The translations under genes were made by a program, and so were the position numbers. This document shows, piece after piece, positions 1-64,000 of a DNA stretch of 64,000 bases (position 1 is the first letter of the stretch; each line of letters opens with the position of its first letter). The stretch spans positions 186,001 to 250,000 of the forward strand of contig JAUXTH010000189.1 in assembly GCA_030679035.1 (NCBI GenBank), in the 5' to 3' direction. The notes beneath the pieces were generated by a model that was not told the DNA's origin, searched no databases, and saw only the letters and a list, made by a program, of their open reading frames with translations. The DNA comes from Methylobacter sp. (GTDB taxonomy: Bacteria > Pseudomonadota > Gammaproteobacteria > Methylococcales > Methylomonadaceae).

Positions 1-261
1 GAAGGCGTGGACATGGAGAAGCAGGCCGCCAAACAAAAATCATTCTTGACCATGGCTTTCGGTGGGCCGCACAATTACAGCGGACTCGATATGCGTCGTG
101 GGCATGCCCATCTGGTCGAGCGCGGCCTGAATGACTCCCATGTCGATGCAGTGATAGAGGACCTGGGTGCAACCCTCCGCGAGTTGAACGTAAGTGAGGA
201 GTTGATCGCTCAGGTTGCCGCCATCGCCGAAAGCAAGCGCAACGACGTGCTGGGCCGTTAA
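1..261 (+). CDS. Truncated haemoglobin, group 1 (5' end outside window)
   Basis: This is the C-terminal 86 residues of a group 1 truncated globin; the reading frame is open back to base 1, so the gene starts upstream of the window. The MAFGGP stretch and the His in GHAHL, the expected proximal haem ligand, are visible. The protein closely resembles the complete 130-residue globin at 3245-3637. Group 1 truncated globins bind O2 and NO, and several act as NO dioxygenases. A 2Fe-2S/FAD reductase follows 29 bases downstream on the same strand and may reduce the globin. The fold assignment is firm; the NO role is inferred. Confidence 0.88.
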   Translation, partial: EGVDMEKQAAKQKSFLTMAFGGPHNYSGLDMRRGHAHLVERGLNDSHVDAVIEDLGATLRELNVSEELIAQVAAIAESKRNDVLGR

Positions 262-290
262 ATCTTCATCTTCGAAACAGGTGCGCCGCC

Positions 291-1271
291 ATGGTTAATA
301 TTCGTTACGCAAAAGACAATTTCGAATTGGCTGAAAACCAATCCGTTCTGGATTGTTTGACCGGTCGCGGCGTGCCGGTTCCTTTTTCCTGTCGCAGCGG
401 GGTCTGTCAGACCTGTCTGATGCGTGCCACTGGAGGCACGCCTCCTGAAAGTTCGCAAAACGGCTTGAAGGATACTCTCAAACTCCAGAACTATTTTCTC
501 GCGTGTATTTGCCATCCCACCGCAGACCTCGAAGTTGCCATGCCGAATGACGATGATGTGCAGGCGGTTATTCCGGCTACCGTCAAAAGTCTGAAATTAC
601 TCAATTCGGAAATCATGCACGTCGTGCTCGAATGCCACGCGCCGATCGATTACAGGGCCGGGCAATTCATCAATCTTTTCCAAAATCAGTCTATTGGCCG
701 CAGTTACTCGCTTGCCAGCGTGCCGCATGAAGACGATCATCTACACCTGCATGTCCGCCGACTGCCGCAGGGCAGGGTAAGCGGCTGGATACATGAGGAA
801 CTGCGTCCCGGCGAGACGGTCGAGATTCGCGGCCCCGGCGGCGACTGCTTTTACATACCCGGCAATGCCGAGCAGGGCTTGGTGCTGATCGGTACGGGCT
901 CAGGGCTTGCGCCTCTCTACGGTATCATTCGCGATGCGCTCAGTCAGGGTCATACCGGGCCTATCCATTTGTTTCACGGCAGCCGCGATTTGAACGGGCT
1001 CTATCTGACCGGCGAATTGCGTGATCTGGTTGAGCAATATTCGAACTTCAATTATGTGCCCTGCCTTTCCGGTGGCGATGTGCCCCACGGTTTTGCGGCT
1101 GGACGGGCCGATGACGTGGCCTTTCAGCAGATTCCGAATCTCAAGAACTGGCGCATGTTTCTTTGCGGGCATCCGGACATGGTTAAAGCGGCCAAGATGA
1201 AAGCCTTTATGGCGGGAGCCTCGATGAAGGATATTTATGCCGATGCGTTCAACGTCAGTCAGTCTTCCTGA
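291..1271 (+). CDS. 2Fe-2S ferredoxin/FAD/NAD(P)H oxidoreductase (MmoC/BenC-like)
   Basis: A 326-residue electron-transfer protein with three domains in order. The plant-type 2Fe-2S domain has Cys34, Cys39, Cys42 and Cys72 in the C-x4-C-x2-C-x29-C pattern. The FAD-binding barrel has RSYSLAS at 137-143. The NAD-binding domain has GTGSGLAP at 201-208 and CGHP at 292-295. Reductases of this architecture serve methane, phenol and benzoate oxygenases. Here no oxygenase is adjacent; the neighbour is a truncated globin, so a split flavohaemoglobin-like NO detoxification pair is plausible. A close paralogue (2246-3232) sits beside another globin. The fold is certain and the partner is inferred. Confidence 0.88.
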   Translation: MVNIRYAKDNFELAENQSVLDCLTGRGVPVPFSCRSGVCQTCLMRATGGTPPESSQNGLKDTLKLQNYFLACICHPTADLEVAMPNDDDVQAVIPATVKSLKLLNSEIMHVVLECHAPIDYRAGQFINLFQNQSIGRSYSLASVPHEDDHLHLHVRRLPQGRVSGWIHEELRPGETVEIRGPGGDCFYIPGNAEQGLVLIGTGSGLAPLYGIIRDALSQGHTGPIHLFHGSRDLNGLYLTGELRDLVEQYSNFNYVPCLSGGDVPHGFAAGRADDVAFQQIPNLKNWRMFLCGHPDMVKAAKMKAFMAGASMKDIYADAFNVSQSS

Positions 1272-1359
1272 TTAAAAACCCAGCGCAGGATTTTCGGGGC
1301 GTTTGTCCGGCTACCGGCCTGTCATGTTTCTGCAAATGCTTACAAATTGAGAGGGTCGT

Positions 1360-2151
1360 ATGCCTCAAGTCGTTGCCTTATATCGTTATCCAGTAAAAGG
1401 CTTCACAGCTGAACCGTGTGAAGTTGTCGATGTCCTCGAGGAAGGGCGAATCGCCGGCGACAGGGTTCTCGGCTTCCGTTTTGCCGATTCAGGCGCAATC
1501 GATGATGCCTGGAGTACAAAGCACGAGTTCATTGCGCTGGTGAACACGCCCGGCATAGCGCGGCTTCAGCTTCGGTTCGATCATAAGGCGCTTAGCTTAT
1601 GCATCAGCCTGGACGGCACCGTTTTGGTTAATGAAGCGCTGGACGAGAAAGGGCGTAAGAAAATTGCTGCCGCGATCGAAAACTATGTGCTCGAACTGGA
1701 CGAAAATCCGCTTACCTCGCACCCGGAAAGGCTGCCGTTGCGATTAGTGGGAGACGGGGTTACGCCCCGGTATCAGGACAACGAGGCGGGCCAGATAACA
1801 TTGCATAGCCGCGCAAGCTTGGCGGCTGTCGGTACTGTTGTCGGCGATAACGATCTCAGCGAGCTCCGCTTCCGCTCAAATATCGTCATCGACGGTCTGG
1901 ACGCATGGGAAGAGCAAAGTTGGGTGGGGCGCAAGATTCGTATCGGCCAAGTTAACTTCGACGTTGCGATGCCGAAGACCAGATGTCTCGTTACGCAGGC
2001 GAATCCAAGCTCCGGCATTCGGGACTTGCCGATCCTTAAAACGCTGACCCATGCCTTTAGCCAGGAAAAGCCGACTTTTGCAATTGCGATGATTACCAGT
2101 GGTGCCGGTGGGCAGGTTCAAGTTGGAGATAAAGTCAGTCTGCTTGATTGA
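1360..2151 (+). CDS. MOSC domain-containing protein (YcbX-like)
   Basis: A 263-residue protein with the MOSC N-terminal beta-barrel (YRYPVKGF near residue 8, then a GD-R pair) and a C-terminal MOSC domain whose conserved cysteine lies in KTRCLVTQ near residue 209. MOSC proteins carry sulfur or work with molybdenum cofactor; YcbX in E. coli detoxifies N-hydroxylated bases using a CysJ or ferredoxin-type reductase. This protein has no fused ferredoxin domain, so one of the neighbouring 2Fe-2S reductases could supply electrons. That link rests on adjacency only. It reads toward the convergent reductase at 2246-3232. Confidence 0.8.
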   Translation: MPQVVALYRYPVKGFTAEPCEVVDVLEEGRIAGDRVLGFRFADSGAIDDAWSTKHEFIALVNTPGIARLQLRFDHKALSLCISLDGTVLVNEALDEKGRKKIAAAIENYVLELDENPLTSHPERLPLRLVGDGVTPRYQDNEAGQITLHSRASLAAVGTVVGDNDLSELRFRSNIVIDGLDAWEEQSWVGRKIRIGQVNFDVAMPKTRCLVTQANPSSGIRDLPILKTLTHAFSQEKPTFAIAMITSGAGGQVQVGDKVSLLD

Positions 2152-2245
2152 AAAGACAGATTACGCAGCGTCAGGCACCGGAAGAGATGTGTCTATTGTG
2201 GGTGACAACAGTATTGCTTAAAGCTCGGCAAACAAATAGCGACGT

Positions 2246-3232
2246 TTATTTTTCAGCTTGGATCACATGAAACGCGTCTGCGTAAATGTCGCCCATGGAC
2301 GCGCCTTTCATAAACGCCATTCTCTTGGTCTGATTGACCATTTCCGGGTGCCCGCATAGGAAAACCCGCCATCCGCTTAAGGATTCTGTGGATGATAAGG
2401 CAATGTCATGGGCGCGGCCCCGGACATGATCCGATTCAATATCTTCCCCAGAAAGACAGGGTGTGTAATGAAAGTTATCAAACTCTGCGGCAAGTTCGCG
2501 CATTTCATCAACAAAATACAGGCCGTTAAGATCGCGGCTGCCATGATACAAATGGATAGGGCCTGAGTGATCCTGCGCCAACGCGTCGGCGATAATGCCG
2601 TAAAGCGGCGCCAAGCCGCTGCCGGTTCCGACCAGCATCAAGGGTTGTTCGGCGCGTCCGGGCAGATAATGGCAAGAGCCTTGCGCTTCCGAGATGGTTA
2701 CAGACTCGCCTGGTTCCAATTCGTCATAGACCCAGCTGCTGAACTGACCATTCGGCAAGCGGCGAATATGAAATTCCAGGATGTTTTCATGATGCGGGAT
2801 ATTCGCAATCGAATAGCTGCGGGTTAAACCATCGGCTCGTTTTAAATTAACAAACTGACCGGCGAAAAAATTAAACGGGCTTTGGTATTCCAAAACCAAC
2901 TGTACGATATCGGGCGTTAACAGCTGTTTTTTGATAACACCGGCTTCAATCGAAGCGCCTTGCTGGTTGGGCAAGGCGACGGTCATATCCTGTTCGGGAT
3001 GACAGATGCAAGCCAGGAAATAGTTCTGCTTTTGCAGGGTATCTTTAAGGCCGACTTGGGCCGAGACAGGTGGAGAGTTATCAAGACTGCGCATTTGGCA
3101 GGCTTGGCAAAGACCTTGACGGCAACCATTAGGCACTTTTATGTTTTCCCGTAACAGGGTCTCCAATACAGTCTCATCCGGTTGACAGGAAAATGTTGAT
3201 TCGCCAATAGTTATGCTTCGCATGGTCTCCAC
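2246..3232 (-). CDS. 2Fe-2S ferredoxin/FAD/NAD(P)H oxidoreductase, second copy
   Basis: A 328-residue paralogue of the reductase at 291-1271 with the same domain order: 2Fe-2S cluster motif (CRQGLCQAC near residue 37), FAD motif RSYSIAN, NAD motif GTGSGLAP and CGHPEM near the C terminus. It is read on the minus strand directly downstream of a group 1 globin (12-base gap), so the two probably form an operon. The globin-reductase pairing is present twice in opposite orientation, which supports a functional link between the two proteins. An alternative is an orphan oxygenase reductase recruited for another acceptor. Confidence 0.88.
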   Translation of the reverse strand: METMRSITIGESTFSCQPDETVLETLLRENIKVPNGCRQGLCQACQMRSLDNSPPVSAQVGLKDTLQKQNYFLACICHPEQDMTVALPNQQGASIEAGVIKKQLLTPDIVQLVLEYQSPFNFFAGQFVNLKRADGLTRSYSIANIPHHENILEFHIRRLPNGQFSSWVYDELEPGESVTISEAQGSCHYLPGRAEQPLMLVGTGSGLAPLYGIIADALAQDHSGPIHLYHGSRDLNGLYFVDEMRELAAEFDNFHYTPCLSGEDIESDHVRGRAHDIALSSTESLSGWRVFLCGHPEMVNQTKRMAFMKGASMGDIYADAFHVIQAEK

Positions 3233-3244
3233 CTGGTATTTCGG

Positions 3245-3637
3245 TTATTTGCCCAGTACGTCGTTGCGTGTGCTTTCTGCAATGGCTGCTGCTTGAGCGA
3301 TCAGTTCTGCCGGTACATTCAGCTCAGTTAATGTTGCGCCGAGATGTTCCATGACTGCATCAAAATGGCTGGCATTCAGCCCCATTTTGACAAGACGAGC
3401 ATGCGCAGTACGCATATCGGTGCCGCTGTAATTGTTTGGGCCGCCAAATGCCATAGTCAAAAAAGCCTTTTGTTTTGCCGCTTGTTTTTCCATGTCGGAA
3501 TTGTCGAAAAAACGGTTAATGCGGTGATCTGCCAATACTTTGCGATAAAAAATATCTACGGCAGCATTAACAGCCGCTTCGCCGCCGAGTTTTTCATAAA
3601 GTGTTTGGTTTGAAGTTGGTTCTTGTGATTCGCTCAT
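3245..3637 (-). CDS. Group 1 truncated haemoglobin
   Basis: A complete 130-residue globin. The N terminus has the LYEKLGGEAAV motif of group 1 truncated globins, then a FFDNSDM helix, the MAFGGP turn and the proximal His in TAHARL (about residue 85). The length is normal for the family (about 120-135). It is the first gene of a minus-strand pair with the reductase at 2246-3232 and is divergent from the SufR-like regulator at 3793. The likely role is NO or O2 chemistry in the cytoplasm, with the reductase recycling ferric haem (inference). Confidence 0.9.
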   Translation of the reverse strand: MSESQEPTSNQTLYEKLGGEAAVNAAVDIFYRKVLADHRINRFFDNSDMEKQAAKQKAFLTMAFGGPNNYSGTDMRTAHARLVKMGLNASHFDAVMEHLGATLTELNVPAELIAQAAAIAESTRNDVLGK

Positions 3638-3725
3638 TATTGTCTCCAGTATTGTGTTGAGTAATTATTCTTATTTAAGCAAACTTGCTCGTATGGAAGT
3701 TTATAACAACAGACGAATTTATGCT

Positions 3726-3751
3726 ATATAAAACTTTTATAAGTTATATAT
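3726..3751. promoter_or_regulatory. Imperfect palindrome in divergent promoter region
   Basis: In the 155-base gap between the globin and the SufR-like regulator, two 11-base AT-rich arms (atataaaactt and aagttatatat) face each other across ttat, with two mismatches. The position between two divergent starts suits an operator for the adjacent winged-helix regulator. The assignment is inferred from symmetry and position only. Confidence 0.35.
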
Positions 3752-3792
3752 GTCATAATGAGCTATTATCGCTATAAGCTAAACAAAAAGGC

Positions 3793-4458
3793 ATGACGAA
3801 AAGGATGAATCCGCTAATACCTCAAAAGATAAGTTCCCGCCAACATCAAATACTTGAACACTTGCTGGAAAACAGGAATGGCTTGAGTGTCGATGAGCTG
3901 GCTAAAGTGCTGGATATTTCAAGAACGGGTGTTCAACAGCACTTTGTTGTTCTTGAGCGGGACGGCTATATCAAAAAAAGCACGCTCAATAAAACAGCCG
4001 GGCGTCCGGTGACGATTTACGTCATAACCGACAAAGGCAACAACTATTTTCCGAAGCAATATGCCTGGTTTTCAGAATTGATTATTAGCGATTTGCAACA
4101 GGAAATAGGCCCTGAACGCTTTAAAACCTATATGCAAAAACTGGGTGGCAAGCTGGCAGATAAACTGCGCGGCAAATTCGAAGGGAAAAATCTAAACGAG
4201 CGCGTTGATCAGTTGGCCTTGATCATGACCGATCTTGGTTTTCAAGTGAAAGCGAGCATGGAACCTGAAACTGAAATCCCGAATATACAGGCTTGTAACT
4301 GTATTTATCACGATTTGGCCCAGAAACATCATGAGATTTGCGAGTTCGATTTGGCGTTGATGTCCTCTTTGCTGGGCAAAGAAGTCGAGCAGTTAAGCTG
4401 TATGGCCAAGGGCGATTGTAGCTGTAGATTTAGAGTTACTTCCAGCAGCCAAAAATAG
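3793..4458 (+). CDS. SufR-like winged-helix transcriptional regulator with four-cysteine C terminus
   Basis: A 221-residue regulator of the COG2345/SufR type. Residues about 15-85 form a winged helix-turn-helix (LEHLLENRNGLSVDELAK, then ISRTGVQQHF). The C-terminal part has cysteines in CNC, EIC, LSC and GDCSC; the spacing resembles the Fe-S ligand set of SufR. Such proteins sense Fe-S status, and related ones respond to NO. It is divergent from the globin-reductase pair, which it probably controls. A second ATG lies 12 bases inside; the first is used because no ribosome site separates them. Confidence 0.75.
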   Translation: MTKRMNPLIPQKISSRQHQILEHLLENRNGLSVDELAKVLDISRTGVQQHFVVLERDGYIKKSTLNKTAGRPVTIYVITDKGNNYFPKQYAWFSELIISDLQQEIGPERFKTYMQKLGGKLADKLRGKFEGKNLNERVDQLALIMTDLGFQVKASMEPETEIPNIQACNCIYHDLAQKHHEICEFDLALMSSLLGKEVEQLSCMAKGDCSCRFRVTSSSQK

Positions 4459-4545
4459 AACGCTGATGACGCTGATAATTATGATTAAATAAGATTTTTC
4501 TTGAACTCTCCGCGCTCATCATATTCATCTGCGTCATCAGCGTTC
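4458..4545. repeat. Small inverted-repeat element (family of three in window), copy 1
   Basis: The element starts at the regulator's stop codon and is 88 bases long with 19-base inverted ends (gaacgctgatgacgctgat and its complement, one mismatch). Related copies lie at 20434-20519 and 55256-55424. No coding capacity is seen. It may form a hairpin in the transcript of the upstream gene. Confidence 0.7.
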
Positions 4546-4582
4546 CATTGCATTTGAGGGTGCGAGTAGGTGTGATTTAGGA

Positions 4583-5413
4583 TCAAATAGTATCTATTTT
4601 ATAGCGCTCAATGAGTTGTCGGTAATAGCCCGCTTCCTCGGTTTTTCCCCGCTTGGTAACGCCGTTAAGGTAAATGCCGGCTTTTTTTAGCAGCATATTG
4701 ACTGCCGCCTGCCGGTTTTGCTCAGACAACTGACCGGCATCAATGATTTTTTGCAAGGCGCCTATCCGGAACCGATCCATGCCCCAGTGGGCACAAGATA
4801 ACTGGTCTTCATGACCGCCGTGCTTGTTTATTTGCGGCTGACCAACCAATAAAACCGGATAAATAGCAGTAATCCTGAGCCACAGGTCGTAGTCTTCACA
4901 GGCAGGCAGTTGGACATCAAACAGGCCGACGCCCGTAAATATCGAGCGGTGTATCAATGCGGTGGATGGCGACATCGCGCAAAGCGGCAAGCAATCGCTG
5001 AAAATCCAGCCGCCTGTTTTGGCGTATTTTTTGGGCACGTGGACCTGTGCGCCGTTGCGTATCCAGTTTTCTTCGGTGTGGCAAGCCTTGTATTCAGGGC
5101 TGGCCGCCAACGCCGTCTCCTGTTTTGCCAGCTTTTCAGGCAGCCATTCATCATCCGAATCCAAAAAAGCCAGCCAGTCGCCGGTTGTCTGCTGTATGCC
5201 GAGATTGCGCGCCGCGCTGACACCGCGGTTATCCTGATAGAAATAGCTTGCCTGGGGAAATTCCCGGCGGAGCATATCTTCCGTGCCGTCAGTCGAGCCG
5301 TCATCAATTACCGCAACTTCTGCCGGTAATAAGGTTTGGGAATACACGGACAATAGCGCCCGTTTCAACAGATCTCGTCGATTATAAGTGGGAACTACTA
5401 CTGAGATTTTCAT
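4583..5413 (-). CDS. Family 2 glycosyltransferase
   Basis: A 276-residue GT-A fold glycosyltransferase. The N terminus reads VVPTYNRRDLL, followed by IDDGSTDGT (nucleotide-sugar binding) and the metal-binding DSDDEW near residue 90. A CEDYDLW motif near residue 180 fits the acceptor or catalytic region of GT2 enzymes. It has no membrane segment. The gene stands alone on the minus strand, so substrate and product cannot be named; cell-surface polysaccharide or lipid glycosylation is typical of the family. Confidence 0.88.
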   Translation of the reverse strand: MKISVVVPTYNRRDLLKRALLSVYSQTLLPAEVAVIDDGSTDGTEDMLRREFPQASYFYQDNRGVSAARNLGIQQTTGDWLAFLDSDDEWLPEKLAKQETALAASPEYKACHTEENWIRNGAQVHVPKKYAKTGGWIFSDCLPLCAMSPSTALIHRSIFTGVGLFDVQLPACEDYDLWLRITAIYPVLLVGQPQINKHGGHEDQLSCAHWGMDRFRIGALQKIIDAGQLSEQNRQAAVNMLLKKAGIYLNGVTKRGKTEEAGYYRQLIERYKIDTI

Positions 5414-5513
5414 AAAATATCCTTATTATTTAATTAATTGTTGCGCTTTCGTGAGAATCGACATAAATTAAAGTCACTAACTGAAAACAATAACAAAACC
5501 CAGGAGAGTGCTC

Positions 5514-5960
5514 ATGTCGATTGCAGTTAAAATTAATCCGGAAAGACAACAACAGGCTTATCAATTAATAGCCGAACTACAACACGAAAGACAAGAAGTG
5601 TGGTCTTTGTATTGCCATGTCGCCGAACTGATGCCTTTTTCGGCTAATCAAACCGTCAGAAAGAAATTGGCTCACTTTTCTGAAATGCTGATCGATTATG
5701 TTTCGCTTGGCCATTTTGGTGTTTGCGAGTGCCTGTTTGCAGATGCCGACAACCAAGATCCGGCTTTATCAGCAGCGAAAGAAATTTATCCGGCGCTGTC
5801 ATCCACCACCCAAGCGGCGGTATCGTTTAATGATAAATATGAAAATGGCGCCGCAACAACAATTCTTGATGACCTGAAACAGGATTTATCGGCATTAGGC
5901 GAAACTCTGGCAAAGAGAATCGATTTGGAAGACCGGCTTTGTGAGTTGATGTTGCAATAG
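5514..5960 (+). CDS. rsd: Rsd/AlgQ family anti-sigma-70 regulator
   Basis: A 148-residue all-helical protein of the Rsd/AlgQ family, which binds the sigma-70 subunit and shifts RNA polymerase to alternative sigma factors in stationary phase. Recognisable features are the ELQHERQEVWSLYC helix and the FSEMLIDYVSLGHFGVCE segment. The ATG at 5514 is chosen because AGGAGA lies 7 bases upstream; a GTG at 5508 sits inside that ribosome site. The gene is monocistronic. Family call is by recognised sequence pattern; whether it acts more like Rsd or AlgQ is open. Confidence 0.82.
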   Translation: MSIAVKINPERQQQAYQLIAELQHERQEVWSLYCHVAELMPFSANQTVRKKLAHFSEMLIDYVSLGHFGVCECLFADADNQDPALSAAKEIYPALSSTTQAAVSFNDKYENGAATTILDDLKQDLSALGETLAKRIDLEDRLCELMLQ

Positions 5961-6022
5961 GTATTTTGATGCTGACCGATAAATGACCAGCGGATAGTGC
6001 ACCGCTGGCTCATTCCCTCTGA

Positions 6023-8677
6023 TTATTTGAGTTTTCCCGGACTTAGAATGCCTTCAGGGATTGTCATTCCGTTACCCTCTGCTGCGCTTTTGATATAAAT
6101 CTGTTTTAACCGGTTAAAAGCCGACCATAGCGTTTTATCCATAACCACCTCGTTGCCGACAGAAACAATGACTCTGATTAACTGGGGTATTTTGTTTTTG
6201 GTTGAGACGATATACACAGGCTGTACGTACAGAACGTTATTGCCCATCGGCAGAATAATCATACGTCCCATTTCAATCCGCGAACCGCTCTGATCCCATA
6301 AGGTAAATTGCTCGGAAATTAACGAATCCTGGTGAATCAGGGCTTCAACCTGGGCCGGGCCATTGACCTGAACATCCTTGCCAAACTTGTAAATGGTAAT
6401 GTTGGGTTTGTAATTCTCTCCGCACTTGGTGTCATCGAGTGTCCCTGCTACGCCGATCATGCTGAGATTGCCTCTGTTAAAGGGCGTCATCGGGTTAATC
6501 ATGACAAACTCTTCGGTATCGTTACAGTTACCAAAGTCCATGGTCTGATAATAAGGCAATACCGGCTCTCCGCGGACATTGGCAAACTGCCAGGTTTCTG
6601 CCTGTTCGTAGAATAACTCAGGGCTTTGTTGATGATATTTGGCATACACCTTCATTTGCAGATAATAAAGATCGCGCGGATAGCGCAAGTGTTGCTTTAG
6701 TTCGGACGGCATTTCCTCCAGGTTTTTAAATAATCCGGGATACGCATTGCTGTACGCCTTGATAATGGCGTCTGATGGATCGGAAATATAAAAATCGACA
6801 TCGCCATCAAAGGCATCGACAACAACCTTAACCGAGTTGCGGATATAGTTGAAATCCTGTTTCCCTTCAAGGAAGTCATCGGCTGCGGGCTTGGAAACCG
6901 GATACCGGTTAGATAAGGTATAGGCGTCCTGTATCCAGTAGAAGCGATCATTGGTTATAACCAGATAAGGGTCTTTATCCAGATGCAGGAACGGGGTCAA
7001 TGTGTTAATGCGCTCGGTGATATTTCTGCGTATCTTAAGCTTGCTTTCTTTGGTGATGCCGGTTGAAAAGAATATTTTTTCATCGTTGAAATAAAAGGCA
7101 AATAAGGCTTTTCTGAACAGCGATGGAATGGGGATCCCTCCCTCGCCGTGATAAGCTTCCACCATTTCTGGGTCGGTGCCGGCAATTCCCATGATATTTA
7201 ACTTATTAGGTACTATGGCAAAGTGGAATTTTTCCTGACCGTAGTAGATGTCCGGGTGCTTGACGCTGATGCCGACATCGGAATACATGTTTAAATCGCG
7301 CAGATACCAAGACAGCTGCTTATCGGCATCCTGTGCTGCGGGATTTGCAACAGCGCCATAGCCATGGGTATAGCGCAAATGGGTGTTTTCCCAGTTTTGC
7401 GCTTCGGGCGGTAGCTTCAAAATATTGATTTCCCGTGCCGCCAGATTAATCTGCCGGGTATGGCCGAGAATGAAATAGCGGTCTTCATCGACAGACGAGA
7501 ATTTGTAATAAGGTCTTATCTCCTGTAACTGCTTATAGTTGTCAACGATAAATTCTCTGTCCCATACCGGAATATTATCAAAATGTTTTTGCGTGCTCCA
7601 GGTTTCAATGTCCTTGGTCGCATCCAGCTTGATAGTCATATCAACCGTCTTGATATTCTTTAAATCGTAAGCCGCCAGCGTCGCATCGATATTGTGCTGC
7701 ATCAGTGACTTGTTGGTTTTGACCGGATTCGGGTTGACGATATATTTCTGGATTAAATCGGGGATAAATTGAACTTTCGGCAAACCTGCGACACAAAGAA
7801 ACAGGGTCAGCGATATTAAAAAGGGCGCTTTTACGCGGTGTTTTTCGGAAAAAATAAACAGCCCTGCCGTTATCGCCGTCGCCACGAAAGTAACGATTTC
7901 CAGCCAGATCAGCGGCAAGTGATAGCGCAATTCTACGAAACCGGGGCCATAAAAAACCGGCTCGTGCGTATCGGTATAAAGCAGCGTAAAGCGATCCAGC
8001 ATGAATCCCCAGACCACAAAAGCAACCACAAAGCCGATCAGCACGGTCAGATGAATCTTTGCGCCCAATGGGAATTCGGAGTTTTCATCGGGTATAAAAA
8101 CATGTTCCAGCCAATATAAAATGCCGACCATACAGAAGATTAGCGCGGCGGTTGTCAGCAGTTCTTGCTGAATCAGCATGTAGGTCGGATAAGACAGCAT
8201 ATAAAAGCTGACATCCTTGCCGTAAACCGTTTCGGTTACTCCCGAGTCGCTGCCGAAAAAGTACAGCAGTGTCGATTCCCATTGATTATAGAAAGGGATG
8301 GCGATAAATATGGCCAGAATCAGCGATATTGGCGTGTATACGGCTGCCGAACCATTCATAAAGGTGTCGGCAAAACGCTGGAAACGTCGGCGTTTATCGA
8401 CATTGCTAAGAAGCTCGTCGGCCGGATTGATGCCCAGATAGCGCGAAGCGATCCAGAAATGAAAAAAGAAAATGGCAAAAAATGCCAGCGTGACGCCGCC
8501 GGAAAGGAAGAACTTGTAAAGCAGCCTGAGCCAGAAGTAGGCTTCAAGTTTTAATGACTCGTACCACCATAAGTCGACAAACAGATCGAGAAAGATGAAA
8601 TAGAAGGCGACATATAAAATGATGGCGATGACAAGTATCGCTCCAAGCAGCGCGGGTAAAAGCTTCAGGTTCCGCAT
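6023..8677 (-). CDS. UPF0182 family membrane protein
   Basis: An 884-residue protein of the UPF0182 (COG1615) family. The first third holds about seven hydrophobic helices (for example near residues 8-30, 55-75, 110-130 and 170-190). A long, presumably extracytoplasmic domain follows, with family-typical patterns such as RPYYKFSSVDEDRY and TLSNRYPVSKP. The biochemical function of the family is not known. It is monocistronic on the minus strand; the gap upstream holds palindromic repeats. No truncation or frameshift is seen. Confidence 0.85.
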   Translation of the reverse strand: MRNLKLLPALLGAILVIAIILYVAFYFIFLDLFVDLWWYESLKLEAYFWLRLLYKFFLSGGVTLAFFAIFFFHFWIASRYLGINPADELLSNVDKRRRFQRFADTFMNGSAAVYTPISLILAIFIAIPFYNQWESTLLYFFGSDSGVTETVYGKDVSFYMLSYPTYMLIQQELLTTAALIFCMVGILYWLEHVFIPDENSEFPLGAKIHLTVLIGFVVAFVVWGFMLDRFTLLYTDTHEPVFYGPGFVELRYHLPLIWLEIVTFVATAITAGLFIFSEKHRVKAPFLISLTLFLCVAGLPKVQFIPDLIQKYIVNPNPVKTNKSLMQHNIDATLAAYDLKNIKTVDMTIKLDATKDIETWSTQKHFDNIPVWDREFIVDNYKQLQEIRPYYKFSSVDEDRYFILGHTRQINLAAREINILKLPPEAQNWENTHLRYTHGYGAVANPAAQDADKQLSWYLRDLNMYSDVGISVKHPDIYYGQEKFHFAIVPNKLNIMGIAGTDPEMVEAYHGEGGIPIPSLFRKALFAFYFNDEKIFFSTGITKESKLKIRRNITERINTLTPFLHLDKDPYLVITNDRFYWIQDAYTLSNRYPVSKPAADDFLEGKQDFNYIRNSVKVVVDAFDGDVDFYISDPSDAIIKAYSNAYPGLFKNLEEMPSELKQHLRYPRDLYYLQMKVYAKYHQQSPELFYEQAETWQFANVRGEPVLPYYQTMDFGNCNDTEEFVMINPMTPFNRGNLSMIGVAGTLDDTKCGENYKPNITIYKFGKDVQVNGPAQVEALIHQDSLISEQFTLWDQSGSRIEMGRMIILPMGNNVLYVQPVYIVSTKNKIPQLIRVIVSVGNEVVMDKTLWSAFNRLKQIYIKSAAEGNGMTIPEGILSPGKLK

Positions 8678-8823
8678 AGTGTCCTCTTAAATAGAAAATG
8701 TTTTTAACGGATTCGTTTTGTGCATTTTTCAGATCACGGCTATTGGGGCAAACGCACAGTTCTAATCGTATTCTAACACCCAATAAAATGTTCGTAGTAA
8801 CTACTCACCCTATTTAATGTATT

Positions 8824-8884
8824 GTTCAAAGCCAGCTTTGAACTCCGACATCACACTTTCTGGAGTCCAAAGCTGGCTTTGGAC
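8824..8884. repeat. Double palindrome (REP-like) in 400-base intergenic gap
   Basis: Two 20-base palindromes (gttcaaagccagctttgaac and gtccaaagctggctttggac) flank a 21-base spacer and are near reverse complements of each other. They lie in the 8678-9078 gap between divergent genes. The rest of the gap shows no gene that I can support; promoters for both flanking genes should be here. Confidence 0.7.
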
Positions 8885-9078
8885 ATTCACAGTGTCGGCT
8901 TTGCGATTAAAAAAGGGGGAACAGTTACTGTCCGTAATGATTTAGATATTATGGCTGAAAAACAATAAGGATATACTGGCAAACAAACTGATCATGAATC
9001 GATTGCAGTTCTCCATCCCGGCTTATTGATGTTCGCCGAATTCAAGCAAGCAAAATTGATTAATAGGCCGTATATCGC

Positions 9079-10092
9079 ATGACACATTGGCTAATTTTTG
9101 TTGAGTTTGCTGCATTGGCTTTAGTAATCGGTGTGTCCGGTTACTTTCTGTCGCTTTACGGCGATGTCATTGCCGAAAAAACCGGATTGGGCGGCACTTG
9201 GATCGGAATCGCTATGCTCGCCACGGTCACCTCGTTGCCCGAGCTGGTCACCGGGGTCAGCGCGGTGACCTATGTGAATGTTCCCAATATCGCATTAGGC
9301 GATGCTTTGGGCAGTTGCGTCTTCAATCTGCTGTTGATCGTGCTGCTGGATTTCCTGCATCGAGGAGCATCGGTTTACACACGAATCAGTCAGGGACATA
9401 TACTTTCCGCCGGTTTCGGGGTCGTGCTACTCGGCTTCGTGGCGTTCAATCTGGTCTTGAATCAACACGGCATTAATCTGAGTTTTTGGCATGTCGGCAT
9501 ATACTCGCCGATCATTGTGCTGTTTTACATGTTTGCGATGCGCACGGTTTTTCGTTACGAAAAAGCCCTGCGCCTGGAAATCGTGGAAGGAATTGCCGAA
9601 CGCTATCCGAAAATCAGTTTGGCCAAGGCGCTGACATTTTTCAGTTTGGCCGCCGTCGTGGTGGTTTTGGCGGGCATCAGGCTTCCGGTAACGGCAGAGC
9701 ATCTGGCCGAAGCCATGGGCTGGCAACGGAGTTTCGTGGGTACGGTGTTCGTGGCTATGGCCACCTCCTTGCCCGAAGTGGCGGTCACTGTTTCGGCGCT
9801 GAGAATTGGGGCGCTGGACATGGCGATCAGCGATTTGTTGGGCAGCAACCTGTTCGATCTGGTCATCATCGCCATCGACGATATGGCTTACCTGAAAGGC
9901 CCGATCCTTGCCAACGTCTCGCCGGTACATTTGGTTACCAGCCAGTCGGCCATCATGATGACCGGCATTGCCATTGTCGGGCTCCTGTATCGGCCGCAAC
10001 AACGTTTATTCAAGACCGTAGGCTGGGGCAGTCTGTTCATGCTGATCATTTACATCCTCAATCTGTCAGTACTGTACCTGCAACATGAGTAG
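9079..10092 (+). CDS. Sodium/calcium exchanger family (CaCA) membrane protein
   Basis: A 337-residue integral membrane antiporter. The two internal alpha repeats are visible: TSLPELVTGVSAV near residues 52-64 and TSLPEVAVTVSAL near 233-245, each followed by G-D-x-LGS patterns (GDALGSCVFNL and SDLLGSNLFDL). These are the ion-binding segments of the CaCA superfamily. About ten hydrophobic helices are visible. It converges with a Ca2+-type P-ATPase at 10153-12807, which fits a joint role in calcium export; the ion is inferred. Confidence 0.85.
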   Translation: MTHWLIFVEFAALALVIGVSGYFLSLYGDVIAEKTGLGGTWIGIAMLATVTSLPELVTGVSAVTYVNVPNIALGDALGSCVFNLLLIVLLDFLHRGASVYTRISQGHILSAGFGVVLLGFVAFNLVLNQHGINLSFWHVGIYSPIIVLFYMFAMRTVFRYEKALRLEIVEGIAERYPKISLAKALTFFSLAAVVVVLAGIRLPVTAEHLAEAMGWQRSFVGTVFVAMATSLPEVAVTVSALRIGALDMAISDLLGSNLFDLVIIAIDDMAYLKGPILANVSPVHLVTSQSAIMMTGIAIVGLLYRPQQRLFKTVGWGSLFMLIIYILNLSVLYLQHE

Positions 10093-10152
10093 CCCTTAGA
10101 CAGTCATGCCTGTCATTGGCTTGGCATCCTTTTGTATTTAACTGGTTAGTCC

Positions 10153-12807
10153 TTACGGCCCATTCCGGTAAATCCAGCCCCGGCGGCGCATCCACTTTTC
10201 GATTTCCACGACAAAGAACACGACCGAAGAAAGCGCCAGACAGATCAACAGCTCATCAAGGCTCAAGGCCTCGGTCTTGAAGATGGGCTGCAAGACCGGC
10301 ACATACAACACCGCCATTTGCAGGCCGAAGGTCAACAACACTGCGCCCAACAGCGGTATGTTGGAAAACAGTCCCTGACTGAACAGCGATTCCCGTTCCG
10401 ACCGGATCGCCAACACATGCCCCATCTGTGACAGGGCCAGCACCGTGAACACCATGCTTTGCCAGTGGGCGGAACCGGTAAAATAAGCCCAGCCTTGGGA
10501 GAACAAGGAAACAGCGCCCATCAACAGGCCGATCCACAAAATATGCTGCCACATACCTTGCGCAAAAATGCTTTCCTGGGGCGGGCGGGGCGGACGTTGC
10601 ATGATGCCCCGCTCTTCCGGCTCGACGGCCAGGGCCAGCCCCGGCAGGCCGTCGGTGACCAGATTGATCCAGAGGATATGGATAGGCAGCAAAGGGATCG
10701 GCAAACCCAGAAAAGGCGCCAGAAACAGCGTCCAGATCTCCGCCGAGTTACAGGTCATCGCGTATTTAATGAACTTGCGGATGTTGTCGAAAATCCGCCG
10801 CCCCTCGCGCACAGCGGTGACGATGGTGGCGAAATTATCATCCAGCAGCACCATGTGCGATGCCTCCCGCGCCACATCCGTGCCGATTTTGCCCATTGCG
10901 ATGCCGATATTGGCGGCTCGCAAAGCGGGGGCATCGTTGACGCCATCCCCGGTCATCGCGATGAATTCGCCCCTGTCCTGTAGCGCCTTGACGATTTTGA
11001 TCTTCTGCTCCGGCGCAACGCGGGCATAAACACGAACGTCTTCGACTTGTTTCTCGAATTCCTCAAGGCTCATGCGCGCCAGTTCCGGGCCGGTCAGTAC
11101 CTTGCAGCCGGCATCGACGATACCGAGCCTGATAGCGATGGCGCGGGCAGTTGCCGGGTGATCGCCGGTGATCATGACCGGCGTGATCCCTGCGGTCTTG
11201 CAGAGTTCCACGGCTTCTTTGGCTTCGGGTCGTGGGGGATCCATAAGACCGACCAGGCCTAGAAATATGAGCTCGGTTTCGACAGAATCGGCGTTCAGCG
11301 TTTGCGGGCGTTCAGGGAATTGGCGGTAGGCCAGAGCCAGTACACGCAGTCCTTCCGCAGCCATTTGATCGGCGGCTGCCAGTATCTTGTCCTTTAGCAA
11401 AGGCTGCGGGCCGTCGATGCCCCATAAGTTAACGCAGCGAGGCAGCACATTCTCCGGCGCGCCTTTGGTGTAAGCGACCAGTTCGCCATGTTCCTGATGC
11501 AGCGTGGTCATCAGTTTTCGCTCGGAATCGAAAGGGATCTCATCCAGTCGCGGTGCGTCCTTGGCTAGATCGGTGCCAACATAGCCCACGCTCTCGGCGG
11601 CTTCGAACAAGGCGATTTCGGTGGGGTCGCCCAACAGTTGTCCATCGTGGTCGCGGTGGGCGTCGTTGTTCAGGGCCAGCGCCCGTAACAGCGGAGCCGG
11701 AAAATCGGCGGCTATTCCTTCCCGCAGGCTATCTTCGGCGTAGAACGCTTCGGCATGCATGCGGTTTTGGGTCAGCGTGCCGGTCTTGTCCGAGCAGATA
11801 AAGGTCACCGAACCCAAGGTTTCCACGGCAGGCAGGTGCCGGATCAGTGCGCTTTTCATAACCATCTTGTGTGCTCCCATGGCTAGGGACACCGTGACTA
11901 CAGCAGGCAAGGCCTCCGGGATGGCGGCCACCGCCAGGCTGACAGCGGTCAGAAACATCAATACGGGCGGTTCGCCGCGCAGCAAACCCGTCACAAAAAT
12001 GATCGCGCAGACCGCCAAAACCAAAAGGGCAAGGCGCATGCCGAAACTGGCAAGGCGTTGTTGCAGCGGAGTTTTAGTCTCCTTTTCCTGGCGCAGCAGT
12101 TCGGCGATTTTACCGAGTTCAGTGTCCATCCCGGTAGCGATGACTATTCCGACGCCACGGCCATAAGTTGCTATCGTCCCTTTGTAAGCCATGTTGAGCC
12201 GGTCGCCGATCGGTGAATCCAGCTCCCGTATCAACGCTCCGGATTTTTCGACCGGCAGCGATTCGCCGGTCAGCGCGGCCTCTTCCACCTTGAGCCGCGC
12301 CACATCCAATAGCTTGAGGTCGGCCGGGACGATATTGCCGGCCTCCAGCATGACCAGATCGCCGGGAACCAGCTCATGTGCCGCTATGGTATGGGTTTTT
12401 CCCTCGCGCAGCACCTGCGCGGTGGGGCTGGACAAGCGTTTGAGCGCGGCAACGGCTTTTTCCGCACGGTACTCCTGGATGAAACCGATGATCGCATTCA
12501 ATACAATGATAACGACAATGGCGACCGTATCCGTCACCTCGCCGAGCAAGCCCGAAACGATGCTGGCCAACATCAGCACGATGATCATGAAATCGGCGAA
12601 TTGCCCAAAAAACATCCGAATCGGCCCCCGGCGACGTTGCTCCTTGATGGCGTTCGGGCCATAGGCCTCTAGACGTGCTTTTGCCTCCTGATAATTCAGG
12701 CCATTTTCGGGATCGACCTTAAGCCACGCGGTGGTCTGCCAGGGTTCAAGAAGATGCCACGGAGGTGTGGAGGGTTGGGGCTTTTGAATTTTTGGTCGTT
12801 TAGTCAA
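10153..12807 (-). CDS. Cation-transporting P-type ATPase, type IIA (Ca2+-type)
   Basis: An 884-residue P-type ATPase with the N-terminal cation ATPase domain, TGES actuator loop near residue 178, PEALPAVVT in membrane helix 4, the phosphorylation motif DKTGTLTQN near residue 343, KGAPE in the nucleotide domain and GDGVNDAP near residue 620. The M6 motif [12 protein letters not shown] matches Ca2+ pumps of the SERCA/PMR1 group. It should export Ca2+ or Mn2+ at the inner membrane. It is convergent with a CaCA exchanger. Length is normal and all catalytic motifs are intact. Confidence 0.9.
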
Positions 12808-12955
12808 GGTTCGATCTCCTATACAACGGACGCTACAAGTATCTCAATTTATATGATGAGTACAATAGCCCTTAAAAATGAAAATAAGCTAGCGTGGATA
12901 TTTTGCTAAAAACACATTATGCGGCATTGGTTGTCGAAACACAGGGGAAAATACT

Positions 12956-13096
12956 ATGAACAAGGCAGACAACGAAGAAGTCGGCAGTGGAAACATTTTT
13001 GCCGGCATTGGGTGTTCAGATATAGAAGAAGCTTTCGCCCGTGTCCGGTTTTTCGTCTTCCCGTATGGGCGCATTGCACCCCATACGGGAAGATGA
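12956..13096 (+). pseudogene. Remnant of HTH (XRE/HigA-like) antitoxin N terminus
   Basis: A 46-codon frame with a good ribosome site (AGGGGA) begins MNKADNEEVGSGNIFAGIG and continues CSDIEEAFARV. This resembles the N-terminal arm of XRE-type antitoxins that pair with HigB/RelE-like toxins (SGN-[IV]-FADLG...PEEA pattern). After FARV the frame runs into a palindrome and the DNA-binding helix-turn-helix is missing. No toxin gene is adjacent. I read it as a decayed antitoxin; a stand-alone 46-residue peptide is possible. Confidence 0.45.
13056..13093. repeat. Perfect 14-bp inverted repeat
   Basis: Arms tcttcccgtatggg and cccatacgggaaga flank a 10-base loop. The element sits where the antitoxin remnant loses similarity and 13 bases past the lipase stop. 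No T-run follows on either strand, so a standard terminator is not supported; a palindromic insertion is more likely. Confidence 0.65.
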
Positions 13097-13105
13097 TTGG
13101 ATAGT

Positions 13106-13969
13106 TTAGATTTGGTCTCTTAAACCCATGACCCCGGAGAGATAGTTGATTGGTGCATGGTCTGCTAATTCTCTGGGTAATAGGGTACGACTACGAAAAA
13201 AACGAAATAAATACCAAATACGAGCTTGCATACGATCAACTTTAATTACCGTGTCGCTTGGTGAGCCCAAAAGTTGGCCGTTCCTGTCGATGTAGTTTAA
13301 TGAACCGACATGTAAGTAACCAAAATTCTCAGTCGGCAAACAGGTGACAATATCGCAACAATCTACGAAACGGGAGTGTTTGATGTTTTTCGTGGACTCA
13401 GCAAAAGCTTCATTTCCGACTCGGCATGAGCCGAACGTGTACAAATGTTCGGCCTCTATCCAACTGGCGGTTAATGTAGCAAGTGCTGCCCCCAAACTGT
13501 GACCAGTTAAAAGGACGCGGTTCGATTTAGCCAGAGGAGCTACACAATCCACCACTTGGGCTAAAACATCATTATCCAGCAATGCCTTGGCAAAACCTTG
13601 GTGGACTTGTCCTAGCGAATTGCCCGCGATATCAGACCAAGGTGTGAGTATTAACTTACCATTAGTTAGTACATCGACAAAATCATTCGGTTCTGTTCCT
13701 CGAAATGAGACGACGGTTAATTTGTCGGTCGGGTTACTGGCTATAAACACTTGGGTGCCTAGGTTATCGTAACCTATGGCAAGATTTTTTTGAAAGCCCT
13801 GTTTATTGAGATACGTAGCTAAATCCGTTTCTTCTTTAACGTAGGCAATACGTGACATTTCTGCACACAACATAGCATCGTTTTGAATAGATCCAAGTTC
13901 GAAAAAGTTTTGGGCTAGACCTGGATGAAAAAGGGAGTCGCGGGTTGTGTCGTACGATATAGAGGCCAT
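13106..13969 (-). CDS. Class 3 lipase-family alpha/beta hydrolase
   Basis: A 287-residue hydrolase of the Lipase_3 (fungal lipase-like) family. The nucleophile elbow GHSLGAALATL lies near residues 154-164, preceded by the FRGTEP oxyanion-region motif near residue 90. The later segment CDIVTCLP supplies the Asp expected in the triad, and a His occurs near residue 215. No signal peptide is evident, so the location is unclear. It is flanked by an antitoxin remnant and a gene-poor stretch, which suggests accessory DNA. Substrate is unknown. Confidence 0.8.
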   Translation of the reverse strand: MASISYDTTRDSLFHPGLAQNFFELGSIQNDAMLCAEMSRIAYVKEETDLATYLNKQGFQKNLAIGYDNLGTQVFIASNPTDKLTVVSFRGTEPNDFVDVLTNGKLILTPWSDIAGNSLGQVHQGFAKALLDNDVLAQVVDCVAPLAKSNRVLLTGHSLGAALATLTASWIEAEHLYTFGSCRVGNEAFAESTKNIKHSRFVDCCDIVTCLPTENFGYLHVGSLNYIDRNGQLLGSPSDTVIKVDRMQARIWYLFRFFRSRTLLPRELADHAPINYLSGVMGLRDQI

Positions 13970-14316
13970 AATTTATCTCCTGAAAGGATAGGGATGAGGA
14001 AAATAGAGGGCATGTCTTTTATTGAGCAGACCGAAGTCGGCTTGCGCCATGAAATGGCTGTTTGCTGCGCGAAACGGCTCTAAAAATTTTCATTCAAATT
14101 GCGAGCGCATTTCATTCTTGGCTTGTTGCCATCGAGTACTACAATATCGCCGGAGAGAAAACTTTTTCAGTCTCTATGAGCTCGGTTTCATGCCAAGACA
14201 GGCTGGGGAGATTGTCCGCGACACTGACCAAATCCCCACAAAGCACTTCGATAATCTTTAGCTTCTCTACCGCGGTTAATCCTGTTGATTACTATTCAGT
14301 GATGGTTTTGGATACC
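13970..14316. other. Intergenic stretch without a supported gene
   Basis: About 350 bases between the lipase start and the small DUF7230-like gene. Open frames exist on the plus strand (for example 14062-14328), but their products lack any recognisable pattern. I see no tRNA, strong hairpin or DnaA-box cluster here. Confidence 0.5.
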
Positions 14317-14523
14317 TCAGGCCTGTAGGATAAAACAAGAGGCTAGTCGAATAATTCCGCCTGGAACCATTGGACTAGCCTCCTGCCTTGTGTGTTTCGC
14401 TTTGCGGCTGTATTTGCTTTTATCGCAAAAGGTTTGTGCTTTATTAAACAGGTGCGCGTACTTCGCGACCGGGTTTTGGTTGGGAACTCCATCGGTTCCT
14501 TGCTGATTTTTACGTTTTTTCAT
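14317..14523 (-). CDS. Small basic protein, DUF7230-like
   Basis: A 68-residue basic protein starting MKKRKNQQGTDG, with NPVAKYAHLFNKAQTF in the middle and a KSKYSRKAKH cluster. The NPVAK-A--FN-A pattern is typical of a family of small conserved gammaproteobacterial proteins (I recall it as DUF7230). Start 14523 is chosen over 14526 because AGAGG lies 6 bases from it. The last residues (after EASPMV) look less typical and may be extended by local sequence change. Function unknown. Confidence 0.55.
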   Translation of the reverse strand: MKKRKNQQGTDGVPNQNPVAKYAHLFNKAQTFCDKSKYSRKAKHTRQEASPMVPGGIIRLASCFILQA

Positions 14524-14603
14524 CATTTACCTCTTATAATATGAAAAGATTGTGTGAGTCCACACAGTAGTAATATATCATTTTTTAAGAGTACATAGCG
14601 CTA

Positions 14604-16475
14604 GTGAAATTTAGAAAAGACTTTGATGTCATTGTGGTTGGCGGCGGTCATGCGGGTACGGAAGCGGCTTTGGCTTCGGCCCGGTGCGGTGCGAACACAT
14701 TGTTGTTGACACAAAATATCGACACCTTGGGCCAAATGAGCTGCAATCCTGCGATTGGCGGGATAGGCAAGGGGCATTTGGTTAAGGAGGTCGATGCGTT
14801 GGGCGGCATAATGGCTCGGGCCATTGATCATGGCGGCATCCAGTTTCGCACTCTGAACGCCAGCAAAGGCCCGGCGGTTCGGGCGACCCGCGCCCAGGCG
14901 GATCGTCAGCTTTATAAGCAGGCGGTAAGAACGGCGCTGGAAAACCAGCCTAATCTGGCGTTGTTTCAGCAAACCGTGTCCGATTTGATTGTCGAGGGCG
15001 GCAGGGTCGCCGGGGTTAAAACGCAAATGGGCTTGGACTTTAGCGCAAGAGCCGTGGTCTTGACCACGGGTACTTTTCTGGGCGGCAAAATACATATCGG
15101 CCTTGAAAATTACAGTGGCGGTCGTGCGGGCGATCCGGCCTCGATTGCGTTGGCCGAGCGTTTAAGGGAATTGCCGTTCAGGATCGACCGCTTAAAAACC
15201 GGCACGCCGCCGCGTATCGATGGTCGCACCATCGACTTTAGCAAGCTGGAAGAGCAGCATGGCGATAATCCGGTGCCGGTGTTTTCGTTTATCGGCAAGC
15301 GCGAGCATCATCCTCGGCAGATTCCGTGTCATATCACCCGCACCAATAATAAAACCCACGATATTATTCGTTCCGGCCTGGATCGTTCGCCGCTGTATTC
15401 GGGGATTATTGAGGGCGTCGGGCCGCGTTATTGCCCGTCCATCGAAGATAAGGTTGTGCGCTTTGCCGACCGGGATTCGCACCAGATTTTTGTCGAGCCG
15501 GAAGGTTTGAATACCCATGAGATTTATCCGAACGGCATCTCGACCAGTCTGCCCTTCGATGTGCAGTATGAGCTTGTGCGCTCGATGCTGGGTTTTGAAA
15601 ATGCTGAAATCTTGCGCCCCGGTTATGCGATTGAATATGATTTTTTCGATCCCAGGGATTTGAAATCGTCATTGGAAACCAAACACATGGATGCGCTGTT
15701 TTTTGCCGGGCAAGTCAACGGCACCACCGGTTATGAGGAAGCGGCGGCGCAAGGCCTGATCGCGGGACTTAATGCGGCGCGTTTGGTTAAAGGGCTGGAA
15801 AGCTGGTGTCCGGGGCGTGACGAGGCTTATATCGGCGTGATGATCGACGACCTGATTACGCGAGGCACCCAAGAGCCGTACCGGATGTTCACCAGTCGTG
15901 CGGAATACCGGCTGCTGTTAAGGGAAGACAATGCCGATTTGCGTCTGACCGAAAAAGGCCGGGAATTGGGCTTGGTTGATGAGGAGCGCTGGCAGGCTTT
16001 CGAGACCAAACGGGCTGCGGTCACCCAATTGCAGGACGACTTGAAAAAGAAATGGGTCAGGATGGAAACGGAACAGGCCGGTCAGGTCGAGCAATATTGG
16101 GGCAAGCCGCTAATGAGGGAAGCCAATCTGATGGATTTGCTGCGTCGCCCGGAAGTGGATGTTCAGCAGTTGCTGTCGTTTATGGCCGGTGTCGAGGATA
16201 TGGATCCGCAGGTGGCCGAACAGGTTGAAATTCAGGCCAAGTATGCCGGTTATATCGACCGGCAGCAAACCGAGATAGACAAGGCTTTGCGTTACGATCA
16301 CCTGCGTTTGCCTGAGATCATCGATTATAGCGGCGTGCCCGGTCTATCCAATGAGGTGAGCGAAAAACTTAAAAAACAGCGGCCTGAAACCTTGGGTCAA
16401 GCATCGCGTATCCCCGGCATTACGCCGGCCGCTATTTCCCTGTTGCTGGTTTATCTAAAGAAGAAAAGCGCCTGA
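14604..16475 (+). CDS. mnmG: tRNA uridine-5-carboxymethylaminomethyl synthesis enzyme MnmG (GidA)
   Basis: A 623-residue FAD enzyme that with MnmE modifies the wobble uridine of tRNAs. The FAD motif [14 protein letters not shown] starts at residue 10; [13 protein letters not shown], the [11 protein letters not shown] segment and [17 protein letters not shown] are conserved MnmG stretches. The C-terminal MnmE-binding domain is complete. The start is GTG at 14604, which matches the family N terminus. It begins a chain mnmG-rsmG-parA-parB with one-base or ATGA overlaps, as in many gammaproteobacteria near the replication origin. Confidence 0.97.
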
Positions 16476-17110
16476 TGGAAAACTGTCGAAAAATCCTGGT
16501 CTCCGGGATAGCCTCGTTAAATTTAAGCGTCACCGACCATCAAGTCGATCAGTTGCTTGACTTTATAAAACTGATTGAAAAATGGAATAAAGCTTATAAT
16601 CTGACTGCGATACGGGACAGGGAAGAGATGGCAAGGCTGCATATACTGGACAGCTTAGCGATTGTTCCCCATGTTGAAGGTCTGCGGGTTATCGATATAG
16701 GCACCGGCGCGGGTTTGCCGGGCATTCCATTGGCGATTTGTTTGCCCGAAATACACTTTACCCTGCTCGACAGCAACGCCAAGAAAACCCGGTTTGTGCA
16801 GCAGGTCGTGTTGGAATTAAAGCTTAAAAATGTCGACGTTATCCACAGTCGAGTGGAAAATTATCATCCTGAAGCTGCATATGATGCGGTTCTAACTAGG
16901 GCGTTTGCCGGCTTGTCCGATATAGTGAAATTGACAGCACATTTGCTGACCCAGTATGGCGTGTTGCTGGCAATGAAGGGGCAGACTCCGGATGCGGAAC
17001 TGGCAGAGATTACAGCAAAAAAATCTGTCATATCGGTAAGTGTGCCGGGCTCTGATGTTGAACGATGTCTGGTGCGAATTCAATCGCCTGAACAGGCCGA
17101 GGTAAGGTAA
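16475..17110 (+). CDS. rsmG: 16S rRNA (guanine527-N7)-methyltransferase RsmG (GidB)
   Basis: A 211-residue SAM-dependent methyltransferase. The SAM motif VIDIGTGAGLPGIPLA lies near residues 72-87, and the KWNKAYNLTAIR motif near residue 32 is characteristic. Its ATG overlaps the mnmG stop (TGATG), so translation is likely coupled. It methylates G527 of 16S rRNA; loss gives low-level streptomycin resistance in other species. A single perfect DnaA-box-like nonamer lies inside the gene (16839-16847), probably by chance. Confidence 0.95.
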   Translation: MENCRKILVSGIASLNLSVTDHQVDQLLDFIKLIEKWNKAYNLTAIRDREEMARLHILDSLAIVPHVEGLRVIDIGTGAGLPGIPLAICLPEIHFTLLDSNAKKTRFVQQVVLELKLKNVDVIHSRVENYHPEAAYDAVLTRAFAGLSDIVKLTAHLLTQYGVLLAMKGQTPDAELAEITAKKSVISVSVPGSDVERCLVRIQSPEQAEVR

Positions 17111-17887
17111 GTGGGAAAAGTAATTGCCGTAACCAATCAAAAAGGTGGTGTAGGAAAAACTACAACCAGCGTCAATCTGGCGGCCTCGCTGGCTGCGGCT
17201 AGCCGGCGCGTGTTGCTGGTGGATCTCGATCCGCAAGGTAATGCGGCGATGGGCTGCGGTATCGATAAGCAGGAGGTCAAATATTCCAGCTACGATTTGC
17301 TGATGGAAGATGTGCCAGCCTCGGAAACGGTCATTAAACTGCCGGACATCGGTTTTTCGGTGATCCCCGGCAATGGCGATCTGACTGCGGCCGAAGTGCA
17401 GTTGATGCAGGCCGATCACCGGGAGCGGCGGCTGGCCGATGCGTTGATCCCGATCAAGCCGGAATATGATTACATCCTGATCGATTGCCCGCCCTCACTG
17501 AACATGCTGACCTTGAATGCGATGGTCGCAGCCGACAGCGTGCTGGTGCCGATGCAGTGCGAGTATTATGCGCTTGAGGGCTTGTCTGCATTGATGAGCA
17601 CGCTTAAAAACATTCAGGATACCGTCAATCCCGGCCTATATTTGGAAGGCATCCTGCGTACCATGTATGACGACAGGAACCGCCTGACCAAGGATGTGTC
17701 GGAGCAGCTGATCCGCTATTTCGGCGATAAGGTGTTCAGGACTTGCGTGCCAAGAAACATCCGTCTGGCGGAAGCCCCAAGCCATGGCTTACCAGTGCTG
17801 AGCTACGATAGAACCTCGCGGGGGTCTGTGGCCTATATTGCATTGGCGGGCGAAATGATCAGAAAAGAAAAACTCAACAGCACATGA
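17111..17887 (+). CDS. parA: Chromosome partitioning ATPase ParA (Soj)
   Basis: A 258-residue Walker-type ATPase with the deviant P-loop NQKGGVGKTT at residues 8-17, the DLDPQGNA motif near 40 and DCPPSLN near 122. It moves ParB-parS complexes during chromosome segregation. Translation starts at GTG directly after the rsmG stop. The 3' end overlaps the next small gene by ATGA, so the short ParB-like protein rather than full ParB is translationally coupled to ParA. Confidence 0.95.
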   Translation: MGKVIAVTNQKGGVGKTTTSVNLAASLAAASRRVLLVDLDPQGNAAMGCGIDKQEVKYSSYDLLMEDVPASETVIKLPDIGFSVIPGNGDLTAAEVQLMQADHRERRLADALIPIKPEYDYILIDCPPSLNMLTLNAMVAADSVLVPMQCEYYALEGLSALMSTLKNIQDTVNPGLYLEGILRTMYDDRNRLTKDVSEQLIRYFGDKVFRTCVPRNIRLAEAPSHGLPVLSYDRTSRGSVAYIALAGEMIRKEKLNST

Positions 17888-18132
17888 CTATAAGAAAACA
17901 TGGGTTAGGTCGGGGGCTTGAAGCTTTGCTGGCTGACGATTCCGCTAAACATCAGCCGGCTAAAGAGGCGCACCAGGGAGAAACACAGCCTGCGGCTGGC
18001 GCGGAAACAGATAAGCAAACGGCAATGGTGGTTGCGTTTTTTAAAAGCATTCAGAAAGAGCATCATGCTTTGCTGGAAGAAGCGGAGGGTTTAAAGAAAC
18101 TGTTGGATGAGCTTGGCGATGATTTGTCGTAA
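17884..18132 (+). CDS. Shortened ParB paralogue (N-terminal box plus one internal helix region)
   Basis: An 82-residue protein beginning RKHGLGRGLEALLAD, the ParA-contacting N terminus of ParB. After a Gln/Ala-rich linker it continues TAMVVAFFKSIQKE and LLEEAEGLKKLLDELG, which lines up with TAMAIALIENIQRE and PLEEAEALRRLLDEFE of the full ParB at 18285-19148. The CTP-binding GERRWRA motif, the helix-turn-helix and the dimer domain are absent. It starts by ATGA overlap with parA. It is either an internally deleted parB duplicate or a retained small ParA regulator; it has an intact start, stop and coupling. Confidence 0.6.
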   Translation: MTIRKHGLGRGLEALLADDSAKHQPAKEAHQGETQPAAGAETDKQTAMVVAFFKSIQKEHHALLEEAEGLKKLLDELGDDLS

Positions 18133-18156
18133 ATCGGCGTGATGATATTTACGCGG

Positions 18157-18258
18157 GATCCCAAGCTCCAGCTTGGGAACCCAGTTGACGAAGCTGGAGC
18201 TTCGCGAAACGGGAAGCTCCAGCTTCCAGCACCGAATTCCCAAGCTGGAGCTTGGGAA
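18157..18258. repeat. Cluster of 'aagctggagctt' palindromes
   Basis: Three linked palindromic units built on the core aagct[cg]cagctt: cccaagctccagcttggg, a central pair around gaagctggagcttc, and ttcccaagctggagcttggg. They fill most of the gap between the shortened and the full parB. The structure is REP-like; several hairpins could form in the parA-parB transcript. Confidence 0.75.
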
Positions 18259-18284
18259 CTAGCAAAAGAGAAAAGTTGAACGTT

Positions 18285-19148
18285 ATGGCTGTAAAAAAAC
18301 GCGGATTAAATCGAGGGCTGGATGCTTTGTTGGGCAATATTCCCGATAAAGATGATCAAAAGGCAGCCGGGGAAGGCCATCAGCTGCATACCTTGCCGAT
18401 CGAACATATGCAGCGGGGCAAGTATCAGCCACGAATAGATATGAACCCCGAAAAATTGCAGGAGCTGGCAGATTCCATCAAAGCGCAAGGCATCATCCAG
18501 CCGGTCGTGGTGCGGAAAATTGGCCTGGAGAAATACGAGATTATTGCCGGAGAGCGTCGCTGGCGCGCTGCGCAATTGGCCGGATTGCAGCAGGTACCGG
18601 TGGTCATCAAGGACATAGACGATCGCACCGCAATGGCCATAGCGCTGATTGAAAACATCCAGCGGGAAGATCTGAACCCTCTGGAAGAAGCGGAAGCGTT
18701 AAGAAGACTGTTGGACGAGTTTGAAATGACTCACCAACAAGTTGCCGATGCGGTCGGTAAGTCGCGTGCCACGGTAACCAATTTATTGAGGCTGATCGAT
18801 TTGCACCCGGACGTGAAAAAGCTATTGATCAGCAGGCTGCTGGAAATGGGTCATGCGCGAGCGTTGCTTTCCCTGGATGGCCCAAAGCAAGTAGCTGCGG
18901 CCAACAAGATCGTCAAGGAAGGCTTAACGGTCAGGGCGGCGGAGCGTCTGGTTAAGGACAGCCAAGCCGAGCCTAAAATAACCAAGCCTAAGGAAATAGA
19001 CAAAGACATCTTGCGTTTGCAGGAAGACTTGACGGCAAAGCTGGGTGCAAAGGTGCTGATTGAGCACAAAGAAAACGGCACAGGCAAGCTGGTTATCGCG
19101 TATTCCAGCCTGGAAGAGCTGGATGGGATTCTCGAGCAGATTAAATAG
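18285..19148 (+). CDS. parB: Chromosome partitioning protein ParB (Spo0J)
   Basis: A 287-residue ParB: N-terminal ParA box (KKRGLNRGLDALLG), CTPase/ParB domain with GERRWRAAQLAGL near residue 88, ALIENIQREDLNPLEEA near 120, the helix-turn-helix QQVADAVGKSRATVTNLLRL near 155, and a C-terminal dimerisation domain. The ATG at 18285 is used because it matches the family start; an in-frame ATG 33 bases upstream lies in the palindromic repeat. No parS-like palindrome was noticed in the window. Confidence 0.95.
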   Translation: MAVKKRGLNRGLDALLGNIPDKDDQKAAGEGHQLHTLPIEHMQRGKYQPRIDMNPEKLQELADSIKAQGIIQPVVVRKIGLEKYEIIAGERRWRAAQLAGLQQVPVVIKDIDDRTAMAIALIENIQREDLNPLEEAEALRRLLDEFEMTHQQVADAVGKSRATVTNLLRLIDLHPDVKKLLISRLLEMGHARALLSLDGPKQVAAANKIVKEGLTVRAAERLVKDSQAEPKITKPKEIDKDILRLQEDLTAKLGAKVLIEHKENGTGKLVIAYSSLEELDGILEQIK

Positions 19149-19256
19149 TGCGATAGGCAATGAGCCTGCAGATGAAAAACAATAAAAAATGTAAGTTAAA
19201 TTTAATCTTCCTTGATTTAATGAGGGTCGATAGATATAATTCCCGAGCTGTTGAGT

Positions 19257-19628
19257 ATGGAGTTGGGTGTGGCAGCTAGAAATCGCTCTGCTGTCAGCAA
19301 AATCATAAGTTATCAAATTCTGATGATCATAATAATGACGGCGGGATTTGCTCTGACCGATGGTCGGTCTTACGCCTTGTCGGCGGCTTTAGGCGGGGCG
19401 GCGGCATTTATTCCCAATCTGTATTTTGCATTGCGGGTACATCGATCCGCAGGGCAGGAAGCAAGAAAGATTGTAAGATCTTTTTATGCCGGGGAATCAG
19501 GCAAGTTGTTGTTGACGGCCGCGCTGTTCTTTATGATTTTTCAACTCCCAAACATAGAAATATTACCGCTGCTGGCCGTATATATAGCAGCTTTATCGGT
19601 TTTTTGGTTTGCGCTGCTGATGCGCTGA
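19257..19628 (+). CDS. atpI: ATP synthase protein I
   Basis: About 123 residues, a small membrane protein with four hydrophobic segments and the family motif GGAAAFIPNLYFALR in the middle. AtpI helps assemble the c-ring and is usually the first gene of the atp operon, as here. The start is uncertain: ATG 19257 is used, but a GTG at 19269 has GGAG 6 bases upstream. The atpB gene follows 25 bases later. Confidence 0.85.
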   Translation: MELGVAARNRSAVSKIISYQILMIIIMTAGFALTDGRSYALSAALGGAAAFIPNLYFALRVHRSAGQEARKIVRSFYAGESGKLLLTAALFFMIFQLPNIEILPLLAVYIAALSVFWFALLMR

Positions 19629-19644
19629 CACTTTTAATATTTAG

Positions 19645-20427
<783 letters not shown>

Positions 20428-20433
20428 CAAATG

Positions 20434-20519
20434 GAACGCAGATGACGCAGATAAATATGATTAACGCGGATAACTCAAAAAATCTTATTTGATCATAACT
20501 ATCAGCGTCATCAGTGTTC
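20434..20519. repeat. Small inverted-repeat element, copy 2 (inside atp operon)
   Basis: An 86-base element with 19-base inverted ends (gaacgcagatgacgcagat; three mismatches with the other end). It matches the family seen at 4458-4545 and 55256-55424. It lies between atpB and atpE, so its hairpin would be transcribed in the operon and could influence the stoichiometry or stability of the atpE message. Confidence 0.7.
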
Positions 20520-20578
20520 TATTTTTCTAGTTGCTGATGTAGATACAATAATTTTTTAACTTTTTATAATTTAACTAA

Positions 20579-20881
<303 letters not shown>

Positions 20882-20920
20882 CAAGCTGTTTAACTTTACT
20901 AGCAACAAGAGGGACGCATC

Positions 20921-21394
20921 GTGAGTATCAATGCTACTCTGATTGGGCAAATGATTACCTTTGCACTTCTGGTATGGTTTACCATGAAGTACATCTGGCC
21001 GCCTTTATTTGACTCTTTAGAAGAACGTAAAAAGAAAATTGCTGACGGTTTGGCTGCGGCTGAAAAAGGTCAGGAAGCAATGCACTTGGCAGAGAAAAAA
21101 GCCAAGGGTGTTTTAAAAGAAGCCAAAGAACAATCTTCAGAGATTGTTAATCTGGCTCAAAAACGTGCCAATGAACTTGTTGAAGCATCAAAAGACACCG
21201 CCAAAAAAGAAGGCGAACGTTTGATTCTTGTGGCGAAGGCGCAAATTGAGCAGGAAAAACAAAACGCTAAAGAGAGTTTGCGTAAAGAAGTGTCGGCCTT
21301 GGCTTTGCGGGCAGCGGAACAGATTCTGAGTGCGGAAATCGACAAAACCAAGCATCAGGACATCCTGAGCAAAATCTCTAAACAATTGGGTTAA
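20921..21394 (+). CDS. atpF: ATP synthase Fo subunit b
   Basis: A 157-residue subunit b: one N-terminal membrane helix (about residues 5-25), then a long charged helix ([17 protein letters not shown] onward) that forms the peripheral stalk dimer. Translation starts at GTG 20921 behind GAGGGA. It follows atpE by 39 bases and precedes atpH by 5 bases. Confidence 0.96.
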
Positions 21395-21399
21395 GCGTA

Positions 21400-21930
21400 A
21401 TGAGCGAACTGGCAACATTGGCAAGGCCTTATGCAGCGGCGGTGTTCAAACGATCCTTGGAGACCGGTACGATTGAAAAGTGGTCGAAGAGTTTGGCGTT
21501 TTTGTCGGCTGTCCTGAATGATAAAGAAATTTCTGCCGTAGTGGATAACCCGAAAGTAAGTAGGGAGCGGTTATCGGTGCTGATGCTCGATATTTGCCAG
21601 GGGCAGGTAGATGAAGAAGGTGCGAATTTTCTGAAATTACTGATTCAAAACAACCGGCTGACCTTGGCACCGACTATTGCAGAGCTATTTGAAGCCTTAA
21701 AGGCGGAAAGTGAAGGTTATGTCGATGTTGAAGTCGCTACGGCTTTTGCCTTCTCCAAAGAAGAAAAGCAAAGTTTCACTTCAACGCTGGAAAAAACGTT
21801 AAGCAAAAAAGTTCATATGAATGTGACCGTGGACAAATCATTAATCGGCGGCGTACTGGTACGTGCAGGCGACAGAGTGATTGACGGTTCCATTAAAGGC
21901 CAGCTTCAACAATTAGCAAAACGACTCTAA
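21400..21930 (+). CDS. atpH: ATP synthase F1 subunit delta
   Basis: A 176-residue delta subunit that joins the peripheral stalk to the F1 head. The N terminus ([17 protein letters not shown]) and the C-terminal segment ([20 protein letters not shown]) are typical. Length is normal for gammaproteobacteria. It lies in the standard atpBEFHAGDC order. Confidence 0.96.
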
Positions 21931-21950
21931 ACCAGAGCGAGAAACAGAAC

Positions 21951-23492
21951 ATGCAATTAAACCCATCTGAAATAAGTGATCTGATTAAAAAGAAGATCGA
22001 AAACTTCGACCTGAGCGCCGAGTCTCATACGGAAGGTACTGTTGTCAGTGTGACTGACGGTATCGTACGTGTACACGGTCTTTCCGAAGCGATGCAAGGC
22101 GAGATGCTGGAATTTCCCGGCAACACCTTTGGTATGGCGCTTAACCTTGAAAGAGATTCCGTGGGTGTGGTGGTATTAGGCGCATACCAGCATATCTCTG
22201 AAGGCGACACCGTAAAATGCACTGGAAAGATTCTGGAAGTACCTGTCGGGGAAGCATTGCTGGGTCGCGTCGTTGATGCGCTGGGTAATCCTATCGACGG
22301 CAAGGGCGCTATTGAAACCACCGAAACTTCTCCAATTGAAAAAATCGCACCCGGCGTAATTGCCCGTCAATCGGTTGACCAACCCGTACAATTGGGTTTG
22401 AAATCTATCGATGCGATGATTCCAGTTGGCCGTGGTCAACGTGAGTTGATCATCGGCGATAGACAAACCGGTAAAACGGCAATCGCGATTGATGCGATTA
22501 TCAACCAAAAAGGTACAGGCATTAAATGTATCTATGTGGCTATCGGCCAAAAACGCGCCTCGATTGCCAACGTGGTTCGCAAGCTCGAAGAGCATGGCGC
22601 AATGGCACATACAATTGTTGTCTCGGCGTCGGCATCAGAATCGGCAGCGCTGCAATTTATCGCGCCTTATACCGGTTGTTCGATGGGCGAATTCTTCAGG
22701 GATCGCGGCGAAGATGCGTTGATCATTTATGATGATTTAACCAAGCAAGCTTGGGCTTATCGTCAGATTTCCTTGTTGCTGCGTCGTCCGCCAGGTCGTG
22801 AAGCGTATCCAGGGGACGTGTTCTATTTGCACTCCCGTTTGTTGGAAAGAGCGTCACGCATTAATGCGGCTGAAGTTGAGAAACTGACCGGCGGCAAGGT
22901 AAAAGGCAAAACCGGGTCATTGACCGCATTGCCTATTATTGAAACCCAAGGCGGTGACGTATCGGCTTTCGTACCGACCAACGTAATCTCTATTACCGAC
23001 GGCCAGATATTCCTGGAAAGCAATTTGTTTAACTCCGGCATACGTCCGGCGGTGAACGCAGGTTTATCGGTATCGCGTGTGGGCGGTGCAGCTCAAACCA
23101 AGATCATCAAGAAATTGGGCGGCGGTACGCGTCTTGATTTGGCGCAATATCGCGAGTTGGCGGCTTTCGCACAGTTTGCATCCGACTTGGATGAAAACAC
23201 TCGCAAGCAGATTGAACGTGGTCAGCGTGTGACTGAATTGATGAAGCAAAACCAATATTCGCCGATGTCAGTTGCGCAAATGGCGGTTTCCTTGTTTGCG
23301 GCTAATGAAGGCTTCCTTGATAGCATAGAAGTTAACAAGGTTCTTGATTTTGAGGCTGCCTTACAGTCATACATGACGTCAGAGCATTCTGAGTTAATGA
23401 ACAACATTAATGCAACTGGCGATTTTAGCGATGACATAAGAAAGGGTATGCTTTCCGCTATCCAGACTTTCGTCAAAACTCATAGCTGGTAA
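21951..23492 (+). CDS. atpA: ATP synthase F1 subunit alpha
   Basis: A 513-residue alpha subunit with P-loop GDRQTGKTA near residues 169-177 and the signature [17 protein letters not shown] near 363-379. It is the non-catalytic nucleotide-binding subunit of F1. Length equals the E. coli protein. No anomalies are seen. Confidence 0.98.
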
Positions 23493-23504
23493 AAGGGTCT
23501 TAAG

Positions 23505-25774
<2,270 letters not shown>

Positions 25775-25792
25775 AACTTGTAGGTAATAATC

Positions 25793-26215
25793 ATGACCAT
25801 GACCGTACATGTAGACATCGTTAGTGCAGAAAAGGAAATATTTTCCGGATTAGCGGAAATGGTATTTGCTCCTGCCGAACTTGGCGAAGTGGGCATTTCA
25901 CCGCGGCATGCGCCATTAATATCCAGACTTAAGCCCGGCGAAGTTCGGGTAAAAGTCAGTGATAAAGAAATTTATCCGTTCTATGTGTCAGGCGGTATGC
26001 TGGAAATCCAACCGCATATGATTACCATCCTGGCTGACACGGCGATAAGAGCGAAAGATATTGATGAGGCAGCAGCAATTGAAGCCAAGGCCAGGGCTGA
26101 AGAAGCATTGGCGGATAAGTCGGGTAAAATCGATTTTGCAACAGCTCAGGCACAATTGCAGGATGCCATCATGCAATTAAGAACCTTGGATCGACTTAGA
26201 AAACGCGGCGGGTAG
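25793..26215 (+). CDS. atpC: ATP synthase F1 subunit epsilon
   Basis: A 140-residue epsilon subunit: N-terminal beta-sandwich (SAEKEIFSGLAEMVFAPAELGEVGI region) and C-terminal helical hairpin rich in Ala and Glu. It is the last gene of the operon; a hairpin with a T-run follows at 26251-26289. Confidence 0.96.
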   Translation: MTMTVHVDIVSAEKEIFSGLAEMVFAPAELGEVGISPRHAPLISRLKPGEVRVKVSDKEIYPFYVSGGMLEIQPHMITILADTAIRAKDIDEAAAIEAKARAEEALADKSGKIDFATAQAQLQDAIMQLRTLDRLRKRGG

Positions 26216-26250
26216 TGGGAAGATTGCACGACCCATCATAACCCTTATAG

Positions 26251-26289
26251 AAAGCCCGGTAACGTGTTAATGCGCTATCGGGCTTTTTT
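26251..26289 (+). terminator. Rho-independent terminator of the atp operon
   Basis: Stem arms aaagcccggtaacg and cgctatcgggcttt, which pair with one mismatch around a short loop, followed by a run of six T bases. It lies 36 bases after the atpC stop. Confidence 0.85.
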
Positions 26290-26296
26290 GGTTTCA

Positions 26297-26356
26297 CGTC
26301 AGGCTGTCCTGCCTGACGCCCTTCTGGTAAATGCAAATCTGTTCCAGACAGATTTG
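26297..26356. repeat. Two small hairpins in the glmU leader
   Basis: A perfect 8-bp inverted repeat (cgtcaggc...gcctgacg, loop 6) is followed by a perfect 9-bp one (caaatctgt...acagatttg, loop 5), ending 14 bases before the glmU ATG. The second could cover or present the ribosome site. They may be remnants of an inserted palindrome or a leader structure; no regulatory role is shown. Confidence 0.5.
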
Positions 26357-26370
26357 TAAAGGAATATCAA

Positions 26371-27741
26371 ATGAAAATAACGACCATTATTCTGGCTGCG
26401 GGCAAAGGAACGCGTATGCGTTCGGAACTGCCCAAGATTTTACATAAAATTGCCAATAGGCCTTTGCTGCAACATGTCTACGACACAGCCAAGCAATTGG
26501 AAAACAATGCTATCAAGATCGTTGTCGGTCACGGTTCCGAGCTGGTTACAAACACTTTAAAGGATCTGGATGCCGACTGGGTGGAGCAAAAGCAGCAGCT
26601 AGGCACGGGCCATGCCGTGCAGCAGGTTAGCGATCAAATTGCCGATGCCGATACCGTTTTGATCCTATACGGCGATGTGCCATTGTTGAAGTTGGCTACC
26701 GCCAAATTGCTGATAAACAGTGTCAATGAACAGTCTTTGGCTTTGCTGACGGTGAACCTTGCCGATCCTTCGGGTTACGGCAGAATAGTCAGAAATGCTT
26801 CCGGGCAGGTCACAAAAATTGTCGAAGAAAAAGATGCGACAGATGCAGACAAGCTGATCAATGAAATCAATACCGGCATCATGGCGGTGCAAGGCAAGCA
26901 GCTCAAACAGTGGCTGAGCCGGTTAAATAACAGCAATGCGCAGGGCGAATACTATTTGACCGATGTGATTGAAATGGCGGCTGCCGATCAAATCAACATC
27001 GTTACCAGCCAGCCGGAAACCGAAGATGAAGTGCTGGGCGTAAATAATCGGATACAGTTAAGCCATCTGGAGCGCGTCTATCAGCAAGAGCAAGCCTATA
27101 GCCTGATGGAACAGGGCGTCACCCTAAATGACCCGATGCGCTTTGATCAACGAGGTACGATTGAAAGCCTCGGCCAAGATATAGAAATCGATATTAATGT
27201 GATCCTGGAGGGAAAGAACAGCATCGGCAGCAATGTCAAAATAGGTGCCAATACTAATATAAAAAACTCCATCATTGGTGATAATGTAGAGATTCTTGCA
27301 AACTGCATTATTGAGGATGCGGTCATAGGACAAGGCAGCCGGATCGGCCCTTATGCTAGACTCAGACCGGGAAGCGTCTTAGCAAATGACGTCCATATCG
27401 GCAATTTTGTAGAAATCAAAAAATCATCGGTAGCGGCAGGCAGCAAGATAAACCATTTAAGCTATATCGGCGATGCGACGGTGGGCGGCGGGGTCAATAT
27501 AGGCGCAGGAACCATTACCTGCAATTATGATGGCGTGAATAAGTTCAGAACCGTTATTGAAGATGGCGCTTTTATCGGCTCGAATAGCCAACTGGTCGCC
27601 CCGGTTACGATAGGCAAAAACGCCACGATAGGCGCGGGATCGACGATCACCAAAGACAGCCCTGAGAATCAGCTGACTTTAAGCAGAGCCAAACAAATAT
27701 CCCTTGCCAGTTGGCAACGACCCGTTAAAAAGGAGACATAA
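26371..27741 (+). CDS. glmU: Bifunctional GlmU: GlcNAc-1-phosphate uridyltransferase / GlcN-1-P acetyltransferase
   Basis: A 456-residue bifunctional enzyme making UDP-GlcNAc. The N-terminal uridyltransferase has AAGKGTRMRS near residue 10 and YGDVPLL near 100; the C-terminal left-handed beta-helix has hexapeptide repeats and GAGTITCNYDG near 378. It lies after the atp terminator and directly before glmS, so two steps of amino-sugar synthesis are co-transcribed. Confidence 0.97.
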   Translation: MKITTIILAAGKGTRMRSELPKILHKIANRPLLQHVYDTAKQLENNAIKIVVGHGSELVTNTLKDLDADWVEQKQQLGTGHAVQQVSDQIADADTVLILYGDVPLLKLATAKLLINSVNEQSLALLTVNLADPSGYGRIVRNASGQVTKIVEEKDATDADKLINEINTGIMAVQGKQLKQWLSRLNNSNAQGEYYLTDVIEMAAADQINIVTSQPETEDEVLGVNNRIQLSHLERVYQQEQAYSLMEQGVTLNDPMRFDQRGTIESLGQDIEIDINVILEGKNSIGSNVKIGANTNIKNSIIGDNVEILANCIIEDAVIGQGSRIGPYARLRPGSVLANDVHIGNFVEIKKSSVAAGSKINHLSYIGDATVGGGVNIGAGTITCNYDGVNKFRTVIEDGAFIGSNSQLVAPVTIGKNATIGAGSTITKDSPENQLTLSRAKQISLASWQRPVKKET

Positions 27742-27742
27742 C

Positions 27743-29572
27743 ATGTGTGGAATTGTAGGCGGCATCGCGCAACGAAATGTAGTGCCCATTTTATTGGAGG
27801 GTTTGAAACGGCTGGAATACCGCGGTTATGATTCTGCGGGACTTGCTGTTATCAACAATCAGCAAATCTACCGGAAACGTGAGCTGGGCAAGGTAAAAGG
27901 CCTGGAAACGTTGCTGGAGGCCGATCCCATCTCAGGTAATATCGGCATAGCGCATACCCGCTGGGCTACCCATGGTAAACCCAGCACCGCAAATGCGCAT
28001 CCGCATATTTGCCGGAATAAAGTGGCTGTAGTGCACAACGGCATTATTGAAAACCATGAGCATTTAAGGGAAGTGCAGCTGCAACTGGGCTACGAGTTCA
28101 CATCGGAAACCGATACCGAAGTTATCGGGCATGAAATATACCACGCGATGGAATCCAGCGACGGATTGCTCAGCGCCGTTAAAAAAGCTGTCAAAAAACT
28201 TGAGGGCGCCTATGCGCTGGGCATCATGAGTGTTAATGATCCCGACACCCTGATAGCATGCAGAAAAGGTAGTCCGCTGGTTATCGGCGTCGGGATAGGC
28301 GAATATTTTGTCGCCTCGGACGTGGCGGCATTGCTTCCGGTCACGCAACGCTTTATTTTTCTGGAAGAGGGCGACATAGCGGCGATCACCATTAACGGGC
28401 TGGTTATTTACGACCGGGACGACAGGGCAGTCAATCGCCCGATCATAGAAAGCCAGTTGACTGCGGATTCGGTCGATAAAGGCGAGTATCGCCATTACAT
28501 GTTGAAAGAAATTTATGAGCAGCCCTTCGCCGTATCGCAAGCTCTGGAAGGAAGATTCATCAACAACCGCTTGCAGGAAAACGCATTCGGGCATAATGCC
28601 GCCGAAGTGTTCGATAACATAAAAGCGATCCAGATTTTAGCCTGCGGCACCAGTTACCATGCCGGGTTGGTGGCGCGTTACTGGTTTGAAAAACTGGCCC
28701 ACGTCCCCTGCAACATCGAAGTGGCCAGTGAATTTCGCTACCGAAATCCGGTCTTAGCGCCGGATACGCTGATTGTTACCATCTCGCAATCCGGCGAAAC
28801 CGCCGACACGTTGGCGGCATTGCTGGAAGCCAAGAAGCTGGGCGCAAAGTATTCCTTAGCCATCTGCAACGTGCCGGAAAGCTCGTTGGTCAGGGAATCC
28901 GATCTGGTGTTGATGACCCGCGCCGGCCCGGAGATTGGCGTCGCATCGACCAAAGCATTTACCACGCAGCTGACAACCTTGATGCTGTTGGTCATTGCGA
29001 TCGGCAGGCGTTTTCATATGACCGAAATAGTCGAGCAAAAAATCACCTCGGAATTATTCAGCTTGCCGGGAAAAATTGAGCAAGTATTGCAACTGGATGA
29101 TGAAATAAAAGCCCTGTCTGAGCAATTTGCCGAAAAACAGCACGCCTTGTTTTTAGGCCGCGGCACCCATTACCCTATAGCCATGGAAGGCGCGTTAAAA
29201 TTGAAGGAGATTTCCTATATTCATGCCGAGGCCTACCCGGCAGGCGAGTTAAAACACGGCCCGCTGGCATTAATCGATGCCGACATGCCGGTGGTGACCG
29301 TCGCGCCAAACAACAGCCTGCTGGAAAAACTCAAATCAAATATGCAGGAAGTCAGCGCCCGAGGCGGCCAACTGATCGTTTTTATGGATGAGACATTAGC
29401 CGCGGCGAATGATGAAAATGTACAGATCGTAAAAGTCCCCCAGGTTGGCAATGATATTTCGCCGATTGTGTATACCATCCCGTTGCAGCTGCTGGCTTAT
29501 CATGTCGCCGTATTAAAGGGTACAGATGTTGACCAGCCCAGGAATCTTGCGAAGTCGGTTACGGTGGAATAG
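27743..29572 (+). CDS. glmS: Glutamine-fructose-6-phosphate aminotransferase GlmS
   Basis: A 609-residue enzyme forming glucosamine-6-phosphate. The ATG at 27743 is set because Cys2 of MCGIVGG is the glutaminase nucleophile. The N-terminal Ntn-hydrolase domain is followed by two SIS sugar-isomerase domains (CGTSYHAG and SQSGETADT near residues 300-350) and the C-terminal KSVTVE end. The start is 1 base after the glmU stop. No glmS ribozyme fold is expected or seen. Confidence 0.97.
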   Translation: MCGIVGGIAQRNVVPILLEGLKRLEYRGYDSAGLAVINNQQIYRKRELGKVKGLETLLEADPISGNIGIAHTRWATHGKPSTANAHPHICRNKVAVVHNGIIENHEHLREVQLQLGYEFTSETDTEVIGHEIYHAMESSDGLLSAVKKAVKKLEGAYALGIMSVNDPDTLIACRKGSPLVIGVGIGEYFVASDVAALLPVTQRFIFLEEGDIAAITINGLVIYDRDDRAVNRPIIESQLTADSVDKGEYRHYMLKEIYEQPFAVSQALEGRFINNRLQENAFGHNAAEVFDNIKAIQILACGTSYHAGLVARYWFEKLAHVPCNIEVASEFRYRNPVLAPDTLIVTISQSGETADTLAALLEAKKLGAKYSLAICNVPESSLVRESDLVLMTRAGPEIGVASTKAFTTQLTTLMLLVIAIGRRFHMTEIVEQKITSELFSLPGKIEQVLQLDDEIKALSEQFAEKQHALFLGRGTHYPIAMEGALKLKEISYIHAEAYPAGELKHGPLALIDADMPVVTVAPNNSLLEKLKSNMQEVSARGGQLIVFMDETLAAANDENVQIVKVPQVGNDISPIVYTIPLQLLAYHVAVLKGTDVDQPRNLAKSVTVE

Positions 29573-29575
29573 GAC

Positions 29576-30121
29576 ATGGCAAAATTATCACTGCAAGAAC
29601 AATTGCTAAAATCTGGCTTAGTTAGTGCCGCTCAAGCCAAAAACGTTAAATCCGATAAACGTAAACAAACCCAGCAGCAGCGCAAAAATAAAGTCGAAGT
29701 GGTTGATGAAGCCAAAGAGTTGGCTCAAAAAGCACAGGCTGAAAAAATAGAACGGGATAGAGAGCTTAATCAAATACGCCAACAGCAGGACCAGCAAAAA
29801 CAGTTGGTTGCTCAAATAAAACAGATTATTGAATTAAACCGGCTGCCCAGAGATGCGGAAGGCTTGGCCTATAATTTTACCGATAATAACAAAGTCAAGC
29901 GGCTGTATGTTTCAGAAGCGATGCGCGATCAGATCGCAGACGGGCGGTTGGCTATTGTAAAACTTGGGCCACAATATGAAGTGGTGTCAGCCGAGGTAGC
30001 AAGAAAAATACTGTCTCGCGATGAAGCCAGTGTAATCGTTTTTAATGAGCAAAATAAGATTGTAGATGTGGTAGATGATGCTTATGCGCAGTATCAGGTT
30101 CCTGATGATTTGATTTGGTAG
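29576..30121 (+). CDS. DUF2058 family protein (YaiL-like)
   Basis: A 181-residue protein of the DUF2058 family. The N terminus (SLQEQLLKSGLVSAAQAKN) is followed by a highly charged Lys/Gln-rich coiled coil (about residues 20-80) and a conserved C-terminal domain with NFTDNNKVKRLYVS and the terminal VPDDLIW. The function is unknown; a link to nucleic acids is only suggested by charge. It starts 3 bases after glmS. Its 3' end (29975-30121) has a decayed second copy at 46352-46484, on the other side of the gas vesicle cluster. Confidence 0.85.
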   Translation: MAKLSLQEQLLKSGLVSAAQAKNVKSDKRKQTQQQRKNKVEVVDEAKELAQKAQAEKIERDRELNQIRQQQDQQKQLVAQIKQIIELNRLPRDAEGLAYNFTDNNKVKRLYVSEAMRDQIADGRLAIVKLGPQYEVVSAEVARKILSRDEASVIVFNEQNKIVDVVDDAYAQYQVPDDLIW

Positions 30122-30142
30122 AGGGCGAATAAATTGGCGCTC

Positions 30143-30164
30143 ACAACTAATTCAGATTAGTTGT
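30143..30164. repeat. Perfect 9-bp inverted repeat after DUF2058 gene
   Basis: Arms acaactaat and attagttgt around tcag, 22 bases after the stop. No T-run follows. The gap to 30283 holds nothing else I can support; it marks the left edge of the gas vesicle region. Confidence 0.5.
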
Positions 30165-30283
30165 AAACGTTTAGATCAGGAGGGGTCTTTAATACTCGAA
30201 AAGTGGTGGTATTGGTTTTACTATCATTGAAAATCAAGACGATAAATTCTATCTCCAAGTGTTATTAAGCGCGATTGACCTGC

Positions 30284-30664
30284 CTACTCTATCGGTTGTG
30301 ATAGTGTGTGCAGTGTTTTCAGCAATTCTTTATTGGTAAAGGGCTTAGCCAAGAAACCACAGATAATGCCTTCAACTATGGCATGACGAACAACAGGATC
30401 ATCGTGATAGTGATAACCGGAAACCAGCACTATGCGCGGTCTTTCGTGCAACAGAGTACTAGCTCGGCGAGCTACTTCTAAACCATCCATATCCGGCAGT
30501 TTGGCATCTAAAAACACAATAGAAAAATCGCCGTGCGTCAGTTTAAAACAGGCATCTTCCCCATTGTAAGCCGTGATGACGTTGAAGCCTTGCGATTGAA
30601 TGATATGGGAGATAGCCCAACACATATCAGGTTCATCATCGACTATCAGAATAGGTGTATTCAT
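30284..30664 (-). CDS. Single-domain response regulator (gvrC position)
   Basis: A 126-residue receiver domain without an output domain. The acidic pocket is IVDDEPD at residues 6-12, the phosphorylated Asp lies in FLDAKLPDMDG, and the Lys in FLAKPF near residue 108 completes the site. Start 30664 gives the family N terminus and is 4 bases after the kinase stop; the frame open upstream of it overlaps the kinase gene. In Serratia sp. ATCC 39006 the gas vesicle cluster ends with regulators gvrB and gvrC in this position. It is probably phosphorylated by the adjacent kinase. Confidence 0.85.
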   Translation of the reverse strand: MNTPILIVDDEPDMCWAISHIIQSQGFNVITAYNGEDACFKLTHGDFSIVFLDAKLPDMDGLEVARRASTLLHERPRIVLVSGYHYHDDPVVRHAIVEGIICGFLAKPFTNKELLKTLHTLSQPIE

Positions 30665-30668
30665 GGCT

Positions 30669-32129
30669 TCAAAGTAGTGGCAGGGTGACGATGATAGTAG
30701 CACCTTCTCCATAGCGGCTCTCCGCCTGAATAGAGCCAAGGTGTTGCTGAATAATGCTATAGCAAATTGACAAACCCAGCCCCGTGCCTTGTCCTACGGG
30801 CGAAGAGGTATGAAATGGATCGAAGATTTTATCCAACTCGCCTGCGGGAATACCGATTCCCGTGTCAGAAACACGCACAATAACCCGATCTTCAAAGGTA
30901 TCGACCACAATGCGCAACACACCGCCCTCGGGCATCGCATTAATGGCATTGAGAAAAATATTCATAAATACCTGCTGCAATAAACCCGACACGCCCGACA
31001 CCAAGATGTACTCTTTTTGCATGGGTAACAAAACCTGAATTTTCTGCACTTTAGCTTGATTAGTGACCAGATCAATGGTTTCTTTCAGTACCGAGTTCAG
31101 ATCGACTTCTACCATTTCGGTGTCGAGCGAAGAACGGGCAAAACGTAGCAGGTTCTCAATAATCGCTGAGGCTTTTTGAATATTAGTCTGTATTTTTCTT
31201 GAACATTCTTTGTGGAATTCAGCGGTGATATTGTCTTCCAGCAAAAATTGCGCGGCCGAAGAGCAAACAGCAAGCGGATTGCGAATTTCATGGGCGATAC
31301 CGCCCGCCATGACGCCTAATGCGGTCAACTTCTGTGACTGACGTAATTGCAGTTCCAGCTTGCGCCGCTCAGCCAAATCACGACCGACAACCACCGTGCC
31401 TACTGTTTGACCATAATCATCTTTCATTGGTGAAAATACCCAGGAAATCAAAATACTACCGCCATTATTGGGCGTTAATAAATGAAATTCTGTGGTGTGC
31501 GATTCATTACTGTTCTTCATTTGCATGAAGATCAGTCGCACTGGCTGTTTTTGGGCAGTGTCGCAGAATTCAAAAAAGTATCGTCCATGAACTTCATGCG
31601 TGCTTAAACCCGACAGCTTTTCCGCAGCCGAATTCCACGTTAATATGCGCCCCTCAATATCGGTCGAAAGAACTATATCGCTGGCACTTTCTACGACTGA
31701 AGCAAGGTGTCGCTCAACTCGACGCACTTCTTCAGAAAGGCGAACCTGTTCGGTTACATCTTCCATCAGCAGCATAATCTGATTGGCAGGAATGGGTAAA
31801 ATTGAGTAGTAATAAATTCGAATCGGCACACCTGGTGCGCGATAGGTCATTTTCTGACCATTGACGGGTGAGCCACTACGAAACACATTGCGTATGCGTT
31901 CTTCAATACCTGTATTTTCTAAAATGACGGTCGGAAAGACTTCCGATAAAGGGCGACCAACTGTATTCGCGTTGCTACGCTGGCTTTTCAGTAAAAAATT
32001 CCGATTGACTGAAACCACGTGCAGCTTTTCATCTACCATCAACACGGAAGAAGGAATAGCATCCAGTAACATATCGTACAGCAGTTCAAAATGATTCTTG
32101 GACTGTTTTTTAAAAGGATTATCTGACAT
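30669..32129 (-). CDS. PAS-domain sensor histidine kinase (NtrB-like; gvrB position)
   Basis: A 486-residue kinase without clear membrane helices, so it is likely cytoplasmic. Two PAS domains (about residues 15-125 and 135-250) are followed by the dimerisation domain with phospho-acceptor His in GGIAHEIRNPL (near 275) and an ATPase domain with DTGIGIP and GTGLGL motifs. It should phosphorylate the receiver downstream and/or the NtrC-type regulator at 36337-37758. Translation of the downstream receiver is closely coupled. The signal sensed by the PAS domains is unknown. Confidence 0.88.
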   Translation of the reverse strand: MSDNPFKKQSKNHFELLYDMLLDAIPSSVLMVDEKLHVVSVNRNFLLKSQRSNANTVGRPLSEVFPTVILENTGIEERIRNVFRSGSPVNGQKMTYRAPGVPIRIYYYSILPIPANQIMLLMEDVTEQVRLSEEVRRVERHLASVVESASDIVLSTDIEGRILTWNSAAEKLSGLSTHEVHGRYFFEFCDTAQKQPVRLIFMQMKNSNESHTTEFHLLTPNNGGSILISWVFSPMKDDYGQTVGTVVVGRDLAERRKLELQLRQSQKLTALGVMAGGIAHEIRNPLAVCSSAAQFLLEDNITAEFHKECSRKIQTNIQKASAIIENLLRFARSSLDTEMVEVDLNSVLKETIDLVTNQAKVQKIQVLLPMQKEYILVSGVSGLLQQVFMNIFLNAINAMPEGGVLRIVVDTFEDRVIVRVSDTGIGIPAGELDKIFDPFHTSSPVGQGTGLGLSICYSIIQQHLGSIQAESRYGEGATIIVTLPLL

Positions 32130-32141
32130 TATGGTTTGTAG

Positions 32142-32831
32142 CTAACTGGCGAAGTTATAGGGAGGCCAAGGCCCACTGATGAATCCTATATCTGTTATGC
32201 TATCGGCCAGGACATTTAATTTGTCACGAAATGCCTGTAACTCGGCGCGAGGCACTAGATAGCTCAGCAGGTAAGTATGCTGTCCATTAAAAACGCTGAT
32301 TGCCGCGCAGTGCTGATGATACAGTCCTGCTAACGCATTATTCAGTATGATCGCTTGCTGTTCGGCATGTTCGGGTACGGCGTAAGCGCGTTTTCGCGCC
32401 AGCAAATAGTCGTGACCGCTAACTTGCGGCGTGATAACGACATTGTCTGCAGCTAAATCTAGCGGTAGCCGTATGCCCATTTCTTCACAATTCGCAAGCA
32501 TTGCTAATCGTGTTCGGTAACGCGCCTCATGGTCGAGTAAATGCTGTGTTACCGCGTATTCGTCTGCTAACACACTGCCATAGCGCATAGGAATGAGCGT
32601 GGTTTGTTGATGAATGCGCATTACCTGTTCGCCAAAAGCCAGCACTACAGCCGGTTCGTGACTGATTTCCGTTTCGCCAAGTTTAACTATAGCCGCTAAC
32701 TTTGCTGCTTTAATCAACTGCATCCCAGGTTCGGCTGCCAGCGGTGCGTCTTCGGCAACAATGCCATACAGTAACAAGGCTCTTCTGGGCGTAGTCGAAG
32801 CCTGTCCTGAGCTTGGCCGAAGGGGGGTCAT
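32142..32831 (-). CDS. gvpF: Gas vesicle protein GvpF/GvpL family (third copy, gvpF3 position)
   Basis: A 229-residue GvpF/L protein: LLYGIVA near the start, MPMRYG-type motif (LIPMRYGSVL near residue 83) and the C-terminal SGPWPPYNFA, the family's G-P-W-P-P-Y-x-F signature. Start 32831 overlaps the previous stop (ATGA). Residues 2-15 are encoded by a palindromic repeat (32788-32826) inserted in frame at the very start. GvpF/L proteins are minor accessory proteins needed for nucleation of GvpA assembly. Confidence 0.85.
   Translation of the reverse strand: MTPLRPSSGQASTTPRRALLLYGIVAEDAPLAAEPGMQLIKAAKLAAIVKLGETEISHEPAVVLAFGEQVMRIHQQTTLIPMRYGSVLADEYAVTQHLLDHEARYRTRLAMLANCEEMGIRLPLDLAADNVVITPQVSGHDYLLARKRAYAVPEHAEQQAIILNNALAGLYHQHCAAISVFNGQHTYLLSYLVPRAELQAFRDKLNVLADSITDIGFISGPWPPYNFAS
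32788..32826. repeat. In-frame palindromic repeat inside gvpF3
   Basis: Contains gtagtcgaagcctgtcctga followed by gcttggccgaagg; the same core (gtcgaag / cctgtcctgagc) recurs at 33752-33787, 40712-40753 and 54261-54333. On the minus strand it encodes a PLRPSSGQAST-like peptide that GvpF proteins normally lack. Confidence 0.75.
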
Positions 32832-33667
32832 GACACGACAAGTTGGCAAAAACTATAGGCTGCCCACGGGCCTGTCACACGAAAACTAAAACCGTAGGCT
32901 TCATAGCGGTCGGCAATGTTACTGACTTGCTGCTGAAACGCGGCAACCTCTTTCACAGGGAGTAAGTACGCCCAATGCAAAACTTTATCATCCAACAACC
33001 GTCGTGAGCGAAAATCACGCATCAAGGGGCGCAATTGGTTTTGCATTGAGGTCAAGCATTGTGCCAGCCAGTCGTTCAAATCAGAGCTTAAGGTGCGGCG
33101 TAATTTCTGCTCTTCCAGATGACGGCGGCCTGCGGCTTCAGGCAAACAAAAACGACCGGAGTGCAGACCTTCGGCGAATAAAGAGTCAACCGCCTGTTTA
33201 CGATCCAGTGTTGCTTCCAGTGACCATTCTTGGCAGCCTTTTATATGCTGTAGTACCGCCAACACTTCAGTAGAGCGGTGCGTCATTTCCTGCTCCAACG
33301 CGCTCACACTGGAAAATAGCGTACCGAACGATAAAGGATAAACCGAACCTTGATCCATCGCCGCGCCAGTTCCCGACTGGCTTGCGGCATACACACCATC
33401 CCTGGCGATAAGCCTGTCGATGATCAGCGCGTGCCGGCAAGCGCGTGGCGTTAGCCATGCGACATTCTGGACGTTGTTTTCACCGATTTCACCGGTAAAA
33501 TCGGATAGCAGCACCGAACTGATCACCGCATTCAACCCAGCGCATTGATGTACGCTAATCGGATGCTGATTGTCGACGCCCAAAATCGGCGGTGCGACTG
33601 AATCGGGCAAAGTAAAACCATACACATAAATAGCTTGGGTGGTCTGCACTTCAGTGATCACCGTCAT
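32828..33667 (-). CDS. gvpF: Gas vesicle protein GvpF/GvpL family (gvpF2 position)
   Basis: A 279-residue GvpF/L protein. It has IYVYGFTLP near the N terminus, VYPLSFGTLF near residue 105 at the place of the usual PMRFG motif, and TGPWAAYSF at the end. The PLSFG variant is unusual. It overlaps both neighbours by ATGA, so the AAA ATPase, gvpF2 and gvpF3 are translationally coupled. It is one of three GvpF/L proteins in the cluster. Confidence 0.85.
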   Translation of the reverse strand: MTVITEVQTTQAIYVYGFTLPDSVAPPILGVDNQHPISVHQCAGLNAVISSVLLSDFTGEIGENNVQNVAWLTPRACRHALIIDRLIARDGVYAASQSGTGAAMDQGSVYPLSFGTLFSSVSALEQEMTHRSTEVLAVLQHIKGCQEWSLEATLDRKQAVDSLFAEGLHSGRFCLPEAAGRRHLEEQKLRRTLSSDLNDWLAQCLTSMQNQLRPLMRDFRSRRLLDDKVLHWAYLLPVKEVAAFQQQVSNIADRYEAYGFSFRVTGPWAAYSFCQLVVS

Positions 33668-35826
33668 GCCTCATCGCCAAACATTTCTGCAATCACTTCG
33701 TCAAAATCATGCAGTTCTATGCGTACCGTCAGTTTCACTGGCACCTCATCGCCTTTCGACTGGCTCAGGACAGGCTCTTTGCTTTGTTGTACTGCGCGGC
33801 GCAATGCCGCTAGCGCGGCGCGATTACACACTGCCGCCAATTCGGCGCCACTGGCATCGTGACAACGCGCGGCTAAATCTTCGGCACGAATATTTGCACC
33901 CAAAGGCTTATTACGCAAATGCACCGCCAGAATCTGCCGCCGCGCGTCCTCATCGGGCAGGCCCAGTTCGATGATTTCATCAAAGCGTCCCGGACGCAGC
34001 ATCGCGGGATCGATTAAATCCGCACGATTAGTCGCGCCCATAACGAAAACGCCTTTGAGTTCTTCCAAGCCATCCATTTCAGATAAAAATTGACTCAACA
34101 CCCGTTCAGCAACATGTGAATCGGTCGCGCCTTCACCACGAGCGGGGACGACAGAATCGACTTCATCGAGAAAAATAATGCACGGTGAAGCCTGACGGGC
34201 TTTGTGAAACAGTTCTCGCACCCCCTGTTCAGAATCACCGACATAGCGCGACATCAGTGCCGGCCCTTTGACTGAAATGACGTTAACGCCACTTTCATTA
34301 GCGACGGCTTTAGCAATCAGCGTCTTCCCTACGCCGGGCGGACCTGCCAACAGCAAGCCTTTAGGCGGTTTCACGCCCGCTTGCAGATAGAGGTCTGGGT
34401 ATTTGATCGGCCACTCTACCGACTCTATCAAGCGACGACGCACATCATCCAAACCGCCGACATCTTCCCAGCGCACATCGGGAATATCGACAAATAGCTC
34501 ACGAATCGCTGACGGCGATACTTCACACAAAGCGGCACGAAAATCATCCATTGTTACCGTCAACGCCGCCAGACGGTCATAAGGCAATTCTGCGGCACTG
34601 AAATCAATTTCAGGCAGTAAACGGCGTAAAGCGCTCATCGCGGCTTCGCGGCATAAGGCTTCCAAATCGGCACCGACAAAACCGTGGGTGACATCGGCAA
34701 TTACGTTCAGGTCAACATCGGCATTGAGCGGCATTCCTGTACTGTGAATTTCGATAATCTCGCGGCGACCTTCGCGGTCTGGAATAGGAATGGTGATTTC
34801 TCGATCAAAGCGCCCTGGACGACGCAACGCGGGATCAAGCGCATTGGGTAGATTGGTTGCGGCGATGACGATGACTTTGCCCCGACTCTTAAGACCATCC
34901 ATTAATGCGAGCAATTGCGCAACGATACGCTTCTCTACATCACCGACTACCTTGTCACGGCGCGGTGCAATAGAGTCAATTTCATCCAGAAAAATGATGC
35001 TGGGCCCTTTACGTCCGGCTTCCTCAAAAATTTTGCGTAAATGGGCTTCGCTTTCACCGTAAAACTTATGCACGATCTCCGGGCCACTGATGGTGAAAAA
35101 CTGCGCATCGGTTTCTTGCGCAATAATGCGGGCGATCAGGGTTTTGCCGCATCCCGGAGGGCCAGTGAGCAGCACACCTTTGGGGGCGTCTATGCCTAAA
35201 CGTTCGAAGACTTCAGGATAGCGCAACGGCAGCTCGATCATTTCCCGAATGCGCCGCACTTGACCTTTAAGACCGCCTACGTCTTCATAAGATAAACGTT
35301 GTGTATCAGGACTGGTATTTTTGGCTTCGCTCGATTTACTGATCACTAATGTAGTAGTCGGATTGATCAGCACTGCACCTGCTGGCGTGGTGCTGTCGAC
35401 TCTGAAATCAGCAGAACGACTGCCAAACAGATGAGCGCGTAATAAATCGCCTTTCTGCACGGGCAAGCCGTCGAGTAGACTGCCGATGTAATCCAAGTCA
35501 CGCTGGCTGGGAGTAATCGTAGTGGGAATGAGGACGATACGCGTGGCGTGTTTGCATGACACAGGTTCGATCTGGACCTTTTCATCTAAGCTCAGTCCTG
35601 CATTGCGCCGCGTTAAGCCGTCCAATTGCACAATGCCTTTATTGCGCATATCAGGATAAGTCGGCATCAGCTTGGCAATCCCCATGCCTTTTTTACTGTT
35701 TAACTGCACAATGTCACCGACGGACAAGTTCAATTTAGCCATATCGGCGGGGTCTAAACGGGCGTAACCGCGTCCAGCATCCTTAGGCAAGGCTTCAGCC
35801 ACTTTGAGCTTGAGTTCTTCAGACAT
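33664..35826 (-). CDS. CDC48-family tandem AAA ATPase (gvpZ position)
   Basis: A 720-residue protein: Cdc48-type N domain (LKVAEALPKDAGRGYARLDP onward), D1 AAA domain with Walker A GPPGCGKTL near residue 225 and IIFLDEIDSIAPRRD, then D2 with GPPGVGKTL near 497 and IIFLDEVDS. Both second-region-of-homology arginines (RRPGRFD and LRPGRFD) are visible. It should unfold or remodel protein complexes; in this cluster a role in vesicle assembly or GvpA handling is inferred. Residues 680-692 (KEPVLSQSKG) come from an in-frame palindromic repeat. Confidence 0.88.
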   Translation of the reverse strand: MSEELKLKVAEALPKDAGRGYARLDPADMAKLNLSVGDIVQLNSKKGMGIAKLMPTYPDMRNKGIVQLDGLTRRNAGLSLDEKVQIEPVSCKHATRIVLIPTTITPSQRDLDYIGSLLDGLPVQKGDLLRAHLFGSRSADFRVDSTTPAGAVLINPTTTLVISKSSEAKNTSPDTQRLSYEDVGGLKGQVRRIREMIELPLRYPEVFERLGIDAPKGVLLTGPPGCGKTLIARIIAQETDAQFFTISGPEIVHKFYGESEAHLRKIFEEAGRKGPSIIFLDEIDSIAPRRDKVVGDVEKRIVAQLLALMDGLKSRGKVIVIAATNLPNALDPALRRPGRFDREITIPIPDREGRREIIEIHSTGMPLNADVDLNVIADVTHGFVGADLEALCREAAMSALRRLLPEIDFSAAELPYDRLAALTVTMDDFRAALCEVSPSAIRELFVDIPDVRWEDVGGLDDVRRRLIESVEWPIKYPDLYLQAGVKPPKGLLLAGPPGVGKTLIAKAVANESGVNVISVKGPALMSRYVGDSEQGVRELFHKARQASPCIIFLDEVDSVVPARGEGATDSHVAERVLSQFLSEMDGLEELKGVFVMGATNRADLIDPAMLRPGRFDEIIELGLPDEDARRQILAVHLRNKPLGANIRAEDLAARCHDASGAELAAVCNRAALAALRRAVQQSKEPVLSQSKGDEVPVKLTVRIELHDFDEVIAEMFGDEA
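33752..33787. repeat. In-frame palindromic repeat inside CDC48-type ATPase gene
   Basis: ctttcgactggctcaggaca and the following ggctctttgctttg belong to the same family as 32788-32826. It encodes about a dozen residues near the C terminus, beyond the D2 ATPase core. Confidence 0.75.
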
Positions 35827-35833
35827 GACCGCC

Positions 35834-36340
35834 TCACTTTTTTAGTTTGACTTCCAAAATGCCGTTACGACAAGACCGTTCCATCGCTTTGTCATCAAAC
35901 GAACGCGGCAACACGATTTCTTTATGATATTTCTTGCTGCCTCTTTCAGCGTGAAGCGTCAGAATGTCGCCGTCCAAGTCTAAATGCACATCCTCATCAG
36001 CGACCCCCGGCATTTCCGCCAATACCAAGACATGATCGCTTTCTTCGATGACATCGACCAGCGGTTCAGACACTTCCTGCACTGTGGTTTCACCGGTTTG
36101 CTCATCTCGGCGTATATTGCCGAAAGGCTCTACGCGAGTTTCCTGGTTCTCATCCAAGCCCATTTTTACTGAAAAACCGTAAACTGCCTTAGCATTTTTG
36201 CCGCTGCTCGTGTCGATATCGAACGCACCGCTACGCTTTATTTGTTCACCGGTTTCCGCCAATTTTTCCACCAAATCGCCTAAGCCGCGCAAAATGCCTT
36301 CGACATTGCCGGTCAAGTTACCTTTTTTTTTGCTACTCAT
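35834..36340 (-). CDS. gvpH: Hsp20/alpha-crystallin-like gas vesicle protein GvpH
   Basis: A 168-residue protein with a variable N-terminal half (TGNVEGILRGLGDLVEKLAE) and a C-terminal Hsp20-like domain (MPGVADEDVHLDLDGDILTL). The N-terminal GxL-GL pattern is typical of GvpH. It may act as a holdase for the very hydrophobic GvpA or tune vesicle number. Its start overlaps the NtrC-type regulator stop by ATGA. Confidence 0.82.
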   Translation of the reverse strand: MSSKKKGNLTGNVEGILRGLGDLVEKLAETGEQIKRSGAFDIDTSSGKNAKAVYGFSVKMGLDENQETRVEPFGNIRRDEQTGETTVQEVSEPLVDVIEESDHVLVLAEMPGVADEDVHLDLDGDILTLHAERGSKKYHKEIVLPRSFDDKAMERSCRNGILEVKLKK

Positions 36341-37758
36341 GATTGTTTTACCTCGGCTGCATTGATTTTTTTGAGTTTGGAATGTAGCGTTTTGTAGTCA
36401 ATATTCAAACGCCGCGCTGCTTCCGCCTTGTTGTTGCCTGTTTTTTTCAGGGTGTCTTGAATGATGATACGTTCTATTTGATCAATGTTTAGCTGGGTGA
36501 TCTTTTTGAGGGACGACCCTTCGAGACAGAAATTCCACATAGTGTTTGGATGATATTCGTTTGTCGGCTGTGGCGGTTCTATCTCTTTTATGAACAGACC
36601 TAAGTCATCAACATCAATCTCTTTTTCGGATACTAAAACAGCACGGCGAATAACGGCGCGTAATTCGCGCACATTACCCGGCCAATGATAGCGTAGAAGT
36701 ATTTCTTTAGCGGCAACAGAAAAATCGAGTGGTGTTTTGTCTAGCTCGATGCAGGTTTCTGTCATAAAGCGATCGGCTAAAAATAGAATATCCTCATGAC
36801 GGCTGTGTAACGGCGGGATACGAATGACATATTCATTCAAACGGTAATATAAATCCTCACGAAATTTCCCTTTAACCACTGCGTCCAGCAAACCCTCATT
36901 GCTGGCAGCAAGTACGCGCACATTGACCGGAATGGGTTTGGTTGCGCCAATACGATAAACAACGCGCTCTTGTAGTACGCGCAATAATTTGGATTGTGCG
37001 GATAATGACATGTTGGCGATTTCATCCAGGAATAAGGTGCCGCCGTCAGCGGCTTCAAACTTGCCTGTTTGTACGCGATCCGCACCCGTGTATGAGCCTT
37101 TTTCATGGCCGAATAATTCGTTTTCGATCAGCGAATCCGGAATAGCGCCACAATCAATGGGAATAAAAACGCCTGTCGCGCGTTGGCTGGCTAAGTGAAT
37201 GTTTTTTGCGATCAGTTCCTTGCCTGTTCCCGTTTCGCCTTGAATAATAACTGAAAAATCCGTGTGTGCCACGTTAATAACATCTCTGATAACAGATTGA
37301 ATATTTTGACTATTACCCATCATGGCAGCGATGCGGTTTTTAGTGTTTATGGTGGCTTTGCAGTTTGAATGGTGTTTACCTCCGCGCGTTTGCATAGCGC
37401 GGTTCACCAGCTCTAATACTCGATTGTTATCGAACGGTTTGGGAATGTAATCCCAGGCGCCTGCTTTAATAGCACAAACGGCACTAAGGATGCCAACATT
37501 GCCGGTAATAATGATAACGGGGAGTTGCGGGTACAGAGAGTGGGTACTGGCTAATACCGCCATACCGCTGTGTTTAGGGATAATGCTGTCGAGTAGCAGT
37601 ACATCAGGTTCACGTTGAGACAATAATTTTATCGCCATGTCGCCGTCGTAACCTTGCTGGGTTTCATAGCCGGCTTTTTCCAGTAGGTGCGACAGCAGAT
37701 CACAAATGTCTTTGTCGTCATCAATTATCAAAACATAGCCAGGATCAATGCTTTTCAT
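36337..37758 (-). CDS. gvrA: NtrC-family sigma-54 response regulator (gvrA position)
   Basis: A 473-residue enhancer-binding protein. Receiver domain residues 5-125 (DDDKD, phospho-Asp in LLLDSIIPKHSG), AAA+ domain with Walker A GETGTGKELIA near 170 and GGTLFLDE near 240, and a Fis-type helix-turn-helix (NNKAEAARRLNIDYKTLHSKL) at the end. The sigma-54-contacting loop reads GSYTGA instead of the usual GAFTGA. It is the best candidate to activate the sigma-54-type promoter before gvpA (45998-46013). The symbol follows the Serratia gas vesicle regulator in the same position. Confidence 0.88.
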   Translation of the reverse strand: MKSIDPGYVLIIDDDKDICDLLSHLLEKAGYETQQGYDGDMAIKLLSQREPDVLLLDSIIPKHSGMAVLASTHSLYPQLPVIIITGNVGILSAVCAIKAGAWDYIPKPFDNNRVLELVNRAMQTRGGKHHSNCKATINTKNRIAAMMGNSQNIQSVIRDVINVAHTDFSVIIQGETGTGKELIAKNIHLASQRATGVFIPIDCGAIPDSLIENELFGHEKGSYTGADRVQTGKFEAADGGTLFLDEIANMSLSAQSKLLRVLQERVVYRIGATKPIPVNVRVLAASNEGLLDAVVKGKFREDLYYRLNEYVIRIPPLHSRHEDILFLADRFMTETCIELDKTPLDFSVAAKEILLRYHWPGNVRELRAVIRRAVLVSEKEIDVDDLGLFIKEIEPPQPTNEYHPNTMWNFCLEGSSLKKITQLNIDQIERIIIQDTLKKTGNNKAEAARRLNIDYKTLHSKLKKINAAEVKQS

Positions 37759-37802
37759 TTAATAAATCCAGTGGGTCAAGATTTGATGGGGTACTGTTTG
37801 CG

Positions 37803-37937
37803 ATGGATGCGCAGAACAACACATACGTTAAAACGGAGTGGCAAAAAAGCGTTACCCGATTTCTTAAGGTATTAAACTGGAGTTCAACGCAGGTGGAACG
37901 CTTACATCGAAACACCGTAAAAAAGAAGCCGCTATGA
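37803..37937 (+). CDS. Possible 44-residue small protein divergent from gvrA
   Basis: An open frame in the 263-base gap upstream of gvrA encodes MDAQNNTYVKTEWQKSV, continues FLKVLNWSSTQVERLHRN and ends KKKPL. Its composition is protein-like and amphipathic-helical, unlike the shadow frames. The ribosome site is weak (GGGG about 13 bases upstream). I do not recognise a family. It could equally be a remnant; the rest of the gap must hold the gvrA promoter. Confidence 0.3.
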   Translation: MDAQNNTYVKTEWQKSVTRFLKVLNWSSTQVERLHRNTVKKKPL

Positions 37938-38021
37938 TTTCATCAAAACCATCCGAAACCATAAATATTCTATTGTATGATATGTGTATGACATGTTAAA
38001 TATTCTGGTAGCTATTCTCTC

Positions 38022-38597
38022 CTATACCTGGATGCCACTGGGTTTCCCCAAAGGTTGAATGAGCACGATGTCTTTGGGTAATTTTGTTTCAATGTTATGC
38101 ATTAGCCCCAGAAAAAGTATCGCTAATTCGTCGTCTTGCAATGTTTCGTTAATACGTTGAGCAATATAATCATCTCGCCGACTTAATAATGCTTGCGCTG
38201 ATTCCAAAGACGATTCGGTTCGCTCCGCAGACTGTAATAATTGCGTCATTAGGGCATGTTCCTGTAGTAACAGCTCGGGTGATTCCGTTCCCATCAGCAT
38301 AGCCCCTTTATGCTGTAAAGCAAGTAATAACCTGTAATTCTGACTACCCGATTTAGCGACATCGGCAACTATTTCATTTTCTTTTCCGCAAACAGGCAGA
38401 CCATCTTGATAGATTTTCAAGTTTGTATAATCCAGTCCTAAACCTTCAATCGTTGTTGCGATCATTGTCCAGAAATGTTCAATGGCGGCAAGATGCTCGT
38501 GTGCTTGTTCTTCAGTTCGCAAATTGTTTACCGCTTCGCCCAGTGTTCCTAAATCCTTGGCGCTGTGAATAATGGGAAAATGAATCAGTGCACGCAT
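38022..38597 (-). CDS. Gas vesicle cluster protein of unknown function (gvpY position)
   Basis: A 191-residue, mostly helical protein that I cannot place in a characterised family. The N terminus reads ALIHFPIIHSAKDLGTLGEA, and helices with LLALQHKGAMLMGTESP and SRRDDYIAQRINETL follow. In the Serratia layout the gene after the third GvpA-like protein is gvpY, the same place. It is the last gene of the first (gvpA-led) block and starts 13 bases after the GvpA/J-like gene. Confidence 0.6.
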   Translation of the reverse strand: MRALIHFPIIHSAKDLGTLGEAVNNLRTEEQAHEHLAAIEHFWTMIATTIEGLGLDYTNLKIYQDGLPVCGKENEIVADVAKSGSQNYRLLLALQHKGAMLMGTESPELLLQEHALMTQLLQSAERTESSLESAQALLSRRDDYIAQRINETLQDDELAILFLGLMHNIETKLPKDIVLIQPLGKPSGIQV

Positions 38598-38610
38598 GAA
38601 AAGGCAATCC

Positions 38611-38943
38611 TTATGTGTGTGTTTCTTCGATAACGGTCGGCATAGCTTCCAAACGAGCTTCCAAACGCTGTAGACGTTCTTCTAACTCTGTAACGGGTAA
38701 AGATGATGCTGCTCTAGCTCTGGAATCAAACGCAGGATTGCCGCTCCACCAATCTAAACCCATTTCTACAGCTTTATCTACAGAACAAATAAGTAGGCGA
38801 ATTTCCAATGTCAACAATTCCACTTCAACCAGCCTGATTCGAATATCACCACTGATGACGATACCTTTATCCAATAATCGCTCTAACAAATCAGCTACGG
38901 TGGTCGAGTTGGTTGAGTGGGTTAATTTTTTGTTGTCGCTCAT
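38611..38943 (-). CDS. GvpA/GvpJ-family minor gas vesicle protein (gvpA3 position)
   Basis: A 110-residue protein. Residues 17-72 carry the GvpA fold pattern (ADLLERLLDKGIVISGDIRI and VEVELLTLEIRLLICSVDKA). The C-terminal 40 residues are charged and form a coiled-coil-like helix (LEERLQRLEARLEAM) not found in GvpA. Extended homologues of this kind (GvpJ/GvpS) are minor nucleators or tip proteins. A small inverted-repeat element lies just upstream. Confidence 0.82.
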   Translation of the reverse strand: MSDNKKLTHSTNSTTVADLLERLLDKGIVISGDIRIRLVEVELLTLEIRLLICSVDKAVEMGLDWWSGNPAFDSRARAASSLPVTELEERLQRLEARLEAMPTVIEETHT

Positions 38944-38993
38944 GGTGTAAATCCTTACAGTAGTCGACCTAAAGGTCTCAAAGCCACATTTTC

Positions 38994-39117
38994 ATCATTC
39001 CCACGCTCTGCCGTGGGAATACCGTCAGTAACGCTCAGCGTCACGCAACGCAGGAGCGTTGCTAAATGCTTTCCACTCAGAAAACTTAATGGTAGTGACG
39101 CAGAGCATGGGAACGAT
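38994..39117. repeat. Inverted-repeat element inside gas vesicle operon
   Basis: A 124-base element with 18-base ends atcattcccacgctctgc and the complement of gcagagcatgggaacgat (two mismatches). It holds further short palindromes (cccacgctctgccgtggg; acgctcagcgt) and no gene. It separates the TPR-like gene from the GvpA/J-like gene and may attenuate the transcript. Confidence 0.7.
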
Positions 39118-39131
39118 AAAACATACACTAA

Positions 39132-39413
39132 CTATACGGTCGCTGTCATCGTTTGCTCAATTCGTTCAAGTACATCCAGCGATAGCCGCAACAAACCATC
39201 TTGTTCGTAACCTCGGGAAATGCTCATCAGACTGGATTGAGCAGCTTCACTTTCCTCGCTGTCAGGATATTCCTCAATAATTTTTAGATACACATCTACC
39301 GCTTGCCATAGTTCATCTTGTTCAAACCAAGTATTGCCCATACGCAGTAGCAATCCACGCGTTGCTGCATTTATATCGATAGTATTGTTATGTTTCGCAA
39401 GGTGGCCGTTCAT
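39132..39413 (-). CDS. Small TPR-like gas vesicle cluster protein (gvpX position)
   Basis: A 93-residue protein whose middle (GNTWFEQDELWQAVDVYLKI then EEYPDSEESEAAQ) looks like a tetratricopeptide helix pair. It sits between gvpK and the third GvpA-like gene, the position of gvpX in Serratia. ATG 39413 is used because AAGGA lies 8 bases upstream; a GTG directly precedes it. A protein-protein scaffold role is a guess. Confidence 0.6.
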   Translation of the reverse strand: MNGHLAKHNNTIDINAATRGLLLRMGNTWFEQDELWQAVDVYLKIIEEYPDSEESEAAQSSLMSISRGYEQDGLLRLSLDVLERIEQTMTATV

Positions 39414-39424
39414 CACACTCGTCC

Positions 39425-39772
39425 TTATAATAATCGGCCTAATGGGCCTAAGTTAAAATTCAAATCATCTTCTTTAAGATCAAAAACCTCTCGTAAATGC
39501 TCCAGTTCCTCGGCTTGCCGCATTAACGTCAAACCTAAGCGCTCAATTTCTTCATCGCTAAGCGAACCCGAATCCATACGCTTAATAGCTTGGCGTTCCA
39601 ACAGTTCGTGTAACAATTTAACCAGTGTTAAAACGAGTTGCGCCAAACCATTACGAACGCGTTCACCATCGATTTCTATTTTGCGCTTGCTACCTTCAAC
39701 AACCAGTCGTTGCGTTGATTGCGCTGGTAAATCAACCTTGGAATGATCTGGAAATAGGTGCTTCGTTGTCAT
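39425..39772 (-). CDS. gvpK: Gas vesicle protein GvpK
   Basis: A 115-residue GvpK. The family core is clear: VRNGLAQLVLTLVKLLHELLE, ERQAIKRMDSGSLSDEEIE and the ending LNFNLGPLGRLL. GvpK is required for vesicle formation in halobacteria and is found in nearly all gas vesicle clusters. It starts 4 bases after the stop of the preceding GvpA-like gene. Confidence 0.95.
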   Translation of the reverse strand: MTTKHLFPDHSKVDLPAQSTQRLVVEGSKRKIEIDGERVRNGLAQLVLTLVKLLHELLERQAIKRMDSGSLSDEEIERLGLTLMRQAEELEHLREVFDLKEDDLNFNLGPLGRLL

Positions 39773-39776
39773 TGCT

Positions 39777-39974
39777 TTACTCCCTACCGCGTAAACGTCT
39801 TCCTGTTTCTACAGAAGCGACTAAAGCCTGTAGACTTAAATAAATCAAATCAATATTGGCTACTGAAATGGTTACATCAGCAACAACAACCGCACCTTTG
39901 TTCAGAATGCGATCCAATGCCTCACACAGAGAAATCTGTTGCTGTTCATCCTGATACTGCTTATTTATTGACAT
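39777..39974 (-). CDS. GvpA/GvpJ-family minor gas vesicle protein (gvpA2 position)
   Basis: A 65-residue protein with the GvpA-like pattern EALDRILNKGAVVVADVTIS and IDLIYLSLQALVASVET. It is shorter and more divergent than GvpA itself and resembles GvpM/J-type nucleation proteins. An in-frame GTG at 39989 would add five residues; neither start has a strong ribosome site (GTGAG lies about 10 bases before the ATG). Confidence 0.82.
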   Translation of the reverse strand: MSINKQYQDEQQQISLCEALDRILNKGAVVVADVTISVANIDLIYLSLQALVASVETGRRLRGRE

Positions 39975-39992
39975 AATACATTTACTCACAGT

Positions 39993-41945
39993 TTATAGAA
40001 ACAATGCCGAACCCAAAGCCTTTAGCTCACTTAAGCCAGTAGGCTCTATTTGCCGATAAATTTGTGCTTGCGGCTGGTTAGGAAAAATGTCATGCGTACG
40101 TTCAAGTTGCAACGATTCACGTGCATTGATTGCCTGGCACAATGCACAATCGCTGACGGGTGTAATCTGATTGATAAACAACGCTTTTGCCGTCATGCCT
40201 AGTCGCTGCAATGCGCATATCATTTCACTGGTTTTTTCTATCGCCAAATGGGTCGGAATGGTGACCGCATACAATTCTGTTTGTTCGATATTTTGCAACA
40301 GAATGCGTAGATTCTTTAATTCGCGTGAGAGCTGTACCAAGCGTTCTGATAAATGTGGCAACCGCATGATCTGGCGGTATTTTAGCAACAACGAAAAGAA
40401 CTGTTTTAGCCAATCTCGAATCAATTCAGGCAATTCCAGTAAACGTAGTAAATGCCCGCTAGGCGCGGCATCTACTATTATCGTGTCATAACGGTCACTG
40501 TCGAGATGATTCATGATCGTGGTCAATGCCATAATTTCATCTAATCCGGGGGGGGCTAAATCGAGCAAATGTTCCATCACTTCACGATCAAAGGTAATAT
40601 CCAGACGCGGTAAAGCATCCTGCAAAAAACCTTCCAATTCTGCACGATAGTCGCGCCGAATTTTTTCGAAGTCAGCTTTTGCATTGATTTCCTGGGCATC
40701 GATTTTAACCAACCCTGTCCTGAGCGTAGTCGAAGGAAGCGTAGTCGAAGGGACTGAAGTAGGATGCCGTTGTACGTTTATTCCCAGACAATCGCTAAGC
40801 GAATGCGCGGGGTCTGTTGAGAATAATAGAATGCGCAATTGCGGATATTCGCTATGCAAGCGCAATGCTGTGGCACAGGCCAAGGTAGTCTTGCCCACAC
40901 CGCCTTTGCCTGCAAAAATCAATAGCCGTAATGTGCTGGCAGGTAGCTGAATGGGATTTTCTACATGCAAGGGCAATTTATAACTATAAGCAGTAGGCAT
41001 GACTTCGTTTTTTTCAAGTAAACGCACCTCTGACCACAGTGAGTAAAGTAGCTTGCCGCTAGGTTCTGCGGCAAGTAAAGGCAGCGTCCAAAACAGGTGT
41101 CCAGGTAAGCGTTTGAGGGCGTTCTTAAGCGCGAGCATTTGCCTGCTGCGTTCAGCTAAACAGGTCGGGCAATCGTTTTTAGGAAACAATCGATTGACCA
41201 CCAGATCGGACATAAACACCCGCTGTTTATTCAAGGCGTTGACGAGATCAATACTTTCCTCCACACTCATCGTCTCCGCCAGCATCACTAAAATAAAACA
41301 ACAACGCCCCGTGTCAGTCATCAGACTGTGCATGGCTTTTAGTGAATCATTCATGTCCAGTAGAAAATGATCCAAATGATCTAATCGATTATCGCCGCCA
41401 AAACGTTTTCGCATGTAGCGGTGTTTGGCGAGCAAGGTATCCAAAGCCGTCAACCACCGATGAATCAGATCAGGCATTTCCAAAAGCCGCAATGTATGCC
41501 CCGTAGGTGCGGTATCTATAATGATACGGTAGTAGATATCTTGTTGAATCCACTCAGCGATTTCAAGATAAGCCGCCAATTCATCCATACCCGGAAGCGC
41601 GGCATCCATTAAACCTTGAATGTCGTTTTTGTCGAGGAAAGTACCGCGATCAGCGATTTCTTTCAGGAGGGCATCGTGTCGCATTTTGAACTCATGCAAG
41701 GAAGCGGCGGCATTTAATTCGCGCACCTCCAAATTCTTGGGCAACACCAGATCGGAAAGAATATTTTTCAGGGAGTGCGCTGGATCGGTAGAAACCAGCA
41801 AGAAATGGTGGTGTGGTTGTTCTTGCGCCAACTTTAACGCAGTCGCACTTGCACAGGTACTTTTTCCTACACCGCCTTTACCTCCGAAGAAGACCAATTT
41901 CAGCAGTGACTCCTGTAAAAATTTGGGATAAATCGCAAGTTTCAT
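39993..41945 (-). CDS. Tandem ArsA/Get3-type ATPase (gvpW position)
   Basis: A 650-residue protein made of two ArsA/Get3 halves. Half 1 has P-loop GGKGGVGKST (21-30), DTAPTGHTLRLLE (near 144) and CPTC (259-262). Half 2 has P-loop AGKGGVGKTT (345-354), DAAPSGHLLRLLE (near 497) and CALC (600-603). In Get3 the CxxC pair binds the Zn2+ that joins the dimer and the protein carries tail-anchored membrane proteins. A role in chaperoning hydrophobic GvpA-type proteins is my inference. Residues 396-411 derive from an in-frame palindromic repeat. It overlaps gvpG by ATGA. Confidence 0.85.
   Translation of the reverse strand: MKLAIYPKFLQESLLKLVFFGGKGGVGKSTCASATALKLAQEQPHHHFLLVSTDPAHSLKNILSDLVLPKNLEVRELNAAASLHEFKMRHDALLKEIADRGTFLDKNDIQGLMDAALPGMDELAAYLEIAEWIQQDIYYRIIIDTAPTGHTLRLLEMPDLIHRWLTALDTLLAKHRYMRKRFGGDNRLDHLDHFLLDMNDSLKAMHSLMTDTGRCCFILVMLAETMSVEESIDLVNALNKQRVFMSDLVVNRLFPKNDCPTCLAERSRQMLALKNALKRLPGHLFWTLPLLAAEPSGKLLYSLWSEVRLLEKNEVMPTAYSYKLPLHVENPIQLPASTLRLLIFAGKGGVGKTTLACATALRLHSEYPQLRILLFSTDPAHSLSDCLGINVQRHPTSVPSTTLPSTTLRTGLVKIDAQEINAKADFEKIRRDYRAELEGFLQDALPRLDITFDREVMEHLLDLAPPGLDEIMALTTIMNHLDSDRYDTIIVDAAPSGHLLRLLELPELIRDWLKQFFSLLLKYRQIMRLPHLSERLVQLSRELKNLRILLQNIEQTELYAVTIPTHLAIEKTSEMICALQRLGMTAKALFINQITPVSDCALCQAINARESLQLERTHDIFPNQPQAQIYRQIEPTGLSELKALGSALFL
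40712..40753. repeat. In-frame palindromic repeat inside Get3-like ATPase gene
   Basis: The core cctgtcctgagcgtagtcga is followed by a second gtagtcgaaggga unit. Read on the minus strand it encodes SVPSTTLPSTTLRTG, a Ser/Thr-rich insertion between beta strands of the second ATPase half. Confidence 0.78.
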
Positions 41946-42229
41946 TTTGTCTCGTCCTCGTCATCCTCATCTGCTTCATCCTCAGCATCGCCTATCATGT
42001 TATCCTCTTCATCCAGCGCATCTAATCTATCGAGCAGCACGGCTTCCTGTTGTTCAAATTCTTCTTCGGTGATCTGGCCCGCTTCCAGTTGCATATAAAG
42101 CTCAGTCAAACTTTCACGAATACGATCCGCCTCGCCAGCCAATTCTTCTTCCGCCAGTTCGTGAATTTGTCGAAAAATCCACATGATGCCTTTAACAGGA
42201 GAAAACAGTATGTCATCGACCAGCAGCAT
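41942..42229 (-). CDS. gvpG: Gas vesicle protein GvpG
   Basis: A 95-residue GvpG: ILFSPVKGIMWIFRQIHELAEEEL at the N terminus (family signature), LYMQLEAGQITEEEFEQQE in the middle, and a very acidic Asp/Glu-rich tail. GvpG is a small accessory protein usually placed beside GvpF/L. It follows gvpF1 by 9 bases. Confidence 0.93.
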   Translation of the reverse strand: MLLVDDILFSPVKGIMWIFRQIHELAEEELAGEADRIRESLTELYMQLEAGQITEEEFEQQEAVLLDRLDALDEEDNMIGDAEDEADEDDEDETK

Positions 42230-42238
42230 GGTTTATCC

Positions 42239-43057
42239 TCAGTCAGGGTGAGCACTTTCGCTGGTCAACGCTTTCTTCTTCGCTGTAGGAGCATGTAAAT
42301 CCAGGGTAACGAAATTATGCGGCGCCCACGGACCGGTATAATCAAACAAATAAACGTTATCAAATAACTTTGAGGCTTGAAAAACGCCTTTAGCGAATTC
42401 ATCCAGCCGTTTTCTTTCTACCAAACACGCCAGATTCATCACATCTTTTTCTTTTTTAACAGGATTTTCAATAATGTCTTCGCAATAATCGAACAATACT
42501 TCTTTTACTTTTTCAGTAGATTCTTTTCTATCGGCGCTACGCAATGATTCATATAAATTACCCAATCGAATCTTCTCTTCGCGGCGATTGCCGTCTCTGG
42601 AATCTCTATTCCAGATTTCATCACGCGTTTCGCTCAAGACCGGATGCAAAGAAACAAAATATTCATAAATATTGGTGACATCCCAAGAAACGCGTAAGCC
42701 CATTTCCACTCGCCCATTTAGACGTTCAAAATGTTCTCTGATGGTTTTCTGGTTGGAGGCCAGCAAATTCTGTACTGCTTCGGCATTGCGGGCAATAACA
42801 CCGAAACGCATCGGCAATACGGTATTTTCTTCTGTCAGCGAGTGTAATACGGCTTGATGTGCAGTAATATTGCGTCTTTCCGGGCGTAAACGGGTGCTAA
42901 GCGTATCACTGACCACGGCTCTTAAGCCGTTTTTATCGATGGCATAAACAGAGGCAGATTCCAGTCCGCGTATTTTGTAGTTGGGCTTTGAGTCATCAGA
43001 CGCACAGAGAGCATAAAGCACCTTAGCACGATAACTTCTGGATTTATCGATGTTCAC
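42239..43057 (-). CDS. gvpF: Gas vesicle protein GvpF/GvpL family (gvpF1 position)
   Basis: A 272-residue GvpF/L with the full signature set: LYALCASDD near the N terminus, VLPMRFGVIA near residue 82, and FDYTGPWAPHNFV near the end. It carries a charged helical insert (about residues 145-185). Its ATG overlaps the stop of the 65-residue gene upstream (ATGA). It is likely part of the nucleation complex with GvpG and the minor GvpA-like proteins. Confidence 0.9.
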   Translation of the reverse strand: MNIDKSRSYRAKVLYALCASDDSKPNYKIRGLESASVYAIDKNGLRAVVSDTLSTRLRPERRNITAHQAVLHSLTEENTVLPMRFGVIARNAEAVQNLLASNQKTIREHFERLNGRVEMGLRVSWDVTNIYEYFVSLHPVLSETRDEIWNRDSRDGNRREEKIRLGNLYESLRSADRKESTEKVKEVLFDYCEDIIENPVKKEKDVMNLACLVERKRLDEFAKGVFQASKLFDNVYLFDYTGPWAPHNFVTLDLHAPTAKKKALTSESAHPD

Positions 43058-43251
43058 AATGCACTCCTTAGTAAAATGCGTTTGCCTCTAGTGTGCCGCA
43101 TCTGCATGCGGTTTAATCGCTGATATTCTTCTGAATAAATACGTCCGAAATCGGTAAGAATTTGTGACTTCCCCGTCATGTTGACGCAAGCGCGAAAACT
43201 CTTCGCCATACGCGGGGTACGGATATGAGCGAGGGTGCGAATTTTGTTCAT
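43054..43251 (-). CDS. 65-residue basic protein of the gas vesicle operon
   Basis: A small, strongly basic protein starting MNKIRTLAHIRTPRMAKSF and ending HTRGKRILLRSAL. GAGG lies 9 bases before the ATG at 43251, and the stop overlaps the gvpF1 start by ATGA, so it is very probably translated. I do not recognise a family and recall no counterpart in the Serratia gene order. Basic charge and operon position are the only clues. Confidence 0.6.
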   Translation of the reverse strand: MNKIRTLAHIRTPRMAKSFRACVNMTGKSQILTDFGRIYSEEYQRLNRMQMRHTRGKRILLRSAL

Positions 43252-43261
43252 GATGACTACC

Positions 43262-43570
43262 TCAATATTTAATTCGCAGACCAGAAGACTTTTTCTTCTC
43301 AGTTGGCTTTGATATACCGTCAACCGTCACACAGGCAGCGGCTGCACCTGCAAGCAACATTTCCTTTTCTTTATCAATATCGGCAATACGACTATCGATG
43401 CCGGCTATACGCGATGAAGCAGCCTCACGTTCGCGTGTTCGCCGCCAACGCTCCAATTCCAGTGCACCGACCTGGAAATAGTCTCGGTATATTTGGTGGT
43501 CACCACTACCCCGTCCGGAATGAGTTTTTATATCTGATATTGTCCTAGGAGGACGCGTACTGATTGCCAT
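43262..43570 (-). CDS. Gas vesicle cluster protein (gvpV position)
   Basis: A 102-residue protein starting MAISTRPPRTISDIKTHSGR; the RT-SDIKT-SGR motif and the following coiled coil (ALELERWRRTREREAA, then RIADIDKEKEMLL) match small proteins that I recall from other gas vesicle clusters at this place (gvpV). The ATG at 43570 is used because it lies 2 bases beyond the gvpN stop; the frame open upstream overlaps gvpN. Function unknown. Confidence 0.68.
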   Translation of the reverse strand: MAISTRPPRTISDIKTHSGRGSGDHQIYRDYFQVGALELERWRRTREREAASSRIAGIDSRIADIDKEKEMLLAGAAAACVTVDGISKPTEKKKSSGLRIKY

Positions 43571-43572
43571 GA

Positions 43573-44562
43573 CTACTCCACCACTTTCATTTTTTGTGTG
43601 GATGCTTTGACAGCTTCTGAACCCACTGGCGGACAAATTTTGCGAATAACATCATCGACCATTTCATGAAAGATCGAGTGTCCGGCACGCTGTATTTTAG
43701 CCGTTTCCATGCTCAAAACATCGTAGCAAATAGAATGGAATAACTTGTCGCCATAACGCGGCTTCATTCCTTGCAAGGACAAGATGCTGGCAATGGCAAT
43801 TCCCGCGCGTAACCCGTGTTTGGTTTCGTGTTCATTGCCACGCAACTCCCTGACTATATCAACGATATATGCCGACTCTTTTAATTCCAAGTCAGAACGT
43901 GCATGTAATATCTGTAATTCAGTATCCCGATCTGCAAGACCGATATTGATGGTAATCATACGGTCCATCAGGGCATCTTGGGTCTTGTGCGTACCCGCGT
44001 ATTCTTCTGGATTGGAGGTAAAAATAGCGCGAAAGCTTGAGTGTACGTCCATAAAACCCTCTCCAGCGCCACGTAAACCGGGCAAGTTCAAAATGCCTTC
44101 GGACAACACCGATAACAGCACGTTATTGGTTTCTGCCTTCGAACGATTGAACTCATCATAAATCAGCATATCGCCATTGCGACACGCGGTCGTCAAACGG
44201 TTATCCACCCACATGCGGTTCATCTGTTCTTCAGTTTTAAGTACCGAATGAATGTAGTTATCGACTAAACTGCTTTTGCGATAGCCAATGTCTTTTCCTG
44301 TTAAATCGGAACTTACGAATTCTTCGTTACCTTGCAACAAGGTGACGGGGCGACCCCATTGTGTAGCAAGATGAAATGCTAAAGTTGTTTTTCCTGTTCC
44401 CGATGGACCAGCAAAATGTACGGGATAGCCTGCGTGTAAATAAACCAACGCGCGATCTATAATATCTTTTACATAAGAAGTCAGTACAAAATGATCACTC
44501 GCCTCTGGAACGACAAGGTCATCTTCCACGGTATAATGTGAAACGGTATTTTGCTTAATCAT
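43573..44562 (-). CDS. gvpN: Gas vesicle protein GvpN (MoxR-type AAA+ ATPase)
   Basis: A 329-residue AAA+ ATPase. Walker A GPSGTGKTT lies near residues 51-59, MLIYDEFNRSK near 135 is the Walker B region, and ILNLPGLRGAGEGFMDVH is part of the MoxR-like core. The ATG at 44562 has AGGAG 8 bases upstream; the upstream frame is not needed. GvpN acts with GvpC in vesicle enlargement in halophiles and cyanobacteria. Confidence 0.93.
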   Translation of the reverse strand: MIKQNTVSHYTVEDDLVVPEASDHFVLTSYVKDIIDRALVYLHAGYPVHFAGPSGTGKTTLAFHLATQWGRPVTLLQGNEEFVSSDLTGKDIGYRKSSLVDNYIHSVLKTEEQMNRMWVDNRLTTACRNGDMLIYDEFNRSKAETNNVLLSVLSEGILNLPGLRGAGEGFMDVHSSFRAIFTSNPEEYAGTHKTQDALMDRMITINIGLADRDTELQILHARSDLELKESAYIVDIVRELRGNEHETKHGLRAGIAIASILSLQGMKPRYGDKLFHSICYDVLSMETAKIQRAGHSIFHEMVDDVIRKICPPVGSEAVKASTQKMKVVE

Positions 44563-44701
44563 AAAAATACTCCTGTGCCAAACGGTATATGTTTCCCACA
44601 CTGGTGGGGCTGAAGCTCTGGATAAAAATCATCAGAGTTGTCTTAGAGAAGATGTTCTTACAGCTGTGGGGCTCTGACTGACAAAATAAAAACACCACAA
44701 C

Positions 44702-44736
44702 TAGACCTTTAGTGCCTGATCAGCGCTAAAGGTCTA
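44702..44736 (-). terminator. Hairpin between gvpC and gvpN
   Basis: Perfect 11-bp arms tagacctttag and ctaaaggtcta with a 13-base loop, followed on the minus strand after 9 bases by TTTTTATTTT. It could partly terminate transcripts after gvpA-gvpC, leaving less gvpN and downstream message. Confidence 0.6.
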
Positions 44737-44850
44737 TGAAAAAGTCATTAGTTCAGTGTGAAACTGCATTCCCAATAACCTTGTTTCTTTCTACGTAGGC
44801 AGGCTGTTCATCTGCACACATGCTCTTTATGAGCTACAGCGGCAAGATCC

Positions 44851-45103
44851 CTATTTGCCTTTCTTCGCGCCAAAAAACTCACTAGGTTTTCTTTTAGGTT
44901 TTTTGATTTCATCGGCTTCTGTACGCTCGGAAGCCGCTTCTATCGGCTCGAAGAGCTCTGTATGTCGTGATGACGGCGCAGCTGTTTGCTCAACTTCTGG
45001 TAGCACAGGTTGTGCACTTCCATGTGCTTCATGTTGGCTTAGCGAACCTTCAACACTTCCAGCCGGAGTCTCATTAAGATGAATGGCTATGCTGGGAATG
45101 GTG
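44851..45103 (-). other. C-terminal reading frame of gvpC beyond a poly-A slip site
   Basis: Directly after the A10 run in gvpC, the frame offset by one base is open for 84 codons to TAG at 44851-44853. It reads NTIPSIAIHLNETPAGSVEG, continues acidic and Pro-rich (PEVEQTAAPSSRHTELFEP) and ends KKPKRKPSEFFGAKKGK. It has no start codon of its own with a ribosome site. A -1 ribosomal slip or an eleventh A joins it to gvpC, giving about 243 residues. Confidence 0.65.
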
Positions 45104-45581
45104 TTTTTTTTTTAGACGTGGCTGTGCCGAAAAATACGGCGTGAGCACCTGCTCTGTCTTGCGCAACATCTTTGATAAAAGCAGCAACATTGTTAGTCAT
45201 ATCGGCAATGAAAACCGCTCTTTCTTTGGCACTGCGTTCAGCCATACTTTTGCGATTAGCCTTAAAGCTGCCTAATAAATCCAGCGTCTTCTTTGACATA
45301 TCGGTCAAGAAAGCAGCACGGTCTTCGCGGCCCTGCCGTCCCATCACTTGATGCGTATGCCGAAATTCATTCAGTAAGCGATTAACATCATTGGTATTAT
45401 CGGTGACAAATGCCGCCCGCACGTGTGCATCTCGCACGCCATTCCTTGCGCGGGTAGCAGCAAAGTCAGCAATTTGCGCGCTTACACTGAAAACTCGTGC
45501 ATTTTGTTGTGCTAAACGGGATTCACGACTACCGTCAATGTTTCTACGTAACTGCGCCATATCATCTGTTAAGCGTCCCAT
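45087..45581 (-). CDS. gvpC: Gas vesicle outer-scaffold protein GvpC (ends early at A10 run)
   Basis: A 164-residue protein with about 33-residue repeats: AAFVTDNTNDVNRLLNEF (57-), AAFLTDMSKKTLDLLGSF (89-) and AVFIADMTNNVAAFIKDV (122-), with a weaker one before. GvpC wraps the GvpA shell and strengthens it. The frame stops eight codons past a run of ten A bases (45104-45113), while an 84-codon tail continues in the -1 frame (44851-45103). Sequencing error, phase variation or programmed slippage could explain this. It lies second after gvpA. Confidence 0.85.
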   Translation of the reverse strand: MGRLTDDMAQLRRNIDGSRESRLAQQNARVFSVSAQIADFAATRARNGVRDAHVRAAFVTDNTNDVNRLLNEFRHTHQVMGRQGREDRAAFLTDMSKKTLDLLGSFKANRKSMAERSAKERAVFIADMTNNVAAFIKDVAQDRAGAHAVFFGTATSKKKTPFPA

Positions 45582-45610
45582 AGGTATTCTCCTTAGGTTA
45601 TCACTTTAGC

Positions 45611-45635
45611 AAAACCCCAAGCAGTAACCTTGAGG
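45611..45635 (-). terminator. Hairpin plus T4 after gvpA (attenuator)
   Basis: On the minus strand CCTCAAG and CTTGGGG pair (one G-U) around a 7-base loop and are followed by TTTT. A second stem (45652-45673, agccgctga/tcaacggct) precedes it. Together they could limit read-through so that gvpA message exceeds the rest, as gas vesicle stoichiometry requires. Confidence 0.5.
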
Positions 45636-45696
45636 TGGTGGAAAGCGCCCAAGCCGCTGAATACTCAACGGCTGGTCACTCTTACTCTTTGGTTAA

Positions 45697-45915
45697 TTAA
45701 GCTGGAGTAGCTGCACTGGCGGTAAGACCAATGGCTTCTGCGTATTTCAAATAGGTTTCAACAGAAGCAATAACAACGCGTGCTTCTATAGACAACAATT
45801 CGATACCGACCAATGAAACCTTGACCCAAGCATCAATAACAATGCCTTTGTCCAGAATACGGTCTACTACTTCAGCTAAGCTAGAAGAGTCAGTTGATTT
45901 TTGAACTTTAGCCAT
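45697..45915 (-). CDS. gvpA: Major gas vesicle structural protein GvpA
   Basis: A 72-residue GvpA with the highly conserved core: [40 protein letters not shown] and [14 protein letters not shown]. It forms the ribs of the gas vesicle wall. AGGAGA lies 9 bases before the ATG. It is the first gene of the operon, about 70 bases downstream of a sigma-54-type promoter, and is followed by attenuator-like hairpins. Confidence 0.97.
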
Positions 45916-45997
45916 GACGGCGTCTCCTAAAAAGTGTTAATAAATTACAGATGTAATTGGATTTTATGTGCAACGATATGCTGCACAGTAAGAACAA

Positions 45998-46013
45998 AGC
46001 AATTGATGCGCCA
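45998..46013 (-). promoter_or_regulatory. Sigma-54 (-24/-12) promoter of gvpA
   Basis: On the minus strand the sequence TGGCGCATCAATTGCT matches the sigma-54 consensus TGGCACG-N4-TTGC[AT] with the exact GG-N10-GC spacing and two mismatches. The predicted start is near 45987, giving a leader of about 72 bases before gvpA. The cluster encodes an NtrC-type activator, which such promoters need. Confidence 0.7.
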
Positions 46014-46083
46014 AATTTTAGGCGTTAGAGTGTTTTTGGACATAAGTAATTTGTTTTTCGCATGGTGTTTTTTGAGTGCTTTG

Positions 46084-46105
46084 AATAATAAAGATATTTA
46101 TTATT
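46084..46105. promoter_or_regulatory. Perfect palindrome upstream of the gvpA promoter (possible enhancer site)
   Basis: Arms aataataaa and tttattatt flank gata. It lies about 97-118 bases upstream of the predicted gvpA start, the usual distance for NtrC-type activator sites. AT-rich palindromes also arise by chance, so this is tentative. The rest of the 45916-46351 gap shows no gene. Confidence 0.4.
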
Positions 46106-46351
46106 TTTGATCAGTGTAGGGCGGTATTGAATAAAGCTTTTTACAGTGAAAAATTAGGAGTTTGTTGCTAACAATGGATCGAATTACTATACGACTATGG
46201 TGTCAGTTACCTAGTTAGGTAAGGCGTTTCCTGGTTTGCTGACCATTACACGCTCTTTTACGCATCTCGGGCTAGGATTTCCAGAGCTTGGCTCGTATGT
46301 CATCCAGGAGCACTAAGCAGCAGTGCCCGTAATTGGTTAATAGGGATAAAC

Positions 46352-46484
46352 TATGAAGTGGTGGCCGCCGAGGAGGCAAGAAAAATACAACAGCGTGATT
46401 GTCTTTAATGAGCAAAATAAAGCCACCGATGTGGTGGATGATGTTTATGCAGAGTATCGGGTTCCCGATGATTTGATTTGGTAG
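46352..46484 (+). pseudogene. Decayed copy of the DUF2058 gene 3' end
   Basis: This stretch matches the last 147 bases of the DUF2058 gene (29975-30121): tatgaagtggtg, gaggcaagaaaaatac, tttaatgagcaaaataa and the terminal gatgatttgatttggtag are shared. A 14-base deletion shifts the frame, and scattered substitutions are present. There is no start. It lies at the far end of the gas vesicle cluster and in the same orientation as the intact gene. Confidence 0.85.
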
Positions 46485-46499
46485 AAACCAGCGGGGGCT

Positions 46500-48059
46500 T
46501 TACAAAATGCAGCATCGGTTGCGGCCTTGCTCCTTAGCCTGATAAAGCGCCTGATCTGCGCGCTCAAAGGCCGATTCATCGGTGTCATTCAGGGTAAACT
46601 CGGTAATGCCACAGGAAATGGTAATGGCAACAGAGGCGCCGCTGGCATTAAAGCCGGTTTTTTCAATAGTCTGACGCAGCTGGTTGGCTACTATTAACGC
46701 GGATTGGCTGTCGGTGTTCGGCAGCAGCATGGTAAATTCTTCACCGCCAAAGCGGGAAATAAAATCGGTTGCGCGGGAATGGTCGGACAATTGTTTGGCG
46801 ATTAACAGCAGTACTTTATCGCCGGCTTTATGACCATAGCTATCATTGATGTTTTTGAAATGATCGATGTCCCAGACGATGAGGCTTAAGGGTGAGTGAT
46901 AACGTTTCCAGCGGGCCAGTTCGGCTTCCAGGCGTTCGTTATAGGCATTACGATTGGGTAGGCCTGTTAATGTGTCGCGCAATGCCTGGTTATTGGCAAT
47001 TTTCAGTTTTGATTTGAGGTCGCTGGATTCTGACTCCATGTCTTTTATTTTATTGACCAAGTCATCGAGTTGTTGCTGGGTTTTTTGGCGTTGAACAGCC
47101 TCTTTTTGGTTATGTTCCTGGATTTCCTTGGCAATCGTTGCTAACCGATTGTTAATGACGCCTTTTAAAGGCTCCAGTTTGGTGGCGTTGGTCGAGCTTA
47201 ACTTCAATTCTTCCATCTGTTCGGAAACGGATTGATCGAGTTTGCTTCTGTTTTCGGCCGATTCTATTGCAGCCGAGCTGGCTCCCAGCACGCTTACATC
47301 CAGTGCCGCCAGTTGCTCGGTAATATGAGAGAGAAATTTATCAATGTCTTGCTGTTCAGATTGGCTGTGTTGTTTTATCTTAAGCAGCAGTTTAAAGGAT
47401 TTATCCAGAATTGTTTCAAACGCTGTTGTGGTTCGATTAGGAGCAGTGAGCAATTGTTTTGCGGTTTGTGCCTGTTGATCAAAGATGCTGGGGATTTCGA
47501 TACCTTCCAGCAAAAGTAATAATTGCCTACTGACAATTCCTATATCAATGTGGTTGGCGATGATAGTTGGCGTTGATATGTCGTCGTCTGGTTCGATAGC
47601 TTCAAGTATGGCGATAAATAATTGATTGGAGGTTTCGAATTTTACGGTATCAGTTTTTTTCTTCAGCAGTCTTAGTGCGTTTTGTTGTGTTTCAGTATTA
47701 TATTGTTGAAGTAGGAAATCAAACAGAAGTTCGGTTTCCACTGACTGGCTTTGAGGCGGCGTATGCTTGATCTGGGAGACGGAGGTGGTGAATTTTTCAA
47801 GTTCATCTTTAAGCGCTTGGCTGTTTATGCCGTTTTTTAATTGATCGCGTATACCCTGCAGGTGCGGATCCAGGAGAGGGTCGAGGCCAGTGGTTGCGAT
47901 AGTCAGGCGTATTATTGTTTTACAAAGCAGGTCTTCTTTTTCCTTGTAAGATTCTTCTGATTTCTTGCAAGAAGCCTCCGACTGTTCCTGTTCATCAAGC
48001 AGATTTAAATATTTCTCTTTCCATTTGTTCGGGTCGGTTGCCTTATTAAAAAAACTCAT
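46500..48059 (-). CDS. Diguanylate cyclase (GGDEF domain)
   Basis: A 519-residue protein. The first 330 residues are helical with charged coiled-coil stretches (KTQQQLDDLVNKIKDMESES). The GGDEF domain follows from about residue 350: LTGLPNRNAYNERL, DIDHFKNINDSYGH and the active site RFGGEEF. It should make cyclic di-GMP in the cytoplasm; no membrane helix is seen. ATG 48059 is preferred because AAGG lies 7 bases upstream of it. No EAL domain is present. A link to the gas vesicle cluster is not shown. Confidence 0.9.
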   Translation of the reverse strand: MSFFNKATDPNKWKEKYLNLLDEQEQSEASCKKSEESYKEKEDLLCKTIIRLTIATTGLDPLLDPHLQGIRDQLKNGINSQALKDELEKFTTSVSQIKHTPPQSQSVETELLFDFLLQQYNTETQQNALRLLKKKTDTVKFETSNQLFIAILEAIEPDDDISTPTIIANHIDIGIVSRQLLLLLEGIEIPSIFDQQAQTAKQLLTAPNRTTTAFETILDKSFKLLLKIKQHSQSEQQDIDKFLSHITEQLAALDVSVLGASSAAIESAENRSKLDQSVSEQMEELKLSSTNATKLEPLKGVINNRLATIAKEIQEHNQKEAVQRQKTQQQLDDLVNKIKDMESESSDLKSKLKIANNQALRDTLTGLPNRNAYNERLEAELARWKRYHSPLSLIVWDIDHFKNINDSYGHKAGDKVLLLIAKQLSDHSRATDFISRFGGEEFTMLLPNTDSQSALIVANQLRQTIEKTGFNASGASVAITISCGITEFTLNDTDESAFERADQALYQAKEQGRNRCCIL

Positions 48060-48192
48060 GATGGACCTTGTCAATGCTTAAGGAGGATTGTTTGTACAAC
48101 AGGCGACTTTGTCAGAAGTCGCCGCATTGATGTCTCATTTGCCCAAACAATAAAATATTTATAAAGAAGTAATCTGCTGATAACGGGTGCAG

Positions 48193-48813
48193 TTATTTTG
48201 CTTTGCTTTCCTGCTGGATCAGTTGATTCATAACTTCAATCATTTTTTCATGAGAACCGGCTGTAGGGCCATTCGTTTTATACTTGCCGTTAATAATGAT
48301 AGCGGGAACGCCGGTCACGCCGTAACGACTGGCCGTGGCGGCCGCCTGACGCATTTTGGCGTCGACCAGAAATGAATTGTAGGCATCATGGAATTCGGCT
48401 TCGTTAACGCCGTGCGCAACAAAGAATTTAGCCAGCTGATCTTCGGTCTCAAGGTTTTGTTTTTTGTTTTGTATAGCGTCAAAAAAGTCGCCATGAACTT
48501 TATCGACTACGCCAAGCGCTTCAGCAGTAAAATAAGCTTTGGCGTGCTTGCCCCAAAGATCACTGAATACAGCGGGTTGGCGGATAAATTCAACGTTCTT
48601 AGGCAGGCTTTTTACCCATTTTTCCAGCAGCGGTTCAAAGCTATAGCAATGTGGACAGCCGTACCAGAAGAATTCAATGATTTCAATTTTATCGGGATTA
48701 TGGGTGGGTTGGGCCGGTGACAGGGTTTCATAACCAACCGATTCGGCTTTTAGCAAGGCTGAGAAGGAAAATAACAAGATTAATAAGCTGGTTTGGGTAA
48801 TTTTTTTTAACAT
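48193..48813 (-). CDS. dsbA: Periplasmic thiol:disulfide oxidoreductase DsbA
   Basis: A 206-residue protein with an N-terminal signal peptide (LLILLFSFSALLKAES), the active site CPHC in WYGCPHCYSFEP near residue 53 and the cis-Pro loop GVTGVPAIII near 165. It oxidises cysteines of exported proteins. A 242-base inverted-repeat element lies just upstream, between it and a cytochrome gene. Confidence 0.93.
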   Translation of the reverse strand: MLKKITQTSLLILLFSFSALLKAESVGYETLSPAQPTHNPDKIEIIEFFWYGCPHCYSFEPLLEKWVKSLPKNVEFIRQPAVFSDLWGKHAKAYFTAEALGVVDKVHGDFFDAIQNKKQNLETEDQLAKFFVAHGVNEAEFHDAYNSFLVDAKMRQAAATASRYGVTGVPAIIINGKYKTNGPTAGSHEKMIEVMNQLIQQESKAK

Positions 48814-48835
48814 GGCTACGGTTCTCTATTGGTTT

Positions 48836-49077
48836 TGTAGGGCGGTTTCACTTCGTGCTCTAACGAGTCGCGTTACGACTACATGGACAGATATTTGCTC
48901 CTCGGTAATTGCTCCTGCATTACTCTACTACACGCCATCCATGGCGTTATGCAATATCTGCATTCACCACATCCATGTGGATTATGCAGGAGGTAGCGCA
49001 ACGCACGAGCAGTTGCCGAGCAATCCGCCAAACTTTATATACAAATAGGCGGATTGCTAAAGCAAATCCGCCCTACA
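48836..49077. mobile_element. MITE-like element with 10-bp inverted ends
   Basis: A 242-base stretch bounded by tgtagggcgg and ccgccctaca. Inside are further palindromes (gcaatatctgca; cacatccatgtgg) and a tgcaggaggtagcgca stretch related to 57680-57720. It encodes no credible protein. It separates the starts of dsbA and the end of the cytochrome gene. Confidence 0.6.
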
Positions 49078-49078
49078 C

Positions 49079-49741
49079 TCATTTCATCATTGATATGCGA
49101 TAAGAAACGGCTTTTATTTCCTCGTCGGTCATTTTTTTGGCAATCATGTGCATGATGTTTTCCGGATTGTTGCTGCGTGCGCCGGATTTAAAGTCGGTAA
49201 GCGTTTTGATTAAATAATCGGCGTGTTGCGATTTTAATGCCGGAAACGAAGCCGGTTTATTGCCCTCGCCAAAAGGACCGTGACAGGCGATGCAGGCGGA
49301 GACTTCGCTTTTTAGGTCACCGTTCCGGTACAGGTCGCTGCCCTTGGCAATCAGGGTCTGGATGTCTTTGTTGCCGGCCGGTTTTTCGTCTTCATCGTCA
49401 GCAGCCAAGACCGGCATGGCGTTTTCGGAAATCTTTTGCGCCGCGTAGTATGCGGAAATGTCCGCCATATCTTCGTCAGTTAATGATAGCGCCATAGCCG
49501 ACATCATCGGGTCGCTGCGGCTGCCGTCTTTGAATGCGCGCAACTGCCGTTCCAGATAGGAAGAATGTTGCTGTGCAAGCTTGGGAAATGTTGCTACCAT
49601 GCTGTTGCCGTTGTCTCCGTGACAACTGGCGCAGGACTCTGCTTTTTGTTTTCCTGCGTTAACATCGCCTTCTGCATGTAAAATACCTGTAGCGCTGGTC
49701 AACGCCAGAGAAATTGAAAGTATCTGCCATTTTTTCTTCAT
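49079..49741 (-). CDS. Dihaem cytochrome c4-type protein
   Basis: A 220-residue exported cytochrome with a signal peptide (ISLALTSATGILHAEG) and two haem sites, CASCHG near residue 37 and CIACHG near 135. Axial Met residues are available in MMSAMALSL and near the C terminus. Two similar halves are typical of cytochrome c4, which passes electrons to terminal oxidases. ATG 49741 has AGGGG 8 bases upstream; the frame extends to a TTG just before it. Confidence 0.88.
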   Translation of the reverse strand: MKKKWQILSISLALTSATGILHAEGDVNAGKQKAESCASCHGDNGNSMVATFPKLAQQHSSYLERQLRAFKDGSRSDPMMSAMALSLTDEDMADISAYYAAQKISENAMPVLAADDEDEKPAGNKDIQTLIAKGSDLYRNGDLKSEVSACIACHGPFGEGNKPASFPALKSQHADYLIKTLTDFKSGARSNNPENIMHMIAKKMTDEEIKAVSYRISMMK

Positions 49742-49774
49742 CAAATTCCCCTTTGGAATGATTAATCATTTATC

Positions 49775-49834
49775 GTAGGGGCAATCCCTTGTGGTTGCCC
49801 GAGGCACAGGGCAACCACAAGGGATTGCCCCTAC
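49775..49834. repeat. Perfect 26-bp hairpin in a divergent promoter region
   Basis: Arms of 26 bases begin gtaggggcaatcccttgtgg and are perfectly complementary around an 8-base loop (gaggcaca). It lies between the starts of the cytochrome and engB genes, so it is not a normal terminator. The 'gggcaaccacaagggattgcc' core is a common dispersed repeat in bacteria. Confidence 0.85.
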
Positions 49835-49878
49835 AGTTTTAAATTTTACTCTAAATAGTAACGCTAAGCGAGACAACG

Positions 49879-50520
49879 ATGAACCCAGTTTACACCCAAG
49901 CAAAATTTATTAACAGTTCGCCACATCTTCGTGACACGCCTCCGGATCAGGGCATGGAAGTGGCATTTGCCGGGCGCTCAAATGCGGGTAAATCCAGCGC
50001 AATTAATACTTTAACCCGGCAAAACGCATTGGCTCGAATCAGTAAGACGCCGGGCAGAACCCAGATGCTTAATTTTTTCGAAATTAATGAGCAGCAACGG
50101 TTTGTCGATTTGCCGGGTTACGGCTATGCCAAAGTGCCTTTAGCGGTGAAGAAAAAATGGCATGAGTTGATGGAAACGTATTTAACCAGCCGCAAGTCAT
50201 TATGCGGCATTATTCTGGTGATGGATGTGCGCCATCCGCTAACCGAATTCGACTGGCAGATGATAGAGTGGTGCGAACATACCGGGCTGCCGCTGCATGT
50301 ATTGTTAACCAAGGCGGATAAGTTGAATTACGGGGCGGCTAAAACGACTTTGTTGCAGGTGCAAAAGGAGTTAAAGGATGCCAGTTTCCCGTTGACGATA
50401 CAGCTGTTTTCGTCGTTGAAAAAAATCGGCATTGATGAGGTGCATAGTGCACTGGATCATTTGTTTAATCCTGTTGACCAGGAGCAGCAGGATCAGAGCA
50501 AAATATCGACACCTTCCTGA
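49879..50520 (+). CDS. engB: Ribosome biogenesis GTPase EngB (YsxC/YihA)
   Basis: A 213-residue GTPase: G1 GRSNAGKSS (residues 33-41), G3 DLPGYGYAKV (near 79), G4 TKADK (near 146) and the KTPGRTQMLNFF segment. It is needed for 50S subunit maturation. Its 3' end overlaps the convergent metallo-hydrolase gene by 28 bases. Confidence 0.95.
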   Translation: MNPVYTQAKFINSSPHLRDTPPDQGMEVAFAGRSNAGKSSAINTLTRQNALARISKTPGRTQMLNFFEINEQQRFVDLPGYGYAKVPLAVKKKWHELMETYLTSRKSLCGIILVMDVRHPLTEFDWQMIEWCEHTGLPLHVLLTKADKLNYGAAKTTLLQVQKELKDASFPLTIQLFSSLKKIGIDEVHSALDHLFNPVDQEQQDQSKISTPS

Positions 50521-51374
50521 GCAAGCAATAATTCGCAGCCGGTTTCCGGGTGGTTTTGCAGCAAGCTTTGATAAATGGCATCAAGGCTTGCATCGCTACG
50601 GGTGGGTTCGTGGTGGGTAAAAAATAGTTTTTTTGCGTTTGCGGCAGTGGCCAGCTTTATCCCCGAATCATAAGTGCCATGCCCCCAGCCTTGTTTGGAG
50701 GCATATTCCTCATTGGTATAGGACGAGTCGACGATCAACGCATCGACATCTTTCATGGCCAGTACCACTTCGTTCCATTTGGCATCGACAAAAGACTGGA
50801 ATTCAACATATTCATCATCTTCCGGATCATAGATGTTGAGTTGCGGTTCGTAATCGCCGGTAAAAAAAATGGATTGCCCGTCGCAATCGATACGGTAGCC
50901 GAAATTTAACACCGGATGACTGAGTACAATCGGAGTGATCGTGGCGCTGCCGACCTTGACCGGTACGCCCGGCATGACTGTGGTGTAGTTAATCCGTGCA
51001 TTCAGCTGTGCTTCCCGTATTGGGAAAAAACTGTATTGCAGCTGTACGGAAAGTGCGCGGTTGATGGTTTCATTGGTGACCGGGTCAATCCCGCCGTAGA
51101 TAGTGATCTGATTGTTGGGGATGAAAATAGGGATAAAAAAGGGCAGGCCCTGTATATGGTCCCAATGGGTATGGGTAATGAAGATATGCGCCTGGATGGG
51201 CATTTCTTTCAGCAGGTTTTGTGCAAGTGCGTGGATGCCGGTACCAGCGTCAATAATGATTAAATCATTGTCATCGGTTCTGATTTCAATGCAGGTGGTA
51301 TTGCCGCCGTATTTAACGGTATTGGGCCCTGGTGTGGGTATGGATCCTCTAACGCCCCAGAATTTAAATTTCAT
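50493..51374 (-). CDS. MBL-fold metallo-hydrolase
   Basis: A 293-residue metallo-beta-lactamase-fold enzyme. The N terminus FWGVRGSIPTPGPNTVKYGG and the metal motif THTHWDHIQG near residue 78 are characteristic of a family related to cyclic phosphodiesterases and PqqB. Further ligands are expected in VLSHPVLNFGYR, FFTGDY and the final FTHHEP. The substrate is not known. The 3' end overlaps engB in convergent orientation. Confidence 0.85.
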   Translation of the reverse strand: MKFKFWGVRGSIPTPGPNTVKYGGNTTCIEIRTDDNDLIIIDAGTGIHALAQNLLKEMPIQAHIFITHTHWDHIQGLPFFIPIFIPNNQITIYGGIDPVTNETINRALSVQLQYSFFPIREAQLNARINYTTVMPGVPVKVGSATITPIVLSHPVLNFGYRIDCDGQSIFFTGDYEPQLNIYDPEDDEYVEFQSFVDAKWNEVVLAMKDVDALIVDSSYTNEEYASKQGWGHGTYDSGIKLATAANAKKLFFTHHEPTRSDASLDAIYQSLLQNHPETGCELLLAQEGVDILL

Positions 51375-51435
51375 TGTTGTCCTTCGACTGCATGGAGGTA
51401 GGTGGTGGAAGCAATGCAGGAGCGCAAACCGAGCA

Positions 51436-52284
51436 CTACAAGTTAATAAAAGACTGAGCTTCTGTTTTGATCGATTCCAAATTCCCTAAAGCCCCGCACA
51501 TGCCAGGCAGATCCTGGCCAAAACGGGCGACAATGGATTGGGGGAAGTCTTCTATCAGAGGATTGCCGCTATCACCGAACTGCATGTATTTGCTGATTTG
51601 ATTGGCCGCAAAAACGCAGTCCCTTAAGACATTTTGGCTAAGATCCAGCTCATGATGATGAGCGATGGCATCAATTAACGTCTCGGACAGATCCCATTTT
51701 TCGGCCAGCATTTTACCTGCCTGTGTATGACTAATGCCGATAAATTCGAGTTCGGTTTGGTGCAGGGGCAGTTGTTGTTCTTTGCTTTTTTCCAGCGCAA
51801 GTTTAAATTCATTGGGCATAAATTCGGCGAACACCACCTTGCCAAAGTCATGCAGTAATCCGGCAACAAAACAATCGCTGCATTCTATTGAGGACAGGCT
51901 GATGCGTTCAGCAAGCATTTTACTGATGGATGCGGTGGTTAAAGAATGCAGCAGGAAACTGGAGGTGTTGAAATTGGCCTTGTTGTCGGCATTCAGCATG
52001 CCCATTGCGGCGACGCCTAAAGCCATGTTCTTTATGGTGTTAAGGCCAATATGCACGACTGCCCGTTGCACCGAGGTGACTTTGTGAGGCAGGCCGTAGA
52101 AAGATGAATTAATGGACTTAAGGATTTTAACGGTCATGACCGGGTCGCATTCAATCACACGGACAATGTCTTTTGCCGAAGCATTGATGTCTGACGTTAA
52201 CTGCACGACTTGCTGGACGCTTCTGGGGAAAGCGGGCATTTTCTCAACGAGGACGATGAGTTTTTCGTTTTTTGAGTTCGACAT
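51436..52284 (-). CDS. HDOD domain signalling protein
   Basis: A 282-residue HDOD protein (FPRSVQQVVQLTSDINASAKD, VVHIGLNTIKNMALGV, GLLHDFGKVVFAEF and AHHHELD). HDOD domains resemble HD hydrolases and usually act as regulatory scaffolds in signalling. The DFGK variant partly keeps the HD-like motif. No other domain is fused. The gene stands alone between the metallo-hydrolase and polA. Confidence 0.88.
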   Translation of the reverse strand: MSNSKNEKLIVLVEKMPAFPRSVQQVVQLTSDINASAKDIVRVIECDPVMTVKILKSINSSFYGLPHKVTSVQRAVVHIGLNTIKNMALGVAAMGMLNADNKANFNTSSFLLHSLTTASISKMLAERISLSSIECSDCFVAGLLHDFGKVVFAEFMPNEFKLALEKSKEQQLPLHQTELEFIGISHTQAGKMLAEKWDLSETLIDAIAHHHELDLSQNVLRDCVFAANQISKYMQFGDSGNPLIEDFPQSIVARFGQDLPGMCGALGNLESIKTEAQSFINL

Positions 52285-52411
52285 TGTGTGTGGTTAAGCA
52301 GTAATAACTATTAGAGCATAGCAGAGAAAAGGAGTTGTTAGTCATGTGGATCCAAGTTATACCGCCACTATAATACAAACCGTCATAATACCGAAAAATA
52401 ATAACTAACAG

Positions 52412-55213
52412 TTAATGAGCTTCATCCCAATTATTTCCAATACCTATGTCGACAATCAGCGGCACATTAAGCTCGGTAGCCGCACACATCAGGGTTCTGA
52501 TATTCGCTGCGCAGTCGTCGACATGATCTTCGGCAATCTCAAATACCAGTTCGTCATGCACCTGCATGATCATTTTGGCATCCGGTTTATCCCGATACAA
52601 CCACCGGTCGGCGGCAATCATGGCGCGTTTAATGATGTCGGCTGCGGTTCCCTGCATCGGCGCATTGATGGCGGTGCGTTCGGCATACTGGCGGCGCGCT
52701 GCATTGCGTGAATTTATCTCTGGTAAATAAAGTCGTCTGCCGAATAATGTTTCAACATAGCCCTGTTCTCGAGCTAGCCCTCTGATGCTGTCCATATAGT
52801 TTTTGACGCCCGGATAACGGGCAAAATACAGATCAATATAAGATTGCGCCTGGCCGCGCGACAAGCCCAGTTGCTGCGCCAGTCCAAAGGATGACATGCC
52901 GTAAATCAGGCCGAAATTGATGGCTTTGGCGGAACGGCGCAAATCGGTGGTGACTTGCTCGGGAGCGACGCCAAACACTTCCGCCGCTGTGGCTCGGTGT
53001 ACGTCCTGCCCTTCGGTAAAGGCTTTTAACAAACCTGCATCGGCGGATAAATGCGCCATGATGCGTAATTCAATCTGCGAATAATCGGCGGCGACAATTT
53101 TTTTGCCTTCGGGAGCGATAAACGCCTGACGGATTTTGCGGCCTTCTTCGCTACGTATCGGGATGTTTTGCAGGTTGGGATCGGAGGAAGACAGTCTGCC
53201 TGTTGCGGCTACCGCCTGATGGTACGAGGTATGAATCCGTCCGGTTTGCCCGTCAACCTGTTGCGGCAGTTTGTCGGTATAAGTTGATTTCAGTTTGCTT
53301 AAACTGCGGTACTCCAGAATCAGCTTGGGCAGCGGATAATCGAGGGCCAATTCCTGCAATACCGATTCTTCCGTAGACGGCTGGCCTTTTGGGGTTTTTT
53401 TTAACACCGGCAGCTTTTGCTGATCGTAAAGGATGTCCTGGATCTGTTTGGGCGAGCCCAGGTTGAAGGTCTGTCCGGCCAGATCGTGAGCGTGTTGCTC
53501 AAGCGATATAATCTGGCTGGAAAGCTCAAGGCTTTGTTGCGCGAGCATCGCGGCGTCGATTAACACGCCGTTGCTTTCAATGCGGGCCAGCACGCTGATT
53601 AGCGGCACTTCCATTTCTGTATATAACTCAAGCAATTTTGGCTGCTGCGCCAGCTTTGCAGCCAGTACCTGATGCAGTTGCAGGGTGATGTCGGCGTCTT
53701 CTGCGGCGTAAGGTGCGGCCTGTTCTATAGGCACCTCCTGAAAGCCTATTTGTTTTGCGCCTTTTCCGGCTACATCTTCATAATGGATGGTTTCAACGCC
53801 CAGATATTCCTTAGCGAGGTCATCCATATTGTGTTTGGTTGCGGTGCTGTTTAGCACGTAGGATTCGAGCATGGTGTCGTGGGCGATGCCGCGCAATGCA
53901 ATGCCGTGATTGGCCAGTACATGCATATCGTATTTCAGGTTTTGCCCGAGTTTGGCTTTGTCCGGGTTTTCCAGCAGAGGCCGCAGTTTTTCCAGTATCT
54001 CAGAACGGTTCAGCTGATCCGGCACTCCGGGATAGTCATGAGCCAGCGGCACATAGGCGGCTTTGCCGGGCGTTACCGCAAAGGATACGCCGACTATCTG
54101 TGCCTTGCTGTAATCCAGGCTGGTGGTTTCGGTATCGAACGCAAACAATTCGGCTTTTTCCAGTTGCTCAAGCCAGTCATTAAAGTGCTGTTTGGTTAAC
54201 AGGGTTTCATAATTGGAGTCGATTTTGGCGGGCTTATCTTCGGTCTGCGCAGCTTCAATAGGGGCTGTCCTACGCTCAGTCGAAGGGCTCAGGTCTGGCG
54301 TAGTCGAAGAACCTGTGCTGAGCTCAGTCGAAGCATCCAGCGTTTTTAGCCAGGACGAAAAGCCCAGTTCGGCCAATAAAATTTTCAGCTCCGCCTTGTC
54401 CATCGGTTGCTGTTTCAGGTCTTCGATGCTGTAAGGCAAATCCAGGTCGCATTTAATGGTGGTCAGTTGTTTGGATAAAGGAAGTTGATCCAAACTGGCG
54501 CGCAGGTTCTCGCCGATTTTGCCGCCGATTTCATTGGCGTGGGCGATCAGGTTTTCCAAGGTCTGGTATTGCTCCAGCCATTTTGCCGCCGTTTTGGGGC
54601 CGACTTTGGGCACGCCGGGAATATTGTCGACGGTATCGCCGATCAAGGCCAGGTAATCGATAATCTGCTCCGGCCTGACGCCGAATTTGTCGATAACGCC
54701 CTGAATATCCATGCGCGTGTTGGACATGGTGTTTTCCAGGATAATGTGCTCGGTGACCAGCTGCGCCATATCCTTGTCACCGGTGGAAATGATCACGTCG
54801 TAGCCTTGTTGCTCAGCGTGTTGCGCCAGTACGCCCAGCACATCGTCGGCTTCCACGCCGGATTCGATAATCAACGGTAAACCCATCGCCCGAATCAGGT
54901 TGTGCAGCGGGGCGATCTGTACCCGCAAATCATCAGGCATAGGCGGTCGATGAGCCTTGTACTGATCGTAAAGCTCGTTACGAAAGGTTTTGCCCGGCGC
55001 ATCGAAGACTATGGTGATATGGTCGCTGTGGTAGTCGGCGATCAGTTTGCGCAGCATATTGCTGACGCCGTAAATTGCGTTGGTGGGTTCGCCATTCGCG
55101 TTGGTTAGCGGCGGAATGGCATGGTAAGCGCGGAATAAAAAAGAGGAACCGTCAACCAGGATCAGGCGTTCCCTTTGACATTGCTCAGGGTAGGTTTGTG
55201 TTTGTTGGGACAT
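52412..55213 (-). CDS. polA: DNA polymerase I
   Basis: A 933-residue PolA with three domains: 5'-3' exonuclease (STGDKDMAQLV, GPKTAAKWL), intact 3'-5' exonuclease (FDTETTSLD near residue 360, AAEDADITLQLH) and polymerase (ADYSQIELRIMAHLS, KAINFGLIYGM, MQVHDELVFE). It fills gaps in repair and removes RNA primers. Residues 294-318, in the linker before the proofreading domain, derive from a palindromic repeat (54261-54333), a tolerant site for insertion. Confidence 0.97.
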   Translation of the reverse strand: MSQQTQTYPEQCQRERLILVDGSSFLFRAYHAIPPLTNANGEPTNAIYGVSNMLRKLIADYHSDHITIVFDAPGKTFRNELYDQYKAHRPPMPDDLRVQIAPLHNLIRAMGLPLIIESGVEADDVLGVLAQHAEQQGYDVIISTGDKDMAQLVTEHIILENTMSNTRMDIQGVIDKFGVRPEQIIDYLALIGDTVDNIPGVPKVGPKTAAKWLEQYQTLENLIAHANEIGGKIGENLRASLDQLPLSKQLTTIKCDLDLPYSIEDLKQQPMDKAELKILLAELGFSSWLKTLDASTELSTGSSTTPDLSPSTERRTAPIEAAQTEDKPAKIDSNYETLLTKQHFNDWLEQLEKAELFAFDTETTSLDYSKAQIVGVSFAVTPGKAAYVPLAHDYPGVPDQLNRSEILEKLRPLLENPDKAKLGQNLKYDMHVLANHGIALRGIAHDTMLESYVLNSTATKHNMDDLAKEYLGVETIHYEDVAGKGAKQIGFQEVPIEQAAPYAAEDADITLQLHQVLAAKLAQQPKLLELYTEMEVPLISVLARIESNGVLIDAAMLAQQSLELSSQIISLEQHAHDLAGQTFNLGSPKQIQDILYDQQKLPVLKKTPKGQPSTEESVLQELALDYPLPKLILEYRSLSKLKSTYTDKLPQQVDGQTGRIHTSYHQAVAATGRLSSSDPNLQNIPIRSEEGRKIRQAFIAPEGKKIVAADYSQIELRIMAHLSADAGLLKAFTEGQDVHRATAAEVFGVAPEQVTTDLRRSAKAINFGLIYGMSSFGLAQQLGLSRGQAQSYIDLYFARYPGVKNYMDSIRGLAREQGYVETLFGRRLYLPEINSRNAARRQYAERTAINAPMQGTAADIIKRAMIAADRWLYRDKPDAKMIMQVHDELVFEIAEDHVDDCAANIRTLMCAATELNVPLIVDIGIGNNWDEAH
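54261..54333. repeat. In-frame palindromic repeat inside polA
   Basis: A compound of several units: ggctgtcctacgctcagtcg, ctcaggtctggcgtagtcga and ctgtgctgagctcagtcgaa. It encodes TELSTGSSTTPDLSPSTERR in the linker of PolA. It belongs to the family found in three genes of the gas vesicle cluster. Confidence 0.8.
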
Positions 55214-55255
55214 AAATTAGACTCAAGGCTAAGGGACTATTAACTATGATTAATA

Positions 55256-55424
55256 GAACGCAGATGACGCAGGTTAGGCGGATTTACGCGGATTTTTAAA
55301 AGCCGAATTTGTTATGCACTTTTAAATCTGTGTTTCATTTTTGTTACAAATATAACGAGTGGAATCGCTAATTAACTACTTCCTTAATCTTATTAAATCA
55401 TAATCATCTGCGTCATCCGCGTTC
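55256..55424. repeat. Inverted-repeat element, copy 3 (long form)
   Basis: A 169-base relative of the elements at 4458-4545 and 20434-20519: it starts gaacgcagatgacgcagg and ends catctgcgtcatccgcgttc. The middle is longer than in the other copies. It lies between relA and polA, in the polA promoter region. Confidence 0.7.
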
Positions 55425-55438
55425 CATTTCTTAACGCC

Positions 55439-57562
55439 TTAAGTTTTGCGCTTAACGTCGACGATATTAGGCAATTGACTTATTTTATTAAGTACTTGGC
55501 TTAACTGATCGGTATTCTCAATTTGAATAGTCAAATTGAGCAGCGCTGAAAAATCGGGATGCGTATCCAGTGCCGCATTGGAAATATGGATTTTTGCCTG
55601 AGCCAAAATCTGGGTCACGTCACTGAGCAAATTATGGGAGTTAAAGGCATGGATGACAATAGGCACGGCATAGCTGGCCTTTTTTGCGCCCCAGTTAACC
55701 GCAATCAGCTGGGCCTGTTTTTCAGGATCTAGGTGCAAAATATTTTCGCAGTCTTGACGATGGATAGTAATGCCTTTCTTATGGGAAATATAACCAATAA
55801 TGTCGTTGCCCTGAATCGGCGAGCAGCAGTGGGCAAACGAGGTCAGGACATTATCAATGCCGGCTACGGAAATTTCTGATTTAGCCTCGGGCTTTTTGCG
55901 CTGAATGGATGTTGCCGGTGCTTCCAATTCAGGCACCTTAAAAAACGCCGCAAGCTGGCGGCTATTAATGTCGCTACGGCCTATGGCTTCAAACAGCCTG
56001 TCGGTATCCGACTGATGAAAATGTTTAGCCAGCTCCGCCAGATTGAGTATTTTTAACCCCAGTCGTTGGCTTTCCTTGTCCAGAATAGCCTTGCCTGCGG
56101 CTATGTTCTGGGCTTGTTGCTGGTTTTTAAGCCAGCTTTTGACTTTGCCGATTGCAGCCGATGTCTTTAAATAGCCCAGATTGGGATCGATCCAGTTGTG
56201 ATTGGGGCCGCCCTCTTTTGCAGTTAAAATTTTTACCTGCTCGCCGGATTTTAAGGTATAGGTCAGCGGCACAATGCGACCGTTGATTTTTGCCCCGCGG
56301 CAGCGGTGTCCTATTTCGGTATGGATCGCATAGGCAAAATCCAGCGGCGTAGAGCCTTTAACCAGGTCGATTAATTTGCCGGCCGGCGTTAAAACGTAGA
56401 CGCGATCATTAAATAATTCGCTGCGAAAGCTTTCGGACAGCGCTTCATCGCCGCCACCCTTTCGACTGCTGGTTTCGTCCAGCAATTTGCGCAGAGAGGC
56501 GATGTTTTTTTCGATGGCCGCGTCATGCTTGCCGCCTTCTTTGTAAGACCAGTGCGCGGCAACCCCCAGCTCGGCAAAGTCGTGCATTTGTTGGGTGCGG
56601 ATTTGCACCTCGATACGATTGCCGTCGGCATCGATAATGACGGTATGCAGGGACTGGTAACCGTTCTCTTTGGGATTGGCGATGTAATCGTCAAATTCCT
56701 TAGGGATAGTTTGCCAAAGGCTATGTACGATGCCTAAGGTGGCGTAACAGGAAGTCAGGTTGTCGACAATAACGCGCACCGCCAACAGATCATAAAGTTC
56801 GTCTATGTCCAGTTGCTTGCGAAGCATTTTTTTCCAGATGCTGTAAATATGCTTGGGGCGGCCGTAAATCTCGGCTGAAACCCCTTGTTCGGCAAGTTTT
56901 CCCTGTAACAGTGCAATAAAGTTATTGATACAGTTTTCCCGTTGCGCACGGTTATCGGTCAGCGACTTGGCTATGCGGAGATAGGATTGGGGCTCCAGAT
57001 AGCGGAAGGCCATGTCTTCCAGCTCCCATTTTAACTGATGAATACCCATCCTGTTGGCAATCGGCGCATAAATGTCCAGCGTTTCCTGAGCAATAAAACG
57101 TCTGAGTTCGTAAGATTCCCTGGGTAAAACCTTAAGTCGTTGGATCCGGTAAGCCAGCTTTATCAATACGGCGCGGACATCCTGAGTCATGGACAGCAGC
57201 ATTCGACGCAAGGTTTCTGTTTGACTCGGCTGGTCGGTCATTTCCAGGGAATAAACGGTTAACTTGTTCAGCCAATTAACATCGTCAACCAGCGTTGCAA
57301 CCGTTGCGCCAAACTGTTGTTTAATATTGGGCTTGGGATTTAGATTGGCCAATCGCGGATCGCTTAAGATCGCGGCGAGGATGGTGTCCAGGTCGACGTT
57401 AAAATCCATCAAAACGGCTGCTACCTCAACGCCCTTGGGCCGGAAGTAATGGGGATCTTCAGGAATTTGCGCAATAATCGCCAGCGCCCTATTTATCTGT
57501 TCGGTATCGGGGGCGGAAAATCCGTTAAACATCTGTTTATTCGGCGCGGTGTTTTTTTTCAT
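55439..57562 (-). CDS. relA: (p)ppGpp synthetase RelA
   Basis: A 707-residue RelA/SpoT homologue. The N-terminal HD domain lacks the His-Asp pair (AILSDPR stands where hydrolases have HD), so hydrolysis is not expected. The synthetase domain is intact (YGRPKHIYSIWKKM, and EFDDYIANPKENGYQSLHTV with the EFDD motif of RelA). TGS (FAYAIHTEIGHRC), helical and ACT domains follow. It makes (p)ppGpp on stalled ribosomes. ATG 57562 is used; the frame begins with a TTG one codon earlier. Confidence 0.92.
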   Translation of the reverse strand: MKKNTAPNKQMFNGFSAPDTEQINRALAIIAQIPEDPHYFRPKGVEVAAVLMDFNVDLDTILAAILSDPRLANLNPKPNIKQQFGATVATLVDDVNWLNKLTVYSLEMTDQPSQTETLRRMLLSMTQDVRAVLIKLAYRIQRLKVLPRESYELRRFIAQETLDIYAPIANRMGIHQLKWELEDMAFRYLEPQSYLRIAKSLTDNRAQRENCINNFIALLQGKLAEQGVSAEIYGRPKHIYSIWKKMLRKQLDIDELYDLLAVRVIVDNLTSCYATLGIVHSLWQTIPKEFDDYIANPKENGYQSLHTVIIDADGNRIEVQIRTQQMHDFAELGVAAHWSYKEGGKHDAAIEKNIASLRKLLDETSSRKGGGDEALSESFRSELFNDRVYVLTPAGKLIDLVKGSTPLDFAYAIHTEIGHRCRGAKINGRIVPLTYTLKSGEQVKILTAKEGGPNHNWIDPNLGYLKTSAAIGKVKSWLKNQQQAQNIAAGKAILDKESQRLGLKILNLAELAKHFHQSDTDRLFEAIGRSDINSRQLAAFFKVPELEAPATSIQRKKPEAKSEISVAGIDNVLTSFAHCCSPIQGNDIIGYISHKKGITIHRQDCENILHLDPEKQAQLIAVNWGAKKASYAVPIVIHAFNSHNLLSDVTQILAQAKIHISNAALDTHPDFSALLNLTIQIENTDQLSQVLNKISQLPNIVDVKRKT

Positions 57563-57731
57563 CAAACGATAGACAATAATTCGAAAATTTGATGGTTATA
57601 ATAGGCCAATGCCGATAAATGTAACAAGCATTCTTTGCCTACATGGATGTAGGTAAGGGGCGTGAGCACGACTGTATGGATGCAGGAGGTACGACCCCGC
57701 GGAAGGGGAGGTAGAGCAATTGCCGAGAGCG

Positions 57732-57805
57732 CCAAAAAAGGGGCTTTAGGCGACGCAGGAGCAGTTGCCGGTGAGTGGAGGCTTCGCCTAAAGCCCCTTT
57801 TTTGG
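57732..57805. repeat. Perfect 22-bp hairpin in 390-base gap
   Basis: Arms around 'aaaaaaggggctttaggcga' are perfectly complementary with a 30-base loop. The stretch 57640-57720 just before it (cctacatggatgtaggt; atgcaggaggta) resembles repeats at 48900-49020 and 51385-51425. The gap 57566-57951 lies between divergent genes and shows no coding frame that I can support. Confidence 0.75.
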
Positions 57806-57951
57806 TGTAAACTGTTGGAACGCATCTATATATAAATACGTATCCTAATTTATCGAAATGCGCGAGATAAATCTAGGATGCCCGCGGTTGTTAGCGCTAA
57901 TCCAACGGCTACAGCGGCAGGGTTATATTTTAATAATTTAAAGTTGAAAAA

Positions 57952-59271
57952 ATGAAAATCACTATATTCGGCAGCGGTTATGTAGGGCTAGTAACCGGCA
58001 CGTGTCTTGCGGAAGTCGGCAATGATGTTATCTGTGTTGATATCGATGAGGCAAAAATTGCCAAGCTGCAACAGGGCGTCATCCCGATCTATGAGCCGGG
58101 ACTCGAAGTCATGGTCAAGGAAAATCAATCGGAAGGACGACTGAGATTTACTACCGATATTAAGGAGGCCGTGGATCACGGCGTGTTTCAATTTATAGCT
58201 GTAGGTACGCCGCCGGATGACGACGGCTCAGCTGATTTGCAGTATGTATTGGCCGTTGCCAAGAGCATAGCCGAGAATATGGACGAGTACCGGGTGGTGG
58301 TTGATAAATCGACGGTGCCTGTGGGTACGGCAGATAAAGTTAAAGCGGTCATGCAGCAGGTTTTGGCCAGCCGCGGCAAAGATCTGGAGTTTGATGTGGT
58401 TTCAAATCCCGAGTTCCTGAAAGAGGGCGCGGCGCTGGATGATTTTATGAAACCGGATCGAATCGTTATCGGTACCGATAACCCCAGAACGGCGGAATTG
58501 CTCAAGGCCCTCTATGCGCCGTTTAACCGCAGTGTTGACCGGGTCATCACCATGGATATACGTTCGGCCGAATTAACCAAATATGCCGCAAATGCGATGC
58601 TGGCGACTAAAATCAGCTTTATGAATGAGTTGGCAAACCTGGCGGAGCATTTGGGTGCCGATATTGAACATGTAAGGCACGGCATAGGCTCTGATAGCCG
58701 TATCGGCTACAGCTTTATTTATCCCGGTTGCGGATATGGCGGCTCCTGTTTCCCTAAAGACATAAAAGCGTTGGAAAGAACGGCAAAGGAGCATGGCTAT
58801 CATGCCGAATTGCTGAATGCAGTAGAGAGTGTCAATAATCGACAAAAACACCGCTTGTTTGAAAAGATTAACAAACATTATCAAGGTAATTTAACCGGCA
58901 AGGTATTCGCCCTGTGGGGACTGGCGTTTAAGCCCAATACCGATGACCTGCGCGATGCGCCAAGCCGGGTTGTGCTGGAAGCCTTGATTGATGCCGGTGC
59001 AACTGTTCAGGCTTTTGACCCGGAAGCAGTGGAGGAAGCGCGGCGGCTTTATGGCGACAAGCCGGGCTTGAATTTTTGCAATTCGCCCAAGGACGCCGTA
59101 AAGCAGGCCGATGCGCTGGTGATTGTGACGGAATGGAAGCAGTTTCGCAGTCCTGATTTTGACGTGCTGAGCCAGCAGCTGCGGGATAAAGTGATTTTTG
59201 ACGGCCGTAATATGTATGAGCCGGACAGGGTTAAAAACAGCGGGTTGGCCTATTACGCGATAGGACGATAA
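57952..59271 (+). CDS. ugd: UDP-glucose 6-dehydrogenase
   Basis: A 439-residue enzyme oxidising UDP-glucose to UDP-glucuronate. The NAD motif [18 protein letters not shown] begins at residue 6, the catalytic Cys lies in [13 protein letters not shown] near 260, and [14 protein letters not shown] near 325 is the C-terminal domain signature. UDP-glucuronate feeds capsule or exopolysaccharide synthesis. No polysaccharide operon is adjacent. Confidence 0.95.
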
Positions 59272-59400
59272 AAAGAATTGTATTTACATGGCAAACGGCT
59301 AAACTTAGGGGCGAATGGTTAATAATATTACTTGGTTGGCTATCTATAAAGACTATTCATAAATCATAAATCTATAATTATTTACAATAGGAAAATAAAG

Positions 59401-59709
59401 ATGAAAAGATTATTAGTCGTGTTAGTTGCCGCTTTTTGCTCATTTAATGTCATGGCTTCACCGGTAAATATCAATACCGCTGATGCAAAAACCATAGGCG
59501 AAGCCTTGTCGGGTATAGGCCTGAAAAAAGCCCAGGCCATTGTTAAGTACCGGGAAGAAAAAGGCGCTTTCAAGGCAGTCGAAGAGTTGGTTAATGTCGA
59601 TGGAATCGGCGAGAAAACCGTTGCAAAAATCAAAAATGATGTCTTGTTAAGCGATGCCGTAGTCGCGGATCAAAAGATAGATAAAAAGACAGAAGAAAAA
59701 GCCAAGTAG
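59401..59709 (+). CDS. Exported ComEA-like helix-hairpin-helix protein
   Basis: A 102-residue protein with a signal peptide (LLVVLVAAFCSFNVMAS) and a double helix-hairpin-helix domain (VNINTADAKTIGEALSGIG, then LVNVDGIGEKTVAKI). Such proteins bind DNA in the periplasm during natural transformation; short forms like this one are widespread in gammaproteobacteria. A terminator follows. Confidence 0.88.
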   Translation: MKRLLVVLVAAFCSFNVMASPVNINTADAKTIGEALSGIGLKKAQAIVKYREEKGAFKAVEELVNVDGIGEKTVAKIKNDVLLSDAVVADQKIDKKTEEKAK

Positions 59710-59731
59710 ATTATTAGTAGGCATTTTAAGA

Positions 59732-59764
59732 GACCGGCAGTCCCTCTGGGGCTGCTGGTTTTTT
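59732..59764 (+). terminator. Rho-independent terminator after the ComEA-like gene
   Basis: A GC-rich stem (accggcagtccc / gggctgctggt, one mismatch) with a tctg loop and six T bases, 22 bases after the stop. Confidence 0.85.
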
Positions 59765-59814
59765 GTTGTGTGGGTGTCTCACCTTGCTTAAATGTAATGC
59801 TGTTTTGGGCTGAT

Positions 59815-60273
59815 TCATTCCAGCGAGAGGATAAATTCCCATTGGTCTTTGCTTACCGGCATGATGGATAACCGGTTGCCGCGTCTTACCAGCGCGAGAT
59901 CCCCCAGTTCTTGCTGGAGTTTCAATTCTTTAAGTGTGATGGTACGTGACAGGGTTTTGACGTATTTAACGTCTACCATGAACCAGCGAGGATGTTCATG
60001 ATCGCTTTTGGGGTCGAAATGCTTGTCATCCGGATCGAAAGCCAAAAAATCGGGATAGCCTTCTTTAACGATTTCCATAATGCCGACTATGCCAGGCACA
60101 TCGCAGTTGGAATGATAGAAAAAAACCTGATCGCCCAGTTTCATGTCGTCCCGCATCATGTTCCTGGCCTGATAATTACGCACACCGTCCCAATGTTCGG
60201 TCTGGTTGGGCTTGTTGTACAGATCGTTAATCCCGAAGGTGTCGGGTTCGGATTTCATCAGCCAGTAGTTCAT
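59815..60273 (-). CDS. EVE domain protein (PUA-like fold)
   Basis: A 152-residue EVE-domain protein: YWLMKSEPDTFGINDL at the N terminus, HWDGVRNYQARNMMRDDMK, and the FYHSNCD segment. EVE domains share the fold of PUA and YTH modules and bind modified bases in RNA or DNA. It lies downstream of 6S RNA on the same strand, a place where E. coli has a folate gene (ygfA). Confidence 0.9.
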   Translation of the reverse strand: MNYWLMKSEPDTFGINDLYNKPNQTEHWDGVRNYQARNMMRDDMKLGDQVFFYHSNCDVPGIVGIMEIVKEGYPDFLAFDPDDKHFDPKSDHEHPRWFMVDVKYVKTLSRTITLKELKLQQELGDLALVRRGNRLSIMPVSKDQWEFILSLE

Positions 60274-60303
60274 GGGGATTCTGTTTTAGTGGGGGTATTG
60301 TGG

Positions 60304-60486
60304 TGCATCTCCCGCCTGCGCCGTAATGTGCTTTCGTCCTTGAACCGGAGGTTCAAGTGGGGACGTGGCCGGTAAATCAGGCTTCCCGTATGAAACGGGC
60401 ATGCGCACCAGTACTGGTATCCGTCCCCGGGGTAAAAACAGGTTCAGGAAACACCCAGCACACTCTCGAACGCCGCAGGAAATGCA
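60304..60486 (-). ncRNA. ssrS: 6S RNA
   Basis: About 183 bases downstream of zapA on the same strand, the position of ssrS in gammaproteobacteria. On the minus strand GGTGCGCATGCCCG and ACGGGAAGCCTGA match the E. coli 6S stretch GGTGAGCATGCTCG...GAGAAGCCT; CACTTGAACCTCCGGTTCAAGG matches its distinctive stem. The ends pair (TGCATTTCCTGC with GCGGGAGATGCA), setting the boundaries. 6S RNA binds sigma-70 RNA polymerase in stationary phase. Confidence 0.88.
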
Positions 60487-60505
60487 GGACAGTATTCTAG
60501 CGTGT

Positions 60506-60805
60506 TTAATGATTTTCTAAAACGTTTTCTATTTTGTGAGTCATTTTTGTCAGAGACTCATTCAGGGTTTGGGTGAGTGCAGCATTTTGACTTTTCATTA
60601 ATTGCAGCTCATGAGCCAAGTTGAGCGCCGCCATGACCGCAATCTTTTCAGCGCCTGCCACTTTGCCGGAATCTCTCATTTGCCGCATTTGAGCATCAAG
60701 CTGTCTCGCCGACTGGATCAGGTCGTTTTGCTCGTCAGGAGCGCAGGCAATTTTATATTCCTTGCCCAGAATGGTCAGGGATACCGGTTGAGGTTTTTTG
60801 TTCAT
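60506..60805 (-). CDS. zapA: Cell division protein ZapA
   Basis: A 99-residue ZapA that bundles FtsZ filaments at the division site. The N-terminal head (VSLTILGKEYKIACAPDEQ) and the C-terminal coiled coil (KIAVMAALNLAHELQLMKSQ) are typical. Its ATG overlaps the stop of the preceding coiled-coil gene. The 6S RNA follows 20 bases downstream on the same strand. Confidence 0.93.
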   Translation of the reverse strand: MNKKPQPVSLTILGKEYKIACAPDEQNDLIQSARQLDAQMRQMRDSGKVAGAEKIAVMAALNLAHELQLMKSQNAALTQTLNESLTKMTHKIENVLENH

Positions 60806-61023
60806 GATCCGTTTTCCATTGCTTTTAGGCGAGTAATCATCGCTTCAACACGGGTTCTGGCCAGCGTGGTTTTTTCCAGCAGCTTGGCTTTTTCCCGAAC
60901 TAATGAATCCTGCTTGGTTTTTAGCGAGTTGTTTTCATTTTTTACGTTGGCGTATTGCTCGATAAGCTGATCCAGCTTATCTTCGAGTTCTTTTAATTCT
61001 AAAGAATGATTTGATTGTGTCAT
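60802..61023 (-). CDS. Small coiled-coil protein, TIGR02449 family
   Basis: A 73-residue coiled-coil protein (LKELEDKLDQLIEQYANVKN, then LLEKTTLARTRVEAMITRL) of the TIGR02449 family, usually found before zapA. ATG 61023 is used since the longer open frame upstream lacks family similarity. It overlaps zapA by ATGA. Resemblance to ZapB is general only; a division-related role is inferred from position. Confidence 0.82.
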   Translation of the reverse strand: MTQSNHSLELKELEDKLDQLIEQYANVKNENNSLKTKQDSLVREKAKLLEKTTLARTRVEAMITRLKAMENGS

Positions 61024-61173
61024 GGTAATAACTAGGTTGTTGCATGGAGGATGCGCAAAATATTGCGTATCCTCAGGGCGATTCAAGATTAACAAATATT
61101 ATCCAAGTTTATGATCAATGGTAGCATAAGCGATATTTTTAGTCCGCGATAGTGAAATTATTATGTGGAATTT

Positions 61174-61707
61174 ATGACCTACCAAGTAATTAATGAAATA
61201 GTTGTACAAGGCGATGCTGAACTTTCGGCGGCGCAAGCCCACGGCATGGCGACGGGCATGTTATGCGCCAATGAACAGGCTCAGAGTGCCGAGTGGTTAA
61301 CCGAGTTGTTTTTGCATGCAGCGCCGGTAGCAGATGAAGACAGGATAACGTTGGTGCATTTGTTCGAGGATACGCAAGATTTATTGGCGAGCGATGACTT
61401 CGAATTTGACTTGCTTTTGCCGGGCGATGAGGCCTTGTTGAGCGAGCAGGTCGAGGCGTTAACTCACTGGTGTCGGGGTTTTTTGTTGGGTGTGGGATTT
61501 ACCCATGCGGCTTCCGACTTGTCCAGGGAGGCGACAGAAATATTAAAAGACATTGCCGAATTCACCAAGCTGGATACGGAGGCTGAAGGCGAGGATGATG
61601 AGAGCGATTTTATGGAAATTACCGAATACATGAGATCGGCGGTTTTGTTGCTGCGGAGCGAATTGAATGACGGAGGTGAAAGGTTCAAGGCGAAAGGTTC
61701 AAGGTAA
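61174..61707 (+). CDS. ygfB: UPF0149 family protein (YgfB-like)
   Basis: A 177-residue helical protein of the YgfB/UPF0149 family (AAQAHGMATGMLCANEQ, HWCRGFLLGVGF). It precedes pepP and ubiH as in E. coli. ATG 61174 is used; a GTG nine bases upstream is the alternative. The last residues (GGERFKAKGSR) come from a palindromic repeat that begins at the 3' end, so the native C terminus may have been changed. Confidence 0.88.
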   Translation: MTYQVINEIVVQGDAELSAAQAHGMATGMLCANEQAQSAEWLTELFLHAAPVADEDRITLVHLFEDTQDLLASDDFEFDLLLPGDEALLSEQVEALTHWCRGFLLGVGFTHAASDLSREATEILKDIAEFTKLDTEAEGEDDESDFMEITEYMRSAVLLLRSELNDGGERFKAKGSR

Positions 61708-61742
61708 AACTTCTTTCAACTGTAGCCTTTTACCTTGAACCT
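61695..61742. repeat. 15-bp inverted repeat at the ygfB 3' end
   Basis: Arms aggttcaaggtaaaa and ttttaccttgaacct are separated by 18 bases, with further copies of 'aggttcaagg' just before and 'agaccttttacc' after. It overlaps the last four codons of ygfB and may serve as a transcript end. Confidence 0.7.
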
Positions 61743-61765
61743 TAGACCTTTTACCTGATTTTAAA

Positions 61766-63076
61766 ATGAAACAAAGTGAATTTAAAAAACGCCGCAAGCA
61801 ATTAATGCAACACATCGGCATCGGCAATATTGCGCTGATAGGCAGTGCAGCAATCCGTACTCGCAACCGGGATGTGAACTATCCGTTCCGGCAGGACAGC
61901 GATTTTTATTATCTGACCGGCTTTAATGAGCCGGATTCCTTGGCCGTTTTTATCCCCGGACGCAAACAAGGCGAATACATTTTATTTTGCCGAGAATTCG
62001 ACGAAAAAAAGGCTTTATGGGAAGGCGCGCACGCAGGTTTAGAAGGTGCGACCACGCATTATAAGGCCGATGATTCTTTCCCGATTGACGACCTGGATGA
62101 TATTTTGCCGGGCATGCTGGAAGACAAGGGCAAGGTTTATTATCCGATAGGGCGGGATTCCGATCTTGACCACAATTTATTGGTCTGGATCAATCATATC
62201 CGTAGCCAGTCTAGAAGCGGTGTCACTGCGCCGGGCGAGCTGGTTTCGCTGGAACATGTTCTGCATGAAATGCGCCTGTTCAAGAGCGCTGAAGAGCTTA
62301 AATTGATGCGCCGCGCCGCAGATGTTTCCGCCAAGGCTCATGTTAAAGCTATGCAGAAGTGCAAGCCCGGCCTGTATGAGTACCAGATAGAAGCGGAAAT
62401 TATTTATAACTTTATCCAGGACGGCTTGCGCGCGGTTGCTTATCCGTCGATAGTGGCAGGCGGAAAAAATGCCTGCGTACTGCACTACACAGAAAATGCC
62501 GATAAATTAAAAAGCGGCGATTTACTGCTGATTGATGCCGGTGCGGAATGCGACCATTACGCCGCCGACATTACCCGCACCTTCCCCGTTTCGGGGCGCT
62601 TTAGTGAGCCGCAAAAACAGCTTTATCAGCTGGTTCTGGACGCCCAAACGGCGGCCCTCGCACAGATCAAGCCGGGGCTGCCTTGGCATCTGGCGCATGA
62701 TGCGTCGGTTGAGGTGCTCACCAAAGGCCTGGTATCGCTGGGGCTGCTCAAAGGCAAGGTGACTAAGCTGATCAAGGATGAAAAATACAAACAGTTTTAC
62801 ATGCACCGGATCGGTCACTGGCTAGGCATGGATGTACATGATGTCGGCGACTATAAACTGGATAAAGAATGGCGTTTGCTGGAACCCGGCATGGTGCTGA
62901 CCGTAGAGCCGGGCTTGTATATCCCGGCGGATTGCCTGACCGTTGACGAGCAATGGCGCGGCATAGGCATCCGCATTGAAGACGATGTGCTGGTAACCGC
63001 TCTGGGGCATGAAATTTTGACCGGCGGCGTGCCCAAAACCATAGCAGAAATTGAAAACTTAATGCAGGCGACCTGA
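61766..63076 (+). CDS. pepP: Xaa-Pro aminopeptidase P
   Basis: A 436-residue metallopeptidase that removes N-terminal residues before proline. The metal ligands are visible: IDAGAECDHYAADITRTF (two Asp, near residues 253-264), the His in HRIGHWLGMDVHD (near 351), Glu in LTVEPGLYIP and in IRIEDD. Length matches E. coli PepP (441). Its stop overlaps the ubiH start. Confidence 0.96.
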   Translation: MKQSEFKKRRKQLMQHIGIGNIALIGSAAIRTRNRDVNYPFRQDSDFYYLTGFNEPDSLAVFIPGRKQGEYILFCREFDEKKALWEGAHAGLEGATTHYKADDSFPIDDLDDILPGMLEDKGKVYYPIGRDSDLDHNLLVWINHIRSQSRSGVTAPGELVSLEHVLHEMRLFKSAEELKLMRRAADVSAKAHVKAMQKCKPGLYEYQIEAEIIYNFIQDGLRAVAYPSIVAGGKNACVLHYTENADKLKSGDLLLIDAGAECDHYAADITRTFPVSGRFSEPQKQLYQLVLDAQTAALAQIKPGLPWHLAHDASVEVLTKGLVSLGLLKGKVTKLIKDEKYKQFYMHRIGHWLGMDVHDVGDYKLDKEWRLLEPGMVLTVEPGLYIPADCLTVDEQWRGIGIRIEDDVLVTALGHEILTGGVPKTIAEIENLMQAT

Positions 63077-64000
63077 TGCAACATGAATACGACTTAGTGA
63101 TTGCCGGAGGCGGCTTGGCAGGTAACTGTCTGGCGCTGGCGTTAAAAGAAACCGGATTGAAGATTGCGATAATTGAGGCCAGCACCCGCGAGCAATTACA
63201 TGATTCTCCTGCCGGTGACCGGGCCTTGGCTTTAGCCGCCGGTACCGTAAAAATGCTCGAGGCATTGGGGATCTGGCAGGGAATTAATCAAGTCGCTACA
63301 GCCATCAAAAAAATCCATATTTCCGATCAAGGCCATTTCGGCAAGGTCAGGCTTTCAGCGCAAAAGGAAAATGTGGACGCGCTGGGCTATGTCATTACCG
63401 CAAGGGACATTGAGGCACATGTCGCCAAGCTGGTAGCTGAAACGAATATAGAACTGATCTGCCCTGCCCGACTGGTCGGTTTGATGGCCGGTCATGATGC
63501 CGTCAATGTCAGCCTGAAACGCGACGATGAACCGTTAAATATATCGGCCAAATTGCTGATCGGTGCGGACGGCGGCAACTCCTCGGTGCGCAAGCTGTTG
63601 GAAATACCTCAGCACATCACCGAGTACGGACAGACCGCGCTGGTCACCACGGTTAAATCATCCCTGCCCCATAACAATACCGCATTTGAGCGTTTTACCG
63701 CTTCCGGGCCGTTGGCCTTGTTGCCGGTTGATACCGATCATTGCGCCGTGGTCTGGACGCGCAGCAGTGAAGATGCCGATGCGCTGATGTCCGGCAGCGA
63801 AGCGGACTTTTTGGCCGAGCTTCAGCAGTGTTTCGGTTATAAGCTGGGCGAGCTTAATTTGGCAGCACCTCGGCGGGTGTTTCCCTTGTCGCTGATACGC
63901 GCCGAAAAAATGATCGCCGATCGAACCGTGATTATCGGCAACGCGGTGCATCAGTTGCATCCGGTTGCGGGACAAGGATTTAACTTAGGCCTGCGCGATG
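63076..64000 (+). CDS. ubiH: 2-octaprenyl-6-methoxyphenol hydroxylase UbiH (3' end outside window)
   Basis: The first 308 residues of a FAD monooxygenase of ubiquinone synthesis. The FAD motif VIAGGGLAGNCLALAL starts at residue 8, GADGGNSSVRK lies near 163, and the frame reaches GNAVHQLHPVAGQGFNLGLRD at the window edge. The start overlaps the pepP stop (TGATG). The pepP-ubiH order supports UbiH over its paralogues UbiF and UbiI. Confidence 0.93.
   Translation, partial: MQHEYDLVIAGGGLAGNCLALALKETGLKIAIIEASTREQLHDSPAGDRALALAAGTVKMLEALGIWQGINQVATAIKKIHISDQGHFGKVRLSAQKENVDALGYVITARDIEAHVAKLVAETNIELICPARLVGLMAGHDAVNVSLKRDDEPLNISAKLLIGADGGNSSVRKLLEIPQHITEYGQTALVTTVKSSLPHNNTAFERFTASGPLALLPVDTDHCAVVWTRSSEDADALMSGSEADFLAELQQCFGYKLGELNLAAPRRVFPLSLIRAEKMIADRTVIIGNAVHQLHPVAGQGFNLGLRD

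Follow-up and report, generated by a model that had tools for sequence, protein, structure and literature searches.

Gas vesicles are buoyancy organelles that are used as ultrasound contrast agents, and they are reinforced by the protein GvpC. In Anabaena flos-aquae, GvpC is built from five helical repeats of 33 residues, is placed on the outside, along the ribs, and increases the collapse pressure of the vesicle (PMC9994262), and the gene order gvpA-C-N has been described for a cyanobacterial operon (PMC3542288). Gas vesicle clusters of Methylobacter were reported from a genome survey, and M. psychrophilus is described as forming vesicles at 7 to 20 °C and none below (PMC12810054). The gene studied here lies in a window of 64,000 nucleotides (the whole stretch of DNA that was analysed) from a Methylobacter sp. 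genome. It shares the 33-residue repeats and the gene order with these systems; unlike GvpC of Anabaena flos-aquae, its product is not matched by the family model PF01304, and the gene contains a candidate slippage site followed by an alternative tail.

For this arrangement of frames, a close described counterpart is dnaX, in which Thermus thermophilus uses transcriptional slippage on A9. As in gvpC, nine to ten A stand within the gene, two forms have a common N-terminal part, the unwanted frames have nearby stops, and bacteria differ in whether the long or the short form is the default; nine of the dnaX genes that are divided between two frames carry A10 (PMC1088944, PMC3711429, PMC5009743). 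Unlike gvpC, dnaX encodes a polymerase subunit, and slippage was measured there whereas we infer it for gvpC. CsoS2 of the alpha-carboxysomes resembles GvpC as a repetitive shell-organising protein made from one gene with and without a C-terminal region (CsoS2A/CsoS2B), by description only; in contrast to our proposal for gvpC, its two forms arise ribosomally and its C-terminal region binds the shell (PMC11365436). In Shigella, the two frames of mxiE are connected by transcriptional slippage, on which the longer product depends (PMC1088944); the run in mxiE is U and the gene encodes a regulator, so that this likeness is also one of description only. The open-access literature that we searched, a scope that leaves aside most subscription journals, contained nothing on a frameshift or slippage in gvpC.

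The gvpC locus and its reading frames

The features of the locus are the following (window coordinates):

45697..45915, minus strand: gvpA, upstream neighbour of gvpC (PF00741, E 2e-17)
45087..45581, minus strand: gvpC in the zero frame, short form of 164 amino acids with the C-terminus ...TPFPA, between gvpA and gvpN (33-residue periodicity, z 8.0)
45123..45419, minus strand: three 33-residue repeats from residues 55, 88 and 121 onward, with an R..F motif at 55, 88 and 121 and the best self-match at lag 33
45104..45113, minus strand: A10, candidate slippage site, a conserved run read in the zero frame as TCT AAA AAA AAA ACA
45087..45089, minus strand: TAG stop of the short form, built from the tail-frame codons ATA GCC (Ile-Ala)
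44851..45105, minus strand: tail in the -1 frame, 84 codons plus stop, for a long form of 243 amino acids
44854..44907, minus strand: basic C-terminal 18 residues of the tail (KKPKRKP...KKGK), K+R > D+E
43573..44601, minus strand: gvpN, downstream neighbour of gvpC (TIGR02640, E 3.4e-96, above cut-off; the start is the GTG of the ORF list)

Exactly ten A occupy 45113..45104. In the -1 frame, the first codon after the Lys codons begins at 45105, 84 codons are open and the stop ends at 44851. The original prediction, a gvpC of 164 codons that reaches A10 and a -1 frame open for 84 codons, was exact to the base. The product sizes it gave, about 164 and 243 residues, were reproduced from the frames with three Lys codons at the joint counted in the long form, and its description of the tail as acidic and then basic agrees with the charges, namely 2 K+R against 12 D+E in the body and 8 against 1 in the last 18 residues. 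Downstream of gvpN, also on the minus strand, are two small frames with no significant family match, and after them gvpF/L and gvpG.

The A10 of gvpC is the sole A/T run of at least ten in its assembly (4,792,876 bases), which by contrast contains 38 windows of nine A/T. This uniqueness is a property of that genome only, since 24 relatives have 2 to 82 A10 windows each. The 82 windows of one relative, G228, are all forward with no reverse ones, a pattern suggestive of at least one long poly-A stretch in its assembly. As a control, we considered the only other run of nine A in the window (36323..36331), which forms codons 4-6 of a gvpH-like gene of the same cluster (35834..36340, minus strand) that we take to belong to the Hsp20-like family. 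In L139 of M. tundripaludum, the nearest relative, the corresponding run is A6, and hence an A-run in the vicinity is not conserved as such. Elsewhere in the window, a G8 run (40548..40555) inside the double ArsA-like ATPase gene of the cluster (39993..41945, minus strand) is another possible slip site. In this gene and in a further ATPase gene (33664..35826) there are short stretches (VLSQSKG, STTLRTG) that seem similar to segments of a REP-like repeat translated in frame.

Assignment of the protein to GvpC

We treat the window protein as GvpC on the grounds of its repeats and gene position and not of a family model. The best self-match lag was 33 in nine of nine proteins tested (z 7.4-17.3, the window protein at 8.0 included), which is the repeat length of the Anabaena protein (PMC9994262). 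A GvpN motif lies downstream of gvpC in all 20 loci found in the family (see below), and a GvpA motif lies upstream in 16 of them; the remaining four have at most 258 bases of upstream DNA. The number of gvpA copies varies: tandem copies precede gvpC in L048 (four), L025 and L007 (three each) and L013 and L021 (two each), and the window has one gvpA within 1500 bases upstream. Of the named gvpC genes, the closest, at 96% identity, is from Methylobacter tundripaludum OWC-G53F.

Profile searches with the window protein gave no match to PF01304 (Gas_vesicle_C) or PF05465 (Halo_GVPC) at E<=1 and none to the NCBIfam models, and PF01304 searched against its genome found nothing at gvpC at E<=10. A tailless relative described below (L052) reached E 4e-4 with PF05465, at 21.0 bits against a cut-off of 22.4. 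The structure prediction consists of helices at residues 2-113 and 118-150 (mean pLDDT 82.7 in the best of five models and 44-63 in the others; pTM 0.34, weak), a long helix that carries little information on the fold. Matches to sequences of solved structures, REM1.1 (E 0.041) and keratin (E 0.61), were at chance level and were discarded.

Conservation of the adenine run and the tail within the family

A search of 237 genomes of the family, sampled at one genome per species and mostly drafts and metagenome bins, found the gene in 19 genomes (the window's own included) and 20 loci. Three pairs of loci are near-copies (L015/L023, L017/L018 and L028/L022), and two rows were kept outside the counts: L030, which is deltaproteobacterial and 28% identical, and L055 (genome G439, E 2.2e-4). 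All 20 loci have an A-run at the same place, of nine (three loci), ten (13), eleven (one) or twelve (three) bases. The short form ends 2-5 codons past the Lys codons, with its stop 5-15 bases after the run, and the +1 frame closes within 3-11 codons. The -1 frame continues for 60-85 codons, the last Lys counted, and not one of the 20 loci encodes its tail in the zero frame. The gvpC heads are 47-96% identical to that of the window, and the arrangement is therefore old.

The tail frame is open more than expected by chance. Over the 20 loci it contains no stop in 1455 codons, compared with 93 and 169 stops in the other two frames (1435 codons each), and over 12 representatives it contains none in 847 codons, compared with 51 and 92 in 835. 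Tail length varies among loci. Most tails begin in a manner similar to P-S-I-A; 19 of the 20 have an acidic middle part, and all 20 finish with 18 residues of basic character (K+R > D+E). The substitution signal for selection on the tail is weak and depends on the pairs chosen, and we do not count it among the main evidence: pN/pS was 0.51 on one set of six pairs and 0.68 on another, and the control frames gave 0.64-0.90. A comparison with relatives, proposed in the original prediction as a check, thus had a divided outcome: all homologues in the family end at the short form, and their tail is conserved nonetheless in its open frame and basic end.

Codon choice at the frame junction

The stop of the short form overlaps the Ile-Ala of the tail. 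In 19 of the 20 family loci, TAG consists of the last two bases of an xTA codon of the tail and the following G (15 ATA, 4 TTA), and L029 has TGA at the matching place. In a second group of loci described below, TAG is found in all six, made from ATA (three), GTA (two) or CTA (one); there it belongs to the +1 frame and follows the run at 13-15 nt. Both groups together, 25 of 26 loci derive the same TAG from an xTA codon and a following G. These codons are uncommon in the ORF samples: ATA accounts for 0.163 of Ile codons in the window's genome, 0.233 in G061 and 0.155 in the second group, TTA for 0.164 of Leu codons in the window's genome and 0.227 in G061, and GTA and CTA for 0.110 of Val and 0.087 of Leu codons, respectively, in the second group. 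Nine Ile codons of distinct family representatives are all ATA, for which a share of 0.233 gives about 2e-6 if they were independent; related sequences are not, and these odds are indicative only. Because uncommon xTA codons make the same TAG in 25 of 26 loci, the stop being kept although the amino acid changes, the pattern suggests that both products are under selection. For the second group, inheritance rather than maintenance might be part of the reason for the TAG. A further bias concerns lysine at the joint: none of its three or four codons there is AAG in 20 of 20 family loci, AAG being about one third of Lys codons in the sample from the window's genome.

Tailed and tailless GvpC in the order and beyond

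Across 311 genomes of the order, 28 had a match, namely the 19 family genomes and nine more. Six of the latter (G281, G282, G283, G284, G285 and G287; genus g44 of family f4) form the second group, with a longer GvpC (partial in G284). All six have A10 or A11 shortly past the FF motif that closes the repeats, and in all six the tail is in the main (zero) frame and the other two frames close 1-44 bases after the run. The three remaining genomes (G270 and G271 of family f4, G296 of f5; rows L052, L051 and L053, Methylococcales) encode a GvpC of 93-101 residues downstream of gvpA, which ends at the matching place and has neither an A-run nor a tail there. Tailless and tailed GvpC thus both occur in genes that would need no slipping, and the tailed groups keep a run that is predicted to be slippery whichever form the DNA spells.

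The tail profiles of the two tailed groups match over the first 15 columns only (hhalign probability 8%, E 0.0041). In the tree, from which L022 (incomplete head) and L050 (cut on its 5' side) were left out, a branch with support 98/99 separates the rows with the short frame from all others, and two changes suffice to account for the three states. Under a midpoint root, chosen purely for display, the family arises from within the rows with the tail in frame. Searches at wider range matched 3 of 369 genomes in the class and 1 of 398 in the phylum, the window's genome being counted in both, and the plasmid search gave no match.

A slippage model for gvpC

From these patterns, gvpC of these methanotrophs is probably a programmed-slippage gene, in which RNA polymerase slips on the A-run and a short and a long GvpC result. 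RNA polymerase would slip on the at least nine A:T pairs and produce mRNAs with A-runs of differing length. In the family, an unslipped mRNA would encode the short GvpC, that is, the 33-residue repeats and a few residues; an mRNA that has gained one A, or lost two, would join the repeats to the tail of about 60-85 residues, with its P-S-I-A-like start, acidic (19/20 loci) and probably disordered middle and basic end; and an mRNA with one A fewer would also end within 3-11 codons. In the second group, where the run has the other phase, the unslipped mRNA would give the long form and slipped mRNA the short one. The repeats of both forms are expected to bind the GvpA ribs, and the tail would be carried by the long form only.

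An A/T run of at least nine stands at the frame junction in 26 of 26 tailed loci, and runs of nine A are described as slip-prone for bacterial RNA polymerase, Thermus dnaX using one (PMC1088944, PMC5009743). All 20 family loci imply one and the same shift, and the two groups imply different ones. A differing direction is the criterion of Antonov et al. for transcriptional realignment (PMC3711429); by it, the difference between the groups speaks for transcriptional slippage and the uniform direction inside the family for the ribosome.

Alternative explanations for the frame junction

The main rival is programmed -1 ribosomal frameshifting on A AAA AAA, which would join the tail to the repeats from a faithful mRNA. 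By the same criterion it is what the family on its own predicts, since the direction is identical in all 20 loci, each of which requires -1, and the family runs allow an in-phase reading as A AAA AAA. Iterated AAA codons disturb ribosomes of E. coli (PMC4363877), CsoS2 provides a shell-organising protein with two forms from ribosomal frameshifting (PMC11365436), and the RNA downstream is more structured than shuffled sequences in the three A12 loci and L016 (z -2.6 to -3.0) and in L024 (-2.2). Taken over all loci, however, the downstream z-scores spread from -3.0 to +1.3 and no stimulator is conserved: an SD-like motif within 30 nt upstream of the run was found in 3 of 20 family loci, and RNAalifold gave a consensus of 0 pairs over 11 rows, a weak test with two rows lacking the upstream part and bearing mainly on the downstream side. 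Slipping during transcription is preferred over the ribosome because the runs have at least nine A in 20 of 20 loci though seven would do, AAG is avoided and a conserved stimulator is missing. Frameshifting also fits the second group less well, where the conserved stop (6/6) belongs to the +1 frame, out of reach of a -1 slip, and the stops in the -1 frame are scattered 1 to 44 nt after the run. We therefore regard ribosomal frameshifting as the less likely mechanism, to be reckoned with chiefly within the family. That the frame transition is programmed in one of the two ways, at transcription or at the ribosome, appears very probable. Of the original proposal that two GvpC forms arise by a slip on the A-run, the core has gained from conservation in 26 loci of two families, transcriptional slippage fits best, and a -1 ribosomal slip stays the second candidate.

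Three further readings dispense with a programmed shift. Were the run to change its length in the DNA during replication, cells would switch between long-only and short-only states; poly-A can mutate, and the runs do range from 9 to 12 between species. Such phase variation, put forward in the original prediction, is disfavoured and seems to us improbable, as the frame is constant within each group over separate assemblies of one genome per species (short in 20/20, long in 6/6), length differences within the family are accompanied by flanks that keep the frame, and the short-frame rows share one side of the 98/99 branch. The tail could also be decaying DNA, a relic of an ancestral frameshift that shortened gvpC of the family, in line with the weak substitution signal and with the family branching from among tail-in-frame rows (under the midpoint root, drawn for display). 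We consider this very improbable in view of a tail frame with 0 stops against 93 and 169 in the others among heads down to 47% identical, a basic end in every tail, and the retention of the A-run itself. The dull possibility of the original prediction, a homopolymer error of sequencing or assembly in a gene that is truly one long frame, would be natural for an error-prone homopolymer in a draft of 216 contigs; it is as good as excluded by the repetition of the break in 20 loci of separate assemblies, among them G061, a single 4.8-Mb contig, and by the constant stop built from uncommon codons. Programmed transcriptional slippage is the reading that we consider most likely.

Discussion

The anatomy of the locus, its conservation, the bias at the short-form stop and the phase difference between the two groups are direct observations, from which we infer that slipping occurs, that it does so in transcription and that both proteins exist. 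A constant mixture of the two forms would fit the data as well as a switch. By analogy with known GvpC, the repeats would bind the vesicle and the tail would hang off it; as a conjecture, an acidic linker with a basic end might attach to further vesicles, to nucleic acid or to membrane, or might govern the spacing. It is a speculative and rather doubtful extension that the slipped share of gvpC mRNA responds to temperature, polymerase speed and nucleotide pools and thereby tunes the amount of tailed GvpC per vesicle, and hence clustering, anchoring or strength. As M. psychrophilus makes vesicles, cultures for testing exist.

If the model is true, gvpC would join the small number of cellular genes listed with programmed slippage, its default form being reversed between two related groups as has been noted for dnaX, and the joint would provide a natural fusion point after the last GvpC repeat. 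A tailed GvpC, missed by ordinary gene calling, would then alter the list of vesicle parts in methanotrophs.
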